NCBI GenBank assembly: GCA_902582315.1 | Contig: CACHRP010000002.1 | Coordinates: 62,001-126,000 of the forward strand | Reading direction: 5' to 3' | DNA: 64,000 bases | Source: an uncultured Pelagibacteraceae bacterium | GTDB taxonomy: Bacteria; Pseudomonadota; Alphaproteobacteria; Pelagibacterales; Pelagibacteraceae | Shown: piece after piece, positions 1 through 64,000 of the stretch | Numbering within the stretch: the first letter of the stretch is position 1 | Layout: the number at the start of each line of letters is the position of its first letter | Translations under genes and position numbers: made by a program | The notes under the pieces: model-generated | The model's database searches: none | The model's input: the letters and a program-made list of their open reading frames with translations, nothing else | What the model was told of the DNA's origin: nothing

Positions 1-413
1 AAGGCATCTGCAATTTTATTAAGACCATATGTAAAAGACTTATTCATTAATATATTTAAAAATTTATTTTTTAGCTCGAAATCTACATCAAATGATACTT
101 CGGTCATGTTACCTTTTTGATTAAAATACCACCTATTTTCTAGATATTTTAATGGACCATCAATATTAGTAACGTAAATTGTGTCTTCTTTTTTATTAAA
201 TCTCACATCACTTTTATATGTGTCTTTAAAAATTCCCTTTCCAATAGTCAAATCTGCAATAATATATATATCCTCCCCTTTAACGTTACGCTCATAAACT
301 TTTGAGTTAATACAATAAGGTATGAAATTGGGATACTCGTCTATATCTAAAACTAAATCAATTAATTTTTTTTTTTCAATTTGAATTAATCTTTTGACCG
401 ATGCTTGGGGCAT
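1..413 (-). CDS. RatA/COQ10-type START-domain protein, 3' end outside window
   Basis: A reading frame of 137 codons opens with ATG at 413 and runs off the left edge, so only the N-terminal part is seen. The product begins [15 protein letters not shown] and contains [12 protein letters not shown], the typical start of the small COQ10/RatA lipid-binding family (SRPBCC fold). In that family the domain binds ubiquinone or a related hydrophobic ligand and supports respiration. The start codon lies 38 bases inside the end of lipA, in another frame. The lipA-ratA pairing is usual in Alphaproteobacteria. The gene was recognised by direct translation. The family call is fairly secure; the exact role (quinone chaperone or ribosome-associated toxin-like protein) is not. 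Confidence 0.8.
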
Positions 414-1329
414 TTGTTTTTAAACGTTGGGTTTTTAGTTTTCTAAAATCTTCATCTGCATGATAAGAGGATCTAGTTAATGGCGTTGAAGATACTAGTA
501 AAAATCCTTTTGATTTTGCAATTTCCCCAAATTCTTCAAATTCATCAGGATGATAATATTTTTCGAGTGGATGATGTTTTGAGGAAGGTTGTAAATATTG
601 ACCAATTGTTAAAAAATCAACTTTGGCAGATATTAAATCATCCATAACTTGTACGACTTCATCCTTTTTTTCACCTAGACCAATCATTATTCCAGATTTA
701 GTAAATATATTTTTATTTATCTCTTTAGATTTTTTTAAAAGATCTAGAGACGCAAAGTATCTAGCTCCTGGTCTGACCTTTCTATAAAGGCTAGGCACTG
801 TTTCAATATTATGATTAAATACATCTGGATTAGCCTCAATAACTTTTTTATATGACTCACCTTTTCTAAGAAAATCTGGAGTTAGTACCTCTACTGATGT
901 GTTTGGGTTTAATTTTTTTGTAGCTAAAATTACCTCATAAAAATGATTTGATCCACCATCGGGTAAATCATCTCTATCAACGGATGTTATTACTACATGG
1001 TTAAGATCTAATTTTTTTACTGCATTTGATATTTTGTATGGTTCAAATGGATCGAGCGGCTGAGGTTTTCCAGTGCTAACATCACAAAAAGCACAAGCTC
1101 GAGTACAAGTGTCTCCCATTATCATAAAAGTTGCGTGCCTTTTGCTCCAACATTCAGTTATATTTGGACAATTCGCTTCCTGACAAACTGTAACTAATTT
1201 ACTTTTATTAATTAAACTTTTAGTAATAAAAAATTCTTTACTATTAATTATTTTAGATTTAATCCAATTAGGTTTCCTCTTTATTGGATTAACTGGTTTA
1301 TTTACTTTTTCTGGGTGTCTAATTTTCAT
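376..1329 (-). CDS. lipA: lipoyl synthase
   Basis: Radical SAM enzyme that inserts two sulfurs into protein-bound octanoyl groups to make the lipoyl cofactor of 2-oxoacid dehydrogenases and the glycine cleavage system. At 317 aa it is close to the 321 aa E. coli protein. Both iron-sulfur clusters are visible. Cys49, Cys54 and Cys60 ([12 protein letters not shown]) hold the auxiliary cluster, and Cys75, Cys79 and Cys82 (CTRACAFC) hold the SAM cluster. The conserved C-terminal RSSYHA serine motif is present. It overlaps ftsB by 11 bases and is followed by the RatA-like gene. In many Alphaproteobacteria the pdhABC-lpd genes stand between ftsB and lipA; here they are absent. Confidence 0.97.
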
Positions 1330-1627
1330 TATCAGTAACTATATAAGTCGTTTCCCCCTTTTTACCAAGCATCAATTTGTCCCTTATAAGCATATCGATG
1401 TAATCATAATCAAGCCTCTCACTTAAAAGAGTATTTTTTAATTCAATATTTTTTATCTTTTCAAGCGTTTCTTTTTCTTGGATTTTTAGATTTTCTAAAA
1501 CTTCCTTTTTTTCAAAATATGCAAATAGACCTCTTTGACCCCCAAAAAGATTTATTAAGATGTATACAAATAAAATAGTTAAAATAATAATTTTTAGATT
1601 TTCTTTGATTTTTAATAAAACACTCAC
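1319..1627 (-). CDS. ftsB: septum formation initiator, FtsB/DivIC family
   Basis: Small single-pass membrane protein of the division complex (FtsB, partnering FtsL and FtsQ). The 102 aa product has one hydrophobic segment at about residues 12-30, then a charged coiled coil from about 36 to 70, the usual FtsB layout and size. The start is GTG at 1627. Its last bases form the GTGA overlap with the eno stop, and the next Met lies far past the membrane segment, so the GTG is well supported. Position between eno and lipA matches the family in Alphaproteobacteria. Confidence 0.85.
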
Positions 1628-2877
1628 AAATAATTCATCCTAGCATTGGACCCCAAATCTTCCTCAATTCGTATTAATTGATTATATTTTGAAACTCTTT
1701 CAGATCTTGACAATGAACCAGTTTTTATTTGATTTGAATTAGTACCTACCGCAAGGTCTGCAATGAAAGTATCTTCGCTGTCTCCTGATCTGTGTGAAAT
1801 GACGGTCTTATATCCAATATTATTTGCAAATCTAATAACATCTAATGTTTCAGAAACTGTCCCAATTTGATTGAGTTTAATCAGAATTGAATTGGAAGAC
1901 TCGTATAAAAAACCTTTTTTAAGTCTCTCCAAATTGGTTACATATAGGTCATCACCAACAATTTGTATTTTTTTTGTGGCTTTATTGAATCTACTCCATG
2001 CCAACCAATCGTTTTCAAAAAAAGGGTCTTCTATAGACTTAATTTTAAACTGTTTAATTAATTTGATATACTTATTAATTGTTTGCTCTACATTTAGGTA
2101 TTTTTTTGAATGAATTGAGTATTTCTTGTTTTTATATAATTCATTAGCAGCAACATCTAGGCAGATTGATATTTGCTTACCATTTTTAAAGCCGGCTTTT
2201 TCAATTGATTTTACTATTAGTCGTAATGCCTCCTCATTACTTGATATCATTGGAGCAAATCCACCTTCGTCACCAACAGAAATTGACATTCCTCTATCTG
2301 AAATAATTTTTTTTAAACACTGTATTACTAAAAAACACATTCTCACAGCCTCTGAAAAATTTTTTGCTCCATCCGGACGGATCATAAATTCTTGTATTCT
2401 CAATTTATTATTTGCATGTGCGCCCCCATTAATTATATTCATCATTGGAAAAGGTAGTTTGAAGTTTTTTTTAATTATAAAGTTTTTATAAAGTGGAATT
2501 TTTTTAATTTTTGACGAGAGTTTTTTTACAGCCATTGATACAGCTAAAATTGCATTTGCCCCAATTTTTGTTTTATGTTTAGTGCCGTCTAAATTAATTA
2601 AAATTGAATCGATAAGTTCTTGATTATGAACATTTTTATTTAATAATTTTTTTGATATTTTTGAATTAATGTATTTGACAGGGCCAAAAACACTCTTTCC
2701 AAAATATTTTTTATTTTTTTTGTCTCTTTTCTCATGCGCCTCATAAGAACCCGTTGATGCACCGGATGGACAAATTGCGCTTGAACTTTTTTCATTGCTG
2801 AAAACTTCTGCTTCGATGGTTGGGTTTCCTCTACTATCAAATACCTGCCTTGCTATAACTCTGGTAATTTTACTCAT
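1624..2877 (-). CDS. eno: enolase
   Basis: Glycolytic enzyme interconverting 2-phosphoglycerate and phosphoenolpyruvate; in other bacteria it is also part of the RNA degradosome. The 417 aa protein is slightly shorter than E. coli enolase (432 aa). Visible signatures include the mobile loop GASTGSYEA, VGDEGGFAP, the metal-binding SIEDPF and GDDLYVTN, the catalytic-lysine segment ILIKLNQIGT, and SHRSGDSEDTF. Start and stop overlap neighbours by four bases each (ATGA with kdsA upstream, GTGA with ftsB downstream), so translation is probably coupled. Confidence 0.97.
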   Translation of the reverse strand: MSKITRVIARQVFDSRGNPTIEAEVFSNEKSSSAICPSGASTGSYEAHEKRDKKNKKYFGKSVFGPVKYINSKISKKLLNKNVHNQELIDSILINLDGTKHKTKIGANAILAVSMAVKKLSSKIKKIPLYKNFIIKKNFKLPFPMMNIINGGAHANNKLRIQEFMIRPDGAKNFSEAVRMCFLVIQCLKKIISDRGMSISVGDEGGFAPMISSNEEALRLIVKSIEKAGFKNGKQISICLDVAANELYKNKKYSIHSKKYLNVEQTINKYIKLIKQFKIKSIEDPFFENDWLAWSRFNKATKKIQIVGDDLYVTNLERLKKGFLYESSNSILIKLNQIGTVSETLDVIRFANNIGYKTVISHRSGDSEDTFIADLAVGTNSNQIKTGSLSRSERVSKYNQLIRIEEDLGSNARMNYL

Positions 2878-3701
2878 TTAATTTTTACAAGCTTATCTAT
2901 TTCATATAATTGATTTAATAATTGTTCTAATTTATTAATTGGTAACATATTTGGCCCATCCGAAGGTGCGTTATCTGGATCTTGATGCGTTTCGATAAAA
3001 ACGCCTGCAACACCAACTGCTACAGCAGCTCTAGCTAAATATTCAACAAATTCTCTTTGACCACCACTTTTATCACCCATCCCACCAGGTTGTTGAACAG
3101 AATGAGTAGCATCAAATATTACAGGATATCCAAGTTTAGACATTATTGGTAATGATCTCATATCTGATACCAAAGTATTGTAACCAAAACTTGCCCCTCT
3201 CTCTGTAACCAAAATATTATTATTTCCAGATTCAGAAATTTTTTTTGTCACATTTGCCATATCCCATGGTGCTAAAAATTGACCTTTTTTAACATTGATT
3301 ATTTTTTTTGTTTTTGCAGCAGCAATTAATAAGTCAGTTTGTCTACAAAGAAATGCTGGAATCTGCAAAATATCTACATGATTTGATACAGCCAAGCATT
3401 GCTCCTCGTTATGAATATCCGTTAAAACAGGAACTTTTAAATCTTTTTTAATTTTATCAAAAACTGGTAAAGACTTTTCTAATCCAGCACCTCTTTTACC
3501 TTTTAAACTTGTTCGATTGGCTTTATCAAACGACGTTTTGTAAATAAAACCAATACTAAATTTATCCGCTATTTCTTTTATTTTTCCAGCCATATCCATT
3601 GAATGTTGTTCGGATTCCAATTGGCATGGACCCGCAATTAAAGTGAATGTCTCTTTATTTGAGATTTTTATTCCATTACAATTAATTATTTTATTTTCCA
3701 T
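2874..3701 (-). CDS. kdsA: 3-deoxy-8-phosphooctulonate synthase (KDO8P synthase)
   Basis: Condenses phosphoenolpyruvate with arabinose 5-phosphate to make KDO 8-phosphate, the precursor of the KDO sugars of the LPS inner core. The 275 aa product has LIAGPCQLES near the N terminus, VLTDIHNEEQ, INVKKGQFLAPWDM, TERGASFGYN and IFDATHSVQQPGG, then IETHQDP. The Cys in AGPCQLE, where the E. coli enzyme has Asn, suggests the metal-dependent class of the enzyme (inference from family knowledge). The gene lies between pyrG (1-base overlap) and eno (4-base overlap) and fits with the lipid A genes elsewhere in the window. Confidence 0.96.
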   Translation of the reverse strand: MENKIINCNGIKISNKETFTLIAGPCQLESEQHSMDMAGKIKEIADKFSIGFIYKTSFDKANRTSLKGKRGAGLEKSLPVFDKIKKDLKVPVLTDIHNEEQCLAVSNHVDILQIPAFLCRQTDLLIAAAKTKKIINVKKGQFLAPWDMANVTKKISESGNNNILVTERGASFGYNTLVSDMRSLPIMSKLGYPVIFDATHSVQQPGGMGDKSGGQREFVEYLARAAVAVGVAGVFIETHQDPDNAPSDGPNMLPINKLEQLLNQLYEIDKLVKIK

Positions 3702-5314
3702 TATTTTGATTTAGCAGCCTTAATAAAGGAAGAGAATAAAGGATGAGGGTTTAAAGGTCTAGATTTAAATTCTGGATGAAACTGAACACCGATAAACCAT
3801 GGATGACTCTTTAATTCGATTATTTCAGGCAAATTATTGTTTGGCGACATTCCAGAAAAAATCATACCATTGGACTCAAACTTACTTTGCAAATGTTTAT
3901 TAACCTCATATCTATGCCTGTGTCTTTCTTTAATATTAGTTGAATTGTATATTTTTTTTACTAGGGAATTATGTCTTAATTTTGCTTCATAAAGACCTAG
4001 TCTCATAGTACCACCTAATTCTTTATTAGTACCTTTAATTATTTTCCCATCTTTATCCCATTCATTCATCAGACCAATGACCGGAAAGCATTTTTTATCT
4101 AACTCAGATGATCCTGCATGCTTAATATTCAGTTTATTTCTAGCAAATTCAATAACAGCCATTTGCATACCAAAACATATTCCAAAGAAAGGAATTTTAT
4201 TTTTTCTAGCAAAATTAATTGCTGCTATTTTGCCCTCTGTACCCCTTTTTCCAAAACCACCCGGTATTAGAATACCTGACACATTTTTAAGTAATTTCTT
4301 AACATCTTGTTTCTTTAAATTATCAGACTCAATTCTTAGTAGATTTACTTTTACTTTATTAAAAATTCCACCATGAATTAAAGCTTCATCTAAAGATTTA
4401 TAAGCATCTTTTAAATTAACGTATTTTCCAATAATCGCTATATTCACCTGTTTTTTTGAATTTAAAACAGTATCGGTTATTTTTTTCCACGGTGTTAAAT
4501 TTGCATTTTTTTTTGGTCTAATATTAAAATATTTTAAAACTTGTCTATTTAATTTTTCTTTGTGAAAACTTATTGGTGCTTCATAAATTGTTCTTACATC
4601 AACAGTTTCAATAACATTATCTATTGGCACATTACAAAACAAAGATATTTTTTTTCTTTGGTCTATCGGAATAGATTTTTGTGATCTACATATCACTATA
4701 TCTGGTTGAATACCTAAACTTCTAAGCTCCTTAACTGAATGTTGTGTTGGTTTGGTTTTAATTTCATCAGATGATTTTAAAAAAGGAACAAGTGTCAGAT
4801 GTATAAATAAACTTCTTTTTTTTCCTACATCATTTGCAAATTGTCTTATGGCTTCGACAAAAGGTAAACTCTCAATATCCCCTACGGTTCCACCTATTTC
4901 ACAAATTACAAAATCTTCATTAGTTATATCACCTTTAATAAATTCTTTAATTCTATCAGTTACATGAGGTATCACTTGTACAGTTTTACCTAGGTACTTG
5001 CCTGTTCTTTCTTTTTTAATTATATCGCTGTAAATTTTTCCTGTAGTTATATTGTCTGTTTTTTTTGCAGAAATATTTGAGAATCTTTCGTAATGGCCTA
5101 AATCTAAATCTGTCTCTGCGCCATCGTCAGTGACAAAAACTTCACCATGTTGAAATGGACTCATCGTACCAGGATCTACATTTAAGTAAGGATCCATTTT
5201 TCTCAGTCTTACCTTATAGCCTTGAGACTTAAGTAAATAAGCTAGTGATGCTGAAGATAAACCTTTTCCTAAAGATGAGACCACGCCGCCAGTAACGAAT
5301 ATATATCGCGCCAT
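3701..5314 (-). CDS. pyrG: CTP synthase
   Basis: Makes CTP from UTP, ATP and glutamine. The 537 aa product has the N-terminal synthetase domain (FVTGGVVSSLGKGL, YLNVDPGTM, EIGGTVGDIESLPF) and a C-terminal class I glutamine amidotransferase domain from about residue 285. The oxyanion PGGFGKRG, the nucleophile-bearing GICFGMQ and the FHPEF His/Glu pair are all present. Length is close to E. coli (545 aa). The start follows the conserved MARYIFVTGG opening. It lies 40 bases below secG, where a promoter-like sequence is visible. Confidence 0.98.
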   Translation of the reverse strand: MARYIFVTGGVVSSLGKGLSSASLAYLLKSQGYKVRLRKMDPYLNVDPGTMSPFQHGEVFVTDDGAETDLDLGHYERFSNISAKKTDNITTGKIYSDIIKKERTGKYLGKTVQVIPHVTDRIKEFIKGDITNEDFVICEIGGTVGDIESLPFVEAIRQFANDVGKKRSLFIHLTLVPFLKSSDEIKTKPTQHSVKELRSLGIQPDIVICRSQKSIPIDQRKKISLFCNVPIDNVIETVDVRTIYEAPISFHKEKLNRQVLKYFNIRPKKNANLTPWKKITDTVLNSKKQVNIAIIGKYVNLKDAYKSLDEALIHGGIFNKVKVNLLRIESDNLKKQDVKKLLKNVSGILIPGGFGKRGTEGKIAAINFARKNKIPFFGICFGMQMAVIEFARNKLNIKHAGSSELDKKCFPVIGLMNEWDKDGKIIKGTNKELGGTMRLGLYEAKLRHNSLVKKIYNSTNIKERHRHRYEVNKHLQSKFESNGMIFSGMSPNNNLPEIIELKSHPWFIGVQFHPEFKSRPLNPHPLFSSFIKAAKSK

Positions 5315-5322
5315 GGAATTAT

Positions 5323-5351
5323 GTTATAGCGAATTATTTTAAAAATGAAAA
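5323..5351 (-). promoter_or_regulatory. possible sigma70-type promoter for pyrG
   Basis: Reading the minus strand, TTTTCA (5346-5351) and TATAAC (5323-5328) are separated by 17 bases, matching four and five of six consensus positions. A transcript starting about seven bases beyond the -10 would begin only a few bases before the pyrG ATG at 5314. In AT-rich DNA such matches arise easily, so this is a candidate only. Confidence 0.3.
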
Positions 5352-5354
5352 TAC

Positions 5355-5657
5355 TTAATTATTATTTTCAGGAATTTTTGGAACTTCTCCTGAATTTTGC
5401 TCCATTTTATCAATCACTGACGACTCTGTCTCAAGATCGCCCCTAGATATGATTGTTAATGAAAGACTGCAAATTATAAATAAAGTAGCAATTATGGCCG
5501 TTGCTTTTGTCATAAAATCACCTGCTGTTCTAGAAAACATAAAACTTTCTTGAGAAACACCAATTCCTAGCGCTCCCCCCTCAGATTTCTGCAATAAAAC
5601 GACTATTACCAATATTACAGCTAATATTACATTTACCACTAATAGAATATTTTCCAT
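5355..5657 (-). CDS. secG: preprotein translocase subunit SecG
   Basis: Non-essential membrane subunit of the SecYEG channel. The 100 aa product has two hydrophobic segments (about residues 4-22 and 52-72). They are joined by the family loop VLLQKSEGGALGIG and followed by a polar, acidic tail. The tpiA-secG-pyrG order is standard in Alphaproteobacteria. It begins five bases after the tpiA stop. Confidence 0.93.
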   Translation of the reverse strand: MENILLVVNVILAVILVIVVLLQKSEGGALGIGVSQESFMFSRTAGDFMTKATAIIATLFIICSLSLTIISRGDLETESSVIDKMEQNSGEVPKIPENNN

Positions 5658-5662
5658 GAGAA

Positions 5663-6418
5663 TTAATTAAACGTTTTTTTTATTATATCAATAAATATAT
5701 TGCTATTTTGGGATGCACCACCTATTAAAAAACCATCAAGATTTGTTATATTTTTTAAAAGATTTACATTCTTTTGATTAACAGATCCACCATATAAAAC
5801 TTTTGGATTTTTATATTTCATCTTATTACTTAGAAATAATTTTATTATCCTAGTGGTATTTTCTAAGTCTTCTATTTTTGGAATCATGCCTGAACCTATT
5901 GACCAAACTGGCTCATAGGCGATTATTATATTTTTTTTGTTTTTTATTTTTTTAAGACCTTTGCTTATCTGACTTAGTAAGGTTTTTTTTGTTAATTTTT
6001 TCTTTTTTTGTCCAAATGTTTCACCAATACAAAAAATTACTTTTAAATTATTTTGAAGAGCAGAGATAATTTTTCTGTTAATGATATTATCGGTTTCACC
6101 TTTAGCTCTTTTTTCGGAGTGTCCTAATATAACATATTCACATTTTAAAGATTTTATCATCATTGCATTTATAGATCCAGTGGGTGGACCATAGTTAGAC
6201 CCAAAGCTACAATTTTGTGCTCCAGTCTTAATAGTGGTATTTTTCAATTTTTGTATAAAAGGATGTATCAATGTGAAGGGAGGACAGTAAATGATTTTTA
6301 AATTTTTCGCTTTTTTATTTTTTTTCTTGAATTTTATAACTTTATTTAATGAATTAAGGCTATTTAAATGGCCAAACATTTTCCAATTAGCAACAAAATA
6401 TCTTAATTTATTTGTCAT
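5663..6418 (-). CDS. tpiA: triosephosphate isomerase
   Basis: Interconverts dihydroxyacetone phosphate and glyceraldehyde 3-phosphate. The 251 aa TIM barrel shows the catalytic Lys13 in ANWKMF, the His of ILGHSEKR, the catalytic Glu in YEPVWSIGSG and the phosphate-binding LYGGSVN loop. It is the first gene of a minus-strand run (tpiA to the RatA-like gene) with intergenic spaces of 40 bases or less, probably one operon. A promoter-like sequence stands just upstream, divergent from the PpiD-like gene. Confidence 0.97.
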   Translation of the reverse strand: MTNKLRYFVANWKMFGHLNSLNSLNKVIKFKKKNKKAKNLKIIYCPPFTLIHPFIQKLKNTTIKTGAQNCSFGSNYGPPTGSINAMMIKSLKCEYVILGHSEKRAKGETDNIINRKIISALQNNLKVIFCIGETFGQKKKKLTKKTLLSQISKGLKKIKNKKNIIIAYEPVWSIGSGMIPKIEDLENTTRIIKLFLSNKMKYKNPKVLYGGSVNQKNVNLLKNITNLDGFLIGGASQNSNIFIDIIKKTFN

Positions 6419-6430
6419 ATTTAATTATTT

Positions 6431-6459
6431 AATCTATAGGTTTGTCGTTTATAGTTCAA
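6431..6459 (-). promoter_or_regulatory. possible sigma70-type promoter for the tpiA operon
   Basis: On the minus strand TTGAAC (6454-6459) and TAGATT (6431-6436) are spaced by 17 bases inside the 57-base divergent gap. The inferred transcription start is about seven bases before the tpiA ATG, leaving little room for a Shine-Dalgarno sequence. Matches are four of six in each box. This is inferred from consensus only. Confidence 0.35.
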
Positions 6460-6475
6460 TAATTTAAAAAAAACG

Positions 6476-7903
6476 ATGTTAAATAGTATTAGAAATTTTT
6501 CAAAAACGATAACTGCAAAAATATTCTTATTTATAGTTGCAGTGCCTTTTGTCTTTTGGGGTATGGGTGATGTATTTACGAGTGGAAATACAAATTCTTT
6601 AGCAAAAGTAAATAATGAAAATATATCAACAGAGGATTTTATTGATCATATAAATGAATTAAATATTAATCAAAACTTAATAAAGGATAGATTAGAAGAC
6701 AATATTTTGGAGGAAGTTCTAAGCAGATTAATATCAAATAAGTTAATTGAACTTGAAATAAAAGAAGCAAATTTAGTTATATCTGACAAAATTTTAGCAG
6801 AAAAAATAAAAACAAACTCGAATTTTTTAGATGAAAATTTAAATTTTTCAAGATCAAAATATGAAAAATTTTTAATTTCGAACAATCTTACAGCAAGTCG
6901 GTTTGAGAAAAATTTTAAAGAAAATGAATTTCGGGAAGAACTATTTAATTATTTAGGTGGAGGAATTAAATCTCCTAATTTTTTAGTAAATAATTCCTAT
7001 GAAGACGAAACTAAAAAAATTAACATAGAATTTATTAATCTTGAAAACATTTATTCAAAAAAAGAAAATATCAATAATGATGATGTTAAAAATTATATTA
7101 ATAAAAATAAAGAAAAACTTAAAAAGGATTACATAGATTTTTCTTATTCAAAAGTAACTCCAAAAGATTTAATAGGTCTAGACGAATATAATGATGAATT
7201 TTTTACAAAAATAGACGAAATCGAAAGTAAATTACTAAATAATGTAAGTTTTAAAGATACAATTCAAACATATGATTTGAAAAGTATATCAAAAAATAAC
7301 TTTATTCCGCAATCTGATAAAGAAACAATTGAAACTAAAATTTATAATCTTAGAAACAATGAAAAGTCTGGTGTTATTGACGAAAACGATTTTTTTGTAA
7401 TTTATGAAATTACAAAAATTGAAAATAAAATTCCAAACGTAAATGATAGTAATTTTGTAAACCAGGTCAAACAATTTATATTTAATAAGAATAAGTTTGA
7501 ATTTAATAAAAAAATCTTAAAAAAAATTAATGATAATAATTTTTTTAATAGTGATTTTAATAAATTAGTCTCAGGCAAAAACAAAATTGAGAAAATGTTA
7601 ATTAAATCAAAGAATGATGTAGAAAAATTTAGCTCAGAGTCATTAGAGGTCATTTACTCTCTTCCAATTAAAAGTTTCGCATTGGTTGCTGACAATGAAA
7701 AAAATATTTATTTAGTAAAAATTCTAAATCATAAAGTAGATAAAATCCTTGAAAATAATGAACTTAAAAATATTTATTATATTGAAGCAAATAATTTAAT
7801 AAAAGATAAAATATTTCAAACTTATGATGTTTATTTAAATTCTAAATATACAATCAAAATAAATGAAAAAACTCTTGAAAGAGTAAAAAACTATTTTAGA
7901 TAA
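6476..7903 (+). CDS. ppiD: PpiD/SurA-type periplasmic folding protein (SurA N-terminal domain)
   Basis: The 475 aa product has an N-terminal membrane anchor at about residues 14-34 (ITAKIFLFIVAVPFVFWGMG). A SurA/PpiD N-terminal chaperone-like region with VNNENISTEDF follows, then a long charged, Lys/Asn/Glu-rich periplasmic part. PpiD anchored in the inner membrane helps newly exported outer-membrane proteins fold. It is shorter than E. coli PpiD (623 aa), and I cannot recognise clear parvulin active-site motifs, so isomerase activity is doubtful. Gene order ppiD-trpE matches Alphaproteobacteria. The stop overlaps the trpE start (TAATG). Confidence 0.8.
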   Translation: MLNSIRNFSKTITAKIFLFIVAVPFVFWGMGDVFTSGNTNSLAKVNNENISTEDFIDHINELNINQNLIKDRLEDNILEEVLSRLISNKLIELEIKEANLVISDKILAEKIKTNSNFLDENLNFSRSKYEKFLISNNLTASRFEKNFKENEFREELFNYLGGGIKSPNFLVNNSYEDETKKINIEFINLENIYSKKENINNDDVKNYINKNKEKLKKDYIDFSYSKVTPKDLIGLDEYNDEFFTKIDEIESKLLNNVSFKDTIQTYDLKSISKNNFIPQSDKETIETKIYNLRNNEKSGVIDENDFFVIYEITKIENKIPNVNDSNFVNQVKQFIFNKNKFEFNKKILKKINDNNFFNSDFNKLVSGKNKIEKMLIKSKNDVEKFSSESLEVIYSLPIKSFALVADNEKNIYLVKILNHKVDKILENNELKNIYYIEANNLIKDKIFQTYDVYLNSKYTIKINEKTLERVKNYFR

Positions 7904-9357
7904 TGTTAAACAGAAGCTATAAACAATTTAAGTTTCTACATAAAAATAAAATAAATCAAGTTTTATATTTAGAAAAAAAATTAAATGATAATAATCAAAT
8001 ATTAAATCTTATTAATAATTTTTTAAATGAAAAGAATAGTTTTATATTTGAGTCAGTTGAAAAAGGTACAAAAGGAAGATATACAATTTTTGGGAAAAAA
8101 CCTGATAAAATTTGGGAATTTAATAACGATAAATCTTTTAGAATTCAGAATAAAAAAAAAATTCCTATAAAAGGTAAACCAAAGAATATTATTGAAGATA
8201 TTTTAGAAAATTTTAAATTTAAAACTCCGAAAAAACTTCCTCCAATTTGCTCATTAATATCTGGGTATTTTTCATACGATACAATCAGATACGTAGAAAA
8301 AATCCCAAATAACTGTAAAGACGATTTAAAAATGCCCGATGTAAGACTTCTAAGACCAACAGTTTTAATAATACACGATAATCTAAAAAAGAAAATTTTT
8401 TACATAGTTAATGTCTTCAAAGACCAAAGTATCCAAAATTATAAAGAAAAGTACGACGATATTAAAAACCAAATTAACTTTATGATTCACCAATCTAAAT
8501 TAAGTTTTAACATCCCTTATAGATCCAAAAATGATAAAAAAATAAAAGTAAATTCAAATACCACTAAATCTCAGTATTTAAATATGGTAAAAAAGGCTAA
8601 AAAATTTATTGAGATTGGAGATATTTTTCAAGTTGTACTGAGTCAGAGGTTTGAGGCAAAACTTACAAAAAAGCCTATAGATATTTACAAAAAACTTAGG
8701 ATATCAAATCCCTCACCTTTTATGTTTTTTTTTAACTTTAATGACTTTCAAATTATAGGTGCTAGCCCCGAAATTTTAGTTAGATTACGTAAAAACATAA
8801 TTACTATTAGACCAATTGCTGGGACACGCCCTAGAGGAAAAACAAAGAAACAAGATAATTTTTATAAAAAAGATCTGCTTAAGGATAAAAAAGAACTCGC
8901 TGAGCATTTAATGTTGTTAGATTTAGGAAGAAATGATGTTGGTAAAGTAGCTAAAATTAATACTGTGAAAGTAACTGAAAAATTTTTAATTGAAAAATAT
9001 TCTCATGTTATGCATATTGTTTCAAATGTTGAAGGAATTCATGATAGAAGTCTCTCGAAATTAAATTCTCTCTTGGCCGGATTTCCAGCTGGAACAGTTT
9101 CTGGGGCTCCAAAGATTAGAGCAATGGAAATAATTGATGAATTAGAAAAATCAAAAAGAAAAGTATATGCTGGTGGTATTGGGTATTTTTCTTCAAACGG
9201 TGATTTTGATACTTGTATAGCTTTAAGAACAGCAGTCACAAAAAAAAATAAATTTTATGTTCAAGCTGGAGCAGGAATTGTTGCTGATAGTAAACCAAAT
9301 AATGAATACGAAGAAACGGTAAATAAAGCAAAAGCATTAATTAGCGCATTAAAATAA
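7903..9357 (+). CDS. trpE: anthranilate synthase component I
   Basis: Converts chorismate to anthranilate using ammonia delivered by TrpG, the first step of tryptophan synthesis. The 484 aa protein has the N-terminal regulatory region with FIFESVEKG, the LLES-like segment where tryptophan feedback acts in the family. The C-terminal chorismate-binding domain carries FQVVLSQRFE, GASPEILVR, IAGTRPRG, HLMLLDLGRNDVG and GTVSGAPKIRA. It overlaps the upstream PpiD-like gene by one base, so there is no room for a leader-peptide attenuator directly before it. trpG follows with another one-base overlap. Confidence 0.96.
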   Translation: MLNRSYKQFKFLHKNKINQVLYLEKKLNDNNQILNLINNFLNEKNSFIFESVEKGTKGRYTIFGKKPDKIWEFNNDKSFRIQNKKKIPIKGKPKNIIEDILENFKFKTPKKLPPICSLISGYFSYDTIRYVEKIPNNCKDDLKMPDVRLLRPTVLIIHDNLKKKIFYIVNVFKDQSIQNYKEKYDDIKNQINFMIHQSKLSFNIPYRSKNDKKIKVNSNTTKSQYLNMVKKAKKFIEIGDIFQVVLSQRFEAKLTKKPIDIYKKLRISNPSPFMFFFNFNDFQIIGASPEILVRLRKNIITIRPIAGTRPRGKTKKQDNFYKKDLLKDKKELAEHLMLLDLGRNDVGKVAKINTVKVTEKFLIEKYSHVMHIVSNVEGIHDRSLSKLNSLLAGFPAGTVSGAPKIRAMEIIDELEKSKRKVYAGGIGYFSSNGDFDTCIALRTAVTKKNKFYVQAGAGIVADSKPNNEYEETVNKAKALISALK

Positions 9358-9929
9358 TGAAAATAATATTAATTGATAATTATGATAGTTTTACCTTCAA
9401 CTTGTTTCACTATTTATCCTCTTTGAAAATTAATGTTGATGTAATTAGAAATGATAAGATTAATGCAAATCAAATATTGAAAAAAAAATATAACGGTATA
9501 GTTATTTCTCCGGGTCCTGGTAATCCAAATCAAGCTGGAAATTGTATCAATATAGTAAAGTCTCTTTATAAAAAAATTCCAATTTTTGGAGTATGTTTGG
9601 GTCATCAGATAATTGGTCAAGTATTTGGATCAAGAATAATCCAGGCAAAAAAACTTATGCATGGGAAAACTAGTGAAATACTATCAAATAAGATAGGTGT
9701 TTTAAAAAATTTACCTAGAAAATTTGAAGCTACTAGATATCATAGTTTAATAATTGATAAAAAAACCTTATCAAAAGATCTTTTAATAACTGCTGAAACT
9801 AAAGATGGTCTTATAATGGGCATTAAACACAAAAAGTATAATGTGCATGGTGTACAATTTCATCCAGAAAGTATTAAAACTAAATTAGGAATTAAAATTT
9901 TAAAAAATTTTGTTAAATTTAAAAAATAA
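9357..9929 (+). CDS. trpG: anthranilate synthase component II (glutamine amidotransferase)
   Basis: Class I glutamine amidotransferase supplying ammonia to TrpE. The 190 aa single-domain protein opens with IILIDNYDSFTFNL and has SPGPGNP. The nucleophile Cys lies in GVCLGHQ, with VQFHPES providing His and Glu. In some bacteria this subunit also serves PabA in folate synthesis; its place in the trp operon favours tryptophan, but dual use cannot be excluded. TAATG overlaps link it to trpE and trpD. Confidence 0.96.
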   Translation: MKIILIDNYDSFTFNLFHYLSSLKINVDVIRNDKINANQILKKKYNGIVISPGPGNPNQAGNCINIVKSLYKKIPIFGVCLGHQIIGQVFGSRIIQAKKLMHGKTSEILSNKIGVLKNLPRKFEATRYHSLIIDKKTLSKDLLITAETKDGLIMGIKHKKYNVHGVQFHPESIKTKLGIKILKNFVKFKK

Positions 9930-10921
9930 TGAAAAATTATATTGAAAAAATTCAAAATAAACAAAATCTTACGTTTGAGGAAAGTAAGTCTGCTTTTAAA
10001 ATATTAATGGAAGGTAAAGCCGATGAAAATGAAATTTTTGATTTTTTGACCGGATTGTCATCAAAGGGTGAAACATCTGATGAAATTGCTGGTGGCGTTT
10101 ACGTATTGAGGAATAAATCAAAAAGGGTAAATATCAAAGATTGTATAGATACATGCGGTACAGGTGGTGATGGTATGAATACTCTCAATATTTCAACAGC
10201 CTCTGCAATTCTTTTGGCAAGCCTAAATGTAAAGGTTGCTAAACACGGAAATAAGGCAGTCTCATCCAAATGTGGATCGGGGGATGTATTAGAGGCTTTA
10301 AATATAAATATAAATCTTGAACCAGAAAATGTTGAAGAACAAATAAATAAAAATAATTTTGGTTTTATGTTCGCGCCTAATTATCATAGTGCAATGAGAT
10401 TTGTGGGTCCTACAAGAAAAAAAATTGGAAAAAGAACAATATTTAATATGATTGGCCCATTAAGTAGTCCTGCTTTAGTAGATAGGCAAGTTGTAGGTGT
10501 TTTTGATAAAAAATTATTAAATATTTTTGCAAATGCCTTACAAAATTTAAAATTAAAGTTTGCTTGGATTGTAAATAGCGAAGATGGTCTAGATGAAATC
10601 TCGCCATATGCAAAAACAAATATAGTGCAACTTAAAAATGGTGAAATTTCAGAAATCATGATAGATCCTAATGATTTAAATGTGAATGCTGAAAATTTTA
10701 AAAATCTAATTGGTCAGGACTCAAAGTTTAACTCTGAAAAAATCATAGAAATATTTAAAGGTGAAGATAATGATTTCTCAAAAGCTGTATGTTTAAATGC
10801 AGCTGCTGGACTAATAGTTTCAGGAAAATATGAAGATTATAGAAAAGCATATAATGCTGCTAGGGATTTTATTAAATCAGGTTCTGTACATGATTATTTG
10901 ACTAAAATACAAAATGACTGA
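9929..10921 (+). CDS. trpD: anthranilate phosphoribosyltransferase
   Basis: Transfers phosphoribose from PRPP to anthranilate, step two of tryptophan synthesis. The 330 aa protein shows the PRPP-binding DTCGTGGDG, NISTASA, KHGNKAVSSKCGSGD and the anthranilate-binding KKIGKRTIFN and IGPLSSPA segments. It is unfused, unlike the E. coli TrpGD fusion. Its end overlaps trpC by eight bases. Confidence 0.97.
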   Translation: MKNYIEKIQNKQNLTFEESKSAFKILMEGKADENEIFDFLTGLSSKGETSDEIAGGVYVLRNKSKRVNIKDCIDTCGTGGDGMNTLNISTASAILLASLNVKVAKHGNKAVSSKCGSGDVLEALNININLEPENVEEQINKNNFGFMFAPNYHSAMRFVGPTRKKIGKRTIFNMIGPLSSPALVDRQVVGVFDKKLLNIFANALQNLKLKFAWIVNSEDGLDEISPYAKTNIVQLKNGEISEIMIDPNDLNVNAENFKNLIGQDSKFNSEKIIEIFKGEDNDFSKAVCLNAAAGLIVSGKYEDYRKAYNAARDFIKSGSVHDYLTKIQND

Positions 10922-11705
10922 AAATATTCTTGAAAAAATAATTAAAAGGAAAACTATTAATATAGAGAAATTAAAAAAAACTCTAGATCAAAATAATTTA
11001 AAAGATCTGATTGAAGAAAATACATCTTTTGTAGACTTTAAAAATAAAATTAATCAAAATACAAAAAATAATAAAATTTCAATAATTGCTGAAATTAAAA
11101 AAGCAAGTCCTTCAGCTGGTATTATAATTGAGGATTACAATCCTTTAGAAATAGCAAATATATATCATAAAAATAATGTAACATGTTTATCTGTCTTAAC
11201 TGAAGAAGAATTTTTTTTAGGCAAATTAGATCATATCCGTCAGATTAAACAAAAAATTAAACTGCCAATTCTTTGTAAGGATTTCTTTGTTGATAAATTT
11301 CAAATCCCTCTTGCTAAAAGTTATGGTGCAGATGCTATTTTAATTATTTTGGCTGGTGTAAAAGAAAATCTTGCTGATGAACTATATAATGAGGCTCTCA
11401 AACACAAAATGTCAATCATTGTCGAGGTTCATACGGTAGACGAGGCTAAAAAAGCATTAAAATTTGAAGATGCCCTAATAGGTATTAACAACAGAAATCT
11501 TAAAACCCTTGAAACAAACATTAATACAACTTACGATATTAATGATGTTTTGGTAAACCATAAAGGACCACTTATTTCTGAAAGTGGTATTAAGAGCAAA
11601 GAAGAACTATTAGATTTAAAAAGCAAAACTTCAATTAAAACTTTTTTAATTGGTGAATCACTTCTTAAAAATTTGAAAAATAATTCAATTTTTTCAGTTC
11701 TTTAG
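10914..11705 (+). CDS. trpC: indole-3-glycerol-phosphate synthase
   Basis: Forms indole-3-glycerol phosphate from carboxyphenylaminodeoxyribulose phosphate. The 263 aa TIM barrel has IIAEIKKASPSAG with the catalytic Lys, LCKDFFVD, GINNRNLKT and ISESGI. It ends the trpEGDC run. The later genes trpF, trpB and trpA are not in the window. A weak five-pair hairpin with a run of T near 11673-11694 lies inside the last codons and could act as a terminator. Confidence 0.97.
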   Translation: MTENILEKIIKRKTINIEKLKKTLDQNNLKDLIEENTSFVDFKNKINQNTKNNKISIIAEIKKASPSAGIIIEDYNPLEIANIYHKNNVTCLSVLTEEEFFLGKLDHIRQIKQKIKLPILCKDFFVDKFQIPLAKSYGADAILIILAGVKENLADELYNEALKHKMSIIVEVHTVDEAKKALKFEDALIGINNRNLKTLETNINTTYDINDVLVNHKGPLISESGIKSKEELLDLKSKTSIKTFLIGESLLKNLKNNSIFSVL

Positions 11706-11754
11706 TCAAATAACTCTTAGTTTTCATGGTTTTTTAACTGTTGTTTAATTATAA

Positions 11755-11769
11755 GAACTTTTATAGAAC
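11755..11769 (+). promoter_or_regulatory. LexA operator (SOS box)
   Basis: The direct repeat GAAC-N7-GAAC occupies 11755-11758 and 11766-11769. Read on the other strand it is GTTC-N7-GTTC, the established alphaproteobacterial LexA box. It lies 25 bases before the lexA ATG, as expected for autoregulation. The call combines a direct sequence match with family knowledge. Confidence 0.85.
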
Positions 11770-11776
11770 ATTATTT

Positions 11777-11791
11777 GTACGATATTTGTTC
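11777..11791 (+). promoter_or_regulatory. second, imperfect LexA operator
   Basis: GTAC-N7-GTTC at 11777-11791 matches the alphaproteobacterial SOS box in seven of eight fixed positions and ends two bases before the lexA ATG. Its orientation is opposite to the first box. It may strengthen autoregulation or be chance; one mismatch in a fixed base usually weakens binding. Confidence 0.45.
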
Positions 11792-11793
11792 TT

Positions 11794-12471
11794 ATGCTTA
11801 CTAAAAAACAAAAAAATTTATTACTTTTTATCAACAAAAAGTTGAGATCATCTGGAATTTCACCATCTTATGAGGAAATGAAGGAATCTCTTAATTTAAA
11901 GTCTAAATCAGGAATACATAGATTAATCAGTGCTTTAGAGGAAAGAGGCTTTATAAAAAGGCTTGCTCACAAGGCGAGAGCATTAGAAGTTGTTAAATTG
12001 CCTGAAACTGCTTCTGCAAACGATATTTATAATAGCTTTTCACCAAGTGTAATAAAAGGTGGATTAGATGAAACAGCGAATAAAACAAATGACACAGAAA
12101 TCCCTGTCTTAGGTAAAATTGCTGCGGGAACACCAGTCGAAGCAATACAAAACGAAGTGGCAAGAATTCCCTTGCCAGAAAATATAGAAAAAAAGGGTGA
12201 ATATTTTGGATTGAAAGTTCAAGGTGATTCTATGATTGACGCAGGAATTAATGATGGTGATACAGTTGTTATAAAAAAAACAGATACAGCAGATAACGGA
12301 AAAATTGTAGTTGCTCTAATTGACGACCATGAAGCAATGCTTAAGAGAATAAGACGAAAAGGCAAAACTATAGCTTTAGAGAGCGCGAATAGAAATTACG
12401 AGACTAAAATATTTGGCCCAGATAGGGTAAAAGTTCAGGGTGTGCTTGTATCTTTATATAGAAGTTTCTAA
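11794..12471 (+). CDS. lexA: LexA repressor
   Basis: Represses SOS genes and cleaves itself when RecA is activated by DNA damage. The 225 aa product has a winged-helix DNA-binding domain (about residues 1-65, with [17 protein letters not shown] as recognition region), a linker, and a C-terminal S24 peptidase domain. The scissile Ala111-Gly112 bond (KIAAGTP), nucleophile Ser146 in GDSMID and general base Lys184 in AMLKRI are present. Two operator-like sequences stand directly upstream. The moaC/moeA genes that often separate trpC and lexA in Alphaproteobacteria are absent. Confidence 0.97.
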
Positions 12472-12493
12472 ATAAATAGTCTAAAAATCTTAA

Positions 12494-13891
12494 ATGTCAA
12501 AAGTAGCAACAAGATTTGCTCCATCTCCTACTGGTCCATTACACATTGGAGGGGTTAGAACCGCCTTATTTAATTGGTTATATTCTAAAAAACAAAACGG
12601 TAAATTCTACTTAAGAGTAGAAGATACAGACAAAGAAAGATCTAAAGACGAATATAAAGATCAAATAATACAATCGCTTAAATGGATTGGTATAAATTAT
12701 GATGGAGAAGAATATATTCAATCAGAGAAAGTAGAATATCACATTAAAATTGCAAATGAACTTCTTAAAAATGGTCATGCATATAAATGTTATTGTTCAA
12801 GCGAAGAAATTGAGGAACAAAAAAAAAGAGCAAGACAAAAAAAAATTCCTTATATTTATGATAGAAAATGGAGAGATAAAAAAGATTCTGATGCTCCAGA
12901 AGATATTAAGCCTGTTATAAGATTTAAAAGTAAGATTGATGGGACATCAGTGTTGAAAGATTTAGTTCAAGGTGATGTTGAAATTGAAAATAATACAATT
13001 GAAGATTTTATTATATTAAGAAATGATGGAACTCCTACATATAATTTATCAGCAGCTGTAGATGATCACCAAATGAATATGACACATATTATTAGAGGTG
13101 ATGACCATAAAATTAACACCTTCAAACAAATACAAATTTATCAAGCTTTAAAATGGGAGCTGCCCTCATTTGCTCACATACCATTGATACATACAATAGA
13201 AGGAAAGAAACTATCAAAACGGGATCAGGCTTCTACATTAGATGATTACTCCAAGATTGGAATTATGCCTGATGCTCTTAGAAATTATCTATTAAGATTA
13301 GGTTGGTCTTACAAAGATAAAGAAATATTTACATTAGACGAAAGTATAAAATTTTTTAATTTAGAAGGTATCGGAAAATCTCCTTCTAAACTTGATATGA
13401 GTAGAATTTTGTCAATGAATGAGCACTATATTAAGAATATTGATGAGAATGATTTGTTTATTCAATTAACTGAATATTGCAAATTATATAAAAGTGAAAT
13501 TAAGCCTGATAAGAAAAAAAAGATCAGAAAATCACTTACTTTCTTAAAGAATAAAGCAAAAACTTTAGAAGATATATTTAATAATGGTAAATATATTATT
13601 AAAGATGAGGTTAATTTTAATAAGGATGATATTAAATTAATTGATGATAAAGCAAGAAAAGTAATTTCCGATTTTAATGCTCAATTTGAAAAAATAGATC
13701 TGCTTTCTCGAGAAATTTTAGAACCAATAATAAATGGGCTCATAAAATCTCACGATACAAATTTTAAGGGGGTTGGCCAACCATTAAGGATTGCCCTAAC
13801 AGGTTCAAAGTTTGGACCTGGTATATATGATATAATTCTATCCTTAGGAAAAGACGAAGTTCAAAAACGATTAAGTACTAAGATAGCTTGA
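12494..13891 (+). CDS. gltX: glutamyl-tRNA synthetase
   Basis: Charges tRNA-Glu. In Alphaproteobacteria such enzymes often also mischarge tRNA-Gln for later amidation (family knowledge, not visible here). The 465 aa class I synthetase has the HIGH motif in PSPTGPLHIGG and the KMSKS counterpart KLSKRDQA, plus YKCYCSSEEIEE and HIIRGDDH. Length matches E. coli (471 aa). It ends convergently with lpxB, overlapping its end by 21 bases. Confidence 0.97.
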   Translation: MSKVATRFAPSPTGPLHIGGVRTALFNWLYSKKQNGKFYLRVEDTDKERSKDEYKDQIIQSLKWIGINYDGEEYIQSEKVEYHIKIANELLKNGHAYKCYCSSEEIEEQKKRARQKKIPYIYDRKWRDKKDSDAPEDIKPVIRFKSKIDGTSVLKDLVQGDVEIENNTIEDFIILRNDGTPTYNLSAAVDDHQMNMTHIIRGDDHKINTFKQIQIYQALKWELPSFAHIPLIHTIEGKKLSKRDQASTLDDYSKIGIMPDALRNYLLRLGWSYKDKEIFTLDESIKFFNLEGIGKSPSKLDMSRILSMNEHYIKNIDENDLFIQLTEYCKLYKSEIKPDKKKKIRKSLTFLKNKAKTLEDIFNNGKYIIKDEVNFNKDDIKLIDDKARKVISDFNAQFEKIDLLSREILEPIINGLIKSHDTNFKGVGQPLRIALTGSKFGPGIYDIILSLGKDEVQKRLSTKIA

Positions 13892-15007
13892 AACTACCTC
13901 TGAGGCTTCTGATGATGAAGAAGTTTTAGATTTTATCTCATTTAATGTATTATTAACATCGAGAATTTGTTTTCTCATAAGTTCGGGGTTTTTTAAGAAG
14001 TATACTACAGATCTAAAAATTTCTTTTGCATTACATTCTTTTTGAATCAATTCTGGAATTATTTCTTTTTGGTTAATTATATTAATTATATTTGCAAATT
14101 TTGTCTTAACTAAAAATTTTACAATAAAAAAATTAATAAAATTCATTTTATAAATTATGATAGACGGAACGTTTGCATTACAGATTTCAAGTGAAACAGT
14201 TCCGGATTTCACCACAGCAAATACTGAGTTTGATAAGATTTGTGATTTTATATTTTCTTCTGATATCACATCAACATTATCAAAATTTGTTTTTTTAATC
14301 TCGTCTTTTATCAAATCTTTATTTTGATCTGTTGCATGAAAAATAAAATTATATTTGTTAAATTTTTCATTCATTAATTTAATAAAATCTATTAAGATTG
14401 GTAAAAGAATATTTGTTTCTGATATTCGGCTTCCAGCAAATAAAGATATAATCTTTTTATTTTCATTAATTATATTTGATAAATTTGTTTTAACATTTTC
14501 TTTATTTTCTAGTAAAGGATGACCAACAAAAGTATTCTTAATACTTTCTTTGTCAAAATATTTTTTTTCAAAATTAAATAATAATAAAACATGATCGAGA
14601 AACTTTTTAAAATTCTTAACCCTACCCTCTCTCCATACCCATACTTGTGGTGCAACATAATGTATTGTTTTAATATTAGGGTTGATACTTTTTACTTTTT
14701 CAGCAACCCTTAAAGTAAAATCTGGACTATCTACACTAAATAGAATATCGGGATTGAATTCAATTATCTTTTTTACAGTTTCATTTATTTTATTTCTGAT
14801 TTTAAACAAATTTAAGATAACACTGGTAAATCCAATATAAGTTATCTCTTTAAGATCATATATTGATTTTACCCCAAGTTTATTTAAATGAGATCCTCCA
14901 ACACTTAAATATTCTATATCAGAATGATTTTGTTTAAGTTTATCAATTACGGTTGATGCTAATTTGTCTCCTGAAGGTTCGCCAGTTAATACAAAAATTT
15001 TTTTCAT
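13871..15007 (-). CDS. lpxB: lipid-A-disaccharide synthase
   Basis: Joins UDP-2,3-diacylglucosamine and lipid X into the lipid A disaccharide, at the cytoplasmic face of the inner membrane. The 378 aa GT19 protein opens with FVLTGEPSGDKLAS and carries SVDSPDFTLRVAEK, HYVAPQVWVWREGR, LLFNFEKKYF, FVGHPLLE, LFAGSRISE and AVVKSGTVSLE, all typical. It is the last gene of the lpx run and overlaps lpxI by four bases. Its 3' end overlaps the convergent gltX. Confidence 0.96.
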   Translation of the reverse strand: MKKIFVLTGEPSGDKLASTVIDKLKQNHSDIEYLSVGGSHLNKLGVKSIYDLKEITYIGFTSVILNLFKIRNKINETVKKIIEFNPDILFSVDSPDFTLRVAEKVKSINPNIKTIHYVAPQVWVWREGRVKNFKKFLDHVLLLFNFEKKYFDKESIKNTFVGHPLLENKENVKTNLSNIINENKKIISLFAGSRISETNILLPILIDFIKLMNEKFNKYNFIFHATDQNKDLIKDEIKKTNFDNVDVISEENIKSQILSNSVFAVVKSGTVSLEICNANVPSIIIYKMNFINFFIVKFLVKTKFANIINIINQKEIIPELIQKECNAKEIFRSVVYFLKNPELMRKQILDVNNTLNEIKSKTSSSSEASEVVSSYLST

Positions 15008-15798
15008 TTCACGGAGATAAACATCCTATTTTTATTAGCAAAGCTAATACATTTATTCTTGTCTAAGAATATATGTTGTTTACTTTTTACAACAATACCT
15101 TTTAATCCAGCTGCCTTACATTGTTTAAACGTTTTTAATCCAATAGTAGGTAAATCAACTCTGAGGTCTTGTTTTTTTTTGGGAAACTTAACTAATACAC
15201 CATCATTTTGAAATTTTTTATTTTTACTTTTTTCGAGTAATTTTTTTGTTCCACCTTTTCCTTCTATAAAGACTATTTTTTTATTTCTGACTACTACACC
15301 TTGACTATAACTGTACTGTTTTAAACTATTTAGTGTTTTTATGGCCTTCTTAATGTCAAATTGATCTTTATTATTGGGCTTAATATTTGAATAATTACCC
15401 TTTTTAAGGGTTAACTCTGGATTAAATTTAAGTGAATTTTCAGTTTTTATTTTATTTTGAGCTAGTATTTTTATGATTTCTTTCAAAATTGCAGCATCAC
15501 CAAGCCTCGATGCTTTAATAATTCTTGGAATATAATAAATTCCCTTAATGTCTAACTTTAACTTAGAAAAGTTTGGTTTATTAACTCTTCCTGCAAATAA
15601 GACTTTTTTGCAACTATTTTCAACAAGAATTTTAATTATTTTTCCAAATTGACCTATGGATACTGAATAGGATCTATTATCTTTTTTAAATTTTTTTGAT
15701 TTAGATAAATCTATTATTAAGTAATTTATTTTTCTTTTCTTAATTGTTTTAAGTATTTCTTTTGGAAAATCTGTATCGCCAAAAATTAATCCTATCAT
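15004..15798 (-). CDS. lpxI: UDP-2,3-diacylglucosamine diphosphatase LpxI
   Basis: Hydrolyses UDP-2,3-diacylglucosamine to lipid X; LpxI is the form used by most Alphaproteobacteria instead of LpxH. I start it at the ATG at 15798 (MIGLIFGDTDFPKEI, 264 aa), which follows the lpxA stop by one base. A longer frame back to 15846 would overlap lpxA by 47 bases and adds an unlikely leader. Family features include the N-terminal Rossmann-like GLIFGD, LFAGRVNKPNF, RLGDAAILKEI and the C-terminal DLPTIGLKT. The surrounding lpxA and lpxB support the call. Confidence 0.93.
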   Translation of the reverse strand: MIGLIFGDTDFPKEILKTIKKRKINYLIIDLSKSKKFKKDNRSYSVSIGQFGKIIKILVENSCKKVLFAGRVNKPNFSKLKLDIKGIYYIPRIIKASRLGDAAILKEIIKILAQNKIKTENSLKFNPELTLKKGNYSNIKPNNKDQFDIKKAIKTLNSLKQYSYSQGVVVRNKKIVFIEGKGGTKKLLEKSKNKKFQNDGVLVKFPKKKQDLRVDLPTIGLKTFKQCKAAGLKGIVVKSKQHIFLDKNKCISFANKNRMFISVK

Positions 15799-15799
15799 C

Positions 15800-16576
15800 T
15801 TATGAGAATGGGGTGCAAATGGATCTTTTTTTATCCTTAGTAACAAATTCTATTACCTCTTTAACTAATGGATTATCCTGCAATGAGCCATTTAATTTAC
15901 TTATATTCTCATTAACGTTTTTTGTAGCAAAAATCTCCTTATACGCCTCACTTAAACCTAAAATATCTTTATTTTCAAATTTTGCTCTTCTCAACCCTAT
16001 TAAATTTAATCCTTGTAATGAATTTCTATTTCCTGTTGATAACCCATAAGGAATAACATCGTGTAGAACTCCTGTCATTCCTCCAATCATTGCCATTTTA
16101 CCAATTCTTGTAAACTGTTGAACAGCAGAGTTACCACCTATAACTACATTATCTTCAATAACAGCATGACCACCTAAAGGTACATTATTTGCTATAATGA
16201 CATTATTACCAACCTGGCAATCATGGGCTATATGAGATGAAATCATAAATAAACAATTATTTCCAATTATAGTTTTACTTCCACCACCAATTGTTCCAGG
16301 GTTAATGGTTACATATTCTCTTATTTTATTATTATCTCCGATAACTAAATTTGTTTCTTCACCATTATATTTTAAGTCTTGTGGGTCATTTATTGAAACA
16401 AATGGATAAATCTTATTCGCTTTTCCAATTTTAGTATTTCCTGTAATGCTTACATGTGATTGAATTTCTGTATTTTCTCCAATTTCTACATTGGGACCAA
16501 TGATAGAATATGGTCCAACTTTAACACTCGAATGCACTTTTGCGTCTTTATTAATTATGGCTGTTTTATCTATCAT
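15800..16576 (-). CDS. lpxA: UDP-N-acetylglucosamine acyltransferase
   Basis: First step of lipid A synthesis: transfers a 3-hydroxyacyl chain from acyl carrier protein to UDP-GlcNAc. The 258 aa product is a left-handed beta helix built of many hexapeptide repeats (for example IIGPNVEIGENTEI) followed by a helical C-terminal part. The catalytic His is in SSHIAHDCQVG, and GGHAVIEDNVVIGG is typical. Length equals the family norm (E. coli 262 aa). Its start overlaps the lpxD stop by four bases. Confidence 0.97.
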   Translation of the reverse strand: MIDKTAIINKDAKVHSSVKVGPYSIIGPNVEIGENTEIQSHVSITGNTKIGKANKIYPFVSINDPQDLKYNGEETNLVIGDNNKIREYVTINPGTIGGGSKTIIGNNCLFMISSHIAHDCQVGNNVIIANNVPLGGHAVIEDNVVIGGNSAVQQFTRIGKMAMIGGMTGVLHDVIPYGLSTGNRNSLQGLNLIGLRRAKFENKDILGLSEAYKEIFATKNVNENISKLNGSLQDNPLVKEVIEFVTKDKKRSICTPFS

Positions 16577-17550
16577 TTATTTTCTCTTATAAAATTTTTT
16601 AAATCTTTTGCTGGGTAACCCATTACTTTAGAATTATCAGGAATATTCTTTATAACACCGCTACCACCACCTATTTGTACATTGTTGCCAACCTTAAGAT
16701 GACCTGAAATACCTGCCTGACCTCCAATCATAACATTATTTCCTAAAGTAGAACTTCCAGCGAAACCTACTTGTCCTGCAATAATGCAATTCTCGCCTAT
16801 TTTTACATTGTGAGCTATATGTATTTGATTATCTAAATATGTATTTTTTCCTATGCTTGTGTTCGAAAGAGAACCCCTGTCAATTGTAGATCCACAACCA
16901 ATTTCTACATTATCTTCAATTATTACAATGCCTATTTGAGGATACCGAATATTTGAGTTCTTATTTGGAAAAAAACCAAACCCTTTTTTTCCAATCACAC
17001 AACCATCTAAAATATGAACGTTGTTTTTAATTAATGAATTTCTAATAATTACATTTGATCCTATAGAACAATTATCACCTATGTTTACATTTTTTTCTAT
17101 GATTGAATTATGACCAATTAAACAATTAGCACCAATTTTCACATTTTCACCAATAAGAACATTTTTTCCAAATTTTACTTTTTCTTTAAATTCTGTCTCA
17201 TCTATGTCTTTTACAGTGTTATCATAGTCATCAGTAATGGAGTCTGGATAAAAAATTTTTGTTATTTGAGCAGTATGCAATAAAACCTTGTCGGAAATAA
17301 TAGCCTTACAATTATTTGGTAAGAACGATTGAAAATTTTTGGTCGTTAAACAATATGAAGCTTTAGTTTTTTTTGCTAAATCAACATATCTTTTTGAATG
17401 AAAAAAAGTAATTTCATTTTTTTGAGATGAATTCAGATCTTTAATATCAGTAATTTGATCATCAGGTAAATTTAAATTCTTTAAATTAACTGTCTTAAGT
17501 AAAAAATTTATATTATGAGGACCAGTATTTTTAAAAAAAGGATTGATCAT
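16573..17550 (-). CDS. lpxD: UDP-3-O-(3-hydroxyacyl)glucosamine N-acyltransferase
   Basis: Adds the N-linked hydroxyacyl chain in lipid A synthesis. The ATG at 17550 gives 325 aa (MINPFFKNTGPHNI); the frame extends to a TTG at 17568 but the ATG is the better start. An N-terminal uridine-binding domain (to about residue 100, with ITFFHSKRY) is followed by hexapeptide repeats. The catalytic His is in IHIAHNVKIG, and GGQAGISGHLKVGN is typical. Here it follows fabZ, whereas many Alphaproteobacteria have lpxD before fabZ. Confidence 0.96.
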   Translation of the reverse strand: MINPFFKNTGPHNINFLLKTVNLKNLNLPDDQITDIKDLNSSQKNEITFFHSKRYVDLAKKTKASYCLTTKNFQSFLPNNCKAIISDKVLLHTAQITKIFYPDSITDDYDNTVKDIDETEFKEKVKFGKNVLIGENVKIGANCLIGHNSIIEKNVNIGDNCSIGSNVIIRNSLIKNNVHILDGCVIGKKGFGFFPNKNSNIRYPQIGIVIIEDNVEIGCGSTIDRGSLSNTSIGKNTYLDNQIHIAHNVKIGENCIIAGQVGFAGSSTLGNNVMIGGQAGISGHLKVGNNVQIGGGSGVIKNIPDNSKVMGYPAKDLKNFIRENK

Positions 17551-17604
17551 TAATAAGTTTAATATCAAAACTTATTCTAAATGCTTATCAAGATTTATTG
17601 CTAA

Positions 17605-18054
17605 TTATTTCCTATCAACTATAGTAGCAGACCATAAGGCATCAGCCATTTTTTTTCCATCTACAAAAGCCTCACCTTTATATTTCCATACTCGACCATG
17701 AGATCTAACAGCTTCTATTAATAATTCTAGCCTACAATTTGGTATAACTGGATTTCTAAATCTTGCTTTTTCAACACTCATTAAAAATACAAGCTTATTT
17801 TCATATGTTGATTTATCAATTCCATGGGCGGTGAGTGCGGCTGCTGCTTGACCGAAAGCCTCTACTATTAATACTCCAGGCATGACTGGTTGACCTGGAA
17901 AATGACCTTGAACATAAAAACTATCTTTTTTTACATTAACAATTGCTCTTGCTGACTTAAGTTTAACTATATCTATCAATTCGTCGATAAGCAGCATTGG
18001 TTCCCTGTGTGGAAGCAAGTTAGTAATTTCATCTTTAGATAATTTTATAGACAT
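17605..18054 (-). CDS. fabZ: 3-hydroxyacyl-[acyl-carrier-protein] dehydratase FabZ
   Basis: Dehydrates 3-hydroxyacyl-ACP in fatty acid elongation and competes with LpxA and LpxD for hydroxyacyl-ACP, which explains its place in the lpx cluster. The ATG at 18054 (MSIKLSKDEI, 149 aa) sits one base after the upstream stop; the TTG at 18063 is less likely. The hot-dog fold motifs LLPHREPMLLID and the catalytic His/Glu region GHFPGQPVMPGVLIVEAFGQ are clear. A 54-base gap separates it from lpxD. Confidence 0.96.
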   Translation of the reverse strand: MSIKLSKDEITNLLPHREPMLLIDELIDIVKLKSARAIVNVKKDSFYVQGHFPGQPVMPGVLIVEAFGQAAAALTAHGIDKSTYENKLVFLMSVEKARFRNPVIPNCRLELLIEAVRSHGRVWKYKGEAFVDGKKMADALWSATIVDRK

Positions 18055-18055
18055 G

Positions 18056-18580
18056 CTAATCAAATTTAATTTTTTTTATTTTTTCATCAACAATTTTAAG
18101 AATATCAGCTGTTATATCTAATTCTTTTTTTCCCATTATAATATTTTTTTTTTGTACTATTATTGAAATATTGTTTTTAGCTGCATAATCACCTAAGATT
18201 GGTTTAATTTGATTTGAAAACTGTGCGCTAGCCTGTATCCTTTTTTGTGCGCTTTGTTGAATAATATTTTGTCTTTTTGCTCTATATTCTCCAATCTCTT
18301 TTTTTAGATTTTCAAGTTTTGACTTAAATTCATCTTCACTAATTACATTTTTTTTAGAAACTAGATCCTGTTCTTGTTTTTTCAAATCTTCTTCTATTTT
18401 TTTAAACTTGTTTATATTTTTTTCATTTGACTTTGAAATTTTTTCAATTATTTCTTTACCCGCTTTAGAATCTTTCATTATTTTTTCCATATTAATATAG
18501 ACTATGCGTTCAGCATTTACATTTTGAAAATAAAATATGAAAAAAAATAAAAATATTATAAGTTTTTTTATAAATTGCAT
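18056..18580 (-). CDS. skp: OmpH/Skp-family periplasmic chaperone
   Basis: Periplasmic chaperone that holds unfolded outer-membrane proteins on the way to the BAM complex. The 174 aa product has a signal peptide (about residues 1-23, ending VNA) and then RIVYINMEKIMKDSKAG, typical of the family. A long charged helical region rich in Lys/Glu (about 45-120) would form the coiled-coil tentacles. It starts on the final base of the bamA stop (TAATG), the usual bamA-skp coupling. Confidence 0.88.
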   Translation of the reverse strand: MQFIKKLIIFLFFFIFYFQNVNAERIVYINMEKIMKDSKAGKEIIEKISKSNEKNINKFKKIEEDLKKQEQDLVSKKNVISEDEFKSKLENLKKEIGEYRAKRQNIIQQSAQKRIQASAQFSNQIKPILGDYAAKNNISIIVQKKNIIMGKKELDITADILKIVDEKIKKIKFD

Positions 18581-20808
18581 TAGAAAGTTGTGCCAATATT
18601 AAATCTAACTGTCTCTGTTTTATCAGTATCTGCCTTTGAAATTGGCTGTGCAACGGAAAAATTTAATGGACCTACAATAGTAAACCAATCGACACTCAGA
18701 CCAACAGATGATCTTAAATGTGAATTATCGAGAGAGCTATTGTAATCCACACCCCATACATTTGCTGCATCAAAGAATATTTGAAAATCAATTGTTTCTA
18801 AATTTGCCCCAAATTCTGGAAGCGTGGTTGAAGCATTTAAAACTGCAGTATAATTTCCACCTATAAAATCTCCTGAGTCTTTAGGTCCTATTTTTCCTGA
18901 TTCAAATCCTCGTAATTTCTTTGATGGTATATATAATCTTTTTGAAATTCTAACGTCTTCATCACCAATAGCATTAATGGCAGAGCCTTGTATTGATAAT
19001 CTTGTGACCATATCAGAAATTTGATTGAATGTGGTAAATTCATAGCTATTGAAAAAAGCTGTATCTTCTGAAATTATTGGGATTGATTGATTAAATCTAC
19101 TTCTATATCCAGATGATGTCTGAAATCTTTGATTTCGTTTATCCAAATCCAATCCGTATGCAAATGAAGTATCAAAATATTCACCTTCTTGCTTTTTTAA
19201 ATTTTCAGTAGCAGATTGATTTGTATCTAATTTTTCATGAAAAACTCTTATTTTAGGAGAAAAAATAACATCATCATATTGTTCCCATGCAGAACCTAAA
19301 CTAACACCAGTTTTTCCAGTCTCATAACCGTAATCTGTTAACCTGTCAGTTACACTGCTTTCAATTGATGCTATTAACGTTTTGTCTGAGTAATTCCAAT
19401 TAGGGTTAACAATGGAAAAAGCTCCTTTTATCGTTTCGTCATTCAATCTAAGATTAGTGTCTAAGGCAATATTTTTTCCTAAAAAATTATTTTCCTTTAC
19501 ACCAAATCCAATTGTACTTCCCTGGGTTCCCGCTCCTGCAGAAGCAAATATTTCGCCTGTTGGTTTTTCAGAAACACTAATATTTAAGGATTTTTTATCT
19601 TCATCTTCTGAAACAAGCTCATAATCAACTTTACTAAAAATGTTTAGTGCTTTTAGATTATTAATAGATTTTACTAACAACAGTTCGTTAAATGGATCTC
19701 CCTCATCAACTTCTAGATTATCTCGAATAACTTTTTCCTCTGTTATATTATTACCAAAAACATTTACTTTAGTCAGATATCTTTTCTCAAATTCTTTAAT
19801 TTCAAAAGTAAGTTCTAATTCATTTTTACTAGTAACTTTTTCCTTGAACGATGCATTAATAAACTCATAATCATTCCTATATGTAAGTTTATCAACTTCT
19901 TTTGCAATTTTATTTAATTTATTAAGTGAATAAAATTTTCCTTCTAGTTTATTTAGTTTTTCTTTTATTTTATTAAAATCTTTTTCATTATAATCATCAG
20001 GAAGTACTAATGAACTTTTTATAATTCTAAATTTTGGTCCTGCGTTTATGTTATATTGTAATTTAAAATTATTATTTTCTGTAAGTTCTACATTGCTATC
20101 ATTAATCTCAACCTTATAATGACCTTTATTTAAGTAATAATTTTTTAAAAGTCTTTTATCTAATTTAATATTTTCTGAGTTTATAAACTTTCTATTAGTT
20201 ATAAATTTCCAAAATCTACTTTCTTCGCTTATAATTATATTCCTTAATAATCTGTCCTTATAATATTTATCCCCAGTAAACTCTATAGACTTAATGTATG
20301 CTTTTTCTCCAAGATCAATATCGAATATTAAATTTACTGTGTTATTTTCATTAAAAATTAATTTTTCTGAAACAGATGAGAAGTAGTAACCAGAATTTTT
20401 TAATATTTTTTGAATTCTATCAATGTCGCTTGAAACATAATTTTCAACAAATGGATTTTTATCTTTTAATAATAATTGTTTCTTCAGAATATCTACTAAC
20501 TCAGTTTTTTTTATACCGTTTATTTTTATTTCTTGAATAATTTTATTTTCAGTAACATCTATTGTTAAAATTCCATTGTCTAAATTAAGTGATATATTTG
20601 AAAAAAAATTTGTTTGATATAAATCTTGAATTATTTGATCTAAATCATTTGAGTCATAGTTTTTACCAATTTCAATATTTGAAAAAACAAGAATAGTCTC
20701 TTTGGTAATTCTCTCATTATTAACAATATTAACCTTGTTAATAATTTCTGAATAGCATTTTGAAGCTAAAAAAAATGTTATTAAAATTATGTTAAAAAAT
20801 TTATGCAT
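18580..20808 (-). CDS. bamA: outer membrane protein assembly factor BamA
   Basis: Central pore-like subunit of the BAM machine that inserts beta-barrel proteins in the outer membrane. The 742 aa product has a signal peptide (about 1-20), five POTRA repeats to about residue 400 and a C-terminal 16-strand barrel. VSEKPTGEIFASAGAGTQGS lies at the barrel start, KLRGFESGKIGP matches the conserved RGF loop, and the protein ends in the terminal aromatic signature NIGTTF. It is shorter than E. coli BamA (810 aa). The gene starts within the end of dxr. rseP, which normally stands between these two genes, is absent. Confidence 0.96.
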   Translation of the reverse strand: MHKFFNIILITFFLASKCYSEIINKVNIVNNERITKETILVFSNIEIGKNYDSNDLDQIIQDLYQTNFFSNISLNLDNGILTIDVTENKIIQEIKINGIKKTELVDILKKQLLLKDKNPFVENYVSSDIDRIQKILKNSGYYFSSVSEKLIFNENNTVNLIFDIDLGEKAYIKSIEFTGDKYYKDRLLRNIIISEESRFWKFITNRKFINSENIKLDKRLLKNYYLNKGHYKVEINDSNVELTENNNFKLQYNINAGPKFRIIKSSLVLPDDYNEKDFNKIKEKLNKLEGKFYSLNKLNKIAKEVDKLTYRNDYEFINASFKEKVTSKNELELTFEIKEFEKRYLTKVNVFGNNITEEKVIRDNLEVDEGDPFNELLLVKSINNLKALNIFSKVDYELVSEDEDKKSLNISVSEKPTGEIFASAGAGTQGSTIGFGVKENNFLGKNIALDTNLRLNDETIKGAFSIVNPNWNYSDKTLIASIESSVTDRLTDYGYETGKTGVSLGSAWEQYDDVIFSPKIRVFHEKLDTNQSATENLKKQEGEYFDTSFAYGLDLDKRNQRFQTSSGYRSRFNQSIPIISEDTAFFNSYEFTTFNQISDMVTRLSIQGSAINAIGDEDVRISKRLYIPSKKLRGFESGKIGPKDSGDFIGGNYTAVLNASTTLPEFGANLETIDFQIFFDAANVWGVDYNSSLDNSHLRSSVGLSVDWFTIVGPLNFSVAQPISKADTDKTETVRFNIGTTF

Positions 20809-21979
20809 TGGAGTTGGATCTTACACATAAAGTTCGAGTTTTCAATCTTACATATCTATTTAAATGCATAATTTGAGCTAAATTATTAGGTTTTTTTGAT
20901 CTAAGTTTTTTGAATTCTTTTAGATTTAATATTGAAATTAACTTTGTTGAAATATCTAAAAAATTAATTTTATTTTTAAGAAATAGATCAACAAGTTCAT
21001 CATTAGCACTAACTAAAACAGTCTCTAAAAGACTATTTTTTTTATAATTAAACAAATTAATTAATTTAAGAGAGGGAAATTGTTTCAGGCTAATATAATT
21101 AAAATTCAAATTATTTAATTTATTAATATCTAAATCATTTGATTTAATTTTTGCTGTTTGATTGTAATACAAGGTATTAAAAATCGGTATTTTCATATTA
21201 GTATCGTGGATTAAAATTTTTGTAAGTCCATTTTTAAATTTTACAATTGCATGCACGTAAGAATTTGGGTGTGAAAGAATTTTAATTTTTTTTATATCTA
21301 TATTGAAAATCTTATTTGCCTCTATTAATTCAAAAAGTTTGTTAACCATAGTGGCTGAGTCAATTGAGATTTTTTTTCCCATTTTCCACTTAGGATGCTT
21401 TATTGCATGTTTTGGTTTAATGTTCTTTAAATTTTTTCTATTTTTATTCAAGAAAGGTCCACCAGAAGCAGTAATAAATATTTTATCAATTTCATGATTA
21501 TTGTTCTCCGTTAATTTCCATATAGAAAAGTGTTCTGAGTCAACAGGAATAAATTTTGTTTTATTTTTTTTTAACTCCGCTTGAATTAAGTTCCATCCAC
21601 AAATTATTGACTCCTTATTAGCGATTGCTAATAACTTTGTATGTTTAACAATCTCTATTGTGGGTTGTAGACCATTGAAGCCTGTGATGGAGCTCATTAC
21701 ATAATCAGCTTTTTTTGAAAAAATTTTTTTAAAACATGAATAATCATTAAAAATTTTTATTTTTTTATTTTTTTTCTTAAATAAAATAAATTTTTTTTTA
21801 TTAGTTATTATAATTGACTCTGGCCTAAATATTTTAATCTGTTTTGAGATCTCTTTAATATTAGAATTAGTTGAGAGAAGTATTATATTAAAATTTTTTT
21901 TATCTTTTTTAATAACCTCAAGAGTTTGTTTGCCTATAGAACCAGTTGAACCAAGAATTGCTATATTTTTTTTTTTCAT
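20801..21979 (-). CDS. dxr: 1-deoxy-D-xylulose 5-phosphate reductoisomerase
   Basis: Second step of the MEP isoprenoid pathway, converting DXP to MEP with NADPH. The 392 aa product shows the nucleotide-binding ILGSTGSIGKQT, SSITGFNGLQPT, ANKES, the metal-binding VDSEH, TASGGPF and MGKKISIDSATMVNK. E. coli Dxr is 398 aa. It overlaps cdsA by four bases and bamA by eight. With uppS and cdsA alongside, it links isoprenoid precursor supply to undecaprenyl phosphate and phospholipid synthesis. Confidence 0.97.
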   Translation of the reverse strand: MKKKNIAILGSTGSIGKQTLEVIKKDKKNFNIILLSTNSNIKEISKQIKIFRPESIIITNKKKFILFKKKNKKIKIFNDYSCFKKIFSKKADYVMSSITGFNGLQPTIEIVKHTKLLAIANKESIICGWNLIQAELKKNKTKFIPVDSEHFSIWKLTENNNHEIDKIFITASGGPFLNKNRKNLKNIKPKHAIKHPKWKMGKKISIDSATMVNKLFELIEANKIFNIDIKKIKILSHPNSYVHAIVKFKNGLTKILIHDTNMKIPIFNTLYYNQTAKIKSNDLDINKLNNLNFNYISLKQFPSLKLINLFNYKKNSLLETVLVSANDELVDLFLKNKINFLDISTKLISILNLKEFKKLRSKKPNNLAQIMHLNRYVRLKTRTLCVRSNSNA

Positions 21980-22608
21980 ATCAAAAATAATAACAAAAAT
22001 ACAGATGGGAAAACAAAAATCATACCATCAATTCTATCAAGTAAACCACCATGACCAGGAAGAATATTTCCAGTATTTTTAATTTTACAAATTCTTTTAA
22101 AAAAGGATATGATCAAATCTCCTATTTGACTAATAGATGATATTATTAAAACAATTATTACTAAATCAATATTAGATAAATTTTTTTGATTTTCAAAATC
22201 AGACGATAATTCTAATAAATATGAAAAAAAAATTGCTAACAAAATTCCACCCAACATTCCTGAGTAAGTTTTATTTGGGCTAATTTTAGATAATTTAGGA
22301 CCTTTAAAAAATTTTCCAAAAAAATAACCACCTATATCATTTGATATACAAATAATTATTATGAATAAAAAAAATTCTAAACCTTCCGCTCGTATGTAGA
22401 ATGCAGTTAAAAAGGAAATTATTAAAAAGGAAAGACCAATAGCTTTTAAAAAAAATATTTTTGTCATTTTTAACCATTCGTAGGATGAAATTAAAAACAA
22501 TATAAATAAGAAAGTTATAAAAAAAAATGAACCTTTTAAAATAAAATAAAAAGATAATGGTGTTATAAACAGTATTGTAAGCACTCTTTTTTGAAGTTCG
22601 TTTTTCAT
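21976..22608 (-). CDS. cdsA: phosphatidate cytidylyltransferase
   Basis: Makes CDP-diacylglycerol from phosphatidate and CTP, the branch point for phospholipids. The 210 aa integral membrane protein has about six hydrophobic segments and is shorter than E. coli CdsA (285 aa), as common in this lineage. The C-terminal family signature is recognisable as SFFKRICKIKNTGNILPGHG followed by GLLDRID. However, the Asp that normally follows the second Lys (KD) is Asn178 here, read directly from codon AAT at 22075-22077. The gene sits between uppS and dxr, the standard position, so the assignment is secure despite that change. Confidence 0.93.
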   Translation of the reverse strand: MKNELQKRVLTILFITPLSFYFILKGSFFFITFLFILFLISSYEWLKMTKIFFLKAIGLSFLIISFLTAFYIRAEGLEFFLFIIIICISNDIGGYFFGKFFKGPKLSKISPNKTYSGMLGGILLAIFFSYLLELSSDFENQKNLSNIDLVIIVLIISSISQIGDLIISFFKRICKIKNTGNILPGHGGLLDRIDGMIFVFPSVFLLLFLI

Positions 22609-23282
22609 TATATATTGCCGTAATTTCTTTTTGTATTTTTAAATTTTTTAATTATTTTACTATAATCTTTTTTATTAAAATCTGGCCATAATTTCTTATC
22701 AAAATAAATTTCTGAATATGCTAGTTGCCATAATAAGAAATTACTAAGTCTTCTTGTGTTTCCTGTTCTTATTAGCAAGTCAGGATCTGGTATATTGTTA
22801 GTTAGTAAATTTTTTTCAATATTTTGAATATTTATTTTTTCTTTTTTTCTATTTAGTCCTTTAATTGCATGTAAAAGCTCAAACCTTGATCCATAATTTA
22901 ATGCCAAATTTATTTGTAATTTCGTATTTCTAGATGTTTTTTTTTCTGAAATATTTAACAGATGATTTAATTTTTTTGAAAATTTTTTGAATCCAATTAT
23001 TTTAAGTTTAATATTTTTATTATTTAATTCTTTGATTTTTTTGTGTAGAAAATTTTCTAATAAATTAAATAAATAATTTACCTCTTTTTTAGGTCTTTTC
23101 CAATTTTCAGTTGAAAAAGCAAACAATGTTAGAAATCTAATTTTATTTTTTATTGTTTCTTCAATTATTTTTTCTACAGTTATTAAGCCGGCTTTATGAC
23201 CTGCGTTTCTTGAATTTTTATGTTTTAATCCCCATCTACCGTTACCATCCATAATAATGGCTACATGATTAAGTGGGTTCAT
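22608..23282 (-). CDS. uppS: undecaprenyl diphosphate synthase (cis-prenyltransferase)
   Basis: Elongates farnesyl diphosphate with isopentenyl units to undecaprenyl diphosphate, the lipid carrier for peptidoglycan and LPS sugars. The 224 aa product has the opening HVAIIMDGNGRW, NAGHKAG, LTLFAFSTENWKRP and LNYGSR. The C-terminal stretch is IRTGNTRRLSNFLLWQ. The family normally reads RT-G-G-E-x-R there, so the conserved Glu is Thr176 here (codon at 22755-22757). E. coli UppS is 253 aa. Overlaps frr by four bases. Confidence 0.94.
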   Translation of the reverse strand: MNPLNHVAIIMDGNGRWGLKHKNSRNAGHKAGLITVEKIIEETIKNKIRFLTLFAFSTENWKRPKKEVNYLFNLLENFLHKKIKELNNKNIKLKIIGFKKFSKKLNHLLNISEKKTSRNTKLQINLALNYGSRFELLHAIKGLNRKKEKINIQNIEKNLLTNNIPDPDLLIRTGNTRRLSNFLLWQLAYSEIYFDKKLWPDFNKKDYSKIIKKFKNTKRNYGNI

Positions 23283-23830
23283 ATTGTCATTATTTCTTTT
23301 TCTTTTAAAACAACTTTTTCATCGATAATTTTAATATGAGTATCTGTAAATACTTGTACATCTTTCTCGAATTTTTTTTCTTCATCCTCGGAGATATCTT
23401 TTTTTTTTAAGGAATTTTTTAATTCATCATTTGCTTCTCTTCTTATGTTTCTTATTGATATTTTACATTTTTCTCCCATTGCCTTGATCATTTTTTTTAT
23501 CTCATTTCTTCTTTCTTCACTCAAATCGGGTATAGGCAGTCTAATTAATTGACCATCAATTTGAGGATTCAACCCTAATTCTGATTTTTTTATGGCAGAG
23601 TCAATTAATCCAACATTATTTAAGTCCCACACTTGAATATTAATTGTTCTAGGTTCTGGTGTAGTAATTGTTCCTAATTGATTAATTGGCATTTTTTGTC
23701 CGTAGACGTCAACTTTTACTAAGTCTAGCATGTTAGAATTAGCTCTTCCTGTTCTAAGGGTACTTAATTCTTTGTTAAAAACTTCAATCGTCTTGTCCAT
23801 TTTTTGATTATAACTTTTAATATCAAACAT
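23279..23830 (-). CDS. frr: ribosome recycling factor
   Basis: With EF-G splits post-termination ribosomes. The 183 aa product (E. coli 185 aa) shows the typical ELSTLRTGRAN near the N terminus, PEPRTINIQVWD, LIRLPIPDLSEERR and ISIRNIRREAND. Its start codon directly abuts the tsf stop. pyrH (UMP kinase), which lies between tsf and frr in most Proteobacteria, is missing here. Confidence 0.97.
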   Translation of the reverse strand: MFDIKSYNQKMDKTIEVFNKELSTLRTGRANSNMLDLVKVDVYGQKMPINQLGTITTPEPRTINIQVWDLNNVGLIDSAIKKSELGLNPQIDGQLIRLPIPDLSEERRNEIKKMIKAMGEKCKISIRNIRREANDELKNSLKKKDISEDEEKKFEKDVQVFTDTHIKIIDEKVVLKEKEIMTI

Positions 23831-24682
23831 CTATTCTCCAATTTTTAATCTATAAAAATTATCAATTTTAAGACCATTAATATTCATATCTTTTATAATT
23901 TCTTTAACTTTTTTCTTGGGCTCCATTACCCAGGGTTGATTAAGCAAACTATTTTCTTCTTTAAATTTATTTAATTTTCCTAAACTTATTTTTTTAATAA
24001 TTTCATCTGGTTTTCCTGAAGATTTTAATTCTTCTGTTATTAACTCTTGTTCTTTTTTAATTATATCTTCGTCAATATCTTCAGAATTTAACGCAATTGG
24101 GTTTGACGCAGCTACATGCATAGCAAGTTGTTTTCCAAATAATTTGATTTTCTCATTTTTTTGATTTGTATTTAAAGATACAATAACAGCTAGCTTTGAT
24201 AGATTGTCTTTGACTACTGTATGTAAATAACTAAAATTTAAATTACTTTCACTCTCAATTGTTTTGGATCTACCTAGAGTTATTTTTTCTCCTATTTTTG
24301 CAATGATAGCTATAAGATTTTCATCCACTGTCATTCCATTTTTCATTTTAGTTTTTTTAAGTTGTTCAATATCTGATTTGCATTGAAGATTTAACTCACT
24401 TAACTCTTTAACAAAATGTACGAAGTCATCATTTTTGGCCACAAAGTCTGTTTCACAGTTTACTTCTATTAGAGATGTAATATTATCATTGCCAGATAAT
24501 GCAACTACACCTTCTTTAGCCTCCCTTGACATTTTTTTAGATGCTTTTGAAATACCTTTTACTCTAAGAATCTCAGATGCTTTTTCGAGATCTCCATTAG
24601 ACTCTTTAATTGCTGAACTACAATCTTTAAAGCCAGCACCAGTACTTTGTCGAAGTTTTTTAATTTTTTCTAAATCACTCAT
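23831..24682 (-). CDS. tsf: translation elongation factor Ts
   Basis: Nucleotide exchange factor for EF-Tu. The 283 aa product has the N-terminal UBA-like domain ([14 protein letters not shown], residues 1-55), followed by the EF-Tu-contact motif [15 protein letters not shown]. Core and C-terminal parts include [12 protein letters not shown] and the QPWVMEP segment. Length equals that of E. coli. It lies 20 bases after rpsB, as in nearly all bacteria. Confidence 0.97.
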
Positions 24683-24702
24683 TTATATTTTTTTGATAAA
24701 AA

Positions 24703-25443
24703 TTAGTTAGCAGAAGTTTTCTGATTCTTATTTGCTTGGTCATCTTCAGAATTTGATGCTTCCTTCTTTGCATTGTCAATTGTTTCTTTAATAAGATTAC
24801 AATATAAATCAATGGACCTTCTTGCATCATCATTTCCTGGTACGGGAAAATCTATACCATCAGGATTAGAGTTTGTGTCTAATATCGCAATTATGGGTAT
24901 ATTTAGTTTAATAGCCTCCTTGATAGCAAGCGACTCATAATTAGTATCTATTATAAAAACTAAATCAGGAATTTTTTTCATATTACTTATACCGCCTAAA
25001 GATCTTTGTAATTTATCACGCTGTATACTCATTTTAAGTAACTCTTTTTTTGTGAAACCTCTGTTTTCTGATACTAAATCGAGATTAATTTTTTCTAATT
25101 TCTTAATTGAATTTGAGATTGTGCCCCAATTTGTTAACATGCCGCCAAGCCATCTATAATTTACATAATATTGATTAGTATCTTTTGCTAAATCTGATAT
25201 TGCCTCTGAAGCTTGTTTTTTTGTAGAAATAAACAAAACTTTTCCATTATTTTTAATCGTTTGAAATATTTTTTCTAAAGCGACATTAATTAATTCTAAT
25301 GTTTGTGTTAAATCGATAATATGAATTGAGTCCCTTTTGCCAAAAATATATTTTTTCATTTTTGGATTCCATCTTAATGTTTTATGACCAAGGTGTACTC
25401 CTGCCTCAAGAAGTTGTTGTATTGTAACAGTAGGTATTTTCAT
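24703..25443 (-). CDS. rpsB: 30S ribosomal protein S2
   Basis: Component of the small ribosomal subunit, bound near S1. The 246 aa product opens with the typical [24 protein letters not shown] and has [14 protein letters not shown] and [20 protein letters not shown]. It ends in a polar tail ([13 protein letters not shown]) like those of other Alphaproteobacteria. It is preceded by a 123-base leader with strong secondary structure, probably an S2-controlled regulatory element. Confidence 0.98.
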
Positions 25444-25566
25444 AGTTATTTCCGGTTAATCCACCACAATCATTTCCAATTAAGGACCGGAGGTATTACA
25501 CCAATAATTGTGTGCGTATTTATTGGGGTTATTTACATTGTAATCTAAATTTTCACAAGTATTTTT
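25444..25566 (-). ncRNA. rpsB leader, candidate S2-responsive cis-regulatory RNA
   Basis: The 123 bases between dnaE and rpsB are visibly less AT-rich than the surroundings and fold in the rpsB sense. A seven-pair stem, CCAATAA/TTATTGG (25501-25507 with 25520-25526), closes a 12-base loop. A second, six-pair stem pairs ACCGGA (read from 25456 to 25451) with TCCGGT (25491 to 25486). The first member holds the only GGA near the start codon, so pairing would hide the ribosome-binding region. A structured element before rpsB was reported for Pelagibacter in a comparative intergenic RNA search; this looks like that element. Binding of S2 itself is inference. Confidence 0.7.
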
Positions 25567-28500
25567 TTATATAATATTTGTACTAATACCTTGATTTCTT
25601 AGTAATTTAATATGGTTTCTATCTATATGTCTTTTATTTTTAAGATTAAACACTAGTTCTTTAGTTTCAGAAATAAATTTGATCTTTACATTTGTATTAC
25701 CTTGCTTATGAAGTATTTTGTCAATTTCTTTCAAATTTTCTTCAGTATGTGCAGAGATTAAAATATTCTCAATTGGTTTATTTATTAAATTTTGCAAGGG
25801 CGAAATTTTTCTTACATTATATTTTTTAAATCTATTATTTTCATCGCTTACATTTTTATTTACAGTAATTAATAATGAATTCCCGTCTTTTAAAAATTCT
25901 CTATTAATCTCTAACAGGTCAGAAAAAATAAATAATTCAAAAACAGACTGACGATCGCTAAATTTTACTATTGCATAAGAATTGCCTTTTTGAGTTTTCT
26001 TTTCTTGAATCTTTAAAACAGTTGCGGCGATGTTAGCTTCTAACTTATCCAAACTATCTTTAAAATCATTGAAATTATAAACTTTATAATTTTCTAAAAT
26101 TTCTGAAAATTCGTTAAGAGGATGATCAGAAACAAAAAAACCAATTGAGGAGAATTCTTTTGACAATCTTTCATCAAACTTCCAATCGTCAGGATTATTT
26201 TCTAATACGTCATTATCATCCTCATCTGTTTGAAATAAATTTATTTGATTATTTATTTTATTATCATATGTATTTTTGGATTTTAATATAAGTTTAGGAA
26301 TTGAATCGTATATTTTTTTTCTATTAATATTTATACTGTCAAATGCTCCTGCTTTAACAAGACCCTCCAATTGAAGTTTATTAATATCTTTTGGACTAAT
26401 TCTGTTTATAAAATTATTTAAAGAACTAAATTTTCCTCCTTTTAGTCTTTCTCTCACTATATTAGAAACAGCCTCATAACCAACATTTTTTATAGCACCT
26501 AACGCATAATAAAAAATATCATTTTTTGATTTAAAATCAGCAAAACATTTATTTATATCTGGTCTTTGAATTTTAATTTTTAATCTTTTTAGTTCCTCAT
26601 AAAATTCGCTTAATTTGTTTTGATTAGATATATCCATTGTCATAGATGCTGAAAAAAATTCCTTTTGATAATAAGTTTTTAAGAATGCTGTTTGATAGGC
26701 TATTATCGCATAAGCCGCTGCATGACTTTTGTTGAAGCCATATTCGGCAAATGGTTCAATTTTTAAAAAAATACTTGCAGCTGTTTCTCTATTAATTCCA
26801 TTTTTAACTGCGCCCTCAATAAATCTTAACTTTTGTTTTTCAAGTTCTTGTCTTTTCTTTTTACCCATAGCTCTTCTTAAGATGTCAGCTTCTCCTGCTG
26901 TGAAACCTGATAATTTTTGTGCAATTTGCATTACTTGTTCTTGGTATATAATTACGCCGTATGTAGGTTTAAGTATTTCCTCCAATAAAGGATGCAAATA
27001 GTCTGGTTCTTTATTTCCATGTTTGCAATCATTGTAAGTAGGAATGTTTGCCATTGGACCTGGTCTATATAAAGCGACAAGTGCAATAATATCCTCTAAA
27101 TGATTTGGTTTCATTTGCATCAAGGCTTCTCTCATTCCAGAACTTTCTAATTGAAATAATCCAACTGTATGTCCACTTGATAATAATTTAAAAACTTTCT
27201 GGTCATCAAAATTAATTTTTTTAATATCAAAATTTTTATCGGTTTCCTTTATCATTTTTGATGTATTATTTATTACTGTTAAAGTTTTAAGACCTAAAAA
27301 ATCAAATTTTATTAGACCAGCATTTTCTGCCGAATACATATCAAATTGAGTTGAGGGTAATAAAAGATTAGATGAGTTATCCTTATAAAGTGGCACAGTG
27401 TCAGTTAATTTTTTATCTGCTATAACTACACCAGCTGCATGTGTCGCAAAATTTCTGTTTAACCCCTCTAATTTTAGTGACAGCTCAATCAATTTTTTTA
27501 CTCTTGTATCATCTTTGATTAACTTTTGTAGCCTTGGCTCATTATTGATACATTCTGTTAAACTTTGTGGTCTTGAGGGATCGAAAGGTATCATTTTCGA
27601 TATTGAGTCTACGAATCCATAAGAAAAACCTAAGACACGACCAACATCTCGGATCACCATTCTTGCTTTAAGTTTACCAAATGTAATTATATGAGCCACA
27701 CTGTTTTTATATTTTGTATTTAAATATTCAAAAACTAAATCTCTTTTTTCTTCACAAAAATCGATATCAAAATCAGGCATTGAAATTCTTTCGGGATTTA
27801 AAAATCGTTCAAAAATTAAATTAAATTTTATTGGATCAACATCAGTGATATCAAGACACCAAGCAACAAGCGAACCTGCTCCAGACCCCCTCCCTGGACC
27901 AACTGGTATATTGTTCGTTTTAGCCCATTTTATATAATCAGAAACTATTAGGAAATAACTAGAATATTCCATTTTTATTATAATATTTATTTCATGATCT
28001 AACCGTTTAAGATATTTTTGATATATTTCATTTTTATCAATATTATCATCATTTATATTGAATGTTTCTTTAATTTTATTTTTTAAGCCTGTAATCGACT
28101 CCTCACGTAAAATATTTTTAGGATTTAAGCCTTTTTCTGAACCGATATTTGGTAGGACAGGTTTTGAAGCCTTTGGTCTAAAATTAATTTTATAAACTAA
28201 ATTATAATTATTTTCTAATGCCTCAGGTAAATCATAGAATAATTTCTCTAATTCATTATCATTTTTTAAATAATGTTGATCTGAAAGTTTTTTTCGATTT
28301 TGGTCATTTATATTGGTTTTATTACCTATGCACATTAATGCATCATGTGCCTCGTGCATTTCTTTTTCCAAATAATATACCTCATTTGTTGCAATAATAG
28401 GAATTTTAAGCTCTTCTGATAATTTAAGATTTAAATTTTCAAAATTTTTTTCATTAAAATCATTATGTCTTTGGATTTCTATATAAAAATCATTTTTAAA

Positions 28501-28977
28501 TTTTTTTTTAAGCAAATTGTACATATTTTCAATTTCAGAAATTTTATCTTTTTCAAATAATTTACCAATAAGACTATTCAGAGAACCAGATAAAACAATA
28601 ATATCACCAGATAAAGATAATAATTCTCCTATATCACAATGAGGTACGTCCAAATTATCATTTTCTATAAATGACTTTGATGATAGTTGAATAATCGATT
28701 TATAACCATTTTCAGATTTTGCTATTAAGGGAATTTTACCAATAATATCTTTGTATTTAAAATTAACCTGCGTACCAAGAATTGGTTGAGTGCCACTTTT
28801 TGATATGTTCTCTGAAAATTCAAGTGCTCCACATAAGTTAAAAGAATCTGATAAACCTAATACCTTAACTCTTTTTTTTTTACAAAACTCAGATAATTCA
28901 TCTATTTTTAATGCCCCTTCACAAATTGAATACTGTGTATGTATTTTTATATGATTAAATTTACTATAACTTTCCAT
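25567..28977 (-). CDS. dnaE: DNA polymerase III alpha subunit
   Basis: Catalytic subunit of the replicative polymerase. The 1136 aa product (E. coli 1160 aa) has the N-terminal PHP domain (HIKIHTQYSICEGA). The palm follows, with GPGRGSGAGSLVAW and catalytic aspartates in MPDFDIDFCEEKR. Also present are VALYRPGPM, IIYQEQVMQIA, the FNKSHAAAYA finger region and a C-terminal OB-fold (about residues 990-1060). It starts 14 bases inside the end of lolD. The lolCD-dnaE order is alphaproteobacterial. Confidence 0.98.
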   Translation of the reverse strand: MESYSKFNHIKIHTQYSICEGALKIDELSEFCKKKRVKVLGLSDSFNLCGALEFSENISKSGTQPILGTQVNFKYKDIIGKIPLIAKSENGYKSIIQLSSKSFIENDNLDVPHCDIGELLSLSGDIIVLSGSLNSLIGKLFEKDKISEIENMYNLLKKKFKNDFYIEIQRHNDFNEKNFENLNLKLSEELKIPIIATNEVYYLEKEMHEAHDALMCIGNKTNINDQNRKKLSDQHYLKNDNELEKLFYDLPEALENNYNLVYKINFRPKASKPVLPNIGSEKGLNPKNILREESITGLKNKIKETFNINDDNIDKNEIYQKYLKRLDHEINIIIKMEYSSYFLIVSDYIKWAKTNNIPVGPGRGSGAGSLVAWCLDITDVDPIKFNLIFERFLNPERISMPDFDIDFCEEKRDLVFEYLNTKYKNSVAHIITFGKLKARMVIRDVGRVLGFSYGFVDSISKMIPFDPSRPQSLTECINNEPRLQKLIKDDTRVKKLIELSLKLEGLNRNFATHAAGVVIADKKLTDTVPLYKDNSSNLLLPSTQFDMYSAENAGLIKFDFLGLKTLTVINNTSKMIKETDKNFDIKKINFDDQKVFKLLSSGHTVGLFQLESSGMREALMQMKPNHLEDIIALVALYRPGPMANIPTYNDCKHGNKEPDYLHPLLEEILKPTYGVIIYQEQVMQIAQKLSGFTAGEADILRRAMGKKKRQELEKQKLRFIEGAVKNGINRETAASIFLKIEPFAEYGFNKSHAAAYAIIAYQTAFLKTYYQKEFFSASMTMDISNQNKLSEFYEELKRLKIKIQRPDINKCFADFKSKNDIFYYALGAIKNVGYEAVSNIVRERLKGGKFSSLNNFINRISPKDINKLQLEGLVKAGAFDSININRKKIYDSIPKLILKSKNTYDNKINNQINLFQTDEDDNDVLENNPDDWKFDERLSKEFSSIGFFVSDHPLNEFSEILENYKVYNFNDFKDSLDKLEANIAATVLKIQEKKTQKGNSYAIVKFSDRQSVFELFIFSDLLEINREFLKDGNSLLITVNKNVSDENNRFKKYNVRKISPLQNLINKPIENILISAHTEENLKEIDKILHKQGNTNVKIKFISETKELVFNLKNKRHIDRNHIKLLRNQGISTNII

Positions 28978-29647
28978 TGATGGATCTTATATTACCATCA
29001 ATCATTTCAATTTTACAATCGGACATTTCAGCAAATTCTCTATTATGAGTTGCAAAAATAATTAATCTATTTTTATTTCTTAAGTTTAATAAAGTCTTAA
29101 ATACACTTTTAGCATTTTTTAAATCTAAGTTTCCCGTAGGTTCATCTGCTAAAATTATTTTTGGTTTATTAATTATTGCTCTTGCAATTGCTACTCTTTG
29201 ATTCTCACCCCCTGATAATTCTGTCGGGAAATGATTTACTCTCTTAGAGAGGCCCAAATTAGATAAGATCTTTTTTGCATTTGCTGCAGCTGTTTTAGGA
29301 TTATTATTTAATGCTAACTCTGCTAAACTTACATTTTCTAGTGCTGTAAAATCATTTAGTAAATTATAATTTTGATAAATTATACCAATTGATGAAGATC
29401 GATATAAATCGTTGATATCTTGCTTCTCATAGTTAATAATTTTATTTTCTATTACAATTGATCCAGTGCTGGGTTTATCTATTAAAGATATTAAATTTAA
29501 TAATGTAGATTTTCCAGATCCAGAAGGTCCAATTAATGAATAAATTTTTCCAATTTTAAAATTAAGACTTATATTACTCAGGGCTTTAATTTTATTTTTT
29601 TTAAAAAAAAATTTTGATACTTTTTTAAAAGATATTAAATTATTCAT
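28964..29647 (-). CDS. lolD: lipoprotein-releasing ABC transporter ATPase LolD
   Basis: ATPase that powers extraction of lipoproteins from the inner membrane for transfer to LolA. The 227 aa ABC domain has Walker A GPSGSGKST, Q-loop YQNYNLL, signature LSGGENQRVAIARA and Walker B IILADEPTGNLD, then the switch His in ATHNREFA. It follows the permease with an eight-base overlap. The adjacent Lol-type permease distinguishes it from MacB-like or FtsE ATPases. Confidence 0.95.
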   Translation of the reverse strand: MNNLISFKKVSKFFFKKNKIKALSNISLNFKIGKIYSLIGPSGSGKSTLLNLISLIDKPSTGSIVIENKIINYEKQDINDLYRSSSIGIIYQNYNLLNDFTALENVSLAELALNNNPKTAAANAKKILSNLGLSKRVNHFPTELSGGENQRVAIARAIINKPKIILADEPTGNLDLKNAKSVFKTLLNLRNKNRLIIFATHNREFAEMSDCKIEMIDGNIRSINGKL

Positions 29648-30860
29648 ATTTAAGAGATTTAATAGGATCTAATTTAGATGCTTTAATAGCTGGAAATATT
29701 GAGACAATAACAGTTGCCGTCACAGAACATATTGAGATCAAAATTATAGAATTGACATCTATTTCGGATGGCATTTTACTTAAAAAATAAATTTCCTCTG
29801 GAAATATCGATATATTGAATATTTTACTTAAGATAGAGCGAATATTTTCAATGTATATCGAAAAGGTAACACCTATTAAAACTCCAAACATTGTTGCGGT
29901 CAAACCGATATAAAAACCTACAAGAAAAAAAATTTTTGTAATTGATTTATTCAATACTCCTATAGATTTTAGAACAGCAATTTCTTTTGTTTTATTCTTG
30001 ACCAAAATAGTTAATCCAGAAATTATATTAAATGTAGCTACAATTATTATTAATGAAAGAATAATAAACATCACATTTCTCTCAACCTTAAGAGCTGAAA
30101 ATAATGGTTTATTAAGATCAGCCCATGTATAAATTAAATTATTGGGAAATTTAATTTCAAAGAATTTTTTTGCATTTTTAATATTAATTGGATTTTTTAA
30201 GAAAATTTCTAAATTTCTTTGTTCATCATCCAAATTGAGCAAACTCTCTAAATTATTAATGCTTGTAAAAGCAACATTTCTATCAAAATCGACTAAGCCA
30301 CTTTCGAAAAAACCAGAGATTTTAAAAATTTCTTGCTTTGGCAAGTTTCCTATAATTGTTTCTTCCCCTTTTGGAGACATTATCAAGATATTGTCACCTA
30401 CTTTTAAATCTAGATCAAAACTTAATTCTTTGCCAAGAATTACATTTTTTTCATTATTGAATTTTATATCTGTCAAATTTTTTTTAAATATAGGTAGATT
30501 ATTTATTTCTTTTGGTTTGTATCCTCTAATAGAAAGACCTTTTGTAAAATTTTCTTTAATTAGAACTACTTCACCTGAATTAGTTTCGAGATATGTGTCC
30601 AATAAAGCATCTATTTCATTTCCAAAAATATCTTTTGTAATCTTTCCATAGGAGTGAACTATAATATGAGAATTAAAACCCACTATTTTACTAATAAGCT
30701 CAGATCTGAATCCATTCATTACAGACATTACTATTATTAAAACAGCAACCCCAAGAGAAATTCCAATGAAAGAAAAAGTTGATACAACATTTAAAAAACC
30801 ATCTTTTTTTCTGGTTCTTAAATATCGTAAAGCTATTTTGTTCTCTAGTTTTGAAATCAA
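29640..30860 (-). CDS. lolC: lipoprotein-releasing ABC transporter permease (LolC/LolE/LolF type)
   Basis: Membrane partner of LolD. The 406 aa protein has the N-terminal LRYLRTRKKDGF and VLIIVMSVMNGF with a first membrane helix at about 22-46. A large periplasmic domain spans about 47-255, with three helices in the C-terminal FtsX region. It begins with TTG at 30860, whose TTGA overlap with the proS stop mirrors the ATGA overlaps nearby; no suitable ATG exists. Only one permease gene is present, so it probably works as a homodimer (LolF-like), as proposed for bacteria lacking separate LolC and LolE. Confidence 0.9.
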   Translation of the reverse strand: MISKLENKIALRYLRTRKKDGFLNVVSTFSFIGISLGVAVLIIVMSVMNGFRSELISKIVGFNSHIIVHSYGKITKDIFGNEIDALLDTYLETNSGEVVLIKENFTKGLSIRGYKPKEINNLPIFKKNLTDIKFNNEKNVILGKELSFDLDLKVGDNILIMSPKGEETIIGNLPKQEIFKISGFFESGLVDFDRNVAFTSINNLESLLNLDDEQRNLEIFLKNPINIKNAKKFFEIKFPNNLIYTWADLNKPLFSALKVERNVMFIILSLIIIVATFNIISGLTILVKNKTKEIAVLKSIGVLNKSITKIFFLVGFYIGLTATMFGVLIGVTFSIYIENIRSILSKIFNISIFPEEIYFLSKMPSEIDVNSIILISICSVTATVIVSIFPAIKASKLDPIKSLKYE

Positions 30861-32185
30861 TTTTTTTTACTTTGATTTATTAATTTAATTATTTGATCCA
30901 GGCTTAAAATTTTTGAATCCTCACCGATATTAATATATTCAAAATTATCACCCTCGGTTTTATTTCCTATTATAATTTGAGATGGTATACCAATTAAATT
31001 AAATTTTTTTAATTTAGCTGAAAAATTTTCCTCTGTATCATCAATAATATAATCTATATTATTATTTTTTAATTTCTTTGATAAATTAATTGCTTTATCT
31101 AAATTCGTATTATCACCTTTATTTAAAAATGGTATAATAGCACAATCATATGGTGACACTGATTGTGGCCACTTCATTATTTCTTTTTTTTCGTCATATT
31201 TAGCTTCAATAATTGCTCCTACTAGCCTAGATACACCAACTCCATAAGAACCCATTTTTACAAATTCTTTTTTTCCATTATAATCAACACTTGAATTCAT
31301 TGGTTTTGAATACTTATCTCCAAAATAAAAAATATGGCCTACTTCTATACCTTTTGTTTTGAGTCTAAATTCCTCAGGAACTTTTTTGTTAAATTCTTTT
31401 TCATTAAATTTTTCATCTGTAACTGAATAAAATTTTTCAAATTCTTTTCTCAAATTTTCAAGTGAATCTTTTTCAATTTCTGTTTGATCACTGTTTACAT
31501 TAAAAATTCTTTTATCTGTATAAATTTTACTTTCACCAGTATCAGCTAAAATAATAAATTCATGGGAAAGATTTCCTCCTATTGGTCCAGTATCTGCAGC
31601 CATGGGTATTGCTGATAAATCTAATCTTTTAAATGTTTTTAAATAAGAAAGAAAAAATTTATTATATGAGAATAATGCTTCTTCGTCGTTTAAATCAAAA
31701 GAATAAGCATCTTTCATATAAAATTCTCTACATCTCATAATTCCAAATCTTGGTCTTAATTCATCTCTAAATTTCCATTGTATGTGATAAAGGAGTTGAG
31801 GAAGAGACTTATAAGATTTTATACTTGATCTAAAAATGTCAGTAACAAGTTCTTCGTTCGTAGGCCCATAAAGCATATCTCTATTTTGTCTATCTTTAAT
31901 TCTTAACATTTCTTCACCATAATCTTTATATCTTCCACTTTCTTTCCAAATATCAGCAGATTGTATTGTTGGCATTAAAATTTCTTGAACTCCAATATTA
32001 TCTTGTTCTTCTCTCACTACTTGCTCTATTTTTTTCATAACTTTAAAACCAAGAGGTAACCATGAGTAAATACCAGCCGATGATTGTTTGATCATTCCTG
32101 TTCTAAGCATTAATTGGTGAGATTTGATTTTTGCTTCTGATGGGATATTTTTTAATATTGGGATAAACGATTTTGAAAAGAACAT
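30857..32185 (-). CDS. proS: prolyl-tRNA synthetase, short form
   Basis: Charges tRNA-Pro. The 442 aa class II synthetase has motif 1 around IYSWLPLGFKVMKKI, LYGPTNEELVTDIFR, motif 2 RFGIMRCREFYMKDAYSF and motif 3 GSYGVGVSRLVGAI, then an anticodon-binding domain. E. coli ProS is 572 aa; this form lacks the inserted editing domain between motifs 2 and 3, as usual in Alphaproteobacteria, so alanine editing would depend on a separate protein. It lies 34 bases after rnj. Confidence 0.96.
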   Translation of the reverse strand: MFFSKSFIPILKNIPSEAKIKSHQLMLRTGMIKQSSAGIYSWLPLGFKVMKKIEQVVREEQDNIGVQEILMPTIQSADIWKESGRYKDYGEEMLRIKDRQNRDMLYGPTNEELVTDIFRSSIKSYKSLPQLLYHIQWKFRDELRPRFGIMRCREFYMKDAYSFDLNDEEALFSYNKFFLSYLKTFKRLDLSAIPMAADTGPIGGNLSHEFIILADTGESKIYTDKRIFNVNSDQTEIEKDSLENLRKEFEKFYSVTDEKFNEKEFNKKVPEEFRLKTKGIEVGHIFYFGDKYSKPMNSSVDYNGKKEFVKMGSYGVGVSRLVGAIIEAKYDEKKEIMKWPQSVSPYDCAIIPFLNKGDNTNLDKAINLSKKLKNNNIDYIIDDTEENFSAKLKKFNLIGIPSQIIIGNKTEGDNFEYINIGEDSKILSLDQIIKLINQSKKN

Positions 32186-32219
32186 AAATTTATTTAATTC
32201 TTTAAATTTAAATAATCAA

Positions 32220-33878
32220 TTAAATTCTTACTAAATTTACGTTGGTTATAGGCTTTTTTCCAGTTTTTTCTTTTGAATATTTTTTACAAACTAATTTAAT
32301 AGTATCTACTATATTATTTTCCTGTTTTTTATTATTAAGTGAAAAAGTTTTTGCTGTTTTGTCAATTTCTTCCTCAAGTCCAAATTTAAATTCATCGTTT
32401 TCTATAACCGGTAGACCAACAAAAGTTAGTATTGGCTTATTATGAAGATTTCCATTAGAATTAATTAAAATTGTTACATCAAGAAAACCATTAGATGATA
32501 AATTTTTTCTTTCTTTAATTGACTTAAAATCTTCATCTACGCTAATACTTCCATCTACAAAAAGTTTACCTGAAGGAGCTCTATCGTAAACCTCAGGTTT
32601 TATACCAGGATATAATTTTACTATATCGCCATTTTCAACCAAAACTGTTTCGGGAACCTGCATCTCTTTAGCAAAATTTATATGCTCTATCATATGACGA
32701 TGCTCTCCATGTACAGGTATTATGCATTTCGGTTTAATCCAGTTATACATTTCTTTTAAATCTTCTCTGTTTGGATGTCCCGAAACATGAACGAATTCAT
32801 TTTCTTCAGAAATTACTTCAAGACCTTCTTTAACTAAATTATTATGAAGCTTATATAGTTTTTTTTCATTTCCAGGTATTATTTTAGATGAAAATATTAC
32901 TGCATCGCCCTTTTCAATTAATACGTCTGGATGTGTAAATTTAGCAATTCTCATCATTGCTCCTAATGGTTCGCCTTGACTACCTGTACATAAGTAAACT
33001 ATTTTTTCACGAGGTAAATTTTTGGCCTCTCTTGGATCAATTGGTTCAATAACATCTTTTAAATAACCACATTTTCTAGCTGCTTTAAAGATTCTGTGCA
33101 TTGATCTTCCTACTAAAGAAATATTTCTCCCAGTCTGTTTCGCGCAATAAAAAATTGTCTCCATTCTTGCAACATTTGAAGCAAATGAAGTCACGATCAC
33201 TCTTTTTTTTAATCTGTTCATTATGTTTATTAAACTTTTTCTTACATCTCCCTCTGAGCCTGATTTTCCCTCACTAAAAACATTTGTTGAGTCACAAATC
33301 ATTGCCAAAACACCGTCCTGACCAATCTCTTTTAATCTTTTTGAATTAATGTCACCTCCAATTAAAGGATTGGGATCAACTTTCCAGTCACCAGTATGAA
33401 GTATGTTACCTGCTGGTGTTTGAATTCTTAATCCATTTGGTTCTAGTATTGAATGTGTGAGTGTAATAAATTCTATTTTAAATGGTGTGAGCTCCAAGGT
33501 GCTATTTAATTGAACAATATTTATAAACGGAGTGATATCTATTTTTTTTTCTTTAAATTTCTCTGTAATTAAAACGGCTGTAAAAGGAGTGGCATAAATT
33601 TTACAATTAAGTTGAGGCCAAATATGTGCTATTGCTCCTATATGATCTTCATGAGCATGAGTTAGAACTATTCCCAATAAATCATCTTTCTTATCTACGA
33701 TAAAACCTGGATCAGGATATATCAAATCAATCCCAGGAACCGTATCATCAGCAAATGTAACGCCAATATCAACTATAATCCATTTTTGCTCACCGGGTTT
33801 TCCGTAAGCAAAAAGATTCATGTTCATTCCAATTTCGCCAGATCCACCAAGGGGACAAAATAATAATTCGTCTTTCAT
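32220..33878 (-). CDS. rnj: ribonuclease J
   Basis: Metallo-beta-lactamase/beta-CASP ribonuclease with 5'-3' exonuclease and endonuclease activity in RNA maturation and decay. The 552 aa protein has FCPLGGSGEIGMN at the start, the zinc-binding HAHEDHIGA, LTHSILEPNG, LHTGDWKVD and CDSTNVFSEG. The beta-CASP motif CTGSQGEP and HVSGHPNRED and PVHGEHRHM follow. It overlaps the coaX stop by one base. Neighbours coaX and proS match the alphaproteobacterial order. Confidence 0.95.
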   Translation of the reverse strand: MKDELLFCPLGGSGEIGMNMNLFAYGKPGEQKWIIVDIGVTFADDTVPGIDLIYPDPGFIVDKKDDLLGIVLTHAHEDHIGAIAHIWPQLNCKIYATPFTAVLITEKFKEKKIDITPFINIVQLNSTLELTPFKIEFITLTHSILEPNGLRIQTPAGNILHTGDWKVDPNPLIGGDINSKRLKEIGQDGVLAMICDSTNVFSEGKSGSEGDVRKSLINIMNRLKKRVIVTSFASNVARMETIFYCAKQTGRNISLVGRSMHRIFKAARKCGYLKDVIEPIDPREAKNLPREKIVYLCTGSQGEPLGAMMRIAKFTHPDVLIEKGDAVIFSSKIIPGNEKKLYKLHNNLVKEGLEVISEENEFVHVSGHPNREDLKEMYNWIKPKCIIPVHGEHRHMIEHINFAKEMQVPETVLVENGDIVKLYPGIKPEVYDRAPSGKLFVDGSISVDEDFKSIKERKNLSSNGFLDVTILINSNGNLHNKPILTFVGLPVIENDEFKFGLEEEIDKTAKTFSLNNKKQENNIVDTIKLVCKKYSKEKTGKKPITNVNLVRI

Positions 33879-34615
33879 TAATTAATTTTAATTACTTTGA
33901 TAAGCCCATCTATGGTTAAATCTTTTTGTATAATTGGTTTATTTTTTTTTATTTTTTTAAACATATAAGCCAAACCCCCTGTAAAAATAAGTTTGTAGGA
34001 CTTTTTTGTTTGCTTTTTAATCATTAATATAATGTTGTCAATTAGACCTAAATAGCCCCAATAAAAACCTGATTTAACTGCTTGATTTGTATTTGTACCA
34101 ACAACTTTTGAAATTTTAGATAAATTTATTAGTGGTATTAATGAAGCTTTTTTAATTAGAGTACTAAGAGATAAGGATATACCTGGAGCAATAACTCCAC
34201 CATAATATGTGTTTTTTATAATTACATCAAATGTAGTGGCTGTACCAAAATCTACAACTATAAAATTATTTCTATTATCAATTACACTAATAGCATTTGC
34301 TATTCTATCAGATCCTACTTGAGATCTGTTTACTTTAAGTTTCACTAATTTTGAAAATTTGTTATTTTTTAATTCACTACATGAAATGCCATAAGTTTTT
34401 TTGAGAAAATTTGATAATTGCTTATATACTGAAGGGACAACACTACTGAACAAACCAAGTTTTATACTTTTATTTTTTAACATTTTCAAATGTTTATTCA
34501 TATAAATGTTTGATATTAGTCTGGTTTTTAAAAATATTTTTCTAGTTTTATCAAATTTATGATTTAACAGAAAAATTTTTGTATCTGTATTCCCTATATC
34601 TCCAACAATATACAT
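33878..34615 (-). CDS. coaX: type III pantothenate kinase
   Basis: Phosphorylates pantothenate, the first step to coenzyme A. I start it at the ATG at 34615 (MYIVGDIGNTDTK, 245 aa), just after the birA stop. The frame extends 24 codons upstream into birA but adds nothing recognisable. Family motifs are GDIGNTDTKIF (phosphate-binding), VGSDRIANA, FIVVDFGTATTFDVI and GGVIAPGISLS. The ASKHA-fold type III enzyme differs from the E. coli CoaA type. Between birA and rnj as in many Alphaproteobacteria. Confidence 0.93.
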   Translation of the reverse strand: MYIVGDIGNTDTKIFLLNHKFDKTRKIFLKTRLISNIYMNKHLKMLKNKSIKLGLFSSVVPSVYKQLSNFLKKTYGISCSELKNNKFSKLVKLKVNRSQVGSDRIANAISVIDNRNNFIVVDFGTATTFDVIIKNTYYGGVIAPGISLSLSTLIKKASLIPLINLSKISKVVGTNTNQAVKSGFYWGYLGLIDNIILMIKKQTKKSYKLIFTGGLAYMFKKIKKNKPIIQKDLTIDGLIKVIKIN

Positions 34616-34616
34616 A

Positions 34617-35138
34617 TTATTTGAATTGATAAATTTTTTTTTCATAAGATTTACACAGTAATTTAAAAATTTGTAACTTTGTAACATTTTTTTTTGTAAA
34701 AAAATTAATGAAATTAGTTGGATATTTTTTGATTTTTGGCCTTTTATTTACGTTTATTCCAATTCCTACAATTAAAAATTTTTTTTTCTCTTTAAAAACA
34801 GTTTCTTGTAAAATTCCACCTATTTTTTGTTTTTTAATTAATATATCATTAGGTTTTTTTATAACTACTTTATAATCAGTAAATTTTTGTACACATTTTT
34901 GTACGATTAAACAATTAATTTTTGTTATTTTGTTTAAGCTTATTTGATTTCTAATTACAAAAAAAATTGACATAAATAAATTTCCATCGAATGAAATCCA
35001 TTTGTTACCCCTTTGACCTTTGCCCTTAGTTTGAAATTCAGCTAAAATGATTCCATTTTCAGCTCCTTTTCTTATTTGAATATGAGCTTTGTTATTAGTA
35101 CTATTTATTTTTTTATAATAAAATTTTTTAAGCCTCAT
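34617..35138 (-). CDS. birA: biotin--[acetyl-CoA-carboxylase] ligase, catalytic domain only
   Basis: Attaches biotin to the carrier protein of acetyl-CoA carboxylase. The ATG at 35138 overlaps the nuoN stop (ATGA) and gives 173 aa. The glycine-rich biotinyl-AMP loop TKGKGQRGNKW, then GNLFMSIFF, IKKPNDILI and KIGGILQE are present. E. coli BirA has 321 aa with an N-terminal repressor domain. Here the helix-turn-helix and most of the C-terminal domain are missing, so it cannot act as the classical biotin repressor. Confidence 0.9.
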   Translation of the reverse strand: MRLKKFYYKKINSTNNKAHIQIRKGAENGIILAEFQTKGKGQRGNKWISFDGNLFMSIFFVIRNQISLNKITKINCLIVQKCVQKFTDYKVVIKKPNDILIKKQKIGGILQETVFKEKKKFLIVGIGINVNKRPKIKKYPTNFINFFTKKNVTKLQIFKLLCKSYEKKIYQFK

Positions 35139-36556
35139 CAAACCAAATCAATTTTTGATACGAAATCAATAAGGCTATTTGGGTAAATAAAATAAGTTAA
35201 AATTAAAACCGTAGCTATAATCAGAGATAATTTTAATCCTATACTGTGGTTTGTATCGTATTTCTCAACTTCATTATCAAAATATATTACTTTAATTATT
35301 CTTAAATAATAAAAGGCTGCAACAACTGTCGCTAACAAACCTACAATTGCTAAGAAAAACATTGATTGCTCAATTACAGCCATAAACACATAAAATTTTG
35401 CAAAAAAACCAGCCAATGGTGGAATTCCAGCTAGTGAAAAAAGCACTATCAATAAAGAGAATGATAATAGTGGGTGATTTTTTGATAATCCTGATAAGTC
35501 ATCTATACTTTCGTGGTATTTATCCTCACGTTTTAGCATAAAAATACAACTGAAAAATGCTAAATTCATCACTAAATATATTGAAATGTAAGACACTGAA
35601 CTTTGTATACCTTCATTTGTACCTGTTGTTAAACCAGCTAAAGCATATCCCATATGACTTATAGAACTATAAGCAATTAATCTCTTTAGATTCTTTTGTC
35701 CTATAGCAGCTACAGCACCGAAAAGCATAGAGGCAATTGATAAAAAAATAATTATTGTCTGCCATTGATCGATCAAATTAATGAATGGAGTATATAAAAA
35801 TCTTATAAATACTGTTAGTGCAGCAATTTTTGGCAAGATTGCAAAAAATAATGTAACTGATGTTGGAGATCCTTGATATACGTCTGGGGCCCACATATGA
35901 AATGGTACAGCAGAAATTTTAAAGGCTAAGCCAACTAAAATAAATACCATTCCAAATATTATACCTTGTGTTGAGTCACCGTAATTTAATGAAATTTGAG
36001 AAAAATTAGTTGATGAAGAAAACCCATAAACTAAAGAACAACCATACAAGAGCAAACCAGATGATAAGGCGCTAAGAACAAAATATTTTAAACCTGACTC
36101 AGAAGAAAGTACATTATCTCTATTAAAAGATGTTAATACATATAAAGCAAGAGATTGTAGTTCAAGTCCTATATAAAATACTATTAGATCGTTAGAGCTA
36201 GCCATTACCATCATTCCAAGAATTGAGCTGAGGATTAAAATTGGATATTCTACATTATATATTTTAATTGATTTTAGATACTGTGAAGAGGTTAATAAAA
36301 CAAACAAAGTTGAAATAACAATTAATATTTTAATAAAGTTTGATAAGTAATCAATTTTATAGCTTTCATTAAATATTAATAATTCACCTGTGGATGGTAC
36401 ATTTAAAATCAAGGGAATTGATATTATTAATATTAATATACTTAGACTATAAACAGTTGATGAGCTATTTTTTTTAAAGACACCGAAAAGTAACAAAAAC
36501 ATTAAACTTAGAGATATGAATATTTCCGGTATTACATAATAAATGTCTATTATCAT
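35138..36556 (-). CDS. nuoN: NADH-quinone oxidoreductase subunit N
   Basis: Antiporter-like membrane subunit of complex I that contributes one proton channel. The 472 aa product has about 14 hydrophobic segments and family motifs LYVLTSFNRD, GLAFKISAVPFHMWAPDVYQ with the conserved channel lysine, and LIAYSSISHMGYALAG. It is the last of fourteen nuo genes and overlaps nuoM and birA by four bases or less. Confidence 0.96.
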   Translation of the reverse strand: MIIDIYYVIPEIFISLSLMFLLLFGVFKKNSSSTVYSLSILILIISIPLILNVPSTGELLIFNESYKIDYLSNFIKILIVISTLFVLLTSSQYLKSIKIYNVEYPILILSSILGMMVMASSNDLIVFYIGLELQSLALYVLTSFNRDNVLSSESGLKYFVLSALSSGLLLYGCSLVYGFSSSTNFSQISLNYGDSTQGIIFGMVFILVGLAFKISAVPFHMWAPDVYQGSPTSVTLFFAILPKIAALTVFIRFLYTPFINLIDQWQTIIIFLSIASMLFGAVAAIGQKNLKRLIAYSSISHMGYALAGLTTGTNEGIQSSVSYISIYLVMNLAFFSCIFMLKREDKYHESIDDLSGLSKNHPLLSFSLLIVLFSLAGIPPLAGFFAKFYVFMAVIEQSMFFLAIVGLLATVVAAFYYLRIIKVIYFDNEVEKYDTNHSIGLKLSLIIATVLILTYFIYPNSLIDFVSKIDLV

Positions 36557-38049
36557 TTTTTGTTTGCCATATATATTTCTAAATTTGCATTATAATTATC
36601 TATTAAATTACTTACTGATACTTCTACTGTATTAATTAAAGGTTCTGGATAAAATCCGAAATACAAACTTGGAATTGCTAATAAAGTTAAAATAATTACT
36701 TCTGATTTGTTTAAATCTACTAAGTTTTTTAAATCCTCATTTATAAGTTCACCAAAAACAACTCTCTTATATAACCAGAGCATATATGCTGCACCAAGTA
36801 TCACTCCTAAGCTCGCAATTACAGCAACCAAAAAATTATCTTTAAAAGCACCCATAAGTATCAAAAATTCTCCAATAAAACCTGTCGTGCCTGGTAAACC
36901 AAGAGCTCCCAATGTAAAAATCATGAAAATTATTGAGTATTTAGGCATAACTTCTACTATTCCACCATATCTTTTAATCTCTCTTGTATGCATTCTTTCG
37001 TAAATGACACCTACACATAAAAATAGTGCAGCAGAAATTATTCCATGACTGATCATTTGAAAAATGCTTCCTTCCAATCCCTGTTGTGTCATAGTAAAAA
37101 TTCCAAGTGTGACAAAACCCATATGCGCAACTGATGAGTACGCTATTAATTTTTTCATATCTTCCTGCATAAGGGCGACTAAAGATGTATAAATAATTGC
37201 TATAAGACTAAGTACATAAACAAATGAGACAAAGTAATCTGAGCCAATCGGAAATAGACCTATAGAAAATCTTATAAAGCCATATCCGGCCATTTTTAGA
37301 AGAATAGCTGCTAAAAGTACGGAGCCAGCAGTCGGTGCTTCTACATGTGCATCTGGAAGCCACGTATGAACTGGCCACATTGGTGTTTTTACAGCAAATG
37401 AACTAAAAAATGCTAACCATAGAATTTTTTGATATTTGGCATCAATGCCGATTTCGTAAAGTTTTTCAACATCTGTAGTCCCAGATATCCAATAAATATA
37501 AATTATTGCAACAAGCATTAAAACTGAACCAAGTAGTGTATATAAGAAAAATTTAAAAGCTGAATAAACTCTTCGCGTACCACCCCAAATTCCAATTATC
37601 AAAAACATGGGTATCAAACCACCCTCGAAGAATAAATAAAAAATAACTAGATCTAAAGAACAGAAAACGCCGATCATAAGGCTTTCCATTATCAATATAG
37701 CAACAAGAAAATCTTTTAAACGGTTTTTAATAGTACTATTTACTGAAAGTATACATAACGGAGTAATAAAAGTTGTGAGAACTACAAATAAAATTGATAT
37801 TCCATCTACACCCACCTTGTAATTTATAAATCCATAAATCCATTCTCTGTTTTCAACGAATTGGAAAGATGAGTTTGAATTATCAAATTTATACCAAAGA
37901 TAGATTGATAAAATAAAATTAATTATACTGATAAAAACAGATATATATTTATGACTATTATATTTTTCTGTTGATTTTGTAAAAAGAATAAATAAAGCAC
38001 CAACAGTAGGAACACATATTAATAAACTTAAAATTGGTATATTCATCAT
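36553..38049 (-). CDS. nuoM: NADH-quinone oxidoreductase subunit M
   Basis: Antiporter-like proton-pumping subunit of complex I. The 498 aa product has about 14 membrane segments with FEGGLIPMFLIIGIWGG, AVKTPMWPVHTWLPDAHVEA and MKKLIAYSSVAHMGFV. The family Glu in the FFEG motif and the lysine in AVKTP are present. Two adjacent ATGs (38049 and 38046) could start it; the second overlaps the nuoL stop. Confidence 0.96.
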   Translation of the reverse strand: MMNIPILSLLICVPTVGALFILFTKSTEKYNSHKYISVFISIINFILSIYLWYKFDNSNSSFQFVENREWIYGFINYKVGVDGISILFVVLTTFITPLCILSVNSTIKNRLKDFLVAILIMESLMIGVFCSLDLVIFYLFFEGGLIPMFLIIGIWGGTRRVYSAFKFFLYTLLGSVLMLVAIIYIYWISGTTDVEKLYEIGIDAKYQKILWLAFFSSFAVKTPMWPVHTWLPDAHVEAPTAGSVLLAAILLKMAGYGFIRFSIGLFPIGSDYFVSFVYVLSLIAIIYTSLVALMQEDMKKLIAYSSVAHMGFVTLGIFTMTQQGLEGSIFQMISHGIISAALFLCVGVIYERMHTREIKRYGGIVEVMPKYSIIFMIFTLGALGLPGTTGFIGEFLILMGAFKDNFLVAVIASLGVILGAAYMLWLYKRVVFGELINEDLKNLVDLNKSEVIILTLLAIPSLYFGFYPEPLINTVEVSVSNLIDNYNANLEIYMANKK

Positions 38050-39959
38050 TTAATTATTAAATAAGTTAATAAAGCTGAAAAACCGACTAACATTATAAAT
38101 GCATATTGATATATGTATCCAGATTGGAACTTTACTGCTTTGTTAGAAAGTATCTTAATTATACTAGATATGCCATCAGGACCAAATCTATCAATTACAA
38201 GACCATCGATTTTTTTCCAAAAATAAAGACCAATTTTTTTTAGACTTTTTACGAATAAGAATTCATAAATTTCATCAAAGTACCATTTATTTTTTAAAAA
38301 ATTATAAAAGGGTCGATTGTTATCTACTATCACAGGTAGTAAATCTTTTCTTTTAACAAAAAAATAATAAGCTATAGGTATTGAAACAGTAACTAATGTA
38401 GGTGTTAAAAATATAAACCATTTTGGTGGATGCTCACTACTTAAAGGTTCTAAAAAAAAAATTGATGAGTTCCAGAATTGATAACTTTTTTCAAAACCTA
38501 TAAATAAATCTTTAAAAAAATAACCTGCGAAAATTGAACCAATAGCTAAAATAATGAGAGGAATTGTCATCACCATAGGTGACTCATGAATTTTTTCAAT
38601 CTTTATTGAATGGTTATTATAATCTCCATGAAAAGTTTTGAATATTAACCTCCAGGAGTAAATGGATGTCAACAAAGCAGTAAAAATTCCTATTGATGCT
38701 GCGTAATATCCTAGCGAACTATTTTTTAAGTAAGCAAACTCTATTATTGCGTCTTTAGAAAAAAATCCAGATAATAATGGAAAGCCTGTTAGAGCAAGAG
38801 TACCAATTAGCATTAGGGCATATGTAACGGGAAGCTTATCTTTTACTCCTCCCATATTATTAATATTTTGTTCTTCATGGAAAGCATGAATCACCGACCC
38901 TGCACCTAAGAATAGTAAAGCTTTAAAAAAAGCATGAGTAAATAAATGAAACATAGCAACATTATAGGCACCTACACCAGTAGCAAAAAACATATATCCA
39001 AGTTGGCTGCAAGTTGAGTAAGCAATAATTTTTTTTATATCATCCTGTACTAATGCAACGCTTCCAGCAAATATTGCTGTTGTCATTCCAATAATTGTTA
39101 CAATTGATAAAGCAAACTCAGAATATTCATATATTGGGGAACACCTAACAACTAAAAATACACCAGCTGTAACCATTGTAGCAGCATGAATTAATGCAGA
39201 TACTGGAGTGGGTCCTTCCATTGCATCAGGAAGCCAGGTGTGTAGAAAAAATTGAGCTGACTTACCCATTGCACCAATAAATAAAAGGATACAAATTAGA
39301 TCTATACTATTAACTTTTATACCAAGAAAATTTAATTCATCATTTATAAACAAACTTATTTTTTGAAAAACTTCGTCATAATTTACTGTTCCAAATAAAT
39401 AAAAGATTAAAAAAATTCCTAATGCAAAACCAAAATCTCCAACTCTATTTACTAAAAAAGCTTTGATAGCTGCAGAATTTGCAGAATTTTTTTTAAACCA
39501 AAATCCAATTAAGAAATATGAACATAAACCTACACCTTCCCAGCCAAAGAATAATTGTAAAAAATTATCAGAGGTCACTAAAGTTAACATTGCAAAGGTA
39601 AATAATGACAAATAAGCCATAAATCTTGGTTTATGTGGATCATGAGACATGTATCCAATGGAATAGATGTGTACTAATGATGAAATTGAATTTACAACTA
39701 CTAACATAACAGCCGAAAGTGTATCAATTTTGATAGACCAATTCACTTGCAGGCTTCCAGAGTTTATCCATTTTGCAATAAGTAAATTATTTTCATATCC
39801 ATTAATAATTACATTGTAGAAAATAATAATTGATAAAATTGCACTTATAGTTGTAAATAAACAAGTAATATAATTACAAAATTTTTCTCCAATTAATTTA
39901 CTAAAAAAACCAGATAATATTGCTGCTGTTAATGGTAAAAATAAAATGAAATATTCCAC
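38046..39959 (-). CDS. nuoL: NADH-quinone oxidoreductase subunit L
   Basis: Largest antiporter-like subunit of complex I, whose C-terminal lateral helix lies along the membrane arm. The 637 aa protein carries LQLFFGWEGVGLCSYFLIGFW, AQFFLHTWLPDAMEGPTPVS, ATMVTAGVFL and IAYSTCSQLGYMF. It then has a long C-terminal part ending in a last membrane helix. The start is GTG at 39959, one base after the nuoK stop; the following residues EYFILFLPLTAAI fit the family N terminus. Confidence 0.96.
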   Translation of the reverse strand: MEYFILFLPLTAAILSGFFSKLIGEKFCNYITCLFTTISAILSIIIFYNVIINGYENNLLIAKWINSGSLQVNWSIKIDTLSAVMLVVVNSISSLVHIYSIGYMSHDPHKPRFMAYLSLFTFAMLTLVTSDNFLQLFFGWEGVGLCSYFLIGFWFKKNSANSAAIKAFLVNRVGDFGFALGIFLIFYLFGTVNYDEVFQKISLFINDELNFLGIKVNSIDLICILLFIGAMGKSAQFFLHTWLPDAMEGPTPVSALIHAATMVTAGVFLVVRCSPIYEYSEFALSIVTIIGMTTAIFAGSVALVQDDIKKIIAYSTCSQLGYMFFATGVGAYNVAMFHLFTHAFFKALLFLGAGSVIHAFHEEQNINNMGGVKDKLPVTYALMLIGTLALTGFPLLSGFFSKDAIIEFAYLKNSSLGYYAASIGIFTALLTSIYSWRLIFKTFHGDYNNHSIKIEKIHESPMVMTIPLIILAIGSIFAGYFFKDLFIGFEKSYQFWNSSIFFLEPLSSEHPPKWFIFLTPTLVTVSIPIAYYFFVKRKDLLPVIVDNNRPFYNFLKNKWYFDEIYEFLFVKSLKKIGLYFWKKIDGLVIDRFGPDGISSIIKILSNKAVKFQSGYIYQYAFIMLVGFSALLTYLIIK

Positions 39960-39960
39960 T

Positions 39961-40272
39961 TTAGCCTTTCAATTTTTCTATTTCCTCTACTCGAATTGTT
40001 CCAGAGTTTCTGTAGAAAACTACAATTATTGCAAGACCTATAGCTGCTTCTGCTGCTGCAACTGTTAGAATAAATAAAGTAAAGATCTGTCCACTAATGT
40101 CATTCATATATATTGAAAATGATACTAGATTAATATTTACGGCAAGAAGGATTAATTCAATGCTCATCAATATTACAATTACATTTTTTCTATTAAGAAA
40201 TATTCCAACTATTCCAATAAGAAAAATAATTGCACCTAGAGTTAGGTAATGACCAATGCCAATTTCAATCAT
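39961..40272 (-). CDS. nuoK: NADH-quinone oxidoreductase subunit K
   Basis: Small membrane subunit of complex I (ND4L counterpart). The 103 aa product has three hydrophobic helices (about residues 4-22, 27-48 and 58-84). They contain the conserved [15 protein letters not shown] and [13 protein letters not shown], with the two buried glutamates thought to take part in proton transfer. Overlaps nuoJ by eight bases. Confidence 0.96.
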
Positions 40273-40888
40273 CTATTTTAACTCCTTGGTGTGATTTTAC
40301 ATTGACAAGTGAGACGCCATCATTTCTTTCTCTTGATAATTGCTTAAAGTAACTTTGTCTTCTTATGCCCTCCCTTTTTCTAAATGTGAGAACAATTGCA
40401 CCAATCATAGCAACAAGTAATACCATTCCGGATAATTGGAAGAGATGAATGTAGTCTGTATATAAGACATTTCCTATAGAATGAGTATTGGTAATATCCG
40501 AAACGACTATTTTGTTGGATAGTTCAGGTTTATATTTCCAGCCGCCAATTACAATGATTACTTCGAAGAAAATTATGATACTTACTAAAAGACCTATTGG
40601 TATATGAGCAGAATTAGTTGAAGATTTAAACCAAGTATTTTTTTGTTTTGCCACATTTAACATCATAACCACAAATAAAAATAAAACAGCAACTGCTCCA
40701 ACATAAACTATTAGCATTATCATTCCTAAAAATTCAGCGCCTATCATTATAAATAAGCTTGAAATACTAATAAAATCTAAAATTAAAAAGAAAACTGAAT
40801 GTACAGTATTTTTTGAAACTGTAACCATAATTGCAGACACAACCGCAATAAATGAAAAAAAATAAAAAAAAAAGGCGTGTGCTATCAT
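40265..40888 (-). CDS. nuoJ: NADH-quinone oxidoreductase subunit J
   Basis: Membrane subunit of complex I (ND6 counterpart). The 207 aa product has five hydrophobic helices and the typical [40 protein letters not shown] and, later, [13 protein letters not shown] polar C-terminal tail follows. It starts a few bases after the nuoI stop. Confidence 0.95.
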
Positions 40889-40891
40889 TAA

Positions 40892-41377
40892 TTACCTATA
40901 AGGATTATCTGCCTTAATATTAGCAGCTAAAACATTTTCCCATCTATCTCCGTTTTCGAGTAATTTTTCCTTATTGTAATATAATTCTTCTCTGGTCTCT
41001 GTTGCGAATTCAAAATTCGGTCCTTGTACTATTGCATCTACCGGACACGACTCTTCACATAATCCACAATATATGCACTTTAGCATATCAATGTCATATC
41101 TTGTGGTTTTTCTGCTACCATCTTCTCTTTGTTCTGACTCTATGGTTATTGCCTGTGCAGGACATACAGCTTCGCACAATTTACATGCAATACATCTTTC
41201 CTCTCCATTGGGATATCTTCTTAAAGCATGTTCGCCTCTTGCTCTAGGACTAATCTTGCCTTTTTCAAATGGATAATTTAAAGTTTTTTTTGCTTTGAAA
41301 GCTTCTTTGATTGCAATCATTAAACCAGTTAAAAAATCTAGCATGAATATAGTTTTTAAAATTCTAGAAATTTTCAT
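40892..41377 (-). CDS. nuoI: NADH-quinone oxidoreductase subunit I
   Basis: Peripheral-arm subunit carrying iron-sulfur clusters N6a and N6b. The 161 aa product (NDUFS8 counterpart) has two ferredoxin motifs: Cys62, 65, 68, 72 ([11 protein letters not shown]) and Cys101, 104, 107, 111 ([11 protein letters not shown]). Each set is completed by the last Cys of the other, as in the family. It is preceded by the family [18 protein letters not shown] segment. Confidence 0.97.
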
Positions 41378-41380
41378 AAA

Positions 41381-42379
41381 TTAAACCTTTGGTAATAGAT
41401 CAAAATATAATAAAAAACCCGCTGTTAACACTACCCATATTAATGAAAATGGTAAAAATATTTTCCATCCTAATTTCATAAGTTGATCGTATCTATATCT
41501 TGGAACAATTGCTTTTACCAACGCAAAAAGTATAAATAAAAATAGGATTTTAATTATAAACCATAACGCTGGGGGCACTAAGTCGAATGGATAAATATTA
41601 ATCGGTGATAACCAGCCACCTAAAAATAATATAGATCCCATAGCGCACATAAGTAAAATATTTGCATACTCTCCTAACCAAAACATTGCATACATCATAC
41701 CTGAATACTCAGTTTGATAACCCGCAACTAATTCAGCCTCAGCCTCAGGTAAATCAAATGGTGGACGATTTGTTTCTGCTAGTGCAGATATAAAAAAAAT
41801 AACAAACATCGGAAATAACGGTATTACAAACCAAACTTTATCTTGTGCCAAAACTATGTCAGTAAGATTCAAAGATCCTACACAAAGTAGTACATTTATA
41901 ATTATTACTCCAATTGATACCTCGTATGAAACCATCTGTGCAGCAGATCTAATGGCTCCTAAAAATGGATATTTTGAATTTGATGCCCAGCCACCCATAA
42001 TTATACCATAAACACCAAGAGATGAGATTGCGAATAAATACAAAATTCCAACATTTATATTTGCTAAAACAAAATCTTCGCTGAATGGAATAACAGCCCA
42101 CGAAATTAAAGCTAATGTCATAGTAGTTATTGGGGCTAGTATAAAAACTATTTTATTTGAGCTTGCGGGTATAATAATTTCTTTAAAAATATATTTGAGA
42201 GCATCAGCCAAAGATTGAAATAAGCCAAATGGGCCAACAACATTTGGACCTTTTCTTTTTTGAACAAATGCCCAAACTCTTCTGTCTAACCAAACAATCA
42301 TTGCGACTGCTGTTAATAAGGGCAATAATAAAAATAAAATTTTATATGTTTCTAAAATTAGCGTGTAAAAATAGTCCAT
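41381..42379 (-). CDS. nuoH: NADH-quinone oxidoreductase subunit H
   Basis: Membrane subunit forming much of the quinone-binding channel at the joint with the peripheral arm. The 332 aa product has about eight hydrophobic segments with [40 protein letters not shown] and [14 protein letters not shown], all highly conserved. A three-base gap separates it from nuoG upstream. Confidence 0.97.
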
Positions 42380-42382
42380 ATA

Positions 42383-44419
42383 TTACCCGTCAGTTCCTGT
42401 CCTTTTAAGCTTTAAAAGACTATTTCTACATTCAGACATTGTTTTTGAGGCTCTTGCGATTACATTGCTATAATAATAATCGATTTCGCTCACATGAATT
42501 TTTTCATTCGTAAATTCACCTTGTGCTTTTGCTAAAGGATCCGATGTTTTTTCACTTTTTAGTTTTAAGTAATTTACCATACTATCTACTAGTTCATTTT
42601 TATCTTTAAACAATTTTTTTCTTTTTATTAATTCTGATAATTTATTTACAATCTCCCAATCTTCTAAAGCATCACCAGGAGGGAATGAAGCTTTATACGT
42701 TTTTTGTAATCTGCCTTCTAGATTTGTATAATGGGTTTCTTTTTCTGTATAGGCAGCTCCAGGTAAAATTAGATCTGAAATTTCAGCACCTTTATCTCCG
42801 TGCGTGCCAATATAAACAACAAATTCATTTTTCTTTGTAAAATTTAAATTATCTTGTCCAAATAAAAATATAATTTCATTTTTGTTATTTTGGATATTTT
42901 CTAAAGTTGAGTTTCTATTACTTTCAGAATTAATTAAATCTAGATCATACGCACCTACAGTTGATGAGTGATTTGATATAATTCCTATTGCGTTCCAATC
43001 TTCGTTTATCTTACCATTAGATTTTAAAAAATCTTTTAACTTATAAAATAAATTTTGAGCTGATTTTAGTTTAAAAAACGATTGGCCAAGAATAACTATT
43101 GGTTTTTTTGCTAAAATTATTTTTTTACTTAATTCATTATCTCCATTGATCAAAGTCTTAATTTCCGAAGTATCATTGGGTAAAATTTTATATGGATATG
43201 TCAAATCTCCAACATCTCCATAACTAAAAATTTGTAAATTATTACTTAAATAAGATTTTCTTATTCTTGAATTTAATATAGTGGCTTCGTACCTCGGATT
43301 TGCACCAATAATAAGAACTAGATCACTTTCTTCAATACCATTTAAAGTTGGGTTAAATATATAGTTTGACCGATCGCTATTATCTACATATACGTGATCA
43401 TCTCTACTGTCTAAATTTGGTGACTTAATTGTCTTTTCAAAAAATTCTTTAACTATGTACATTGTCTCCATGTCGGTCAGGTCGCCAGTAATACCTGCAA
43501 TTTTATCGGGTAAAACACTTTCAATTTTTTTTGTTAAGATATCGTAAGCTTCATTCCAAGTTATTTTTTCAAATTTCCCGTCTTTTTTTAAGAAAGGGGT
43601 ATCTAGTCTTTGATTTTTTAGTCCGTCGCATGCATATCTGGTTTTATCTGATATCCATTCTTCATTTATATCATCATTATTTCTTGGAAGTACTCTTTTT
43701 ACTTCCCACCCGTAAGTGTCAACTCTGATATTTGATCCGACTGCATCCATTACATCAATTGTTTCAGTTTTTTTCAATTCCCAAGGTCTTGCTTCAAAAA
43801 CATATGGTTTTGATGTCAATGCACCAACAGGACAAAGATCTACGACATTAGCTGAAAGTTCCGATTCCATAGCTTTCTCCAAATAAGTTGTAATCTGCAT
43901 GTCTTCACCTCGACCTATTGCACCTATTTCTGGTACTCCAGCAATTTCGGTAGCAAATCTTACACACCTTGTACAATGTATGCATCTTGTCATTTGAGTT
44001 TTTATAAGTGGGCCCATATACTTCTCTGGTACATATCTTTTGTTTTCTTTAAACCTTGATTTGTCAACTCCGTAGTACATTGATTGATCTTGAAGATCAC
44101 ATTCGCCTCCTTGATCACAAACAGGACAATCTAATGGGTGATTAACAAGTAGAAATTCCATTACTCCTTTTCTTGCTTTCTCAACAAGTGGAGTATTTGT
44201 TTTAATGTTCATTCCTTCAGTAGCAGGCATAGCACACGATGCTATTGGTTTAGGAGATTTTTCCATTTCTACTAAACACATTCTACAATTTCCAGCTATA
44301 GATAATCTTTCGTGGTAACAAAATCTTGGTATCTCAACACCAGCCACTTCACATGCCTGAAGAACTGTTAACCCCTCTTCAACTTCTATTTCTTTATCAT
44401 TTATTTTTAATTTAAGCAT
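42383..44419 (-). CDS. nuoG: NADH-quinone oxidoreductase subunit G
   Basis: Large iron-sulfur subunit of the NADH arm (75 kDa subunit counterpart). The 678 aa product has an N-terminal 2Fe-2S ferredoxin domain with Cys34, Cys45, Cys48 and Cys62 (CRMC segment). Next come the His-Cys motif in [20 protein letters not shown] and a 4Fe-4S set in [11 protein letters not shown], then a molybdopterin-oxidoreductase-like domain without cofactor ligands. Length fits the alphaproteobacterial and mitochondrial form. Overlaps nuoF by eight bases. Confidence 0.96.
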
Positions 44420-45740
44420 TTTCTTTGTCTAATAAATGTTGGTCAACCAAATAAGGAATATTTTTATTTGTATTTACTAACGGATTGAAATTATTTCTTT
44501 TTATTATCTCTTTTTTAAAATGTCTTAAAAGACCCTGCACTGGCCATGAAGATCCTTCACCAAATGCACATATTGTATGTCCCTCAATTTGTTTAGTTAC
44601 TTCCTCTAACATCTCTATTTCTTCCCTTGATGCCTCATTATTTTTCATTCTCTCTAGCATTCTCCACATCCAACCAGAACCTTCTCTACATGGAGTACAT
44701 TGACCACAACTCTCATGTTTATAAAATCGCGCTATTCTTGCCATACATGCTATAATATCTTGGTCTTTATTAATTACAATTATACCAGCAGTACCAAGTC
44801 CACTTTTTTGTTGTATCAAAGAATCAAAATCCATTTTAATTGTATCACAGGTTTCTTTTGGTAACATTGGCATTGATGAGCCACCAGGAATTACTGCTTT
44901 AAGATTTTCCCAACCACCTATTACTCCTCCCGCATGTTTTTCAATTAGCTCTTTTAATGTAACACCCATTTCTTCCTCAACATTACATGGTCTATTTACA
45001 TTGCCAGAAATACAAAAAATTTTAGTTCCTGTATTTTTTGGATTACCTAAACTTGAAAACCATTTTGCACCTCTTCTTAAAATTGTTGGAACAACTGCAA
45101 TTGTCTCGACATTATTAACTATTGTAGGACAACCATAAAGACCAATTAGTGCAGGGAATGGTGGTTTGAGTCTTGGTTGACCCTTATTACCCTCAATACT
45201 TTCTAACAAAGCTGTTTCTTCACCACAAATGTATGCGCCTGCTCCATAATGAATATAAACATCTAAATCCCATCCAGTACCACATGCATTTTTACCAATT
45301 AATTTTTTTTCATAGGCTTCATCAATTGACTTTTGTAAATTTTGTCCCTCGTTGAAATATTCTCCTCTAATATAAATATAGCATTTATGGGCACCTACAG
45401 CGTAAGATGCAATTAAGCAACCTTCTATTAATTTTTGTGGTTCAAATCTTAGAATATCGCGATCTTTACAAGTACCTGGTTCTGACTCGTCAGCATTTAT
45501 GACTAAGTAATGTGGTTTTGAGATTTCTTTTGGTGCAAAAGACCATTTTAATCCCGTTGGAAATCCTGCTCCACCTCTACCTCTAAGTTCAGAAGATTTA
45601 ATCTCGTCTATTATCCAGTTTTTACCTTTCAAGCATATCTCTTTTGTATTAACCCAATCTCCTCTTAATTTAGATGACTCAACATCGATTCCATTATCGC
45701 CATACAAATTCTGAAATATTCTATCTTTATCTTCAAGCAT
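44412..45740 (-). CDS. nuoF: NADH-quinone oxidoreductase subunit F
   Basis: Binds NADH, FMN and cluster N3; entry point of electrons into complex I. The 442 aa protein has the NADH/FMN glycine-rich [47 protein letters not shown] and the cluster motif [11 protein letters not shown] with a later Cys in HTICAFG. Overlaps nuoE by eight bases. Confidence 0.97.
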
Positions 45741-46341
45741 TTTTTAAATTATTTAGTGTTGTTCTTTCCGTTTCTGGTGCTGAGCTAAATCTACCTTTAT
45801 ATGATCCAGGTTTTGGTTGCTTACCATTTTTTGTTTCATCTATAATTTTTATTAGTTTTTCTTTACTCAAATCCTCGTAATAGTTTTCATTAATTTGGAT
45901 CATTGGTGCATTTACACATGCTCCTAAACATTCAACTTCAACCCAAGAACAATTCCCATCTTCTGAAATTTCATTCTCATTTTTTGATATCTTTTCTTTA
46001 CATGCCTCAACTAGTTTATACGCTCCTCTTAACATGCATGGGGTTGTGGTACATACCTGATAGAAGTATTTTCCTACAGGACTCAAATTATACATTGAAT
46101 AAAATGTAGCTACTTCATAAACTTTTATATAAGGCATGTTTAATAGCTTTGCTATGTACTTCATCGCTGCAAGTGGTATCCAATTTTGATTCTGATTTTG
46201 TGCAAGATATAACAAAGACATTACCGCGCTTTGTTGTTTTCCTTCTGGATACTTAGATATAATTCGTTTTGAGGTTTTTAAATTAATGTCATTAAATTCA
46301 AATTTCTCTGGTTGTTGTTTTGATATTTTTTTAATACTCAT
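45733..46341 (-). CDS. nuoE: NADH-quinone oxidoreductase subunit E
   Basis: Peripheral subunit with the 2Fe-2S cluster N1a. The 202 aa thioredoxin-like protein has the ligand pair in [10 protein letters not shown] and the second pair in CLGACVNAP, plus [14 protein letters not shown] short basic C-terminal tail follows the domain. Overlaps nuoD by four bases. Confidence 0.96.
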
Positions 46342-47513
46342 CTATCTATCTCTCCAAAAACTATATCTAAAGATCCCAATACTGCAGGAACATCGGCTAA
46401 CATATGGCCTTTTATTAAATAATCCATAGCTTGAAGGTGAGAAAAACCTGGTGCTCTAATCTTACATTTATAAGGTTTGCTTGATCCATCAGAAATTAAA
46501 TATACTCCAAATTCTCCCTTTGGTGCTTCAACAGCTGTATAAATTTCATCTTTATTTACTCTGTAACCCTCAGTAAACAACTTGAAATGATGAATTAACG
46601 CTTCCATAGATTCTTTTAAAACTTTTTTTGGTGGTGGTGAAATTTTACCATCTAAAGTTTTAATAGGGCCTTTTGGCATATTTTTTATACATTGATCAAT
46701 TATTTTCACACTCTCTCTCATCTCCTCAACTCTACACAAATATCTGTCATAGCAATCGCCATTTGTTCCAACTGGGATATTAAATTCCATTTGTTCGTAG
46801 CAATCATATGGTTGTGATTTTCTTAAATCCCATGCGACGTTCGAACCTCTCAACATCACACCAGAAAATGAATAATCGAGTGCATCTTGTTTTGAAACAA
46901 CTCCAATATCAACATTCCTTTGTTTGAAAATTCTATTATCTGTTAATAAAGTTTCTAAATCATCAATAATTTTTGGAAATTTTTTTATAAAATCAGAGAT
47001 ATCATTTTCTAAACCTCTTGGCAGATCTTTATGAACACCACCTGCTCTGAAGTAGTTTGCGTGTAGTCTTGATCCAGAAACTCTCTCATAAAAAGTCATT
47101 AGTGTTTCTCTTTCTTCAAAACCCCATAAAGAGGGTGTTAAAGCACCAACATCTAAAGCTTGGGTAGTTATATTTAATATATGACTTAGTATTCTTCCTA
47201 TTTCACAAAATAAAACTCTTATGTATTGAGCTCTTATTGGTACCTCTATCTTGAGAATTTTTTCTATCGCTAATGCAAAAGCGTGTTCTTGGTTCATTGG
47301 AGCAACATAATCAAGTCTATCAAAATATGGTACTGCTTGTGAATAAGTTTTATGTTCTATTAACTTTTCAGTTCCACGGTGTAATAATCCTATATGAGGA
47401 TCCGCTTTTTCAACTACCTCGCCATCAAGTTCTAAAATTAGTCTTAATACTCCATGAGCAGCTGGGTGTTGAGGACCGAAATTTAAATTTAGTGTTTTTG
47501 TTTGTTTGGACAT
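46338..47513 (-). CDS. nuoD: NADH-quinone oxidoreductase subunit D
   Basis: 49 kDa-type subunit that forms the quinone site together with NuoB. The 391 aa product has [63 protein letters not shown] and, at the end, [15 protein letters not shown]. Separate from nuoC, unlike the fused NuoCD of E. coli, as is normal for Alphaproteobacteria. Confidence 0.98.
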
Positions 47514-48106
47514 TATTTGTCTTTAGTATTTTTGTTAATATATTTCGTTCCTTCCCAAGGACTTTCATAATCAAAATTTCTATAATTTTGCTCAAGTTTA
47601 ACTGGTTCATATATAACTTTCTTTTCATCTTCACTATATCTAACCTCATTATGACCCGTTAAAGGAAAATCTTTTCGAAGTGGAAACCCTTCAAAACCAT
47701 AATCTGTTAAAATTCTTCTAAGGTCTGGATGATCTTTAAACTTGATACCATACATGTCAAAAACTTCTCTTTCCATCCAATTAGATGCAGGATAAATCTT
47801 TGTAATTGTGGGAACAATTTCATCCTCATTGATGAGGCATTCCAAAACTAACCTAGAATTATATTCGTGACTTAAAAACATATATACTAACTTAAATCTT
47901 TTGTCTTTTTGTGGGTAATCGACAGCTGTTATATCTATAAGTTGCCTAAATTTTGTGTTTTCATTATTTTTAAGAAATAAGATAACATCTATTAAGTCTT
48001 CGCTATCAATATTAATAAAAATTTGAGAGTGATTTATTTTTGAAGTATTTATCTTAGTTGTTAGTTCTGAATTAATTTTTTTTTCTAAGTCTTGTAATGA
48101 AAACAT
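47513..48106 (-). CDS. nuoC: NADH-quinone oxidoreductase subunit C
   Basis: 30 kDa-type subunit of the peripheral arm. The ATG at 48106 gives 197 aa; a TTG one codon earlier is less likely. The conserved C-terminal half contains [37 protein letters not shown] and [12 protein letters not shown]. The N-terminal part is variable, as in other members. Its stop overlaps the nuoD start (TAATG). Confidence 0.96.
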
Positions 48107-48110
48107 CAAA

Positions 48111-48632
48111 TTACCTCTCTAAAGATCCATTGTTACGGATTTTTTTTTGCAACTGCATGATGCCATATAACAACGCTTCAGCAGATGGTGGGCAACCTGG
48201 TACATAGATATCTACAGGTACAATCTTATCACAACCTCTCACCACTGAATAAGAGTAATGATAATATCCTCCACCATTTGCACAGCTTCCCATTGATATT
48301 ACATATCTTGGTTCTGGCATTTGATCATAAACTTTACGTAAAGCTGGCGCCATCTTGTTCGTTAGCGTTCCCGCTACAATCATAACATCTGATTGTCTTG
48401 GTGAACCTCGTGGTGCAGCTCCAAATCTCTCCAAATCGTATCTGGGCATAGAAGTTTGCATCATTTCAACTGCACAACAGGCCAGACCAAAAGTCATCCA
48501 GTGAAGAGATCCTGTTCTTGCCCAATTAACTAAATTATCAAATGAAGTTGTGATGAAGCCCTTATCTGCAAAATCTTTTGCTAATTGTTTAAATTCATCA
48601 GGTATTTTTTTTTCTTTTTCTATATCGATCAT
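48111..48632 (-). CDS. nuoB: NADH-quinone oxidoreductase subunit B
   Basis: Carries the terminal cluster N2 that reduces quinone. The 173 aa product shows the tandem cysteines Cys52-Cys53 in [10 protein letters not shown], Cys117 in [10 protein letters not shown] and Cys147 in VPGCPPS, the four N2 ligands. The unmatched Cys134 in VVRGCD is common in the family. Four bases separate its stop from the nuoA side partner nuoC. Confidence 0.98.
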
Positions 48633-48636
48633 TTAA

Positions 48637-49005
48637 TTACTCCCAATCCAAAGCTCCTTTTTTCCACTCATAAATAAATCCTATAGTAAGTATAAATAGA
48701 AAAACTAACATTGATAAATATCCATAAAGTCCTATTGTTCCAAGAGATATTGCCCAAGGAAATAAAAATGCTATTTCTAAATCAAATATTATGAACAAAA
48801 TAGCTACTAAATAAAATCTAACATCAAATTCCATTCTAGAATCATTAAAAGGTTCAAATCCACATTCGTATGCAGACAATTTTTCTGGATCTGGATTTTT
48901 TGGAGAAAATACAAAATTTAAAATTATAAAACCAATACTTAGTCCCAGTGCTATAAATAAAAATAGCATGATTGGAAAATAATCCTTTAAAAATTCAGCA
49001 CTCAT
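48637..49005 (-). CDS. nuoA: NADH-quinone oxidoreductase subunit A
   Basis: Small membrane subunit of complex I (ND3 counterpart) and first gene of the operon. The 122 aa product has three hydrophobic helices, with the flexible loop between the first two containing [21 protein letters not shown]. Its Cys is the one that switches in the mitochondrial active/deactive transition. [20 protein letters not shown] follows. Confidence 0.97.
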
Positions 49006-49230
49006 ATTGTTAAATATTTTAATCTTTGAATAAGAAAATTTTGAAAAGATTCTTATTATATTGTTTTTTTTTAAAAATTAATTTCATTAAATTCTATATT
49101 AACACATGTTCTATATAAATATTTTTAAACTAATATATAGTGCAAATTAGTCACGTTTTTTATGGCTTATTTATTAATCGAATGATTAAATTGAGAATCA
49201 TTATCAAAATATGGAAATAAGAATTACATA
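49006..49230 (-). promoter_or_regulatory. nuoA upstream region with inverted repeats
   Basis: This 225-base stretch is the longest gap in the window and is the likely promoter region of the nuo operon. A TATAAT box reads toward nuoA at 49055-49060, without a convincing -35. An eight-base inverted repeat AATAAGAA/TTCTTATT (49029-49036 and 49050-49057) overlaps it. A second inverted repeat AATGATT/AATCATT (49181-49187 and 49196-49202) lies farther up, next to the end of the glycosyltransferase gene. The flank of this second repeat resembles part of a Fur box. No ORF or RNA gene is evident. Confidence 0.4.
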
Positions 49231-50346
49231 TTATTTATTTAAAACAATTTTCAAAAATTTTATATATTTGTTGACCTGACTTAATACCAAAAATCGTTTA
49301 AGTTTTTTATGCTCATTTCTTGTTGAGTTTAAAATGGCATCATAATTGTTAATAGCATTTATCATTAACTTACTTAGTTCTTTTGAGTCATTATGTTTGA
49401 CAAAATACTTATAATATTTTGATAATATATCTTCTGCACCACTGCATTTTGTACTTATACAGGGTAAACTATAATTAAGTGCATCTATTAAAGTATTAGG
49501 TAAACCTTCATACAGAGAAGGAAAAACTAATAATTTGCTTGTAGTATAATATTTCTCCATATTGCTTGACCAATCTTTAATTATTACATTTTTTTGTAAA
49601 TTTAATTTTTTGATTAATTTTTTTAATTTATTTTCGTCTGCACCGTGTCCTACTAGTAGTAATTTATAGTCTTTGTTATCTTTGATAAAAGTCTTAAAAG
49701 CTTTTATGGTTAAGGATTGATTTTTTTGTTTACAAAATCTTCCTACAGATAAAATAATTTTTTTTCTTTTTTTTTTTTTAAAACTAATAATTTTATGTAA
49801 ATACGGGTTAAATATTAAATTTATACTTTTAATATTAAAAGTAAGTTTTTCTAAAGATTTTTTTGATTTCAACGAGTTTGTAATTATTCCATTAGAAAAA
49901 AAGTAAAAAAAACTTTTTAAAAAAATAACTACATAAGCGGATACAAAATTATCAGCATATTTAGTTGCATCAATAGCATCCTCTGAATTTCTAATTACTA
50001 TTTTTTTAAAAAAAATTGTACAAAAAAAAAGTGGAATAATATGACTTTGAAATGAGAAGAACATAGTATTTTTATTTGAAGCTAATAATAACTTTATTAA
50101 TATGAATAAAGATCCAAAAAGAGAAGTTATTCTTCTAGATAAAAAATATCTTTCGGTACTTTTTACTCTAAAAACATTAATTTGACGTGATAAAAATTTT
50201 TTTTGATTTTTTATACTTATATTTGAAATTAAACTAATATTAATTTTTTTTTTTGCAGCGAGATTGGCAAAATTAATTAAATTAAAAGTTGCCCCTCCTT
50301 TTTCAAAAGATGGGTAATAGATGATGATATTTTTAAGTTTTTTCAT
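49231..50346 (-). CDS. glycosyltransferase, GT4-like
   Basis: Probable sugar transferase for a surface glycan. The 371 aa protein has an N-terminal Rossmann-like part beginning IIIYYPSFEKGGATFNLINF, and a C-terminal GT-B domain with ILSVGRFCKQKNQSLTIKAF. The nucleotide-sugar segment VFPSLYEGLPNTLIDALN follows, where the second acidic residue of the usual E-x7-E is Asp. Substrate unknown. It overlaps the upstream FkbM-type gene by four bases, forming a two-gene unit between tRNA-Asp and nuoA. The pair is accessory relative to the conserved neighbours and very rich in Lys/Phe/Ile codons. Confidence 0.85.
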   Translation of the reverse strand: MKKLKNIIIYYPSFEKGGATFNLINFANLAAKKKINISLISNISIKNQKKFLSRQINVFRVKSTERYFLSRRITSLFGSLFILIKLLLASNKNTMFFSFQSHIIPLFFCTIFFKKIVIRNSEDAIDATKYADNFVSAYVVIFLKSFFYFFSNGIITNSLKSKKSLEKLTFNIKSINLIFNPYLHKIISFKKKKRKKIILSVGRFCKQKNQSLTIKAFKTFIKDNKDYKLLLVGHGADENKLKKLIKKLNLQKNVIIKDWSSNMEKYYTTSKLLVFPSLYEGLPNTLIDALNYSLPCISTKCSGAEDILSKYYKYFVKHNDSKELSKLMINAINNYDAILNSTRNEHKKLKRFLVLSQVNKYIKFLKIVLNK

Positions 50347-51176
50347 TTATATTTCTTGGAAATATCTTTTCTTATAAAAACAAAATTTGATAAGTGTAAA
50401 ATATTATTTTCTGGCCTTGTTGGATCTATAAAAATCAGTTTTTTACCATGGGGTAAAATTTTAAAGATTTCATAATCATTTAATAATTTAGAAAATTCAA
50501 AGAGATTTACTTTTTTAAATAATTGATGCCAATTTATCTCAATTTGAATAAATTTTGGTGAGTTGAAATCTATAAATTTTTTAGCTCCCTGTATTACTTC
50601 ATATTCATGACCCTCGACATCTATTTTTACAAAGTCAACTTTGCTATTGTTATCAAAAAAGTTTAATGAGTCTATTTTTTTTATCATAACATCAAATACT
50701 TTAAGATTATCTTTTTCTATAAAAGATAATTTTTCCAAATTTTTTTCAAGAGATGCTTTTTCAGATATGTTATTAGCCGAGTAAATTTGTTTATCACCAT
50801 CTTCATTACCAAGAGCTATTTGTTCAATAAAAAATCTATCTTTGTATACCTCTTTTATTTTTTTTAGCTCCTCAAATGATTTTTCCATAGGTTCAAACGC
50901 ATAAACTTTTGCATTTGTCTCTTTAAGGAGTAGTTTTGAATAATTTCCTATGTTCGCACCAATATCTAAACATACTTTAATTTCTCCCGATATTATTTTT
51001 ATAAAATTCTCTTCTCCTGTTGCTCTAAAATTTCCATAATTTTTATATCCTTTAGCATGTAATGATAATGATAAAATTATATCATTGAAACACTGAAGAC
51101 TTTTTCTCCCAAAAATTAAAACATATAATCTCGAAAATATTTTCCAGATTTTAATTAAAAAATTTTTTTTACTCAT
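50343..51176 (-). CDS. FkbM-family SAM-dependent methyltransferase
   Basis: The 277 aa protein has the SAM-binding motif CLDIGANIGNYSKLLL followed by VYAFEPMEKSFEELKK. The FkbM signature VDFVKIDVEGHEYEVIQGAK and FIQIEINWHQ come later. Family members O-methylate sugars or other hydroxyls, often in surface polysaccharide clusters. Paired with the downstream glycosyltransferase, methylation of a surface glycan is the simplest inference. It starts 64 bases beyond the 3' end of tRNA-Asp. Confidence 0.85.
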   Translation of the reverse strand: MSKKNFLIKIWKIFSRLYVLIFGRKSLQCFNDIILSLSLHAKGYKNYGNFRATGEENFIKIISGEIKVCLDIGANIGNYSKLLLKETNAKVYAFEPMEKSFEELKKIKEVYKDRFFIEQIALGNEDGDKQIYSANNISEKASLEKNLEKLSFIEKDNLKVFDVMIKKIDSLNFFDNNSKVDFVKIDVEGHEYEVIQGAKKFIDFNSPKFIQIEINWHQLFKKVNLFEFSKLLNDYEIFKILPHGKKLIFIDPTRPENNILHLSNFVFIRKDISKKYK

Positions 51177-51239
51177 ATTTATAAGAACATAACATCTATA
51201 TTTTAAAATTATGGCATATTTATTGTTAAGACAAATTAA

Positions 51240-51316
51240 TGGCGGGAGTGACGGGACTCGAACCCGCAGCCTTCCGCGTGACAGGCGGATGCTCTAACCA
51301 ATTGAGCTACACCCCC
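51240..51316 (-). tRNA. tRNA-Asp (GTC)
   Basis: A complete 77-base cloverleaf reads on the minus strand: acceptor GGGGGTG pairs with CACTCCC (one G-U pair), D-arm GCTC/GAGC, anticodon stem TCCGC/GCGGA with loop CTGTCAC (anticodon GTC). The T-arm is GCGGG-TTCGAGT-CCCGT. CCA is encoded at 51240-51242. It follows tRNA-Val by four bases, and its 3' end faces the FkbM/glycosyltransferase pair. Confidence 0.97.
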
Positions 51317-51320
51317 ATTT

Positions 51321-51396
51321 TGGTGGGCAGTAAAGGACTCGAACCTTTGACCCCCTCGGTGTAAACGAGATGCTCTACCAACTGAGCTAACCGCCC
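51321..51396 (-). tRNA. tRNA-Val (TAC)
   Basis: A 76-base cloverleaf on the minus strand: acceptor GGGCGGT opposite ACTGCCC, anticodon stem TCTCG/CGAGG (one G-T pair) with loop TTTACAC (anticodon TAC). The T-arm has AAAGG-TTCGAGT-CCTTT, and CCA is encoded. Together with tRNA-Asp it forms the Val-Asp pair usually found between lon/hupB and nuoA in Alphaproteobacteria. Confidence 0.97.
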
Positions 51397-51445
51397 AAAA
51401 TGTTTGGTACTAATACAACAAGGTTAAATTAAAGTAAATTATTAA

Positions 51446-53833
51446 TTACTGAATACTGGCTTGAGATTCGTCTTTTTTCTTTTCAGAAGAAATTTTTTCT
51501 ACCTCTACCCACTCAACAGGTTTTAATTGTTTGGTTAAAGCAATTTTCAAAACATCTTCTACAATTTCAACTGTAGTGATTTTTATATCCTCTTTCACTT
51601 TTTTTGGTATGTCGGTAAGATCTTTTTCATTTTCTTTCGGTATTAAAACTTCTTTTATACCCGCTCTATGAGCAGCTAATAATTTCTCTTTTAAACCACC
51701 AATTGGGAGAACTTGTCCGGTTATTGTTACTTCACCTGTCATAGCAAGATCTCTTCTTACTGGTATTTTAGTTATTGAAGAAACAATAGATGTAACCATA
51801 GCAATTCCAGCTGATGGACCATCTTTCGGAGTTGCTCCTTCAGGTACATGGATATGAAAATCTTTTTTCTCAAAGATAGGTGGAATAATCCCAAATTCTA
51901 AACTTTTAGATCTTACGTAAGATTTAGCAGCTTTTACAGACTCTTGCATTACGTCCCCTAGCTTACCAGTAATTTGCATTCTGCCTTTACCTGGCATATT
52001 TACAGTCTCAATTTTTAAAATTTCACCACCAAATTCTGTCCATGCTAAACCTGTCACTATTCCAATTTTGTCATTATTTTCTAATTCGCCGAACTTGAAT
52101 TTTTTAATTCCTAAAAAATCACTAATATTATCCTTATTAATTTTTACTGTTGTTTCCTCTGAAGAAACAATTTTTTTGACTACTTTTCTTGAAACTTTAA
52201 AAATCTCTCTCTCTAAATTTCTTACTCCAGATTCTCGTGTATAATTTCTTATGATTTGCTTCAATGTTCCATCTGAGATATCCATTTCTCCTTTTTTAAC
52301 ACCATTTTCTTTGATAGCTTTAGGTAATAGAAACTTATCAGCAATATTAATTTTCTCATCTTCTGTATAGCCAGGGATTCTAATTACTTCCATCCTATCA
52401 AGTAAAGGCGGTAGTATATTTAAAGTGTTTGCTGTAGTAACGAACATCACATCAGATAGATCGTAATCTACCTCTAAATAATGATCATTAAATGTAGTAT
52501 TTTGTTCTGGATCTAAAGCTTCAAGTAAAGCTGATGATGGATCTCCTCTATAATCATTACCAATTTTGTCAATTTCATCTAAAAGAAATAATGGATTCTT
52601 TGTGCCAGCTTTTTTCATCATTTGAATTATTTTTCCTGGTAACGAACCTATGTATGTTCTTCTGTGACCTCTTACTTCTGCTTCATCTCTTATTCCACCT
52701 AGAGAAATTCTAACAAATTGTCTGTTAGTTGCTTTAGCTATTGACTTACCTAAAGATGTCTTTCCAACACCCGGGGGTCCCACTAAACATAAAATTGGGC
52801 CTTTTATTTTTTCCATTCTCTTTTGAACAGCTAAAAACTCTACAATTCTCTCTTTTACTTTATCCAAACCAAAATGATCTTCATCTAAAATTTTTAATGC
52901 TTTGTCCAAATCAATGTCAACTTTATCCTTTTTATGCCAAGGCAAATCTATCATCCAGTCTAAATAATTCCTTACAACCGTTGCTTCAGCTGACATGGGA
53001 CTCATACTTCTAAGCTTTTTAAGCTCTGACATGCATTTTTTTTGGACTTCTTTAGGCATTTTCGCTTTCAGTATTGCCTTGTTTAAATTTGAGGTTTCAT
53101 CCTTTCCGTCTTCAATCTCTCCTAACTCTTTCTGGATAGCTTTCAATTGTTCGTTAAGATAATATTCTCTTTGAGTTTTCTCCATTTGAGTTTTAACTCT
53201 ACCTCTAATCCTTTTTTCTACTCCAATTATACTTGTTTCATTATCCATAATTTTAATCACGGCATTTAATCTTTTTTTGATATCAGCTGTCTCAAATATT
53301 TGTTGTTTTTCTGAAATCGTAATATTTAGATGAGAAGCAATATTATCAGCTATTTTTGATGGTTCCTTAAGGTCTTTAATACTTGTGATTGTTTCATTTG
53401 AAATTTTTTTATTAATAGAAGATAGTTTTTCTAATCTTTTTAATGCTGTTCCGGCTAATGCGTTTAAATCATCACTCTTTTCATCAATATCGTTGAAATA
53501 TTCGAAACTGCAATTTATAAATTTATCTTCATCTTTAAAATCTGTAATTTTTACTCTTCTATTTCCCTCTACTAACACTTTTACAGTTCCATCTGGCAAT
53601 TTTAGTAGTTGCAAAATATTACTCTCACATCCATATGAAAAAATATCATTTTTCTTTGGATCGTCTACTTCTGAATTTTTTTGAGTAACTAATATAATTT
53701 TTTTATCACTTTGCATCACTTCATTAAGTGCAGAAATTGATTTATCTCTGCCAACAAACAGTGGTATTACCATACTTGGGAATACAACTATGTCTCTTAA
53801 TGGCAATAATGGTAGATTTCGTTTAATTTCCAT
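51446..53833 (-). CDS. lon: ATP-dependent protease La
   Basis: Cytoplasmic AAA+ serine protease for damaged and regulatory proteins. The 795 aa product (E. coli 784 aa) has the N-terminal LON substrate domain ([20 protein letters not shown]). The AAA+ module carries Walker [14 protein letters not shown] and Walker [13 protein letters not shown]. The protease domain has the Ser/Lys dyad in [11 protein letters not shown] and [16 protein letters not shown]. It follows clpX by 61 bases. hupB, common downstream in this order, is absent; tRNA-Val follows instead. Confidence 0.98.
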
Positions 53834-53847
53834 ACTATTAATATGGA
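53829..53847 (-). promoter_or_regulatory. inverted repeat covering the lon start codon
   Basis: TCCATA (53829-53834) and TATGGA (53842-53847) form a perfect six-base inverted repeat with a seven-base spacer. In the lon transcript the start codon would lie inside the 3' arm of the hairpin. Whether it folds in the cell is unknown; six mainly A-U pairs are weak. Confidence 0.35.
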
Positions 53848-53894
53848 TATAATTATAAATATTGCAATAGATATTTAGAGTTTATTATATATAG

Positions 53895-55166
53895 CTAGGC
53901 CGCTGTTGTTTTTGTGTTTTTATTTTTACTTTGTGCATTTTTTGAATGTACAATAATTGGTTGCGAAAGCCCTTTGGCCGCACCCGAATCTACTATAACT
54001 TCATCAACATTTTCTAAACTAGGTAATTCAAACATGGTTTTTAATAATATGTTTTCAAGTATCGATCTCAAACCTCTTGCACCAGTTTTTTTTGAAATTG
54101 CTTTTAATGCAATCTCTTTGGTTGCATTCTCTTTAAAAATTAATTTTGCTCCCTCTAGTTTAAATAACTCTTGGTATTGTTTGATTAAAGAATTTTTTGG
54201 CTCTTGTAGAATTTTGATTAATGATTTTTCGTCTAAATCCTCTAGCGTAGCTATAATCGGAAGCCTTCCAATGAATTCTGGTATTAAGCCATATTTAAGT
54301 AGATCTTCCGGCTCCAAAGTTTTCATTAATTCTCCAGTTTTTTTCTCATCGATACTTTTAACTTCAGCTCCGAAACCAATAGCTGTACCTTTGTCTCTTT
54401 GTGAAATTATTTTATCTAATCCAGCAAAAGCCCCACCACATACAAATAAAATATTTGTTGTATCTACCTGTAAAAATTCTTGTTGTGGATGTTTTCGACC
54501 TCCTTGTGGAGGAACACTTGCAATAGTGCCTTCCATTATTTTTAACAAAGCTTGTTGTACTCCTTCTCCAGACACATCACGTGTAATTGAAGGGTTTTCA
54601 GACTTTCTACTAATTTTATCAACTTCGTCTATATAGACTATTCCTCTCTGAGCCTTTTCTACATTATAGTCAGCTGCTTGTAATAATTTTAAAATAATAT
54701 TTTCTACATCTTCACCAACATACCCCGCCTCTGTTAGAGTTGTAGCATCAGCCATAGTAAAAGGTACATCTAAAATTCTTGCAAGTGTTTGTGCTAGAAG
54801 AGTTTTTCCACAACCTGTAGGACCCACCAATAAAATATTTGATTTAGCTAATTCTACGTTTTTATTTGTTTTAGACTCATAATTTAATCTTTTATAATGA
54901 TTATGAACCGCAACAGATAAAACTTCCTTTGCATGTTTCTGACCAATTACGTAGTCATCTAATATCGAACATATTTCCTTAGGTGAAGGCAAGCCGTCTT
55001 GATGCTTAACTAAAGTATCCTTACTTTCCTCTTTAATTATGTCCATGCATAATTCAACACACTCATCACAAATAAAAACTGTTGGGCCTGCAATAAGTTT
55101 TCTTACTTCATGCTGACTCTTTCCGCAGAAAGAACAGTAAAGAATATTTTTATTATTTGAACTCAT
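53895..55166 (-). CDS. clpX: ATP-dependent Clp protease ATP-binding subunit ClpX
   Basis: AAA+ unfoldase that feeds substrates to ClpP. The 423 aa product has the N-terminal zinc-binding domain with four Cys (CSFCGKS and [10 protein letters not shown]). Walker A is [14 protein letters not shown], Walker B is [10 protein letters not shown], and the pore loop is GYVGEDVE. The ClpP-docking IGF loop is represented by [10 protein letters not shown], followed by the sensor-2 region KTGARGLRS. Length equals E. coli (424 aa). A 93-base gap separates it from clpP and carries a palindrome next to a TATATA box. Confidence 0.98.
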
Positions 55167-55174
55167 AAATTATT

Positions 55175-55195
55175 TATAAAACGAATCGATTTATA
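55175..55195 (-). promoter_or_regulatory. palindromic operator-like site upstream of clpX
   Basis: A 21-base palindrome with one mismatched pair: outer arms TATAAA/TTTATA around the core CGAATCG. It ends nine bases before the clpX ATG and overlaps a TATATA box at 55192-55197 reading toward clpX. The same core occurs in the palindrome at the clpP start. It could be a repressor site or, in RNA, a small hairpin; no known regulator is identified. Confidence 0.5.
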
Positions 55196-55259
55196 TACTT
55201 TATTACAATTAAGTTTAAATAATCAAGTATAGGTTGATCTAATTACTAGATATTGTGAA

Positions 55260-55868
55260 TTAATCTCTTTTTTCTACAACTTTATCTATTAGACCAAAGT
55301 CTTTAGCTTGAAGGGGTGTCATAAAATTATCTCGTTCAAGGGCAGATTTAATTTCATCCACAGATTTACCTGTATGCTTTGAATAAATTTCATTTAATCT
55401 TTTTTTTAATGATAATACCTCATTTGCATGTATCTCTATATCTGTTGCCTGTCCTTGAAATCCAGCAGATGGTTGGTGAACCATTACTCTTGCATTTGGT
55501 AAAGAGAATCTTTTTCCTTTAGTCCCAGCTGCTAATAAAAATGAACCCATTGATGCAGCTTGTCCTATGCATAAAGTTGAAACGTCGGGTTTAATAAATT
55601 GCATTGTATCATAAATTCCTAGACCTGCTGTAACGAGTCCACCTGGGCTATTTATATAAAAAAATATATCTTTTTTTGGATTTTCAGACTCCAAGAAAAG
55701 AAGTTGTGCAGTTGCGAGCGACGCGACCTGATCGTTTATAGGTCCAGTTAGAAAAACGATCCTCTCTTTAAGTAATCTTGAATAAATATCATACGCACGC
55801 TCACCACGGCTAGATTGTTCTACCACCATTGGTATTAATGTATTCATATGTTCGTTTATTTTATTCAT
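55260..55868 (-). CDS. clpP: ATP-dependent Clp protease proteolytic subunit ClpP
   Basis: Serine protease forming the tetradecameric barrel used with ClpX. The 202 aa product has [33 protein letters not shown], the nucleophile Ser in [13 protein letters not shown], the His in [13 protein letters not shown], and the Asp near AKDFGLID. Two starts are possible: the ATG at 55868, or the one at 55847 ([11 protein letters not shown]), which matches the usual mature N terminus. Choosing the second would place the upstream palindrome at a normal operator distance. Confidence 0.97.
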
Positions 55869-55884
55869 ATAACGATTCGTTATA
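55868..55884 (-). promoter_or_regulatory. perfect 17-base palindrome at the clpP start
   Basis: On the minus strand TATAACG-AAT-CGTTATA is a perfect palindrome with core CGAATCG, shared with the clpX site. Its last base is the A of the first clpP ATG. A TATAAG box at 55885-55890 directly abuts it on the upstream side, the geometry of a repressor operator at the transcription start. The centre GAATC is also a GANTC methylation target in Alphaproteobacteria with CcrM. Confidence 0.55.
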
Positions 55885-55900
55885 CTTATACAACTTGTGA

Positions 55901-57334
55901 TTACTTTTTGCTAACTTTTTTTGCTTTGGCTGGCTTCTTACTAACAGATTTTGTTTTTTTCTTTGTTTGTTTTTTTTCAATTGGTGCATCATTCTCTTTA
56001 TCTAGAACAATATCGTTACTATCACGGCTCTGAGCTTTAATTTGCTTTTCATTTTCTACTTTTAAAATCTTTTCAGCTTCTTCTTTATTAATTGTTTTTT
56101 TGTTAGTTTTTGCTTTCAATTTTATAGCCTCAATAATTTTCTCCTCATAAATATTTCCTCGTAAACTCGCAACCGCTGACGGGTTTTTCTGATAATAATC
56201 CATTAAAAACTTTTCTTGACCTGGCATCATTCTTAATTGTTTCTGTATTTCAGATTGAATTTCATTTTCTTCAATTTTGATTTTATTTGCTTCTCCAAAT
56301 TCATTAAGCACCAACCCAACTTTTATTCTTTGTATTGCTTTTTTTTCGAATTCTTTGCTCTTTTTTTTTACTTCATCTTCTTTTAAGCCCTCAGTAATTA
56401 TTTTTAATTCTTGATCCACTAAATTTTGAGGTATTTCACTTACCTTATATTTTTCAATTTGATCAAGGATTTGTTTTTTGGAAAGCATATTAAGAGAGTT
56501 CTTGTATTCTTGATTAATTTGTTTCTCTAACAGAGATTTAAGATCATTTAAATCTTTTGCACCTAAATTTTTAGCAAATTCATCATTAATAGAAACTTTT
56601 TCAGGATTTTTTATGAATAATATTTTGCATAAAAATTCAGCATTTTTATTTGCAACATTCTTTTCAGGAAAGTTTTCTGGTAATTTGATCAGAATTTTTT
56701 TTTCGTCATTTTTTTTTACACCAATTAACTGTTTGTCAAACCCTTTAATAAATAAGTCTTTACCAAGTTCTAATTGTGTATTTTTTCCCTCATTACCTTT
56801 AAAATTTTTTCCATCTACAGTAGCTGTATAATCAAATGATACTAAATCACCATTTTTTGAGATAGCATTTTCATTTTCCTTAAAATTTTTTTGATTTTTT
56901 GCAATATCTTCTATTCTTTTATCAATTTCTTTTTTATCAATAGTTACTTCGTACTCATCAACTTTAATATTCTCTATTTGTTTTAAATCTATTTTTGGAA
57001 GTTCTGTAACTGAAATTATATATTCTAAATCCTTATCTTCACCATAAGTTTTTAGATCTATTTTTGGCTGTCCTGCAGGTTTGATTTTGTTATCACTTAA
57101 CGCCTTGGTACTTGTTTCTTTAAGAACTTTATCCAATACTTCACCAAATATAGCTTTTCCAAATTGTCTTTTTAATACTTCTTTTGGAACTTTCCCTGGT
57201 CTAAATCCTTTCAGTTGAACAGTTTTTGAAACCTCTTCATATCTTTCATTCAAATGATTATCTATAATTTCCTTTTCAACAAAGATCTTTAAATCTTTAC
57301 TTAAACCCTTTTTATTTTGAACTGTAACTTTCAT
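55901..57334 (-). CDS. tig: trigger factor
   Basis: Ribosome-bound chaperone and prolyl isomerase that meets nascent chains. The 477 aa product has the ribosome-binding domain with [19 protein letters not shown] (about 43-61). An FKBP-like domain spans about 150-240 ([32 protein letters not shown]), followed by a helical C-terminal chaperone domain. It is longer than E. coli trigger factor (432 aa) because of a Lys-rich low-complexity tail over roughly the last 30 residues. The start codon lies only ten bases after the 3' end of tRNA-Leu. Confidence 0.96.
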
Positions 57335-57344
57335 AATATTATAA

Positions 57345-57429
57345 TGGTAGGCGAGAAAGGACTCGAACCTTCACATGTTGCCATATTGGTTCCTAAGACC
57401 AACGCGTCTACCAATTCCGCCACTCGCCC
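57345..57429 (-). tRNA. tRNA-Leu (TAG)
   Basis: An 85-base class II tRNA on the minus strand: acceptor GGGCGAG opposite CTCGCCT, anticodon stem TTGGT/ACCAA with loop CTTAGGA (anticodon TAG). A long variable arm and T-arm GAAGG-TTCGAGT-CCTTT follow, with CCA encoded at 57345-57347. The tig start codon follows ten bases later, so the two are probably cotranscribed and separated by tRNA processing. Confidence 0.96.
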
Positions 57430-57511
57430 GAATTATTGCTGCTTTATATATTATAGAACTAATTTGTCCAATCCGAATATTTGTGTAAAAGTATCTAAAT
57501 TTAAAAAAAAT

Positions 57512-57760
57512 ATGATTATTTCACCTTGTATTAGTATTTGTAAAACAGATCCTGTGAGTGGATTATGTTATGGTTGTGCTAGAAATAATGAAGAAAAAAG
57601 AATTTGGAAAGATGAGAACACTACTGATGAATGGAAAATCAAAAATTTAGAAGAAATAAAAAGTAGACTATCAGGCTGGCAGCTTGAAAGCTTCAAACAA
57701 TCTTATAACAACAAAATTAAAGAAGGAATTTCTTTATTTAAGAAAGTGCAAAAAAAATGA
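57512..57760 (+). CDS. DUF1289 domain protein
   Basis: An 82 aa protein starting at ATG 57512 (MIISPCISIC). It has four cysteines in the pattern C-x3-C-x8-C-x2-C (CISIC and LCYGC), the small metal-binding-looking motif of DUF1289, followed by RNNEEKRIW and a Trp-containing helical part. Function is not known for the family. An open frame extends upstream to 57317 but only across the tRNA-Leu gene on the other strand, so the ATG at 57512 is preferred. Its stop overlaps the next small ORF (ATGA). Confidence 0.85.
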   Translation: MIISPCISICKTDPVSGLCYGCARNNEEKRIWKDENTTDEWKIKNLEEIKSRLSGWQLESFKQSYNNKIKEGISLFKKVQKK

Positions 57761-57924
57761 AGCTTATGAATATAGTAGTAATAATTTATATTATTGGAAT
57801 AATCATCGGTGCAATTTTTTTTAACTTGTGGGGTACTGGAAATCTTATCAAACCATTGATAGCTTTGTTATGGACAGCTCTCTTTCTTATCGCAATTGTT
57901 TATGTCGATAGAAAATCTGAATAA
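57757..57924 (+). CDS. small two-helix membrane protein
   Basis: A 55 aa frame starts in an ATGA overlap with the DUF1289 gene. It has two hydrophobic helices (about residues 5-23 and 32-50) separated by NLWGTGNLIKP, and ends VDRKSE. Its last 23 bases overlap the start of the uracil-DNA glycosylase gene. Tight coupling on both sides and a helical hydrophobic pattern support a real gene; no family is recognised. Confidence 0.6.
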   Translation: MKLMNIVVIIYIIGIIIGAIFFNLWGTGNLIKPLIALLWTALFLIAIVYVDRKSE

Positions 57925-58573
57925 TTCCATTATTAAATGCAAGAAATGTCCACGACTAGTTAAATTTAGAAAAAAAATATCAATCCAAAAGAGAAAGCAA
58001 TTTATGAGCCAAACCTATTGGGGGAAACCAATTACTGGTTTTGGTGATATTAAAAGTAAGATTTTGTTAGTAGGTCTTGCGCCAGCTGCACATGGTGGTA
58101 ATAGAACAGGACGAGTATTTACCGGAGATAAATCCTCTGATTTTTTATACAAATGTCTCTTCAAGGCTAAAATTGCAAATCAATCTACCTCGACTCATTT
58201 GGATGATGGATTAAAATTAAAAAAATCATTCATTACAACAGCTTTAAAATGTGTTCCACCTGAAGACAAACCATTAAAACAAGAATTAGACAATTGTTTT
58301 AAATTTTTTAATTTAGAAATTAATCAACTAAAAAATTTAAAGGTTATTATTGCATTAGGAAAAATTGGTTTTGATGCGTGTGTTTATTACTTTAAATCAA
58401 ATTATAATTTTAAAGAAAAAATTAAATTTAGTCATGGTAAGATTTTTAAAGTCTCTAAAGGTATTTTATTAGTCGGCTGTTATCATCCAAGTCCTAGAAA
58501 TGTAAATACTGGAAGAATAAGCGAAAGTAAAATGACTTATTTATTAAAAAAAGTAATTAAACTAGTCAATTAA
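57902..58573 (+). CDS. uracil-DNA glycosylase, family 5 (UDGb) type
   Basis: Removes uracil (and in family 5 also hypoxanthine and other deaminated bases) from DNA. The ATG at 57902 gives 223 aa. Motif 1 is GLAPAAHGGNRTGRVFTGD, which lacks the polar catalytic residue of family 4 in the way typical of family 5. Motif 2 is GCYHPSPRNVNTGR. N-terminal CKKCPRL and later Cys residues (CVPPEDKP, NCF) fit an iron-sulfur cluster. The gene ends convergently with ybgC, overlapping it by 12 bases. Confidence 0.88.
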   Translation: MSIENLNNSIIKCKKCPRLVKFRKKISIQKRKQFMSQTYWGKPITGFGDIKSKILLVGLAPAAHGGNRTGRVFTGDKSSDFLYKCLFKAKIANQSTSTHLDDGLKLKKSFITTALKCVPPEDKPLKQELDNCFKFFNLEINQLKNLKVIIALGKIGFDACVYYFKSNYNFKEKIKFSHGKIFKVSKGILLVGCYHPSPRNVNTGRISESKMTYLLKKVIKLVN

Positions 58574-58957
58574 TTTTTTTAATATACTTGGAATTCTTAC
58601 TGGTTTTCCTTTTTTATTAACAGTCACAAGGACTACATCTGCCTCAGAAATAATATCAAATTTTTTTTTGATTACCTGTCGCATTTTAAAAGAAGAATTT
58701 TTAACTTCTTTTATATTTGAGATAATTTCAATCTCATCTTCAAACTTTGCAGGTTTTTTGTATTCAATATTGCATGTTTTGACTATTATTATTACTCCCT
58801 CTTTTTCTAGAATTTCTTTATTAGACAAACCTAAAGAGTATATTGCTTCAGATCTTGCTCTCTCAAGAAATTTTAAATAGTTAGCATAATAAACTACTCC
58901 ACCAGCATCTGTATCCTCGTAATAAATCTTGGTTACATACTTAAATTCTTTTGACAT
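58562..58957 (-). CDS. ybgC: acyl-CoA thioesterase, YbgC family
   Basis: Hot-dog-fold thioesterase of 131 aa. The active-site region YYEDTDAGGVVYYANYLKFLE is near the N terminus, with the catalytic Asp in DTDAGG. ERARSEAI and the core IEYKKPAKFEDEIEI follow. YbgC genes usually accompany tol-pal, which are not seen here, so its substrate (short acyl-CoA or acyl-ACP) and link to the envelope are inferred only from the family. Confidence 0.9.
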   Translation of the reverse strand: MSKEFKYVTKIYYEDTDAGGVVYYANYLKFLERARSEAIYSLGLSNKEILEKEGVIIIVKTCNIEYKKPAKFEDEIEIISNIKEVKNSSFKMRQVIKKKFDIISEADVVLVTVNKKGKPVRIPSILKKLID

Positions 58958-58962
58958 AATCT

Positions 58963-58989
58963 AATACTATCAAAATAGTATTTTTTTTT
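58963..58989 (+). terminator. hairpin with T-run, rho-independent terminator-like
   Basis: AATACTAT (58963-58970), loop CAAA, and ATAGTATT (58975-58982) form a perfect eight-pair stem followed by an uninterrupted T-run to 58989. Read on the plus strand this has terminator form. It sits between the start of ybgC (minus strand) and a small plus-strand ORF. It could end readthrough from the glycosylase gene, which would be antisense to ybgC. The stem is all A-T except two pairs. Confidence 0.5.
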
Positions 58990-59009
58990 ATACTAATGAA
59001 TTTATAAAA

Positions 59010-59150
59010 ATGAAAATTTATATCATTTGGCTTATTGGTGTTGTTATTTGGAATTTCGGAGTTCCTAATGCTACTCCTCTTGAGGATGTTATAGTTGCAA
59101 TTGTTCTATCTTTTTTTTCAATTGTAATGAACAAATATTTTAAACCCTAG
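59010..59150 (+). CDS. small hydrophobic protein
   Basis: A 46 aa frame (MKIYIIWLIGVVIW) has two hydrophobic stretches around a short polar turn with FGVPNATPLEDV, and ends NKYFKP. It stops one base before the stop codon of the convergent DUF3047 gene. Composition fits a membrane peptide. No family is recognised; the frame could be chance in AT-rich DNA, but the gene spacing leaves little other use for the stretch. Confidence 0.5.
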   Translation: MKIYIIWLIGVVIWNFGVPNATPLEDVIVAIVLSFFSIVMNKYFKP

Positions 59151-59792
59151 CTATTGACTTGAAAAATAGATGTTTTGATAATACGAAACAGCCTTTAATT
59201 TAGAATTATCTGTATCAGTCATTATTGCAACACCATTGAGTTCATTTACGTCAAGATCATGCAATAATTTAAAATGCTCCTTAACATTAGCTTTGACTGT
59301 AACCCACTCATTTAAGTTTTCTTTGGTAGTTGATAGAACATAATCTATTGATTTCTTTGTATAAGGGCTTCGCCAATATTTGCCAATTTCATTGTTGCTT
59401 GAAAAAACGTAATTTACAGCTCTATTTGAGAGTGCTGTTGATCCTATTTTTTTAACAACGAAAACTCTAGCTGCAAAGTCATGTCCTTTTTTTGAATTTT
59501 CTTTTATGCCAGTTAAATCTTTCTCAATTTTCCATGTAATATTAATAATTGGGGTTTTATTTAAATCTATTAGCACCTCTTTACCTAAGCCTGATCCGAC
59601 ACCCTCGGCCTCAGCTTTGATGAAATTTCCACTCTCATTAGAACCTAGCGTCCAGGTGGTTTCACCTTTTACTTTTCTTTTTTTAAGTTGTCCAAATTCT
59701 TCATTGGTAAAATCAAAAACTTTTAAAGTTTCTGATTTTACAGAAGTTGTAACAAACAAAGATAAAATTAATATCTGGATAAATATTTTCAT
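59151..59792 (-). CDS. DUF3047 family exported protein
   Basis: The ATG at 59792 (MKIFIQILILSLFVTT) gives 213 aa with a signal peptide of about 20 residues ending VKS; the frame extends 11 codons further but that would bury the signal peptide. The mature part contains TWKIEKDLTGI, HDFAARVFVV, NYVFSSN and GVAIMTDTDNS. This resembles DUF3047 proteins, which are predicted to be periplasmic and of unknown function, with a possible carbohydrate-binding-like beta sandwich. Confidence 0.75.
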   Translation of the reverse strand: MKIFIQILILSLFVTTSVKSETLKVFDFTNEEFGQLKKRKVKGETTWTLGSNESGNFIKAEAEGVGSGLGKEVLIDLNKTPIINITWKIEKDLTGIKENSKKGHDFAARVFVVKKIGSTALSNRAVNYVFSSNNEIGKYWRSPYTKKSIDYVLSTTKENLNEWVTVKANVKEHFKLLHDLDVNELNGVAIMTDTDNSKLKAVSYYQNIYFSSQ

Positions 59793-59899
59793 TTTGGGAC
59801 TTATATATAGCATGAATTGATACAATAAATATTTATAATTTCATACTTTAGACAAGATTAAGACAATCAAAAATCAAAATTAACTATTAAATTTTGTTT

Positions 59900-60106
59900 A
59901 TGAAACAAATTATTTATATAACAATTTTTTTATTTTTGGCAAATTGCAGCACACATAGTGTTAAATTAGGTAAAAGATGTACTAAAATAGCCGAAGATAA
60001 TACTTATGAAAAATCTCTAATATGGTTAATTGATAAGAAGAGTATTGAGACTTTTGACCAAAAAATAAACAAAAAAAACTGTGAAATTAATGGAGAGAAT
60101 GGATGA
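59900..60106 (+). CDS. small lipoprotein
   Basis: The ATG at 59900 gives 68 aa (an upstream TTG at 59894 is less likely). A lipoprotein signal peptide MKQIIYITIFLFLANC is clear, with Cys16 in the lipobox LANC. The mature part is short, polar and has two further Cys residues (GKRC and KKNC) that could form a disulfide. No family is recognised. It overlaps the following tiny ORF by four bases (ATGA). Confidence 0.7.
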   Translation: MKQIIYITIFLFLANCSTHSVKLGKRCTKIAEDNTYEKSLIWLIDKKSIETFDQKINKKNCEINGENG

Positions 60107-60231
60107 AAACCCTCTCAATCATGGCATTATTAGTATATTGGTCGGTTATAATTTTAGCTCCAGTAATAGCTAACGAACAAAGGAAATATGCTGATAAAAT
60201 AGTTTACCCGAAAAAGAAGCCTAGTAAGTAG
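60103..60231 (+). CDS. tiny exported or membrane-anchored peptide
   Basis: A 42 aa frame starts in an ATGA overlap with the lipoprotein gene. Residues 1-24 look like a signal peptide or membrane anchor (IMALLVYWSVIILAPVIA), followed by NEQRKYADKIVYP and a basic end KKKPSK. Its last 11 bases overlap the convergent SDR gene. The ATGA coupling is the main support; function unknown. Confidence 0.5.
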   Translation: MKTLSIMALLVYWSVIILAPVIANEQRKYADKIVYPKKKPSK

Positions 60232-60964
60232 ATCTTCCACCACTAATATCAAAAACTGCAGCGGTTGAAAAAGAGTTCTCTTCTGAGGATAGCCAGCATA
60301 CGAGTGAGGAAAGTTCATCAAGCTCTAAAAACCTTCCTCTTGGAACTTTTGATAGCATTCTTTGAACATGTTCTTTTGTCATTTGATTTAAAATTCTTGT
60401 TTTTGCACCAGCGGGGGTAACAGCATTAACTGCTATGTTATATTGAGCTAATTCTTTACCCAATGATTTTGTTAGACCTAGTACACCAGCTTTTGCTGAG
60501 CTATATGCACTAGCATTGGCATTTCCATCTTTACCTGAAACTGAGGCTATATTTACAATTCTACCATAATTGTTTTTAATCATTAAAGGAACTATCAATT
60601 TACAACAAATATAAGTTCCATTTAAATTCACATTTATTACTTTATTCCAGTCATCAACTGAATAATTCCATAATTCAGCGGTAGGTCCTGTAATTCCTGC
60701 ATTATTAATCAGTATATCTATTTTTGAATTTTTTAAATTTTTAATGGTTTTATTTACTGACTCAAAATCAGTAACATCAACTACATCATATTCTAAATTT
60801 TTATTATTCTCTTTTTTTATAACTTTGTTTAACTCATTTTCGTCATTGTCCCATATTCTCACTTGAGCTCCCGAATTAATAAATTTTTTAGCAATATCTA
60901 GACCAAAGCCTTGAGCGCCTCCAGTTACTATTGCAATTTTACTTTTTAGATCAAAATTATTCAT
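60221..60964 (-). CDS. short-chain dehydrogenase/reductase (SDR)
   Basis: NAD(P)-dependent oxidoreductase of 247 aa. The cofactor motif is VTGGAQGFGLDIA (TGxxxGxG), with LINNAGITG, the catalytic Ser near IASVSGK, and Tyr/Lys in YSSAKAG. A conserved proline-glycine region VTPAGAKT follows. An acidic residue after the second strand (RIWDNDE) suggests NAD preference (inference). It lies directly downstream of an NCS1 permease with an eight-base overlap, so its substrate may be, or derive from, the imported compound. It also resembles FabG-like reductases. Confidence 0.9.
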   Translation of the reverse strand: MNNFDLKSKIAIVTGGAQGFGLDIAKKFINSGAQVRIWDNDENELNKVIKKENNKNLEYDVVDVTDFESVNKTIKNLKNSKIDILINNAGITGPTAELWNYSVDDWNKVINVNLNGTYICCKLIVPLMIKNNYGRIVNIASVSGKDGNANASAYSSAKAGVLGLTKSLGKELAQYNIAVNAVTPAGAKTRILNQMTKEHVQRMLSKVPRGRFLELDELSSLVCWLSSEENSFSTAAVFDISGGRSTY

Positions 60965-62420
60965 TGCTAGATGCTAGCAGATAATAAGTTACAAAAACAA
61001 CAAAAGCTCCAATTAACCATGAAAAAGTTTGCAAAAATTGCATATTTACATTCCATATCGTTGAGGAAGCAAATATAAAACCAATTACTACGGCATATAT
61101 AGCTTTATAGTTCCAACCATTAGAATAAATATATGCGCTTCCTAGTTTAGAGGAGAAAATATCTTTATTAATAATATTACCTTTTTTAATTAAATAATAA
61201 TCACAAATAATTAATCCAAAAAGCGGCCCAAAAAATGATCCGATTGTATCAATAAAAGATAAAATTCCTATTTGACTTAATATTGGTAGCCAAAACACAC
61301 TTATTAATAATCCAAAAAAAACAATTAATAGACCGCTAGATTTCAAATTTAGATTTTTGGGCACAAAATTTAACAAAGTATTTTGTGAGGGAATGTAATT
61401 TGCAACAAGGTTGGTTGATAAAGAGGCAACTACAATAAAAAACAATGAAATTACCGTTAAGTATGTATTATCAATTTTTCCAATTATATCTGTTGGGTTG
61501 GTCAAAAATCTCTCTGCTTGCGTTACATTAGAATTAATTATGATATCTGCACCAAGAGTTAATAGGACTGAAAATAAAGAAAATAGAATTAAATTAAGGA
61601 TCAAGCTTAAATTACCTTTGTATAAATGATTTTTATCTTTTGCATATCTAGAATAATCACCAAAATTAAGTAATAATATTGAAAAAAAAGCGAACATAGT
61701 TCCGGTAACTGAAATGAAAGGTGAAATATTTTGCTCTTTAAATATATTATCAGAGATTATTAATTGATTAAAAGATAAAAATAATTTTTGACTATTTTCT
61801 GATACAACAATAATCAAGAATACTATCAAGCCAAAGTAAACAAATAATGCAGAAAATTTAATTATAGATTTAGTTAAATGATGACCTTTTGTAAAAAGAT
61901 AGTATTGGAAAATAAATGTAATTATTAAAGCAACCCAATCTATTAAGTTTAAAGATAAGAAAAAGAAAAGAAATAGTTCTTTATTTAGGATATTTGGATC
62001 AATATAAAATAAAGATATTCTAATTAAATATACTATAGATTTTGAAATAAAAAATGTTTGAACACCAAAAAAGAAAATCCCAATTATACCTCTCAACATT
62101 GCGAAATATCTTGCAGCATTTAAACCAATAGAAATTCTAAGTAAAACAGGGAATGGTACTCCATGTTTTTGGGATAAATTGCCAATTAAATTTGAAAGAA
62201 AGTATACAAGAATAGAAGCAAAAATACTTCCTGATAAAACTATATAAAAGTTTAAGTCATATATTATATATAATGATGCAATAAGAGAAAATCCTATAAG
62301 ACTTTGAATATTTACAGCCCAAAAACAAAAGAAGTCAGTCCACTTCCAATTTTTATCAATAGGATTTACCGAAACAATTTCCCAATTTATAAGTTGAAAT
62401 TTTTCTTTTTCTTGATTCAC
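60957..62420 (-). CDS. NCS1-family nucleobase:cation symporter-like permease
   Basis: Membrane transporter of 487 aa with about twelve hydrophobic helices and the NCS1-like opening WKWTDFFCFWAVNIQSL. FPVLLRISIGLNAARYFAMLRG follows, then LLLNFGDYSRYA. Known family members import nucleobases, hydantoins, allantoin or vitamins with Na+ or H+. The substrate cannot be read from the sequence. The start is GTG at 62420; no Met precedes the first helix. It lies between a TRAP transporter and the SDR gene. Confidence 0.85.
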   Translation of the reverse strand: MNQEKEKFQLINWEIVSVNPIDKNWKWTDFFCFWAVNIQSLIGFSLIASLYIIYDLNFYIVLSGSIFASILVYFLSNLIGNLSQKHGVPFPVLLRISIGLNAARYFAMLRGIIGIFFFGVQTFFISKSIVYLIRISLFYIDPNILNKELFLFFFLSLNLIDWVALIITFIFQYYLFTKGHHLTKSIIKFSALFVYFGLIVFLIIVVSENSQKLFLSFNQLIISDNIFKEQNISPFISVTGTMFAFFSILLLNFGDYSRYAKDKNHLYKGNLSLILNLILFSLFSVLLTLGADIIINSNVTQAERFLTNPTDIIGKIDNTYLTVISLFFIVVASLSTNLVANYIPSQNTLLNFVPKNLNLKSSGLLIVFFGLLISVFWLPILSQIGILSFIDTIGSFFGPLFGLIICDYYLIKKGNIINKDIFSSKLGSAYIYSNGWNYKAIYAVVIGFIFASSTIWNVNMQFLQTFSWLIGAFVVFVTYYLLASSNE

Positions 62421-62444
62421 TATTCCATATTAAACATATATAAA

Positions 62445-63779
62445 CTACTGTCCATACAACATAGAGGGTAACCAAAGAACAATCTTTGGAAATATTATAA
62501 TAATTACGAGCCCAATTATTTGAAGAATCATAAATTGCATCATTCCTATATAAATATCTTTTAAATCCCATTCAGGAACAACCCCTTTTAAAAAATATGC
62601 TGAAAGAGCCACTGGAGGTGATAGCCAGGCTGTTTGTAAATTTACAGCAACAAGTATAGCGAACCATGTTAAATTAAAACCAAGAGCTTCAACAAGTGGT
62701 AATATTATCGGTACGATTATCATAACAATAGGCACCCACTCTAGAGGCCAACCTAAAAGAAAAATCATTACCATTATCATTCCAAGAATAAGATACTTGT
62801 TCATTTCTAAACCTAGTAAAAATTCAGTTAACAGAGTCGGTGTACCTAATCTTGCAAAAACCGCTCCAAAAAAATTTGAGGCTGCAACTAAAACCATAAT
62901 TAATGCTGTAATTTCAAGAGTTTTAACCAAAGCATCCTGTAATTTTGGAAGAGTTAATTTTTTATATGCTAGTGAAAGAAGTAAAGCACCCATAGCTCCA
63001 CACCCTGCAGCTTCTGTTGGTGTTGCAAATCCAAATAAAATACTTCCAAGTGCTGCAAAAACTAGTGCTGCAGGAGGGACTAAACCAAGAAGAAATTCAA
63101 TCCATACTTCCCTCATGCTTGTTGCTCTCATATCCTCAGGTAAAGGAGGCCCTAAGTTTGGATTTAACATACATCTTATTGTCGTGTAAGCGGCATATAA
63201 ACTTGCAAGTAAAATTCCTGGTAAAATTGCTGCTGCAAATAAATCAATAACGGGTATCTCCATTATAGGACCCATTACTACAAGCATAATACTTGGTGGT
63301 ATTAATATCCCTAATGTTCCACCAGCAGTTATGGTTCCTGCGGCTAATCTCACATCATATTTAGATCTATTCATAGATTTCGCAGCCATTATTCCAAGAA
63401 TAGTTACTGAGGCACCAACAATACCTGTAGCGGCAGCAAATATTACTGATACAAATAACACTGCGTAATATAAAGAGCCTCTAACTCTTGCCAACATCAA
63501 TTGAAATGCTGAAAATAATCTTTCCATTAATCCGGCTTGTTCCATCATTATACCCATGAATACAAATAGCGGTACGGCGGCGAGCGTTTGTTCTGTCATC
63601 ACCATAGAAAATTGTAGTGTCATTAAATAGAAAACTAATTTACCAAAACCTAAATAACCAAAAACAAAACCTAAAAATATTAATGTAAATGAAATTGGGA
63701 AACCTACAAATATTGCAAACAGCATTACACCAACAAGAATAAAACCAAGTATTGCAGGATCAATGAATTCAGCTATCAT
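62445..63779 (-). CDS. dctM: TRAP transporter large permease subunit DctM-type
   Basis: Large membrane subunit of a tripartite ATP-independent periplasmic transporter, driven by ion gradients and fed by a binding protein. The 444 aa product has a dozen or so hydrophobic segments with VGFPISFTLIFLGFVFGY, PLFVFMGIMMEQAGL, TITAGGTLGILIPPSIML, FATPTEAAGCGA and TAWLSPPVALSAYFLKG, all typical. It overlaps the small subunit by four bases. The sequence resembles the DctM group often annotated for organic acids such as mannitol/chloroaromatic-type substrates; the true substrate is unknown. Confidence 0.95.
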   Translation of the reverse strand: MIAEFIDPAILGFILVGVMLFAIFVGFPISFTLIFLGFVFGYLGFGKLVFYLMTLQFSMVMTEQTLAAVPLFVFMGIMMEQAGLMERLFSAFQLMLARVRGSLYYAVLFVSVIFAAATGIVGASVTILGIMAAKSMNRSKYDVRLAAGTITAGGTLGILIPPSIMLVVMGPIMEIPVIDLFAAAILPGILLASLYAAYTTIRCMLNPNLGPPLPEDMRATSMREVWIEFLLGLVPPAALVFAALGSILFGFATPTEAAGCGAMGALLLSLAYKKLTLPKLQDALVKTLEITALIMVLVAASNFFGAVFARLGTPTLLTEFLLGLEMNKYLILGMIMVMIFLLGWPLEWVPIVMIIVPIILPLVEALGFNLTWFAILVAVNLQTAWLSPPVALSAYFLKGVVPEWDLKDIYIGMMQFMILQIIGLVIIIIFPKIVLWLPSMLYGQ

Positions 63780-64000
63780 TTATTTTCTCCTGGCCATTGT
63801 CCTTTTTTTGCTGCCCAATAACTTTTAAACAATTCAGATACACCTTGTATCAAAAGAAATATAATTCCAATAAGTAAACAAGTTTTAATCGGCCACATAA
63901 ATGGCATCCATGTGGTATCCATTCCCCTTTCTCCTCGTCTGATAGACTCTTCAACAAAACCTATAGTCATGTAAAGAAAGACAATTAAACCTGGAAAATA
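63776..64000 (-). CDS. dctQ: TRAP transporter small permease DctQ-type, 5' end outside window
   Basis: The C-terminal 74 codons of a small TRAP membrane subunit. The open frame continues past the Met at 63970 to the window edge (PGLIVFLYMTIGF), so the true start lies outside. It contains FVEESIRRGERGMDTTWMP, the motif after the second helix, then a final helix KTCLLIGIIFLLIQG and the end KKGQWPGENK. It precedes dctM with an ATGA overlap; the binding protein gene is expected further upstream, outside the window. Confidence 0.9.
   Translation of the reverse strand, partial: YFPGLIVFLYMTIGFVEESIRRGERGMDTTWMPFMWPIKTCLLIGIIFLLIQGVSELFKSYWAAKKGQWPGENK

Follow-up and report, generated by a model that had tools for sequence, protein, structure and literature searches.

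A conserved GANTC site at the clpP and clpX promoters of Pelagibacterales, a candidate target of GcrA and CcrM

The clpP and clpX genes of Pelagibacterales carry a real regulatory site centred on GANTC: among the loci that we read it extends over the whole order at clpX and over the family at clpP. Judged from sequence, the site is most likely a methylation-dependent promoter element rather than mainly a palindromic repressor operator. With moderate confidence, we propose that the GcrA/CcrM module acts directly on clpP and clpX and that the methylated site would lie at or just past the transcription start. The module is already known; clpP and clpX as its targets are apparently new.

The window is a stretch of 64 000 nucleotides from a draft assembly of an uncultured member of the Pelagibacteraceae (1.18 Mb, 91% complete, 28% G+C). 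In the part of the window described here a tig-like gene, clpP, clpX and a lon-like gene all lie on the minus strand (Table 1); we take the 477-aa gene upstream of clpP to be tig (trigger factor) and the 795-aa gene downstream of clpX to be lon. An earlier note, made from the sequence alone, described a perfect 17-bp palindrome touching the clpP ATG and a 21-bp palindrome with one mismatched pair lying nine bases before the clpX ATG. The first was confirmed from the sequence and by script, and its last minus-strand base coincides with the A that opens the clpP ATG; the second has the length and the single mismatch described, but the gap to the ATG is eight bases. Both are centred on CGAATCG, as had been said, and a scripted count found this heptamer twice in the window, exactly at the two palindromes. 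The -10-like boxes that had been placed beside them are likewise present on the minus strand (TATAAG, 55890 to 55885; TATATA, 55197 to 55192).

Table 1. Genes, palindromes, GANTC sites and putative promoter elements at clpP and clpX (positions in the window; a point marks a feature given without strand).
Feature	Position	Strand	Remarks
clpP	55260..55868	-	202 aa; passes NCBIfam cut-off TIGR00493
clpX	53895..55166	-	423 aa; passes NCBIfam cut-off TIGR00382
Gene upstream of clpP	55901..57334	-	477 aa; end 32 bases ahead of clpP ATG
Gene downstream of clpX	51446..53833	-	795 aa
17-bp palindrome at clpP	55868..55884	.	Perfect, with a central base; TATAACGATTCGTTATA; arms lost in most relatives
21-bp palindrome at clpX	55175..55195	.	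One mismatched pair; TATAAAACGAATCGATTTATA
GANTC site at clpP	55874..55878	.	Minus-strand GAATC; heptamer CGAATCG, 55873-55879
GANTC site at clpX	55183..55187	.	Minus-strand GATTC; heptamer CGATTCG, minus strand, 55182-55188
clpP -10-like box TATAAG	55885..55890	-	6 bases ahead of GAATC; putative promoter role
clpX candidate -10 TAAAGT	55197..55202	-	9 bases ahead of GATTC; tentative choice of hexamer
clpX alternative -10 TRTAAT	55202-55207	-	Gap of 14 to GATTC
clpX candidate -35 TTGATT	55221..55226	-	18 bases from TAAAGT; putative, chosen by eye

The count of CGAATCG in the window is by itself unremarkable, since 0.84 copies are expected by chance and 17 of 100 shuffles gave two or more. The window holds six perfect palindromes with arms of at least 8, and the one at clpP alone has two C-G steps in its core; the other five consist of A/T, but one has a C at its centre and another a C-G pair near its ends. 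In the 1.18-Mb genome CGAATCG occurs seven times, against 37 for the reversed-pattern control, and only the copies at clpP and clpX have AT arms of this type. A scan of the window for TATAA-N-CGAATCG-N-TTATA with up to three mismatches, close to a search that had been suggested, gave no match because the spacing of that pattern suits neither palindrome. A search of the genome collection, which possibly omits records very near the window's genome, gave 27 contigs with the exact clpP 17-mer; no title among the 27 names Pelagibacterales, and we took these matches as chance.

It is the core that is conserved. In the genus sample, 74 of 101 genomes gave a clpP match and 70 loci were read (genomes G007, G025, G030 and G074 had a match and were left out); one locus, L023, ends at a contig end and was left out of the clpP scoring, so clpP is scorable in 69. 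At clpP a GANTC stands 5-7 bases past a TATAAN box, in either orientation, in all 69. The heptamers are CGAATCA (52), TGATTCG (7), CGAATCG (4) and CGATTCG (2), with AGAATCA (2), CGAATCT (1) and AGAATCG (1) as rarer forms, so that YGATTCG is found on one or other strand in 65 of the 69. At clpX every one of the 70 loci has YGATTCG, as TGATTCG in 68 and CGATTCG in two. Across these genus loci the four fixed letters of GANTC at clpP are 100% kept, with A or T at the centre; at clpX GATTCG is 100% kept and the bases 6-10 ahead of the centre vary. The TRTAATAAAGTA block at clpX is well kept, as are other promoter bases. Many of the genus loci are close kin, yet the 17-mers at clpP come in 42 distinct forms and the 21-mers at clpX in 57, and the conservation is thus more than strain identity. 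The earlier note had said that it would count against its proposal if relatives lacked the palindromes or if the core occurred at background frequency; neither is what we find for the core.

An order-wide sample gave 100 genomes with clpP, from which 45 further loci were read (L249 was not scorable); together with the 74 genus genomes, six of which are shared, clpP was matched in 168 distinct genomes, and 115 loci were read in all. All 25 further loci of the genus show both sites, GANTC at clpP and YGATTCG at clpX. Five other genera of the family have TGATTCG ahead of clpX in 10/10 loci and GANTC near or at the clpP start in 10/10, as YGATTCG (4), TGATTCT (2) or TGAGTCG (4), the last running out of the ATG. 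In a second family TGATTCG is ahead of clpX, at variable distance, in all nine scorable loci; no site was found near the clpP start in 9/9 loci, where clpP begins within a few bases of the end of the upstream gene. The total across the order for YGATTCG at clpX is 114 of 114 scorable loci out of 115 read. Outside the order, the class gave 136 further clpX matches, of which we examined the best 28. YGATTCG is found in the roughly 100 non-coding bases upstream of clpX in only three of these best 28 of 136; GANTC near the clpX start is common there, but inside the clpX coding sequence. Class-wide conservation was accordingly rejected, and because the clpX feature is rare in the 28 outside-order loci it is assigned to Pelagibacterales. 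Among the same best 28 of 136 matches the site is present in 1/19 loci from genomes with GcrA and in 2/9 without; its rarity outside the order and its failure to track GcrA there count against GcrA and CcrM as the explanation.

The suggestion in the earlier note that CcrM might act on the site has gained ground: GANTC is at its heart, and the genome encodes both CcrM and a GcrA family protein. The latter scores 127 bits with PF07750 (cut-off 26.9), and its residues 2-48 and 101-147 align with PDB entry 7ye1, so that the DNA-binding and sigma-binding parts are both present. It is below the NCBIfam equivalog NF050816 (108.9 bits; cut-off 280) and is therefore filed as a member of the PF07750 family rather than as an equivalog. 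The CcrM has an N6_N4_Mtase domain and a C-terminal RAMA domain and matches PDB entry 6pbd over its full length (residues 9-354, E = 1.3e-137); with the NCBIfam equivalog NF050803 it scores 568.4 bits (residues 7-352), below the cut-off of 830. From its homology, this enzyme would methylate GANTC. Across the order, 100 of 117 genomes have a GcrA and 107 a CcrM; among the 76 good assemblies the figures are 71 and 74. Two genomes with no GcrA found, G157 (96% complete) and G196 (95%), have CcrM and retain both clp sites (L192, L193), and two with no CcrM found, G039 and G206, keep both sites (L031 and L194, respectively). These four genomes count against GcrA and CcrM, and assembly gaps may be the cause of the missing proteins; the pair without GcrA and the arm pairing at clpP (below) are the weightiest of the contrary points. 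Of the other three good genomes without GcrA, G104 was not scorable and G110 and G174 were not read.

GcrA is a sigma partner with DNA-binding and sigma-binding parts (PMC7403470), and it is reported to activate C. crescentus promoters in which a methylated GANTC stands as TGATTCG or YGAKTCK (PMC7987155); the criterion given there for such promoters is a site between -40 and +40 from the transcription start. This extended heptamer is present at both clpP and clpX. Several GcrA promoters are severely weakened when their GANTC is mutated (PMC3667746, PMC3885167). SAR11 has a CcrM homologue (PMC3973325), and GANTC is reported to be methylated genome-wide in Pelagibacter (PMC9516812; methylation also in PMC12570018). 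The arrangement resembles the GcrA/CcrM sigma70 promoters of C. crescentus (such as mipZ, ftsN and podJ): GANTC within YGAKTCK/TGATTCG stands by a -10-like box, and the genome encodes both GcrA and CcrM. The mipZ site is also near the transcription start and is required for full activity; the CcrM-activated ftsZ and mipZ promoters share a conserved GANTC motif needed for promoter strength, although that motif is CGACTC, unlike the YGATTCG found here (PMC3708114). The targets also differ, being clpP and clpX here, and ctrA is reported to be absent from Ca. P. ubique (PMC2877005). Among the papers listed on GcrA, CcrM or GANTC in SAR11 or Pelagibacter, we found none that names clpP or clpX as a GcrA/CcrM target in SAR11, and neither gene is mentioned in the main texts of PMC7987155, PMC3973325, PMC9516812 and PMC12570018.

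The direct evidence for clpP and clpX as GcrA/CcrM targets is the conservation of the core, its place by -10-like boxes, the presence of both proteins and the match to the published heptamer; from it we infer that both sites are methylated, that GcrA binds and activates there, and that the effect is timed with the cell cycle. The element would consist of a -10 box, about 6 to 9 bases and then GA(A/T)TC within YGATTCG (in either orientation at clpP). CcrM would methylate the GANTC adenines at the two promoters, sigma70-RNA polymerase would carry GcrA, the N-terminal domain of GcrA would read the methylated heptamer and GcrA would help the polymerase to open these two promoters. Once the replication fork has passed, the site would be half-methylated, and the supply of ClpXP could then track replication. 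Two published statements count against this proposal (PMC7987155): GcrA of Brevundimonas showed no extended heptamer preference, and when Ca. P. ubique was scanned for GcrA targets few were convincing.

A rather less likely explanation, which nevertheless deserves weight, is an unnamed DNA-binding protein (a repressor or an activator) acting at or just past the start, where the overlap with GANTC would make it methylation-sensitive or let it shield the site from CcrM. The place of the site, on or after the putative start, would suit a repressor, and in wild Pelagibacter 42 GANTC sites stayed unmethylated, including sites by groEL and sufE (PMC9516812). The arms of the palindromes bear on this explanation from both sides. 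Strict pairing about the GANTC centre is limited to GANTC itself in 63/69 clpP loci and 68/70 clpX loci. The 17-bp span at clpP is found in two of 69 loci, the window and L024, with differing letters, and a 15-bp span in L030; L024 and L030 (G044 and G004) represent a second lineage with a 15-17-bp clpP palindrome of its own. With one mismatch allowed, the clpX form reaches 21 bp in the window only (1/70 genus loci) and 17 bp in L009. Six clpP loci have a symmetric core, three of them with spans of 15-17 bp and two arm sequences (L008; L024 and L030). In pairing tests with kinship not controlled, 103 of 215 arm positions pair at clpP (43 distinct arm pairs) against 89.2 when re-paired, a level reached in 16/2000 trials; the six symmetric-core loci give 23/30 pairs against 16.8 (120/2000), and the clpX arms give 104/235 against 107.6 (1589/2000). 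The modest excess at clpP is better explained by a palindrome-reading protein than by GcrA, and clpX shows none. Moreover, the kept letters are those of the GcrA heptamer and the CcrM target, and the orientation at clpP is free. Symmetry may have a weak role at clpP, yet it is not the conserved feature. The picture in the earlier note of one site common to two promoters thus survives for the core, which relatives keep, but not for the long arms, which are mostly lost; its shared repressor is less favoured than the known activator GcrA, whose published heptamer matches the site. Operators common to Clp protease genes do exist elsewhere, those of CtsR in Gram-positive bacteria and ClgR in actinobacteria, and they are unlike YGATTCG.

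It is distinctly improbable that the site is a core-promoter or transcript-start element (a discriminator, an initiation or a ribosome-entry signal) under no methylation control, with clpX perhaps using a heat-shock sigma factor. The distances to the -10 and to the ATG are indeed short and nearly fixed at clpP and at a DUF2721 gene (below), and the genus loci shown repeatedly have an ACTTG block ahead of clpX, its CTTG presumably matching the -35 consensus of the heat-shock sigma factor. However, few promoters carry the motif (23 copies of YGATTCG in the window's genome, ten of them outside genes), and the flips of orientation at clpP (CGAATCA in 52 loci, TGATTCG in seven) speak against an RNA signal; the same flips disfavour the small RNA hairpins that had been suggested for the two palindromes. 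At clpX positions 1, 2 and 6 of TAAAGT are each 97% kept in the genus loci. Counted from the putative -10 boxes, the site would begin near +1 at clpP and near +4 or +9 at clpX. One fixed -10 distance for all sites was rejected, the gap being six at clpP and nine or 14 at clpX, and several other YGATTCG sites have no clear -10; the varying gap and the sites without a good -10 count against GcrA and CcrM. So does the position at or past the predicted +1, unlike the C. crescentus cluster of such sites between -35 and -10 (PMC4287350); according to that paper, only 31% of GcrA-bound cell-cycle starts have GANTC just upstream, and timing varies with site position. That the palindromes are meaningless chance is scarcely credible: the rarity and differing letters of the long spans and the 27 contigs with the exact 17-mer would fit, but every scorable clpX locus read in the order and every scorable genus clpP locus read has the core, which refutes chance for the core.

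The distribution of the motif in the genomes favours GcrA and CcrM in one respect and counts against them in another. YGAKTCG occurs 48 times in the window's genome (G000), and 38 and 39 times in G012 and G082, two further genomes of the genus; it is scarce in all three, as the reversed pattern is far commoner (186, 171 and 203, respectively). By ORF caller, 10 of the 23 YGATTCG sites of the window's genome are outside genes. For YGAGTCG, 20 of 25 sites were examined (five were not fetched), and only one is outside protein ORFs, in tRNA-Leu (p = 0.005). One YGATTCG site, L139, may be inside a gene with a missed start; without it and the tRNA site the figures are 9/23 and 0/20. This preference for YGATTCG outside genes supports GcrA and CcrM, with centre T favoured, unlike the YGAKTCK of C. 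crescentus; for this genome the centre-G form was set aside as part of the motif, since protein ORFs contain 19 of its 20 examined sites and a tRNA the remaining one. Against this, GANTC as such is hardly enriched between genes in the window (8/102, where non-coding sequence is 4.9% of bases with the same kind of ORF caller), which counts against GcrA and CcrM. GANTC is also scarce in the window, 102 sites against 165 expected, and some pentamers of the same letters are equally scarce.

A small regulon that includes the DUF2721 gene probably exists, since 47 of the 48 loci scored for this gene are laid out as at clpP. Of 59 genomes matched, 50 loci were tried, and G186 and G109 were not scorable. 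In the first set, YGATTCG stands six bases past a CATAAT or GATAAT box in 28/28 scored loci, which mirrors the TATAAG, six bases and GAATC of clpP. In the further set, GATTCG is present in 19/20 (the genus 10/10, genus g5 8/8, genus g4 1/2); the g4 locus with GATTCG has a gap of seven and a flanking A, and G204 is without the site. In three loci (L117:1501 of G000, L113 and L152) the arrangement reads TTGTAA-N17-CATAAT-N6-YGATTCG and adjoins the ATG; if the -10 is right, the DUF2721 transcript would be nearly leaderless.

If clpP and clpX are GcrA/CcrM targets, the supply of protease may be coupled to the cell cycle, and DNA methylation would be linked with protein turnover. The work yields a short, concrete list of genus-, order- and family-level candidate targets: clpP, clpX and DUF2721. 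SAR11 includes some of the sea's commonest cells. A broader idea, which we regard as speculative and unlikely, is that SAR11, reported to lack CtrA, runs a GcrA/CcrM cell cycle through proteolysis: fork-driven methylation at clpP and clpX would set ClpXP, and ClpXP (with Lon) would remove the proteins of the module. Were it true, this loop between ClpXP and GcrA/CcrM would be a two-part oscillator without a response regulator.

The earlier note had said that presence at other proteolysis or stress genes would support an operator. In G000, G012 and G082 the site was not seen to mark such genes; it stands at a mixed handful of genes, and several YGATTCG sites are shared, gene for gene, by two or all three of these genomes. 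A 438-aa gene of G012 was rejected as an order-wide member, being found in only 3/78 genomes. A tiny Lys/Arg-rich ORF (21 aa in G000, 27 aa in G012; loci L137, L150 and L153) has two facing sites upstream, CGAATCR-N2 or N3-YGATTCG, in three of three genomes and is followed by a hairpin-like repeat. A Suv3-like helicase gene (L006, L149 and L154) has CGATTCG 78-79 bases upstream, again in three of three genomes, and in at least G012 the site adjoins a GAAC...GTTC-like box. At recA of G012 and G082 (L130:1501 and L123:1501) TGATTCG is just downstream of GAAC-N7-GTAC, which we take to be a LexA-like box; recA is absent from the sites of the window's genome. In G082 and G012, YGATTCG lies 7-8 bases ahead of an acetate/propionate-CoA-ligase-like gene (L126 and L127); the gene divergent from it is presumably a proteorhodopsin, and no NCBIfam family was given for one of the two proteorhodopsin-like genes. 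In G012 and G082, YGATTCG is also found between divergent pilM-like and pilT-family genes (L148 and L151).
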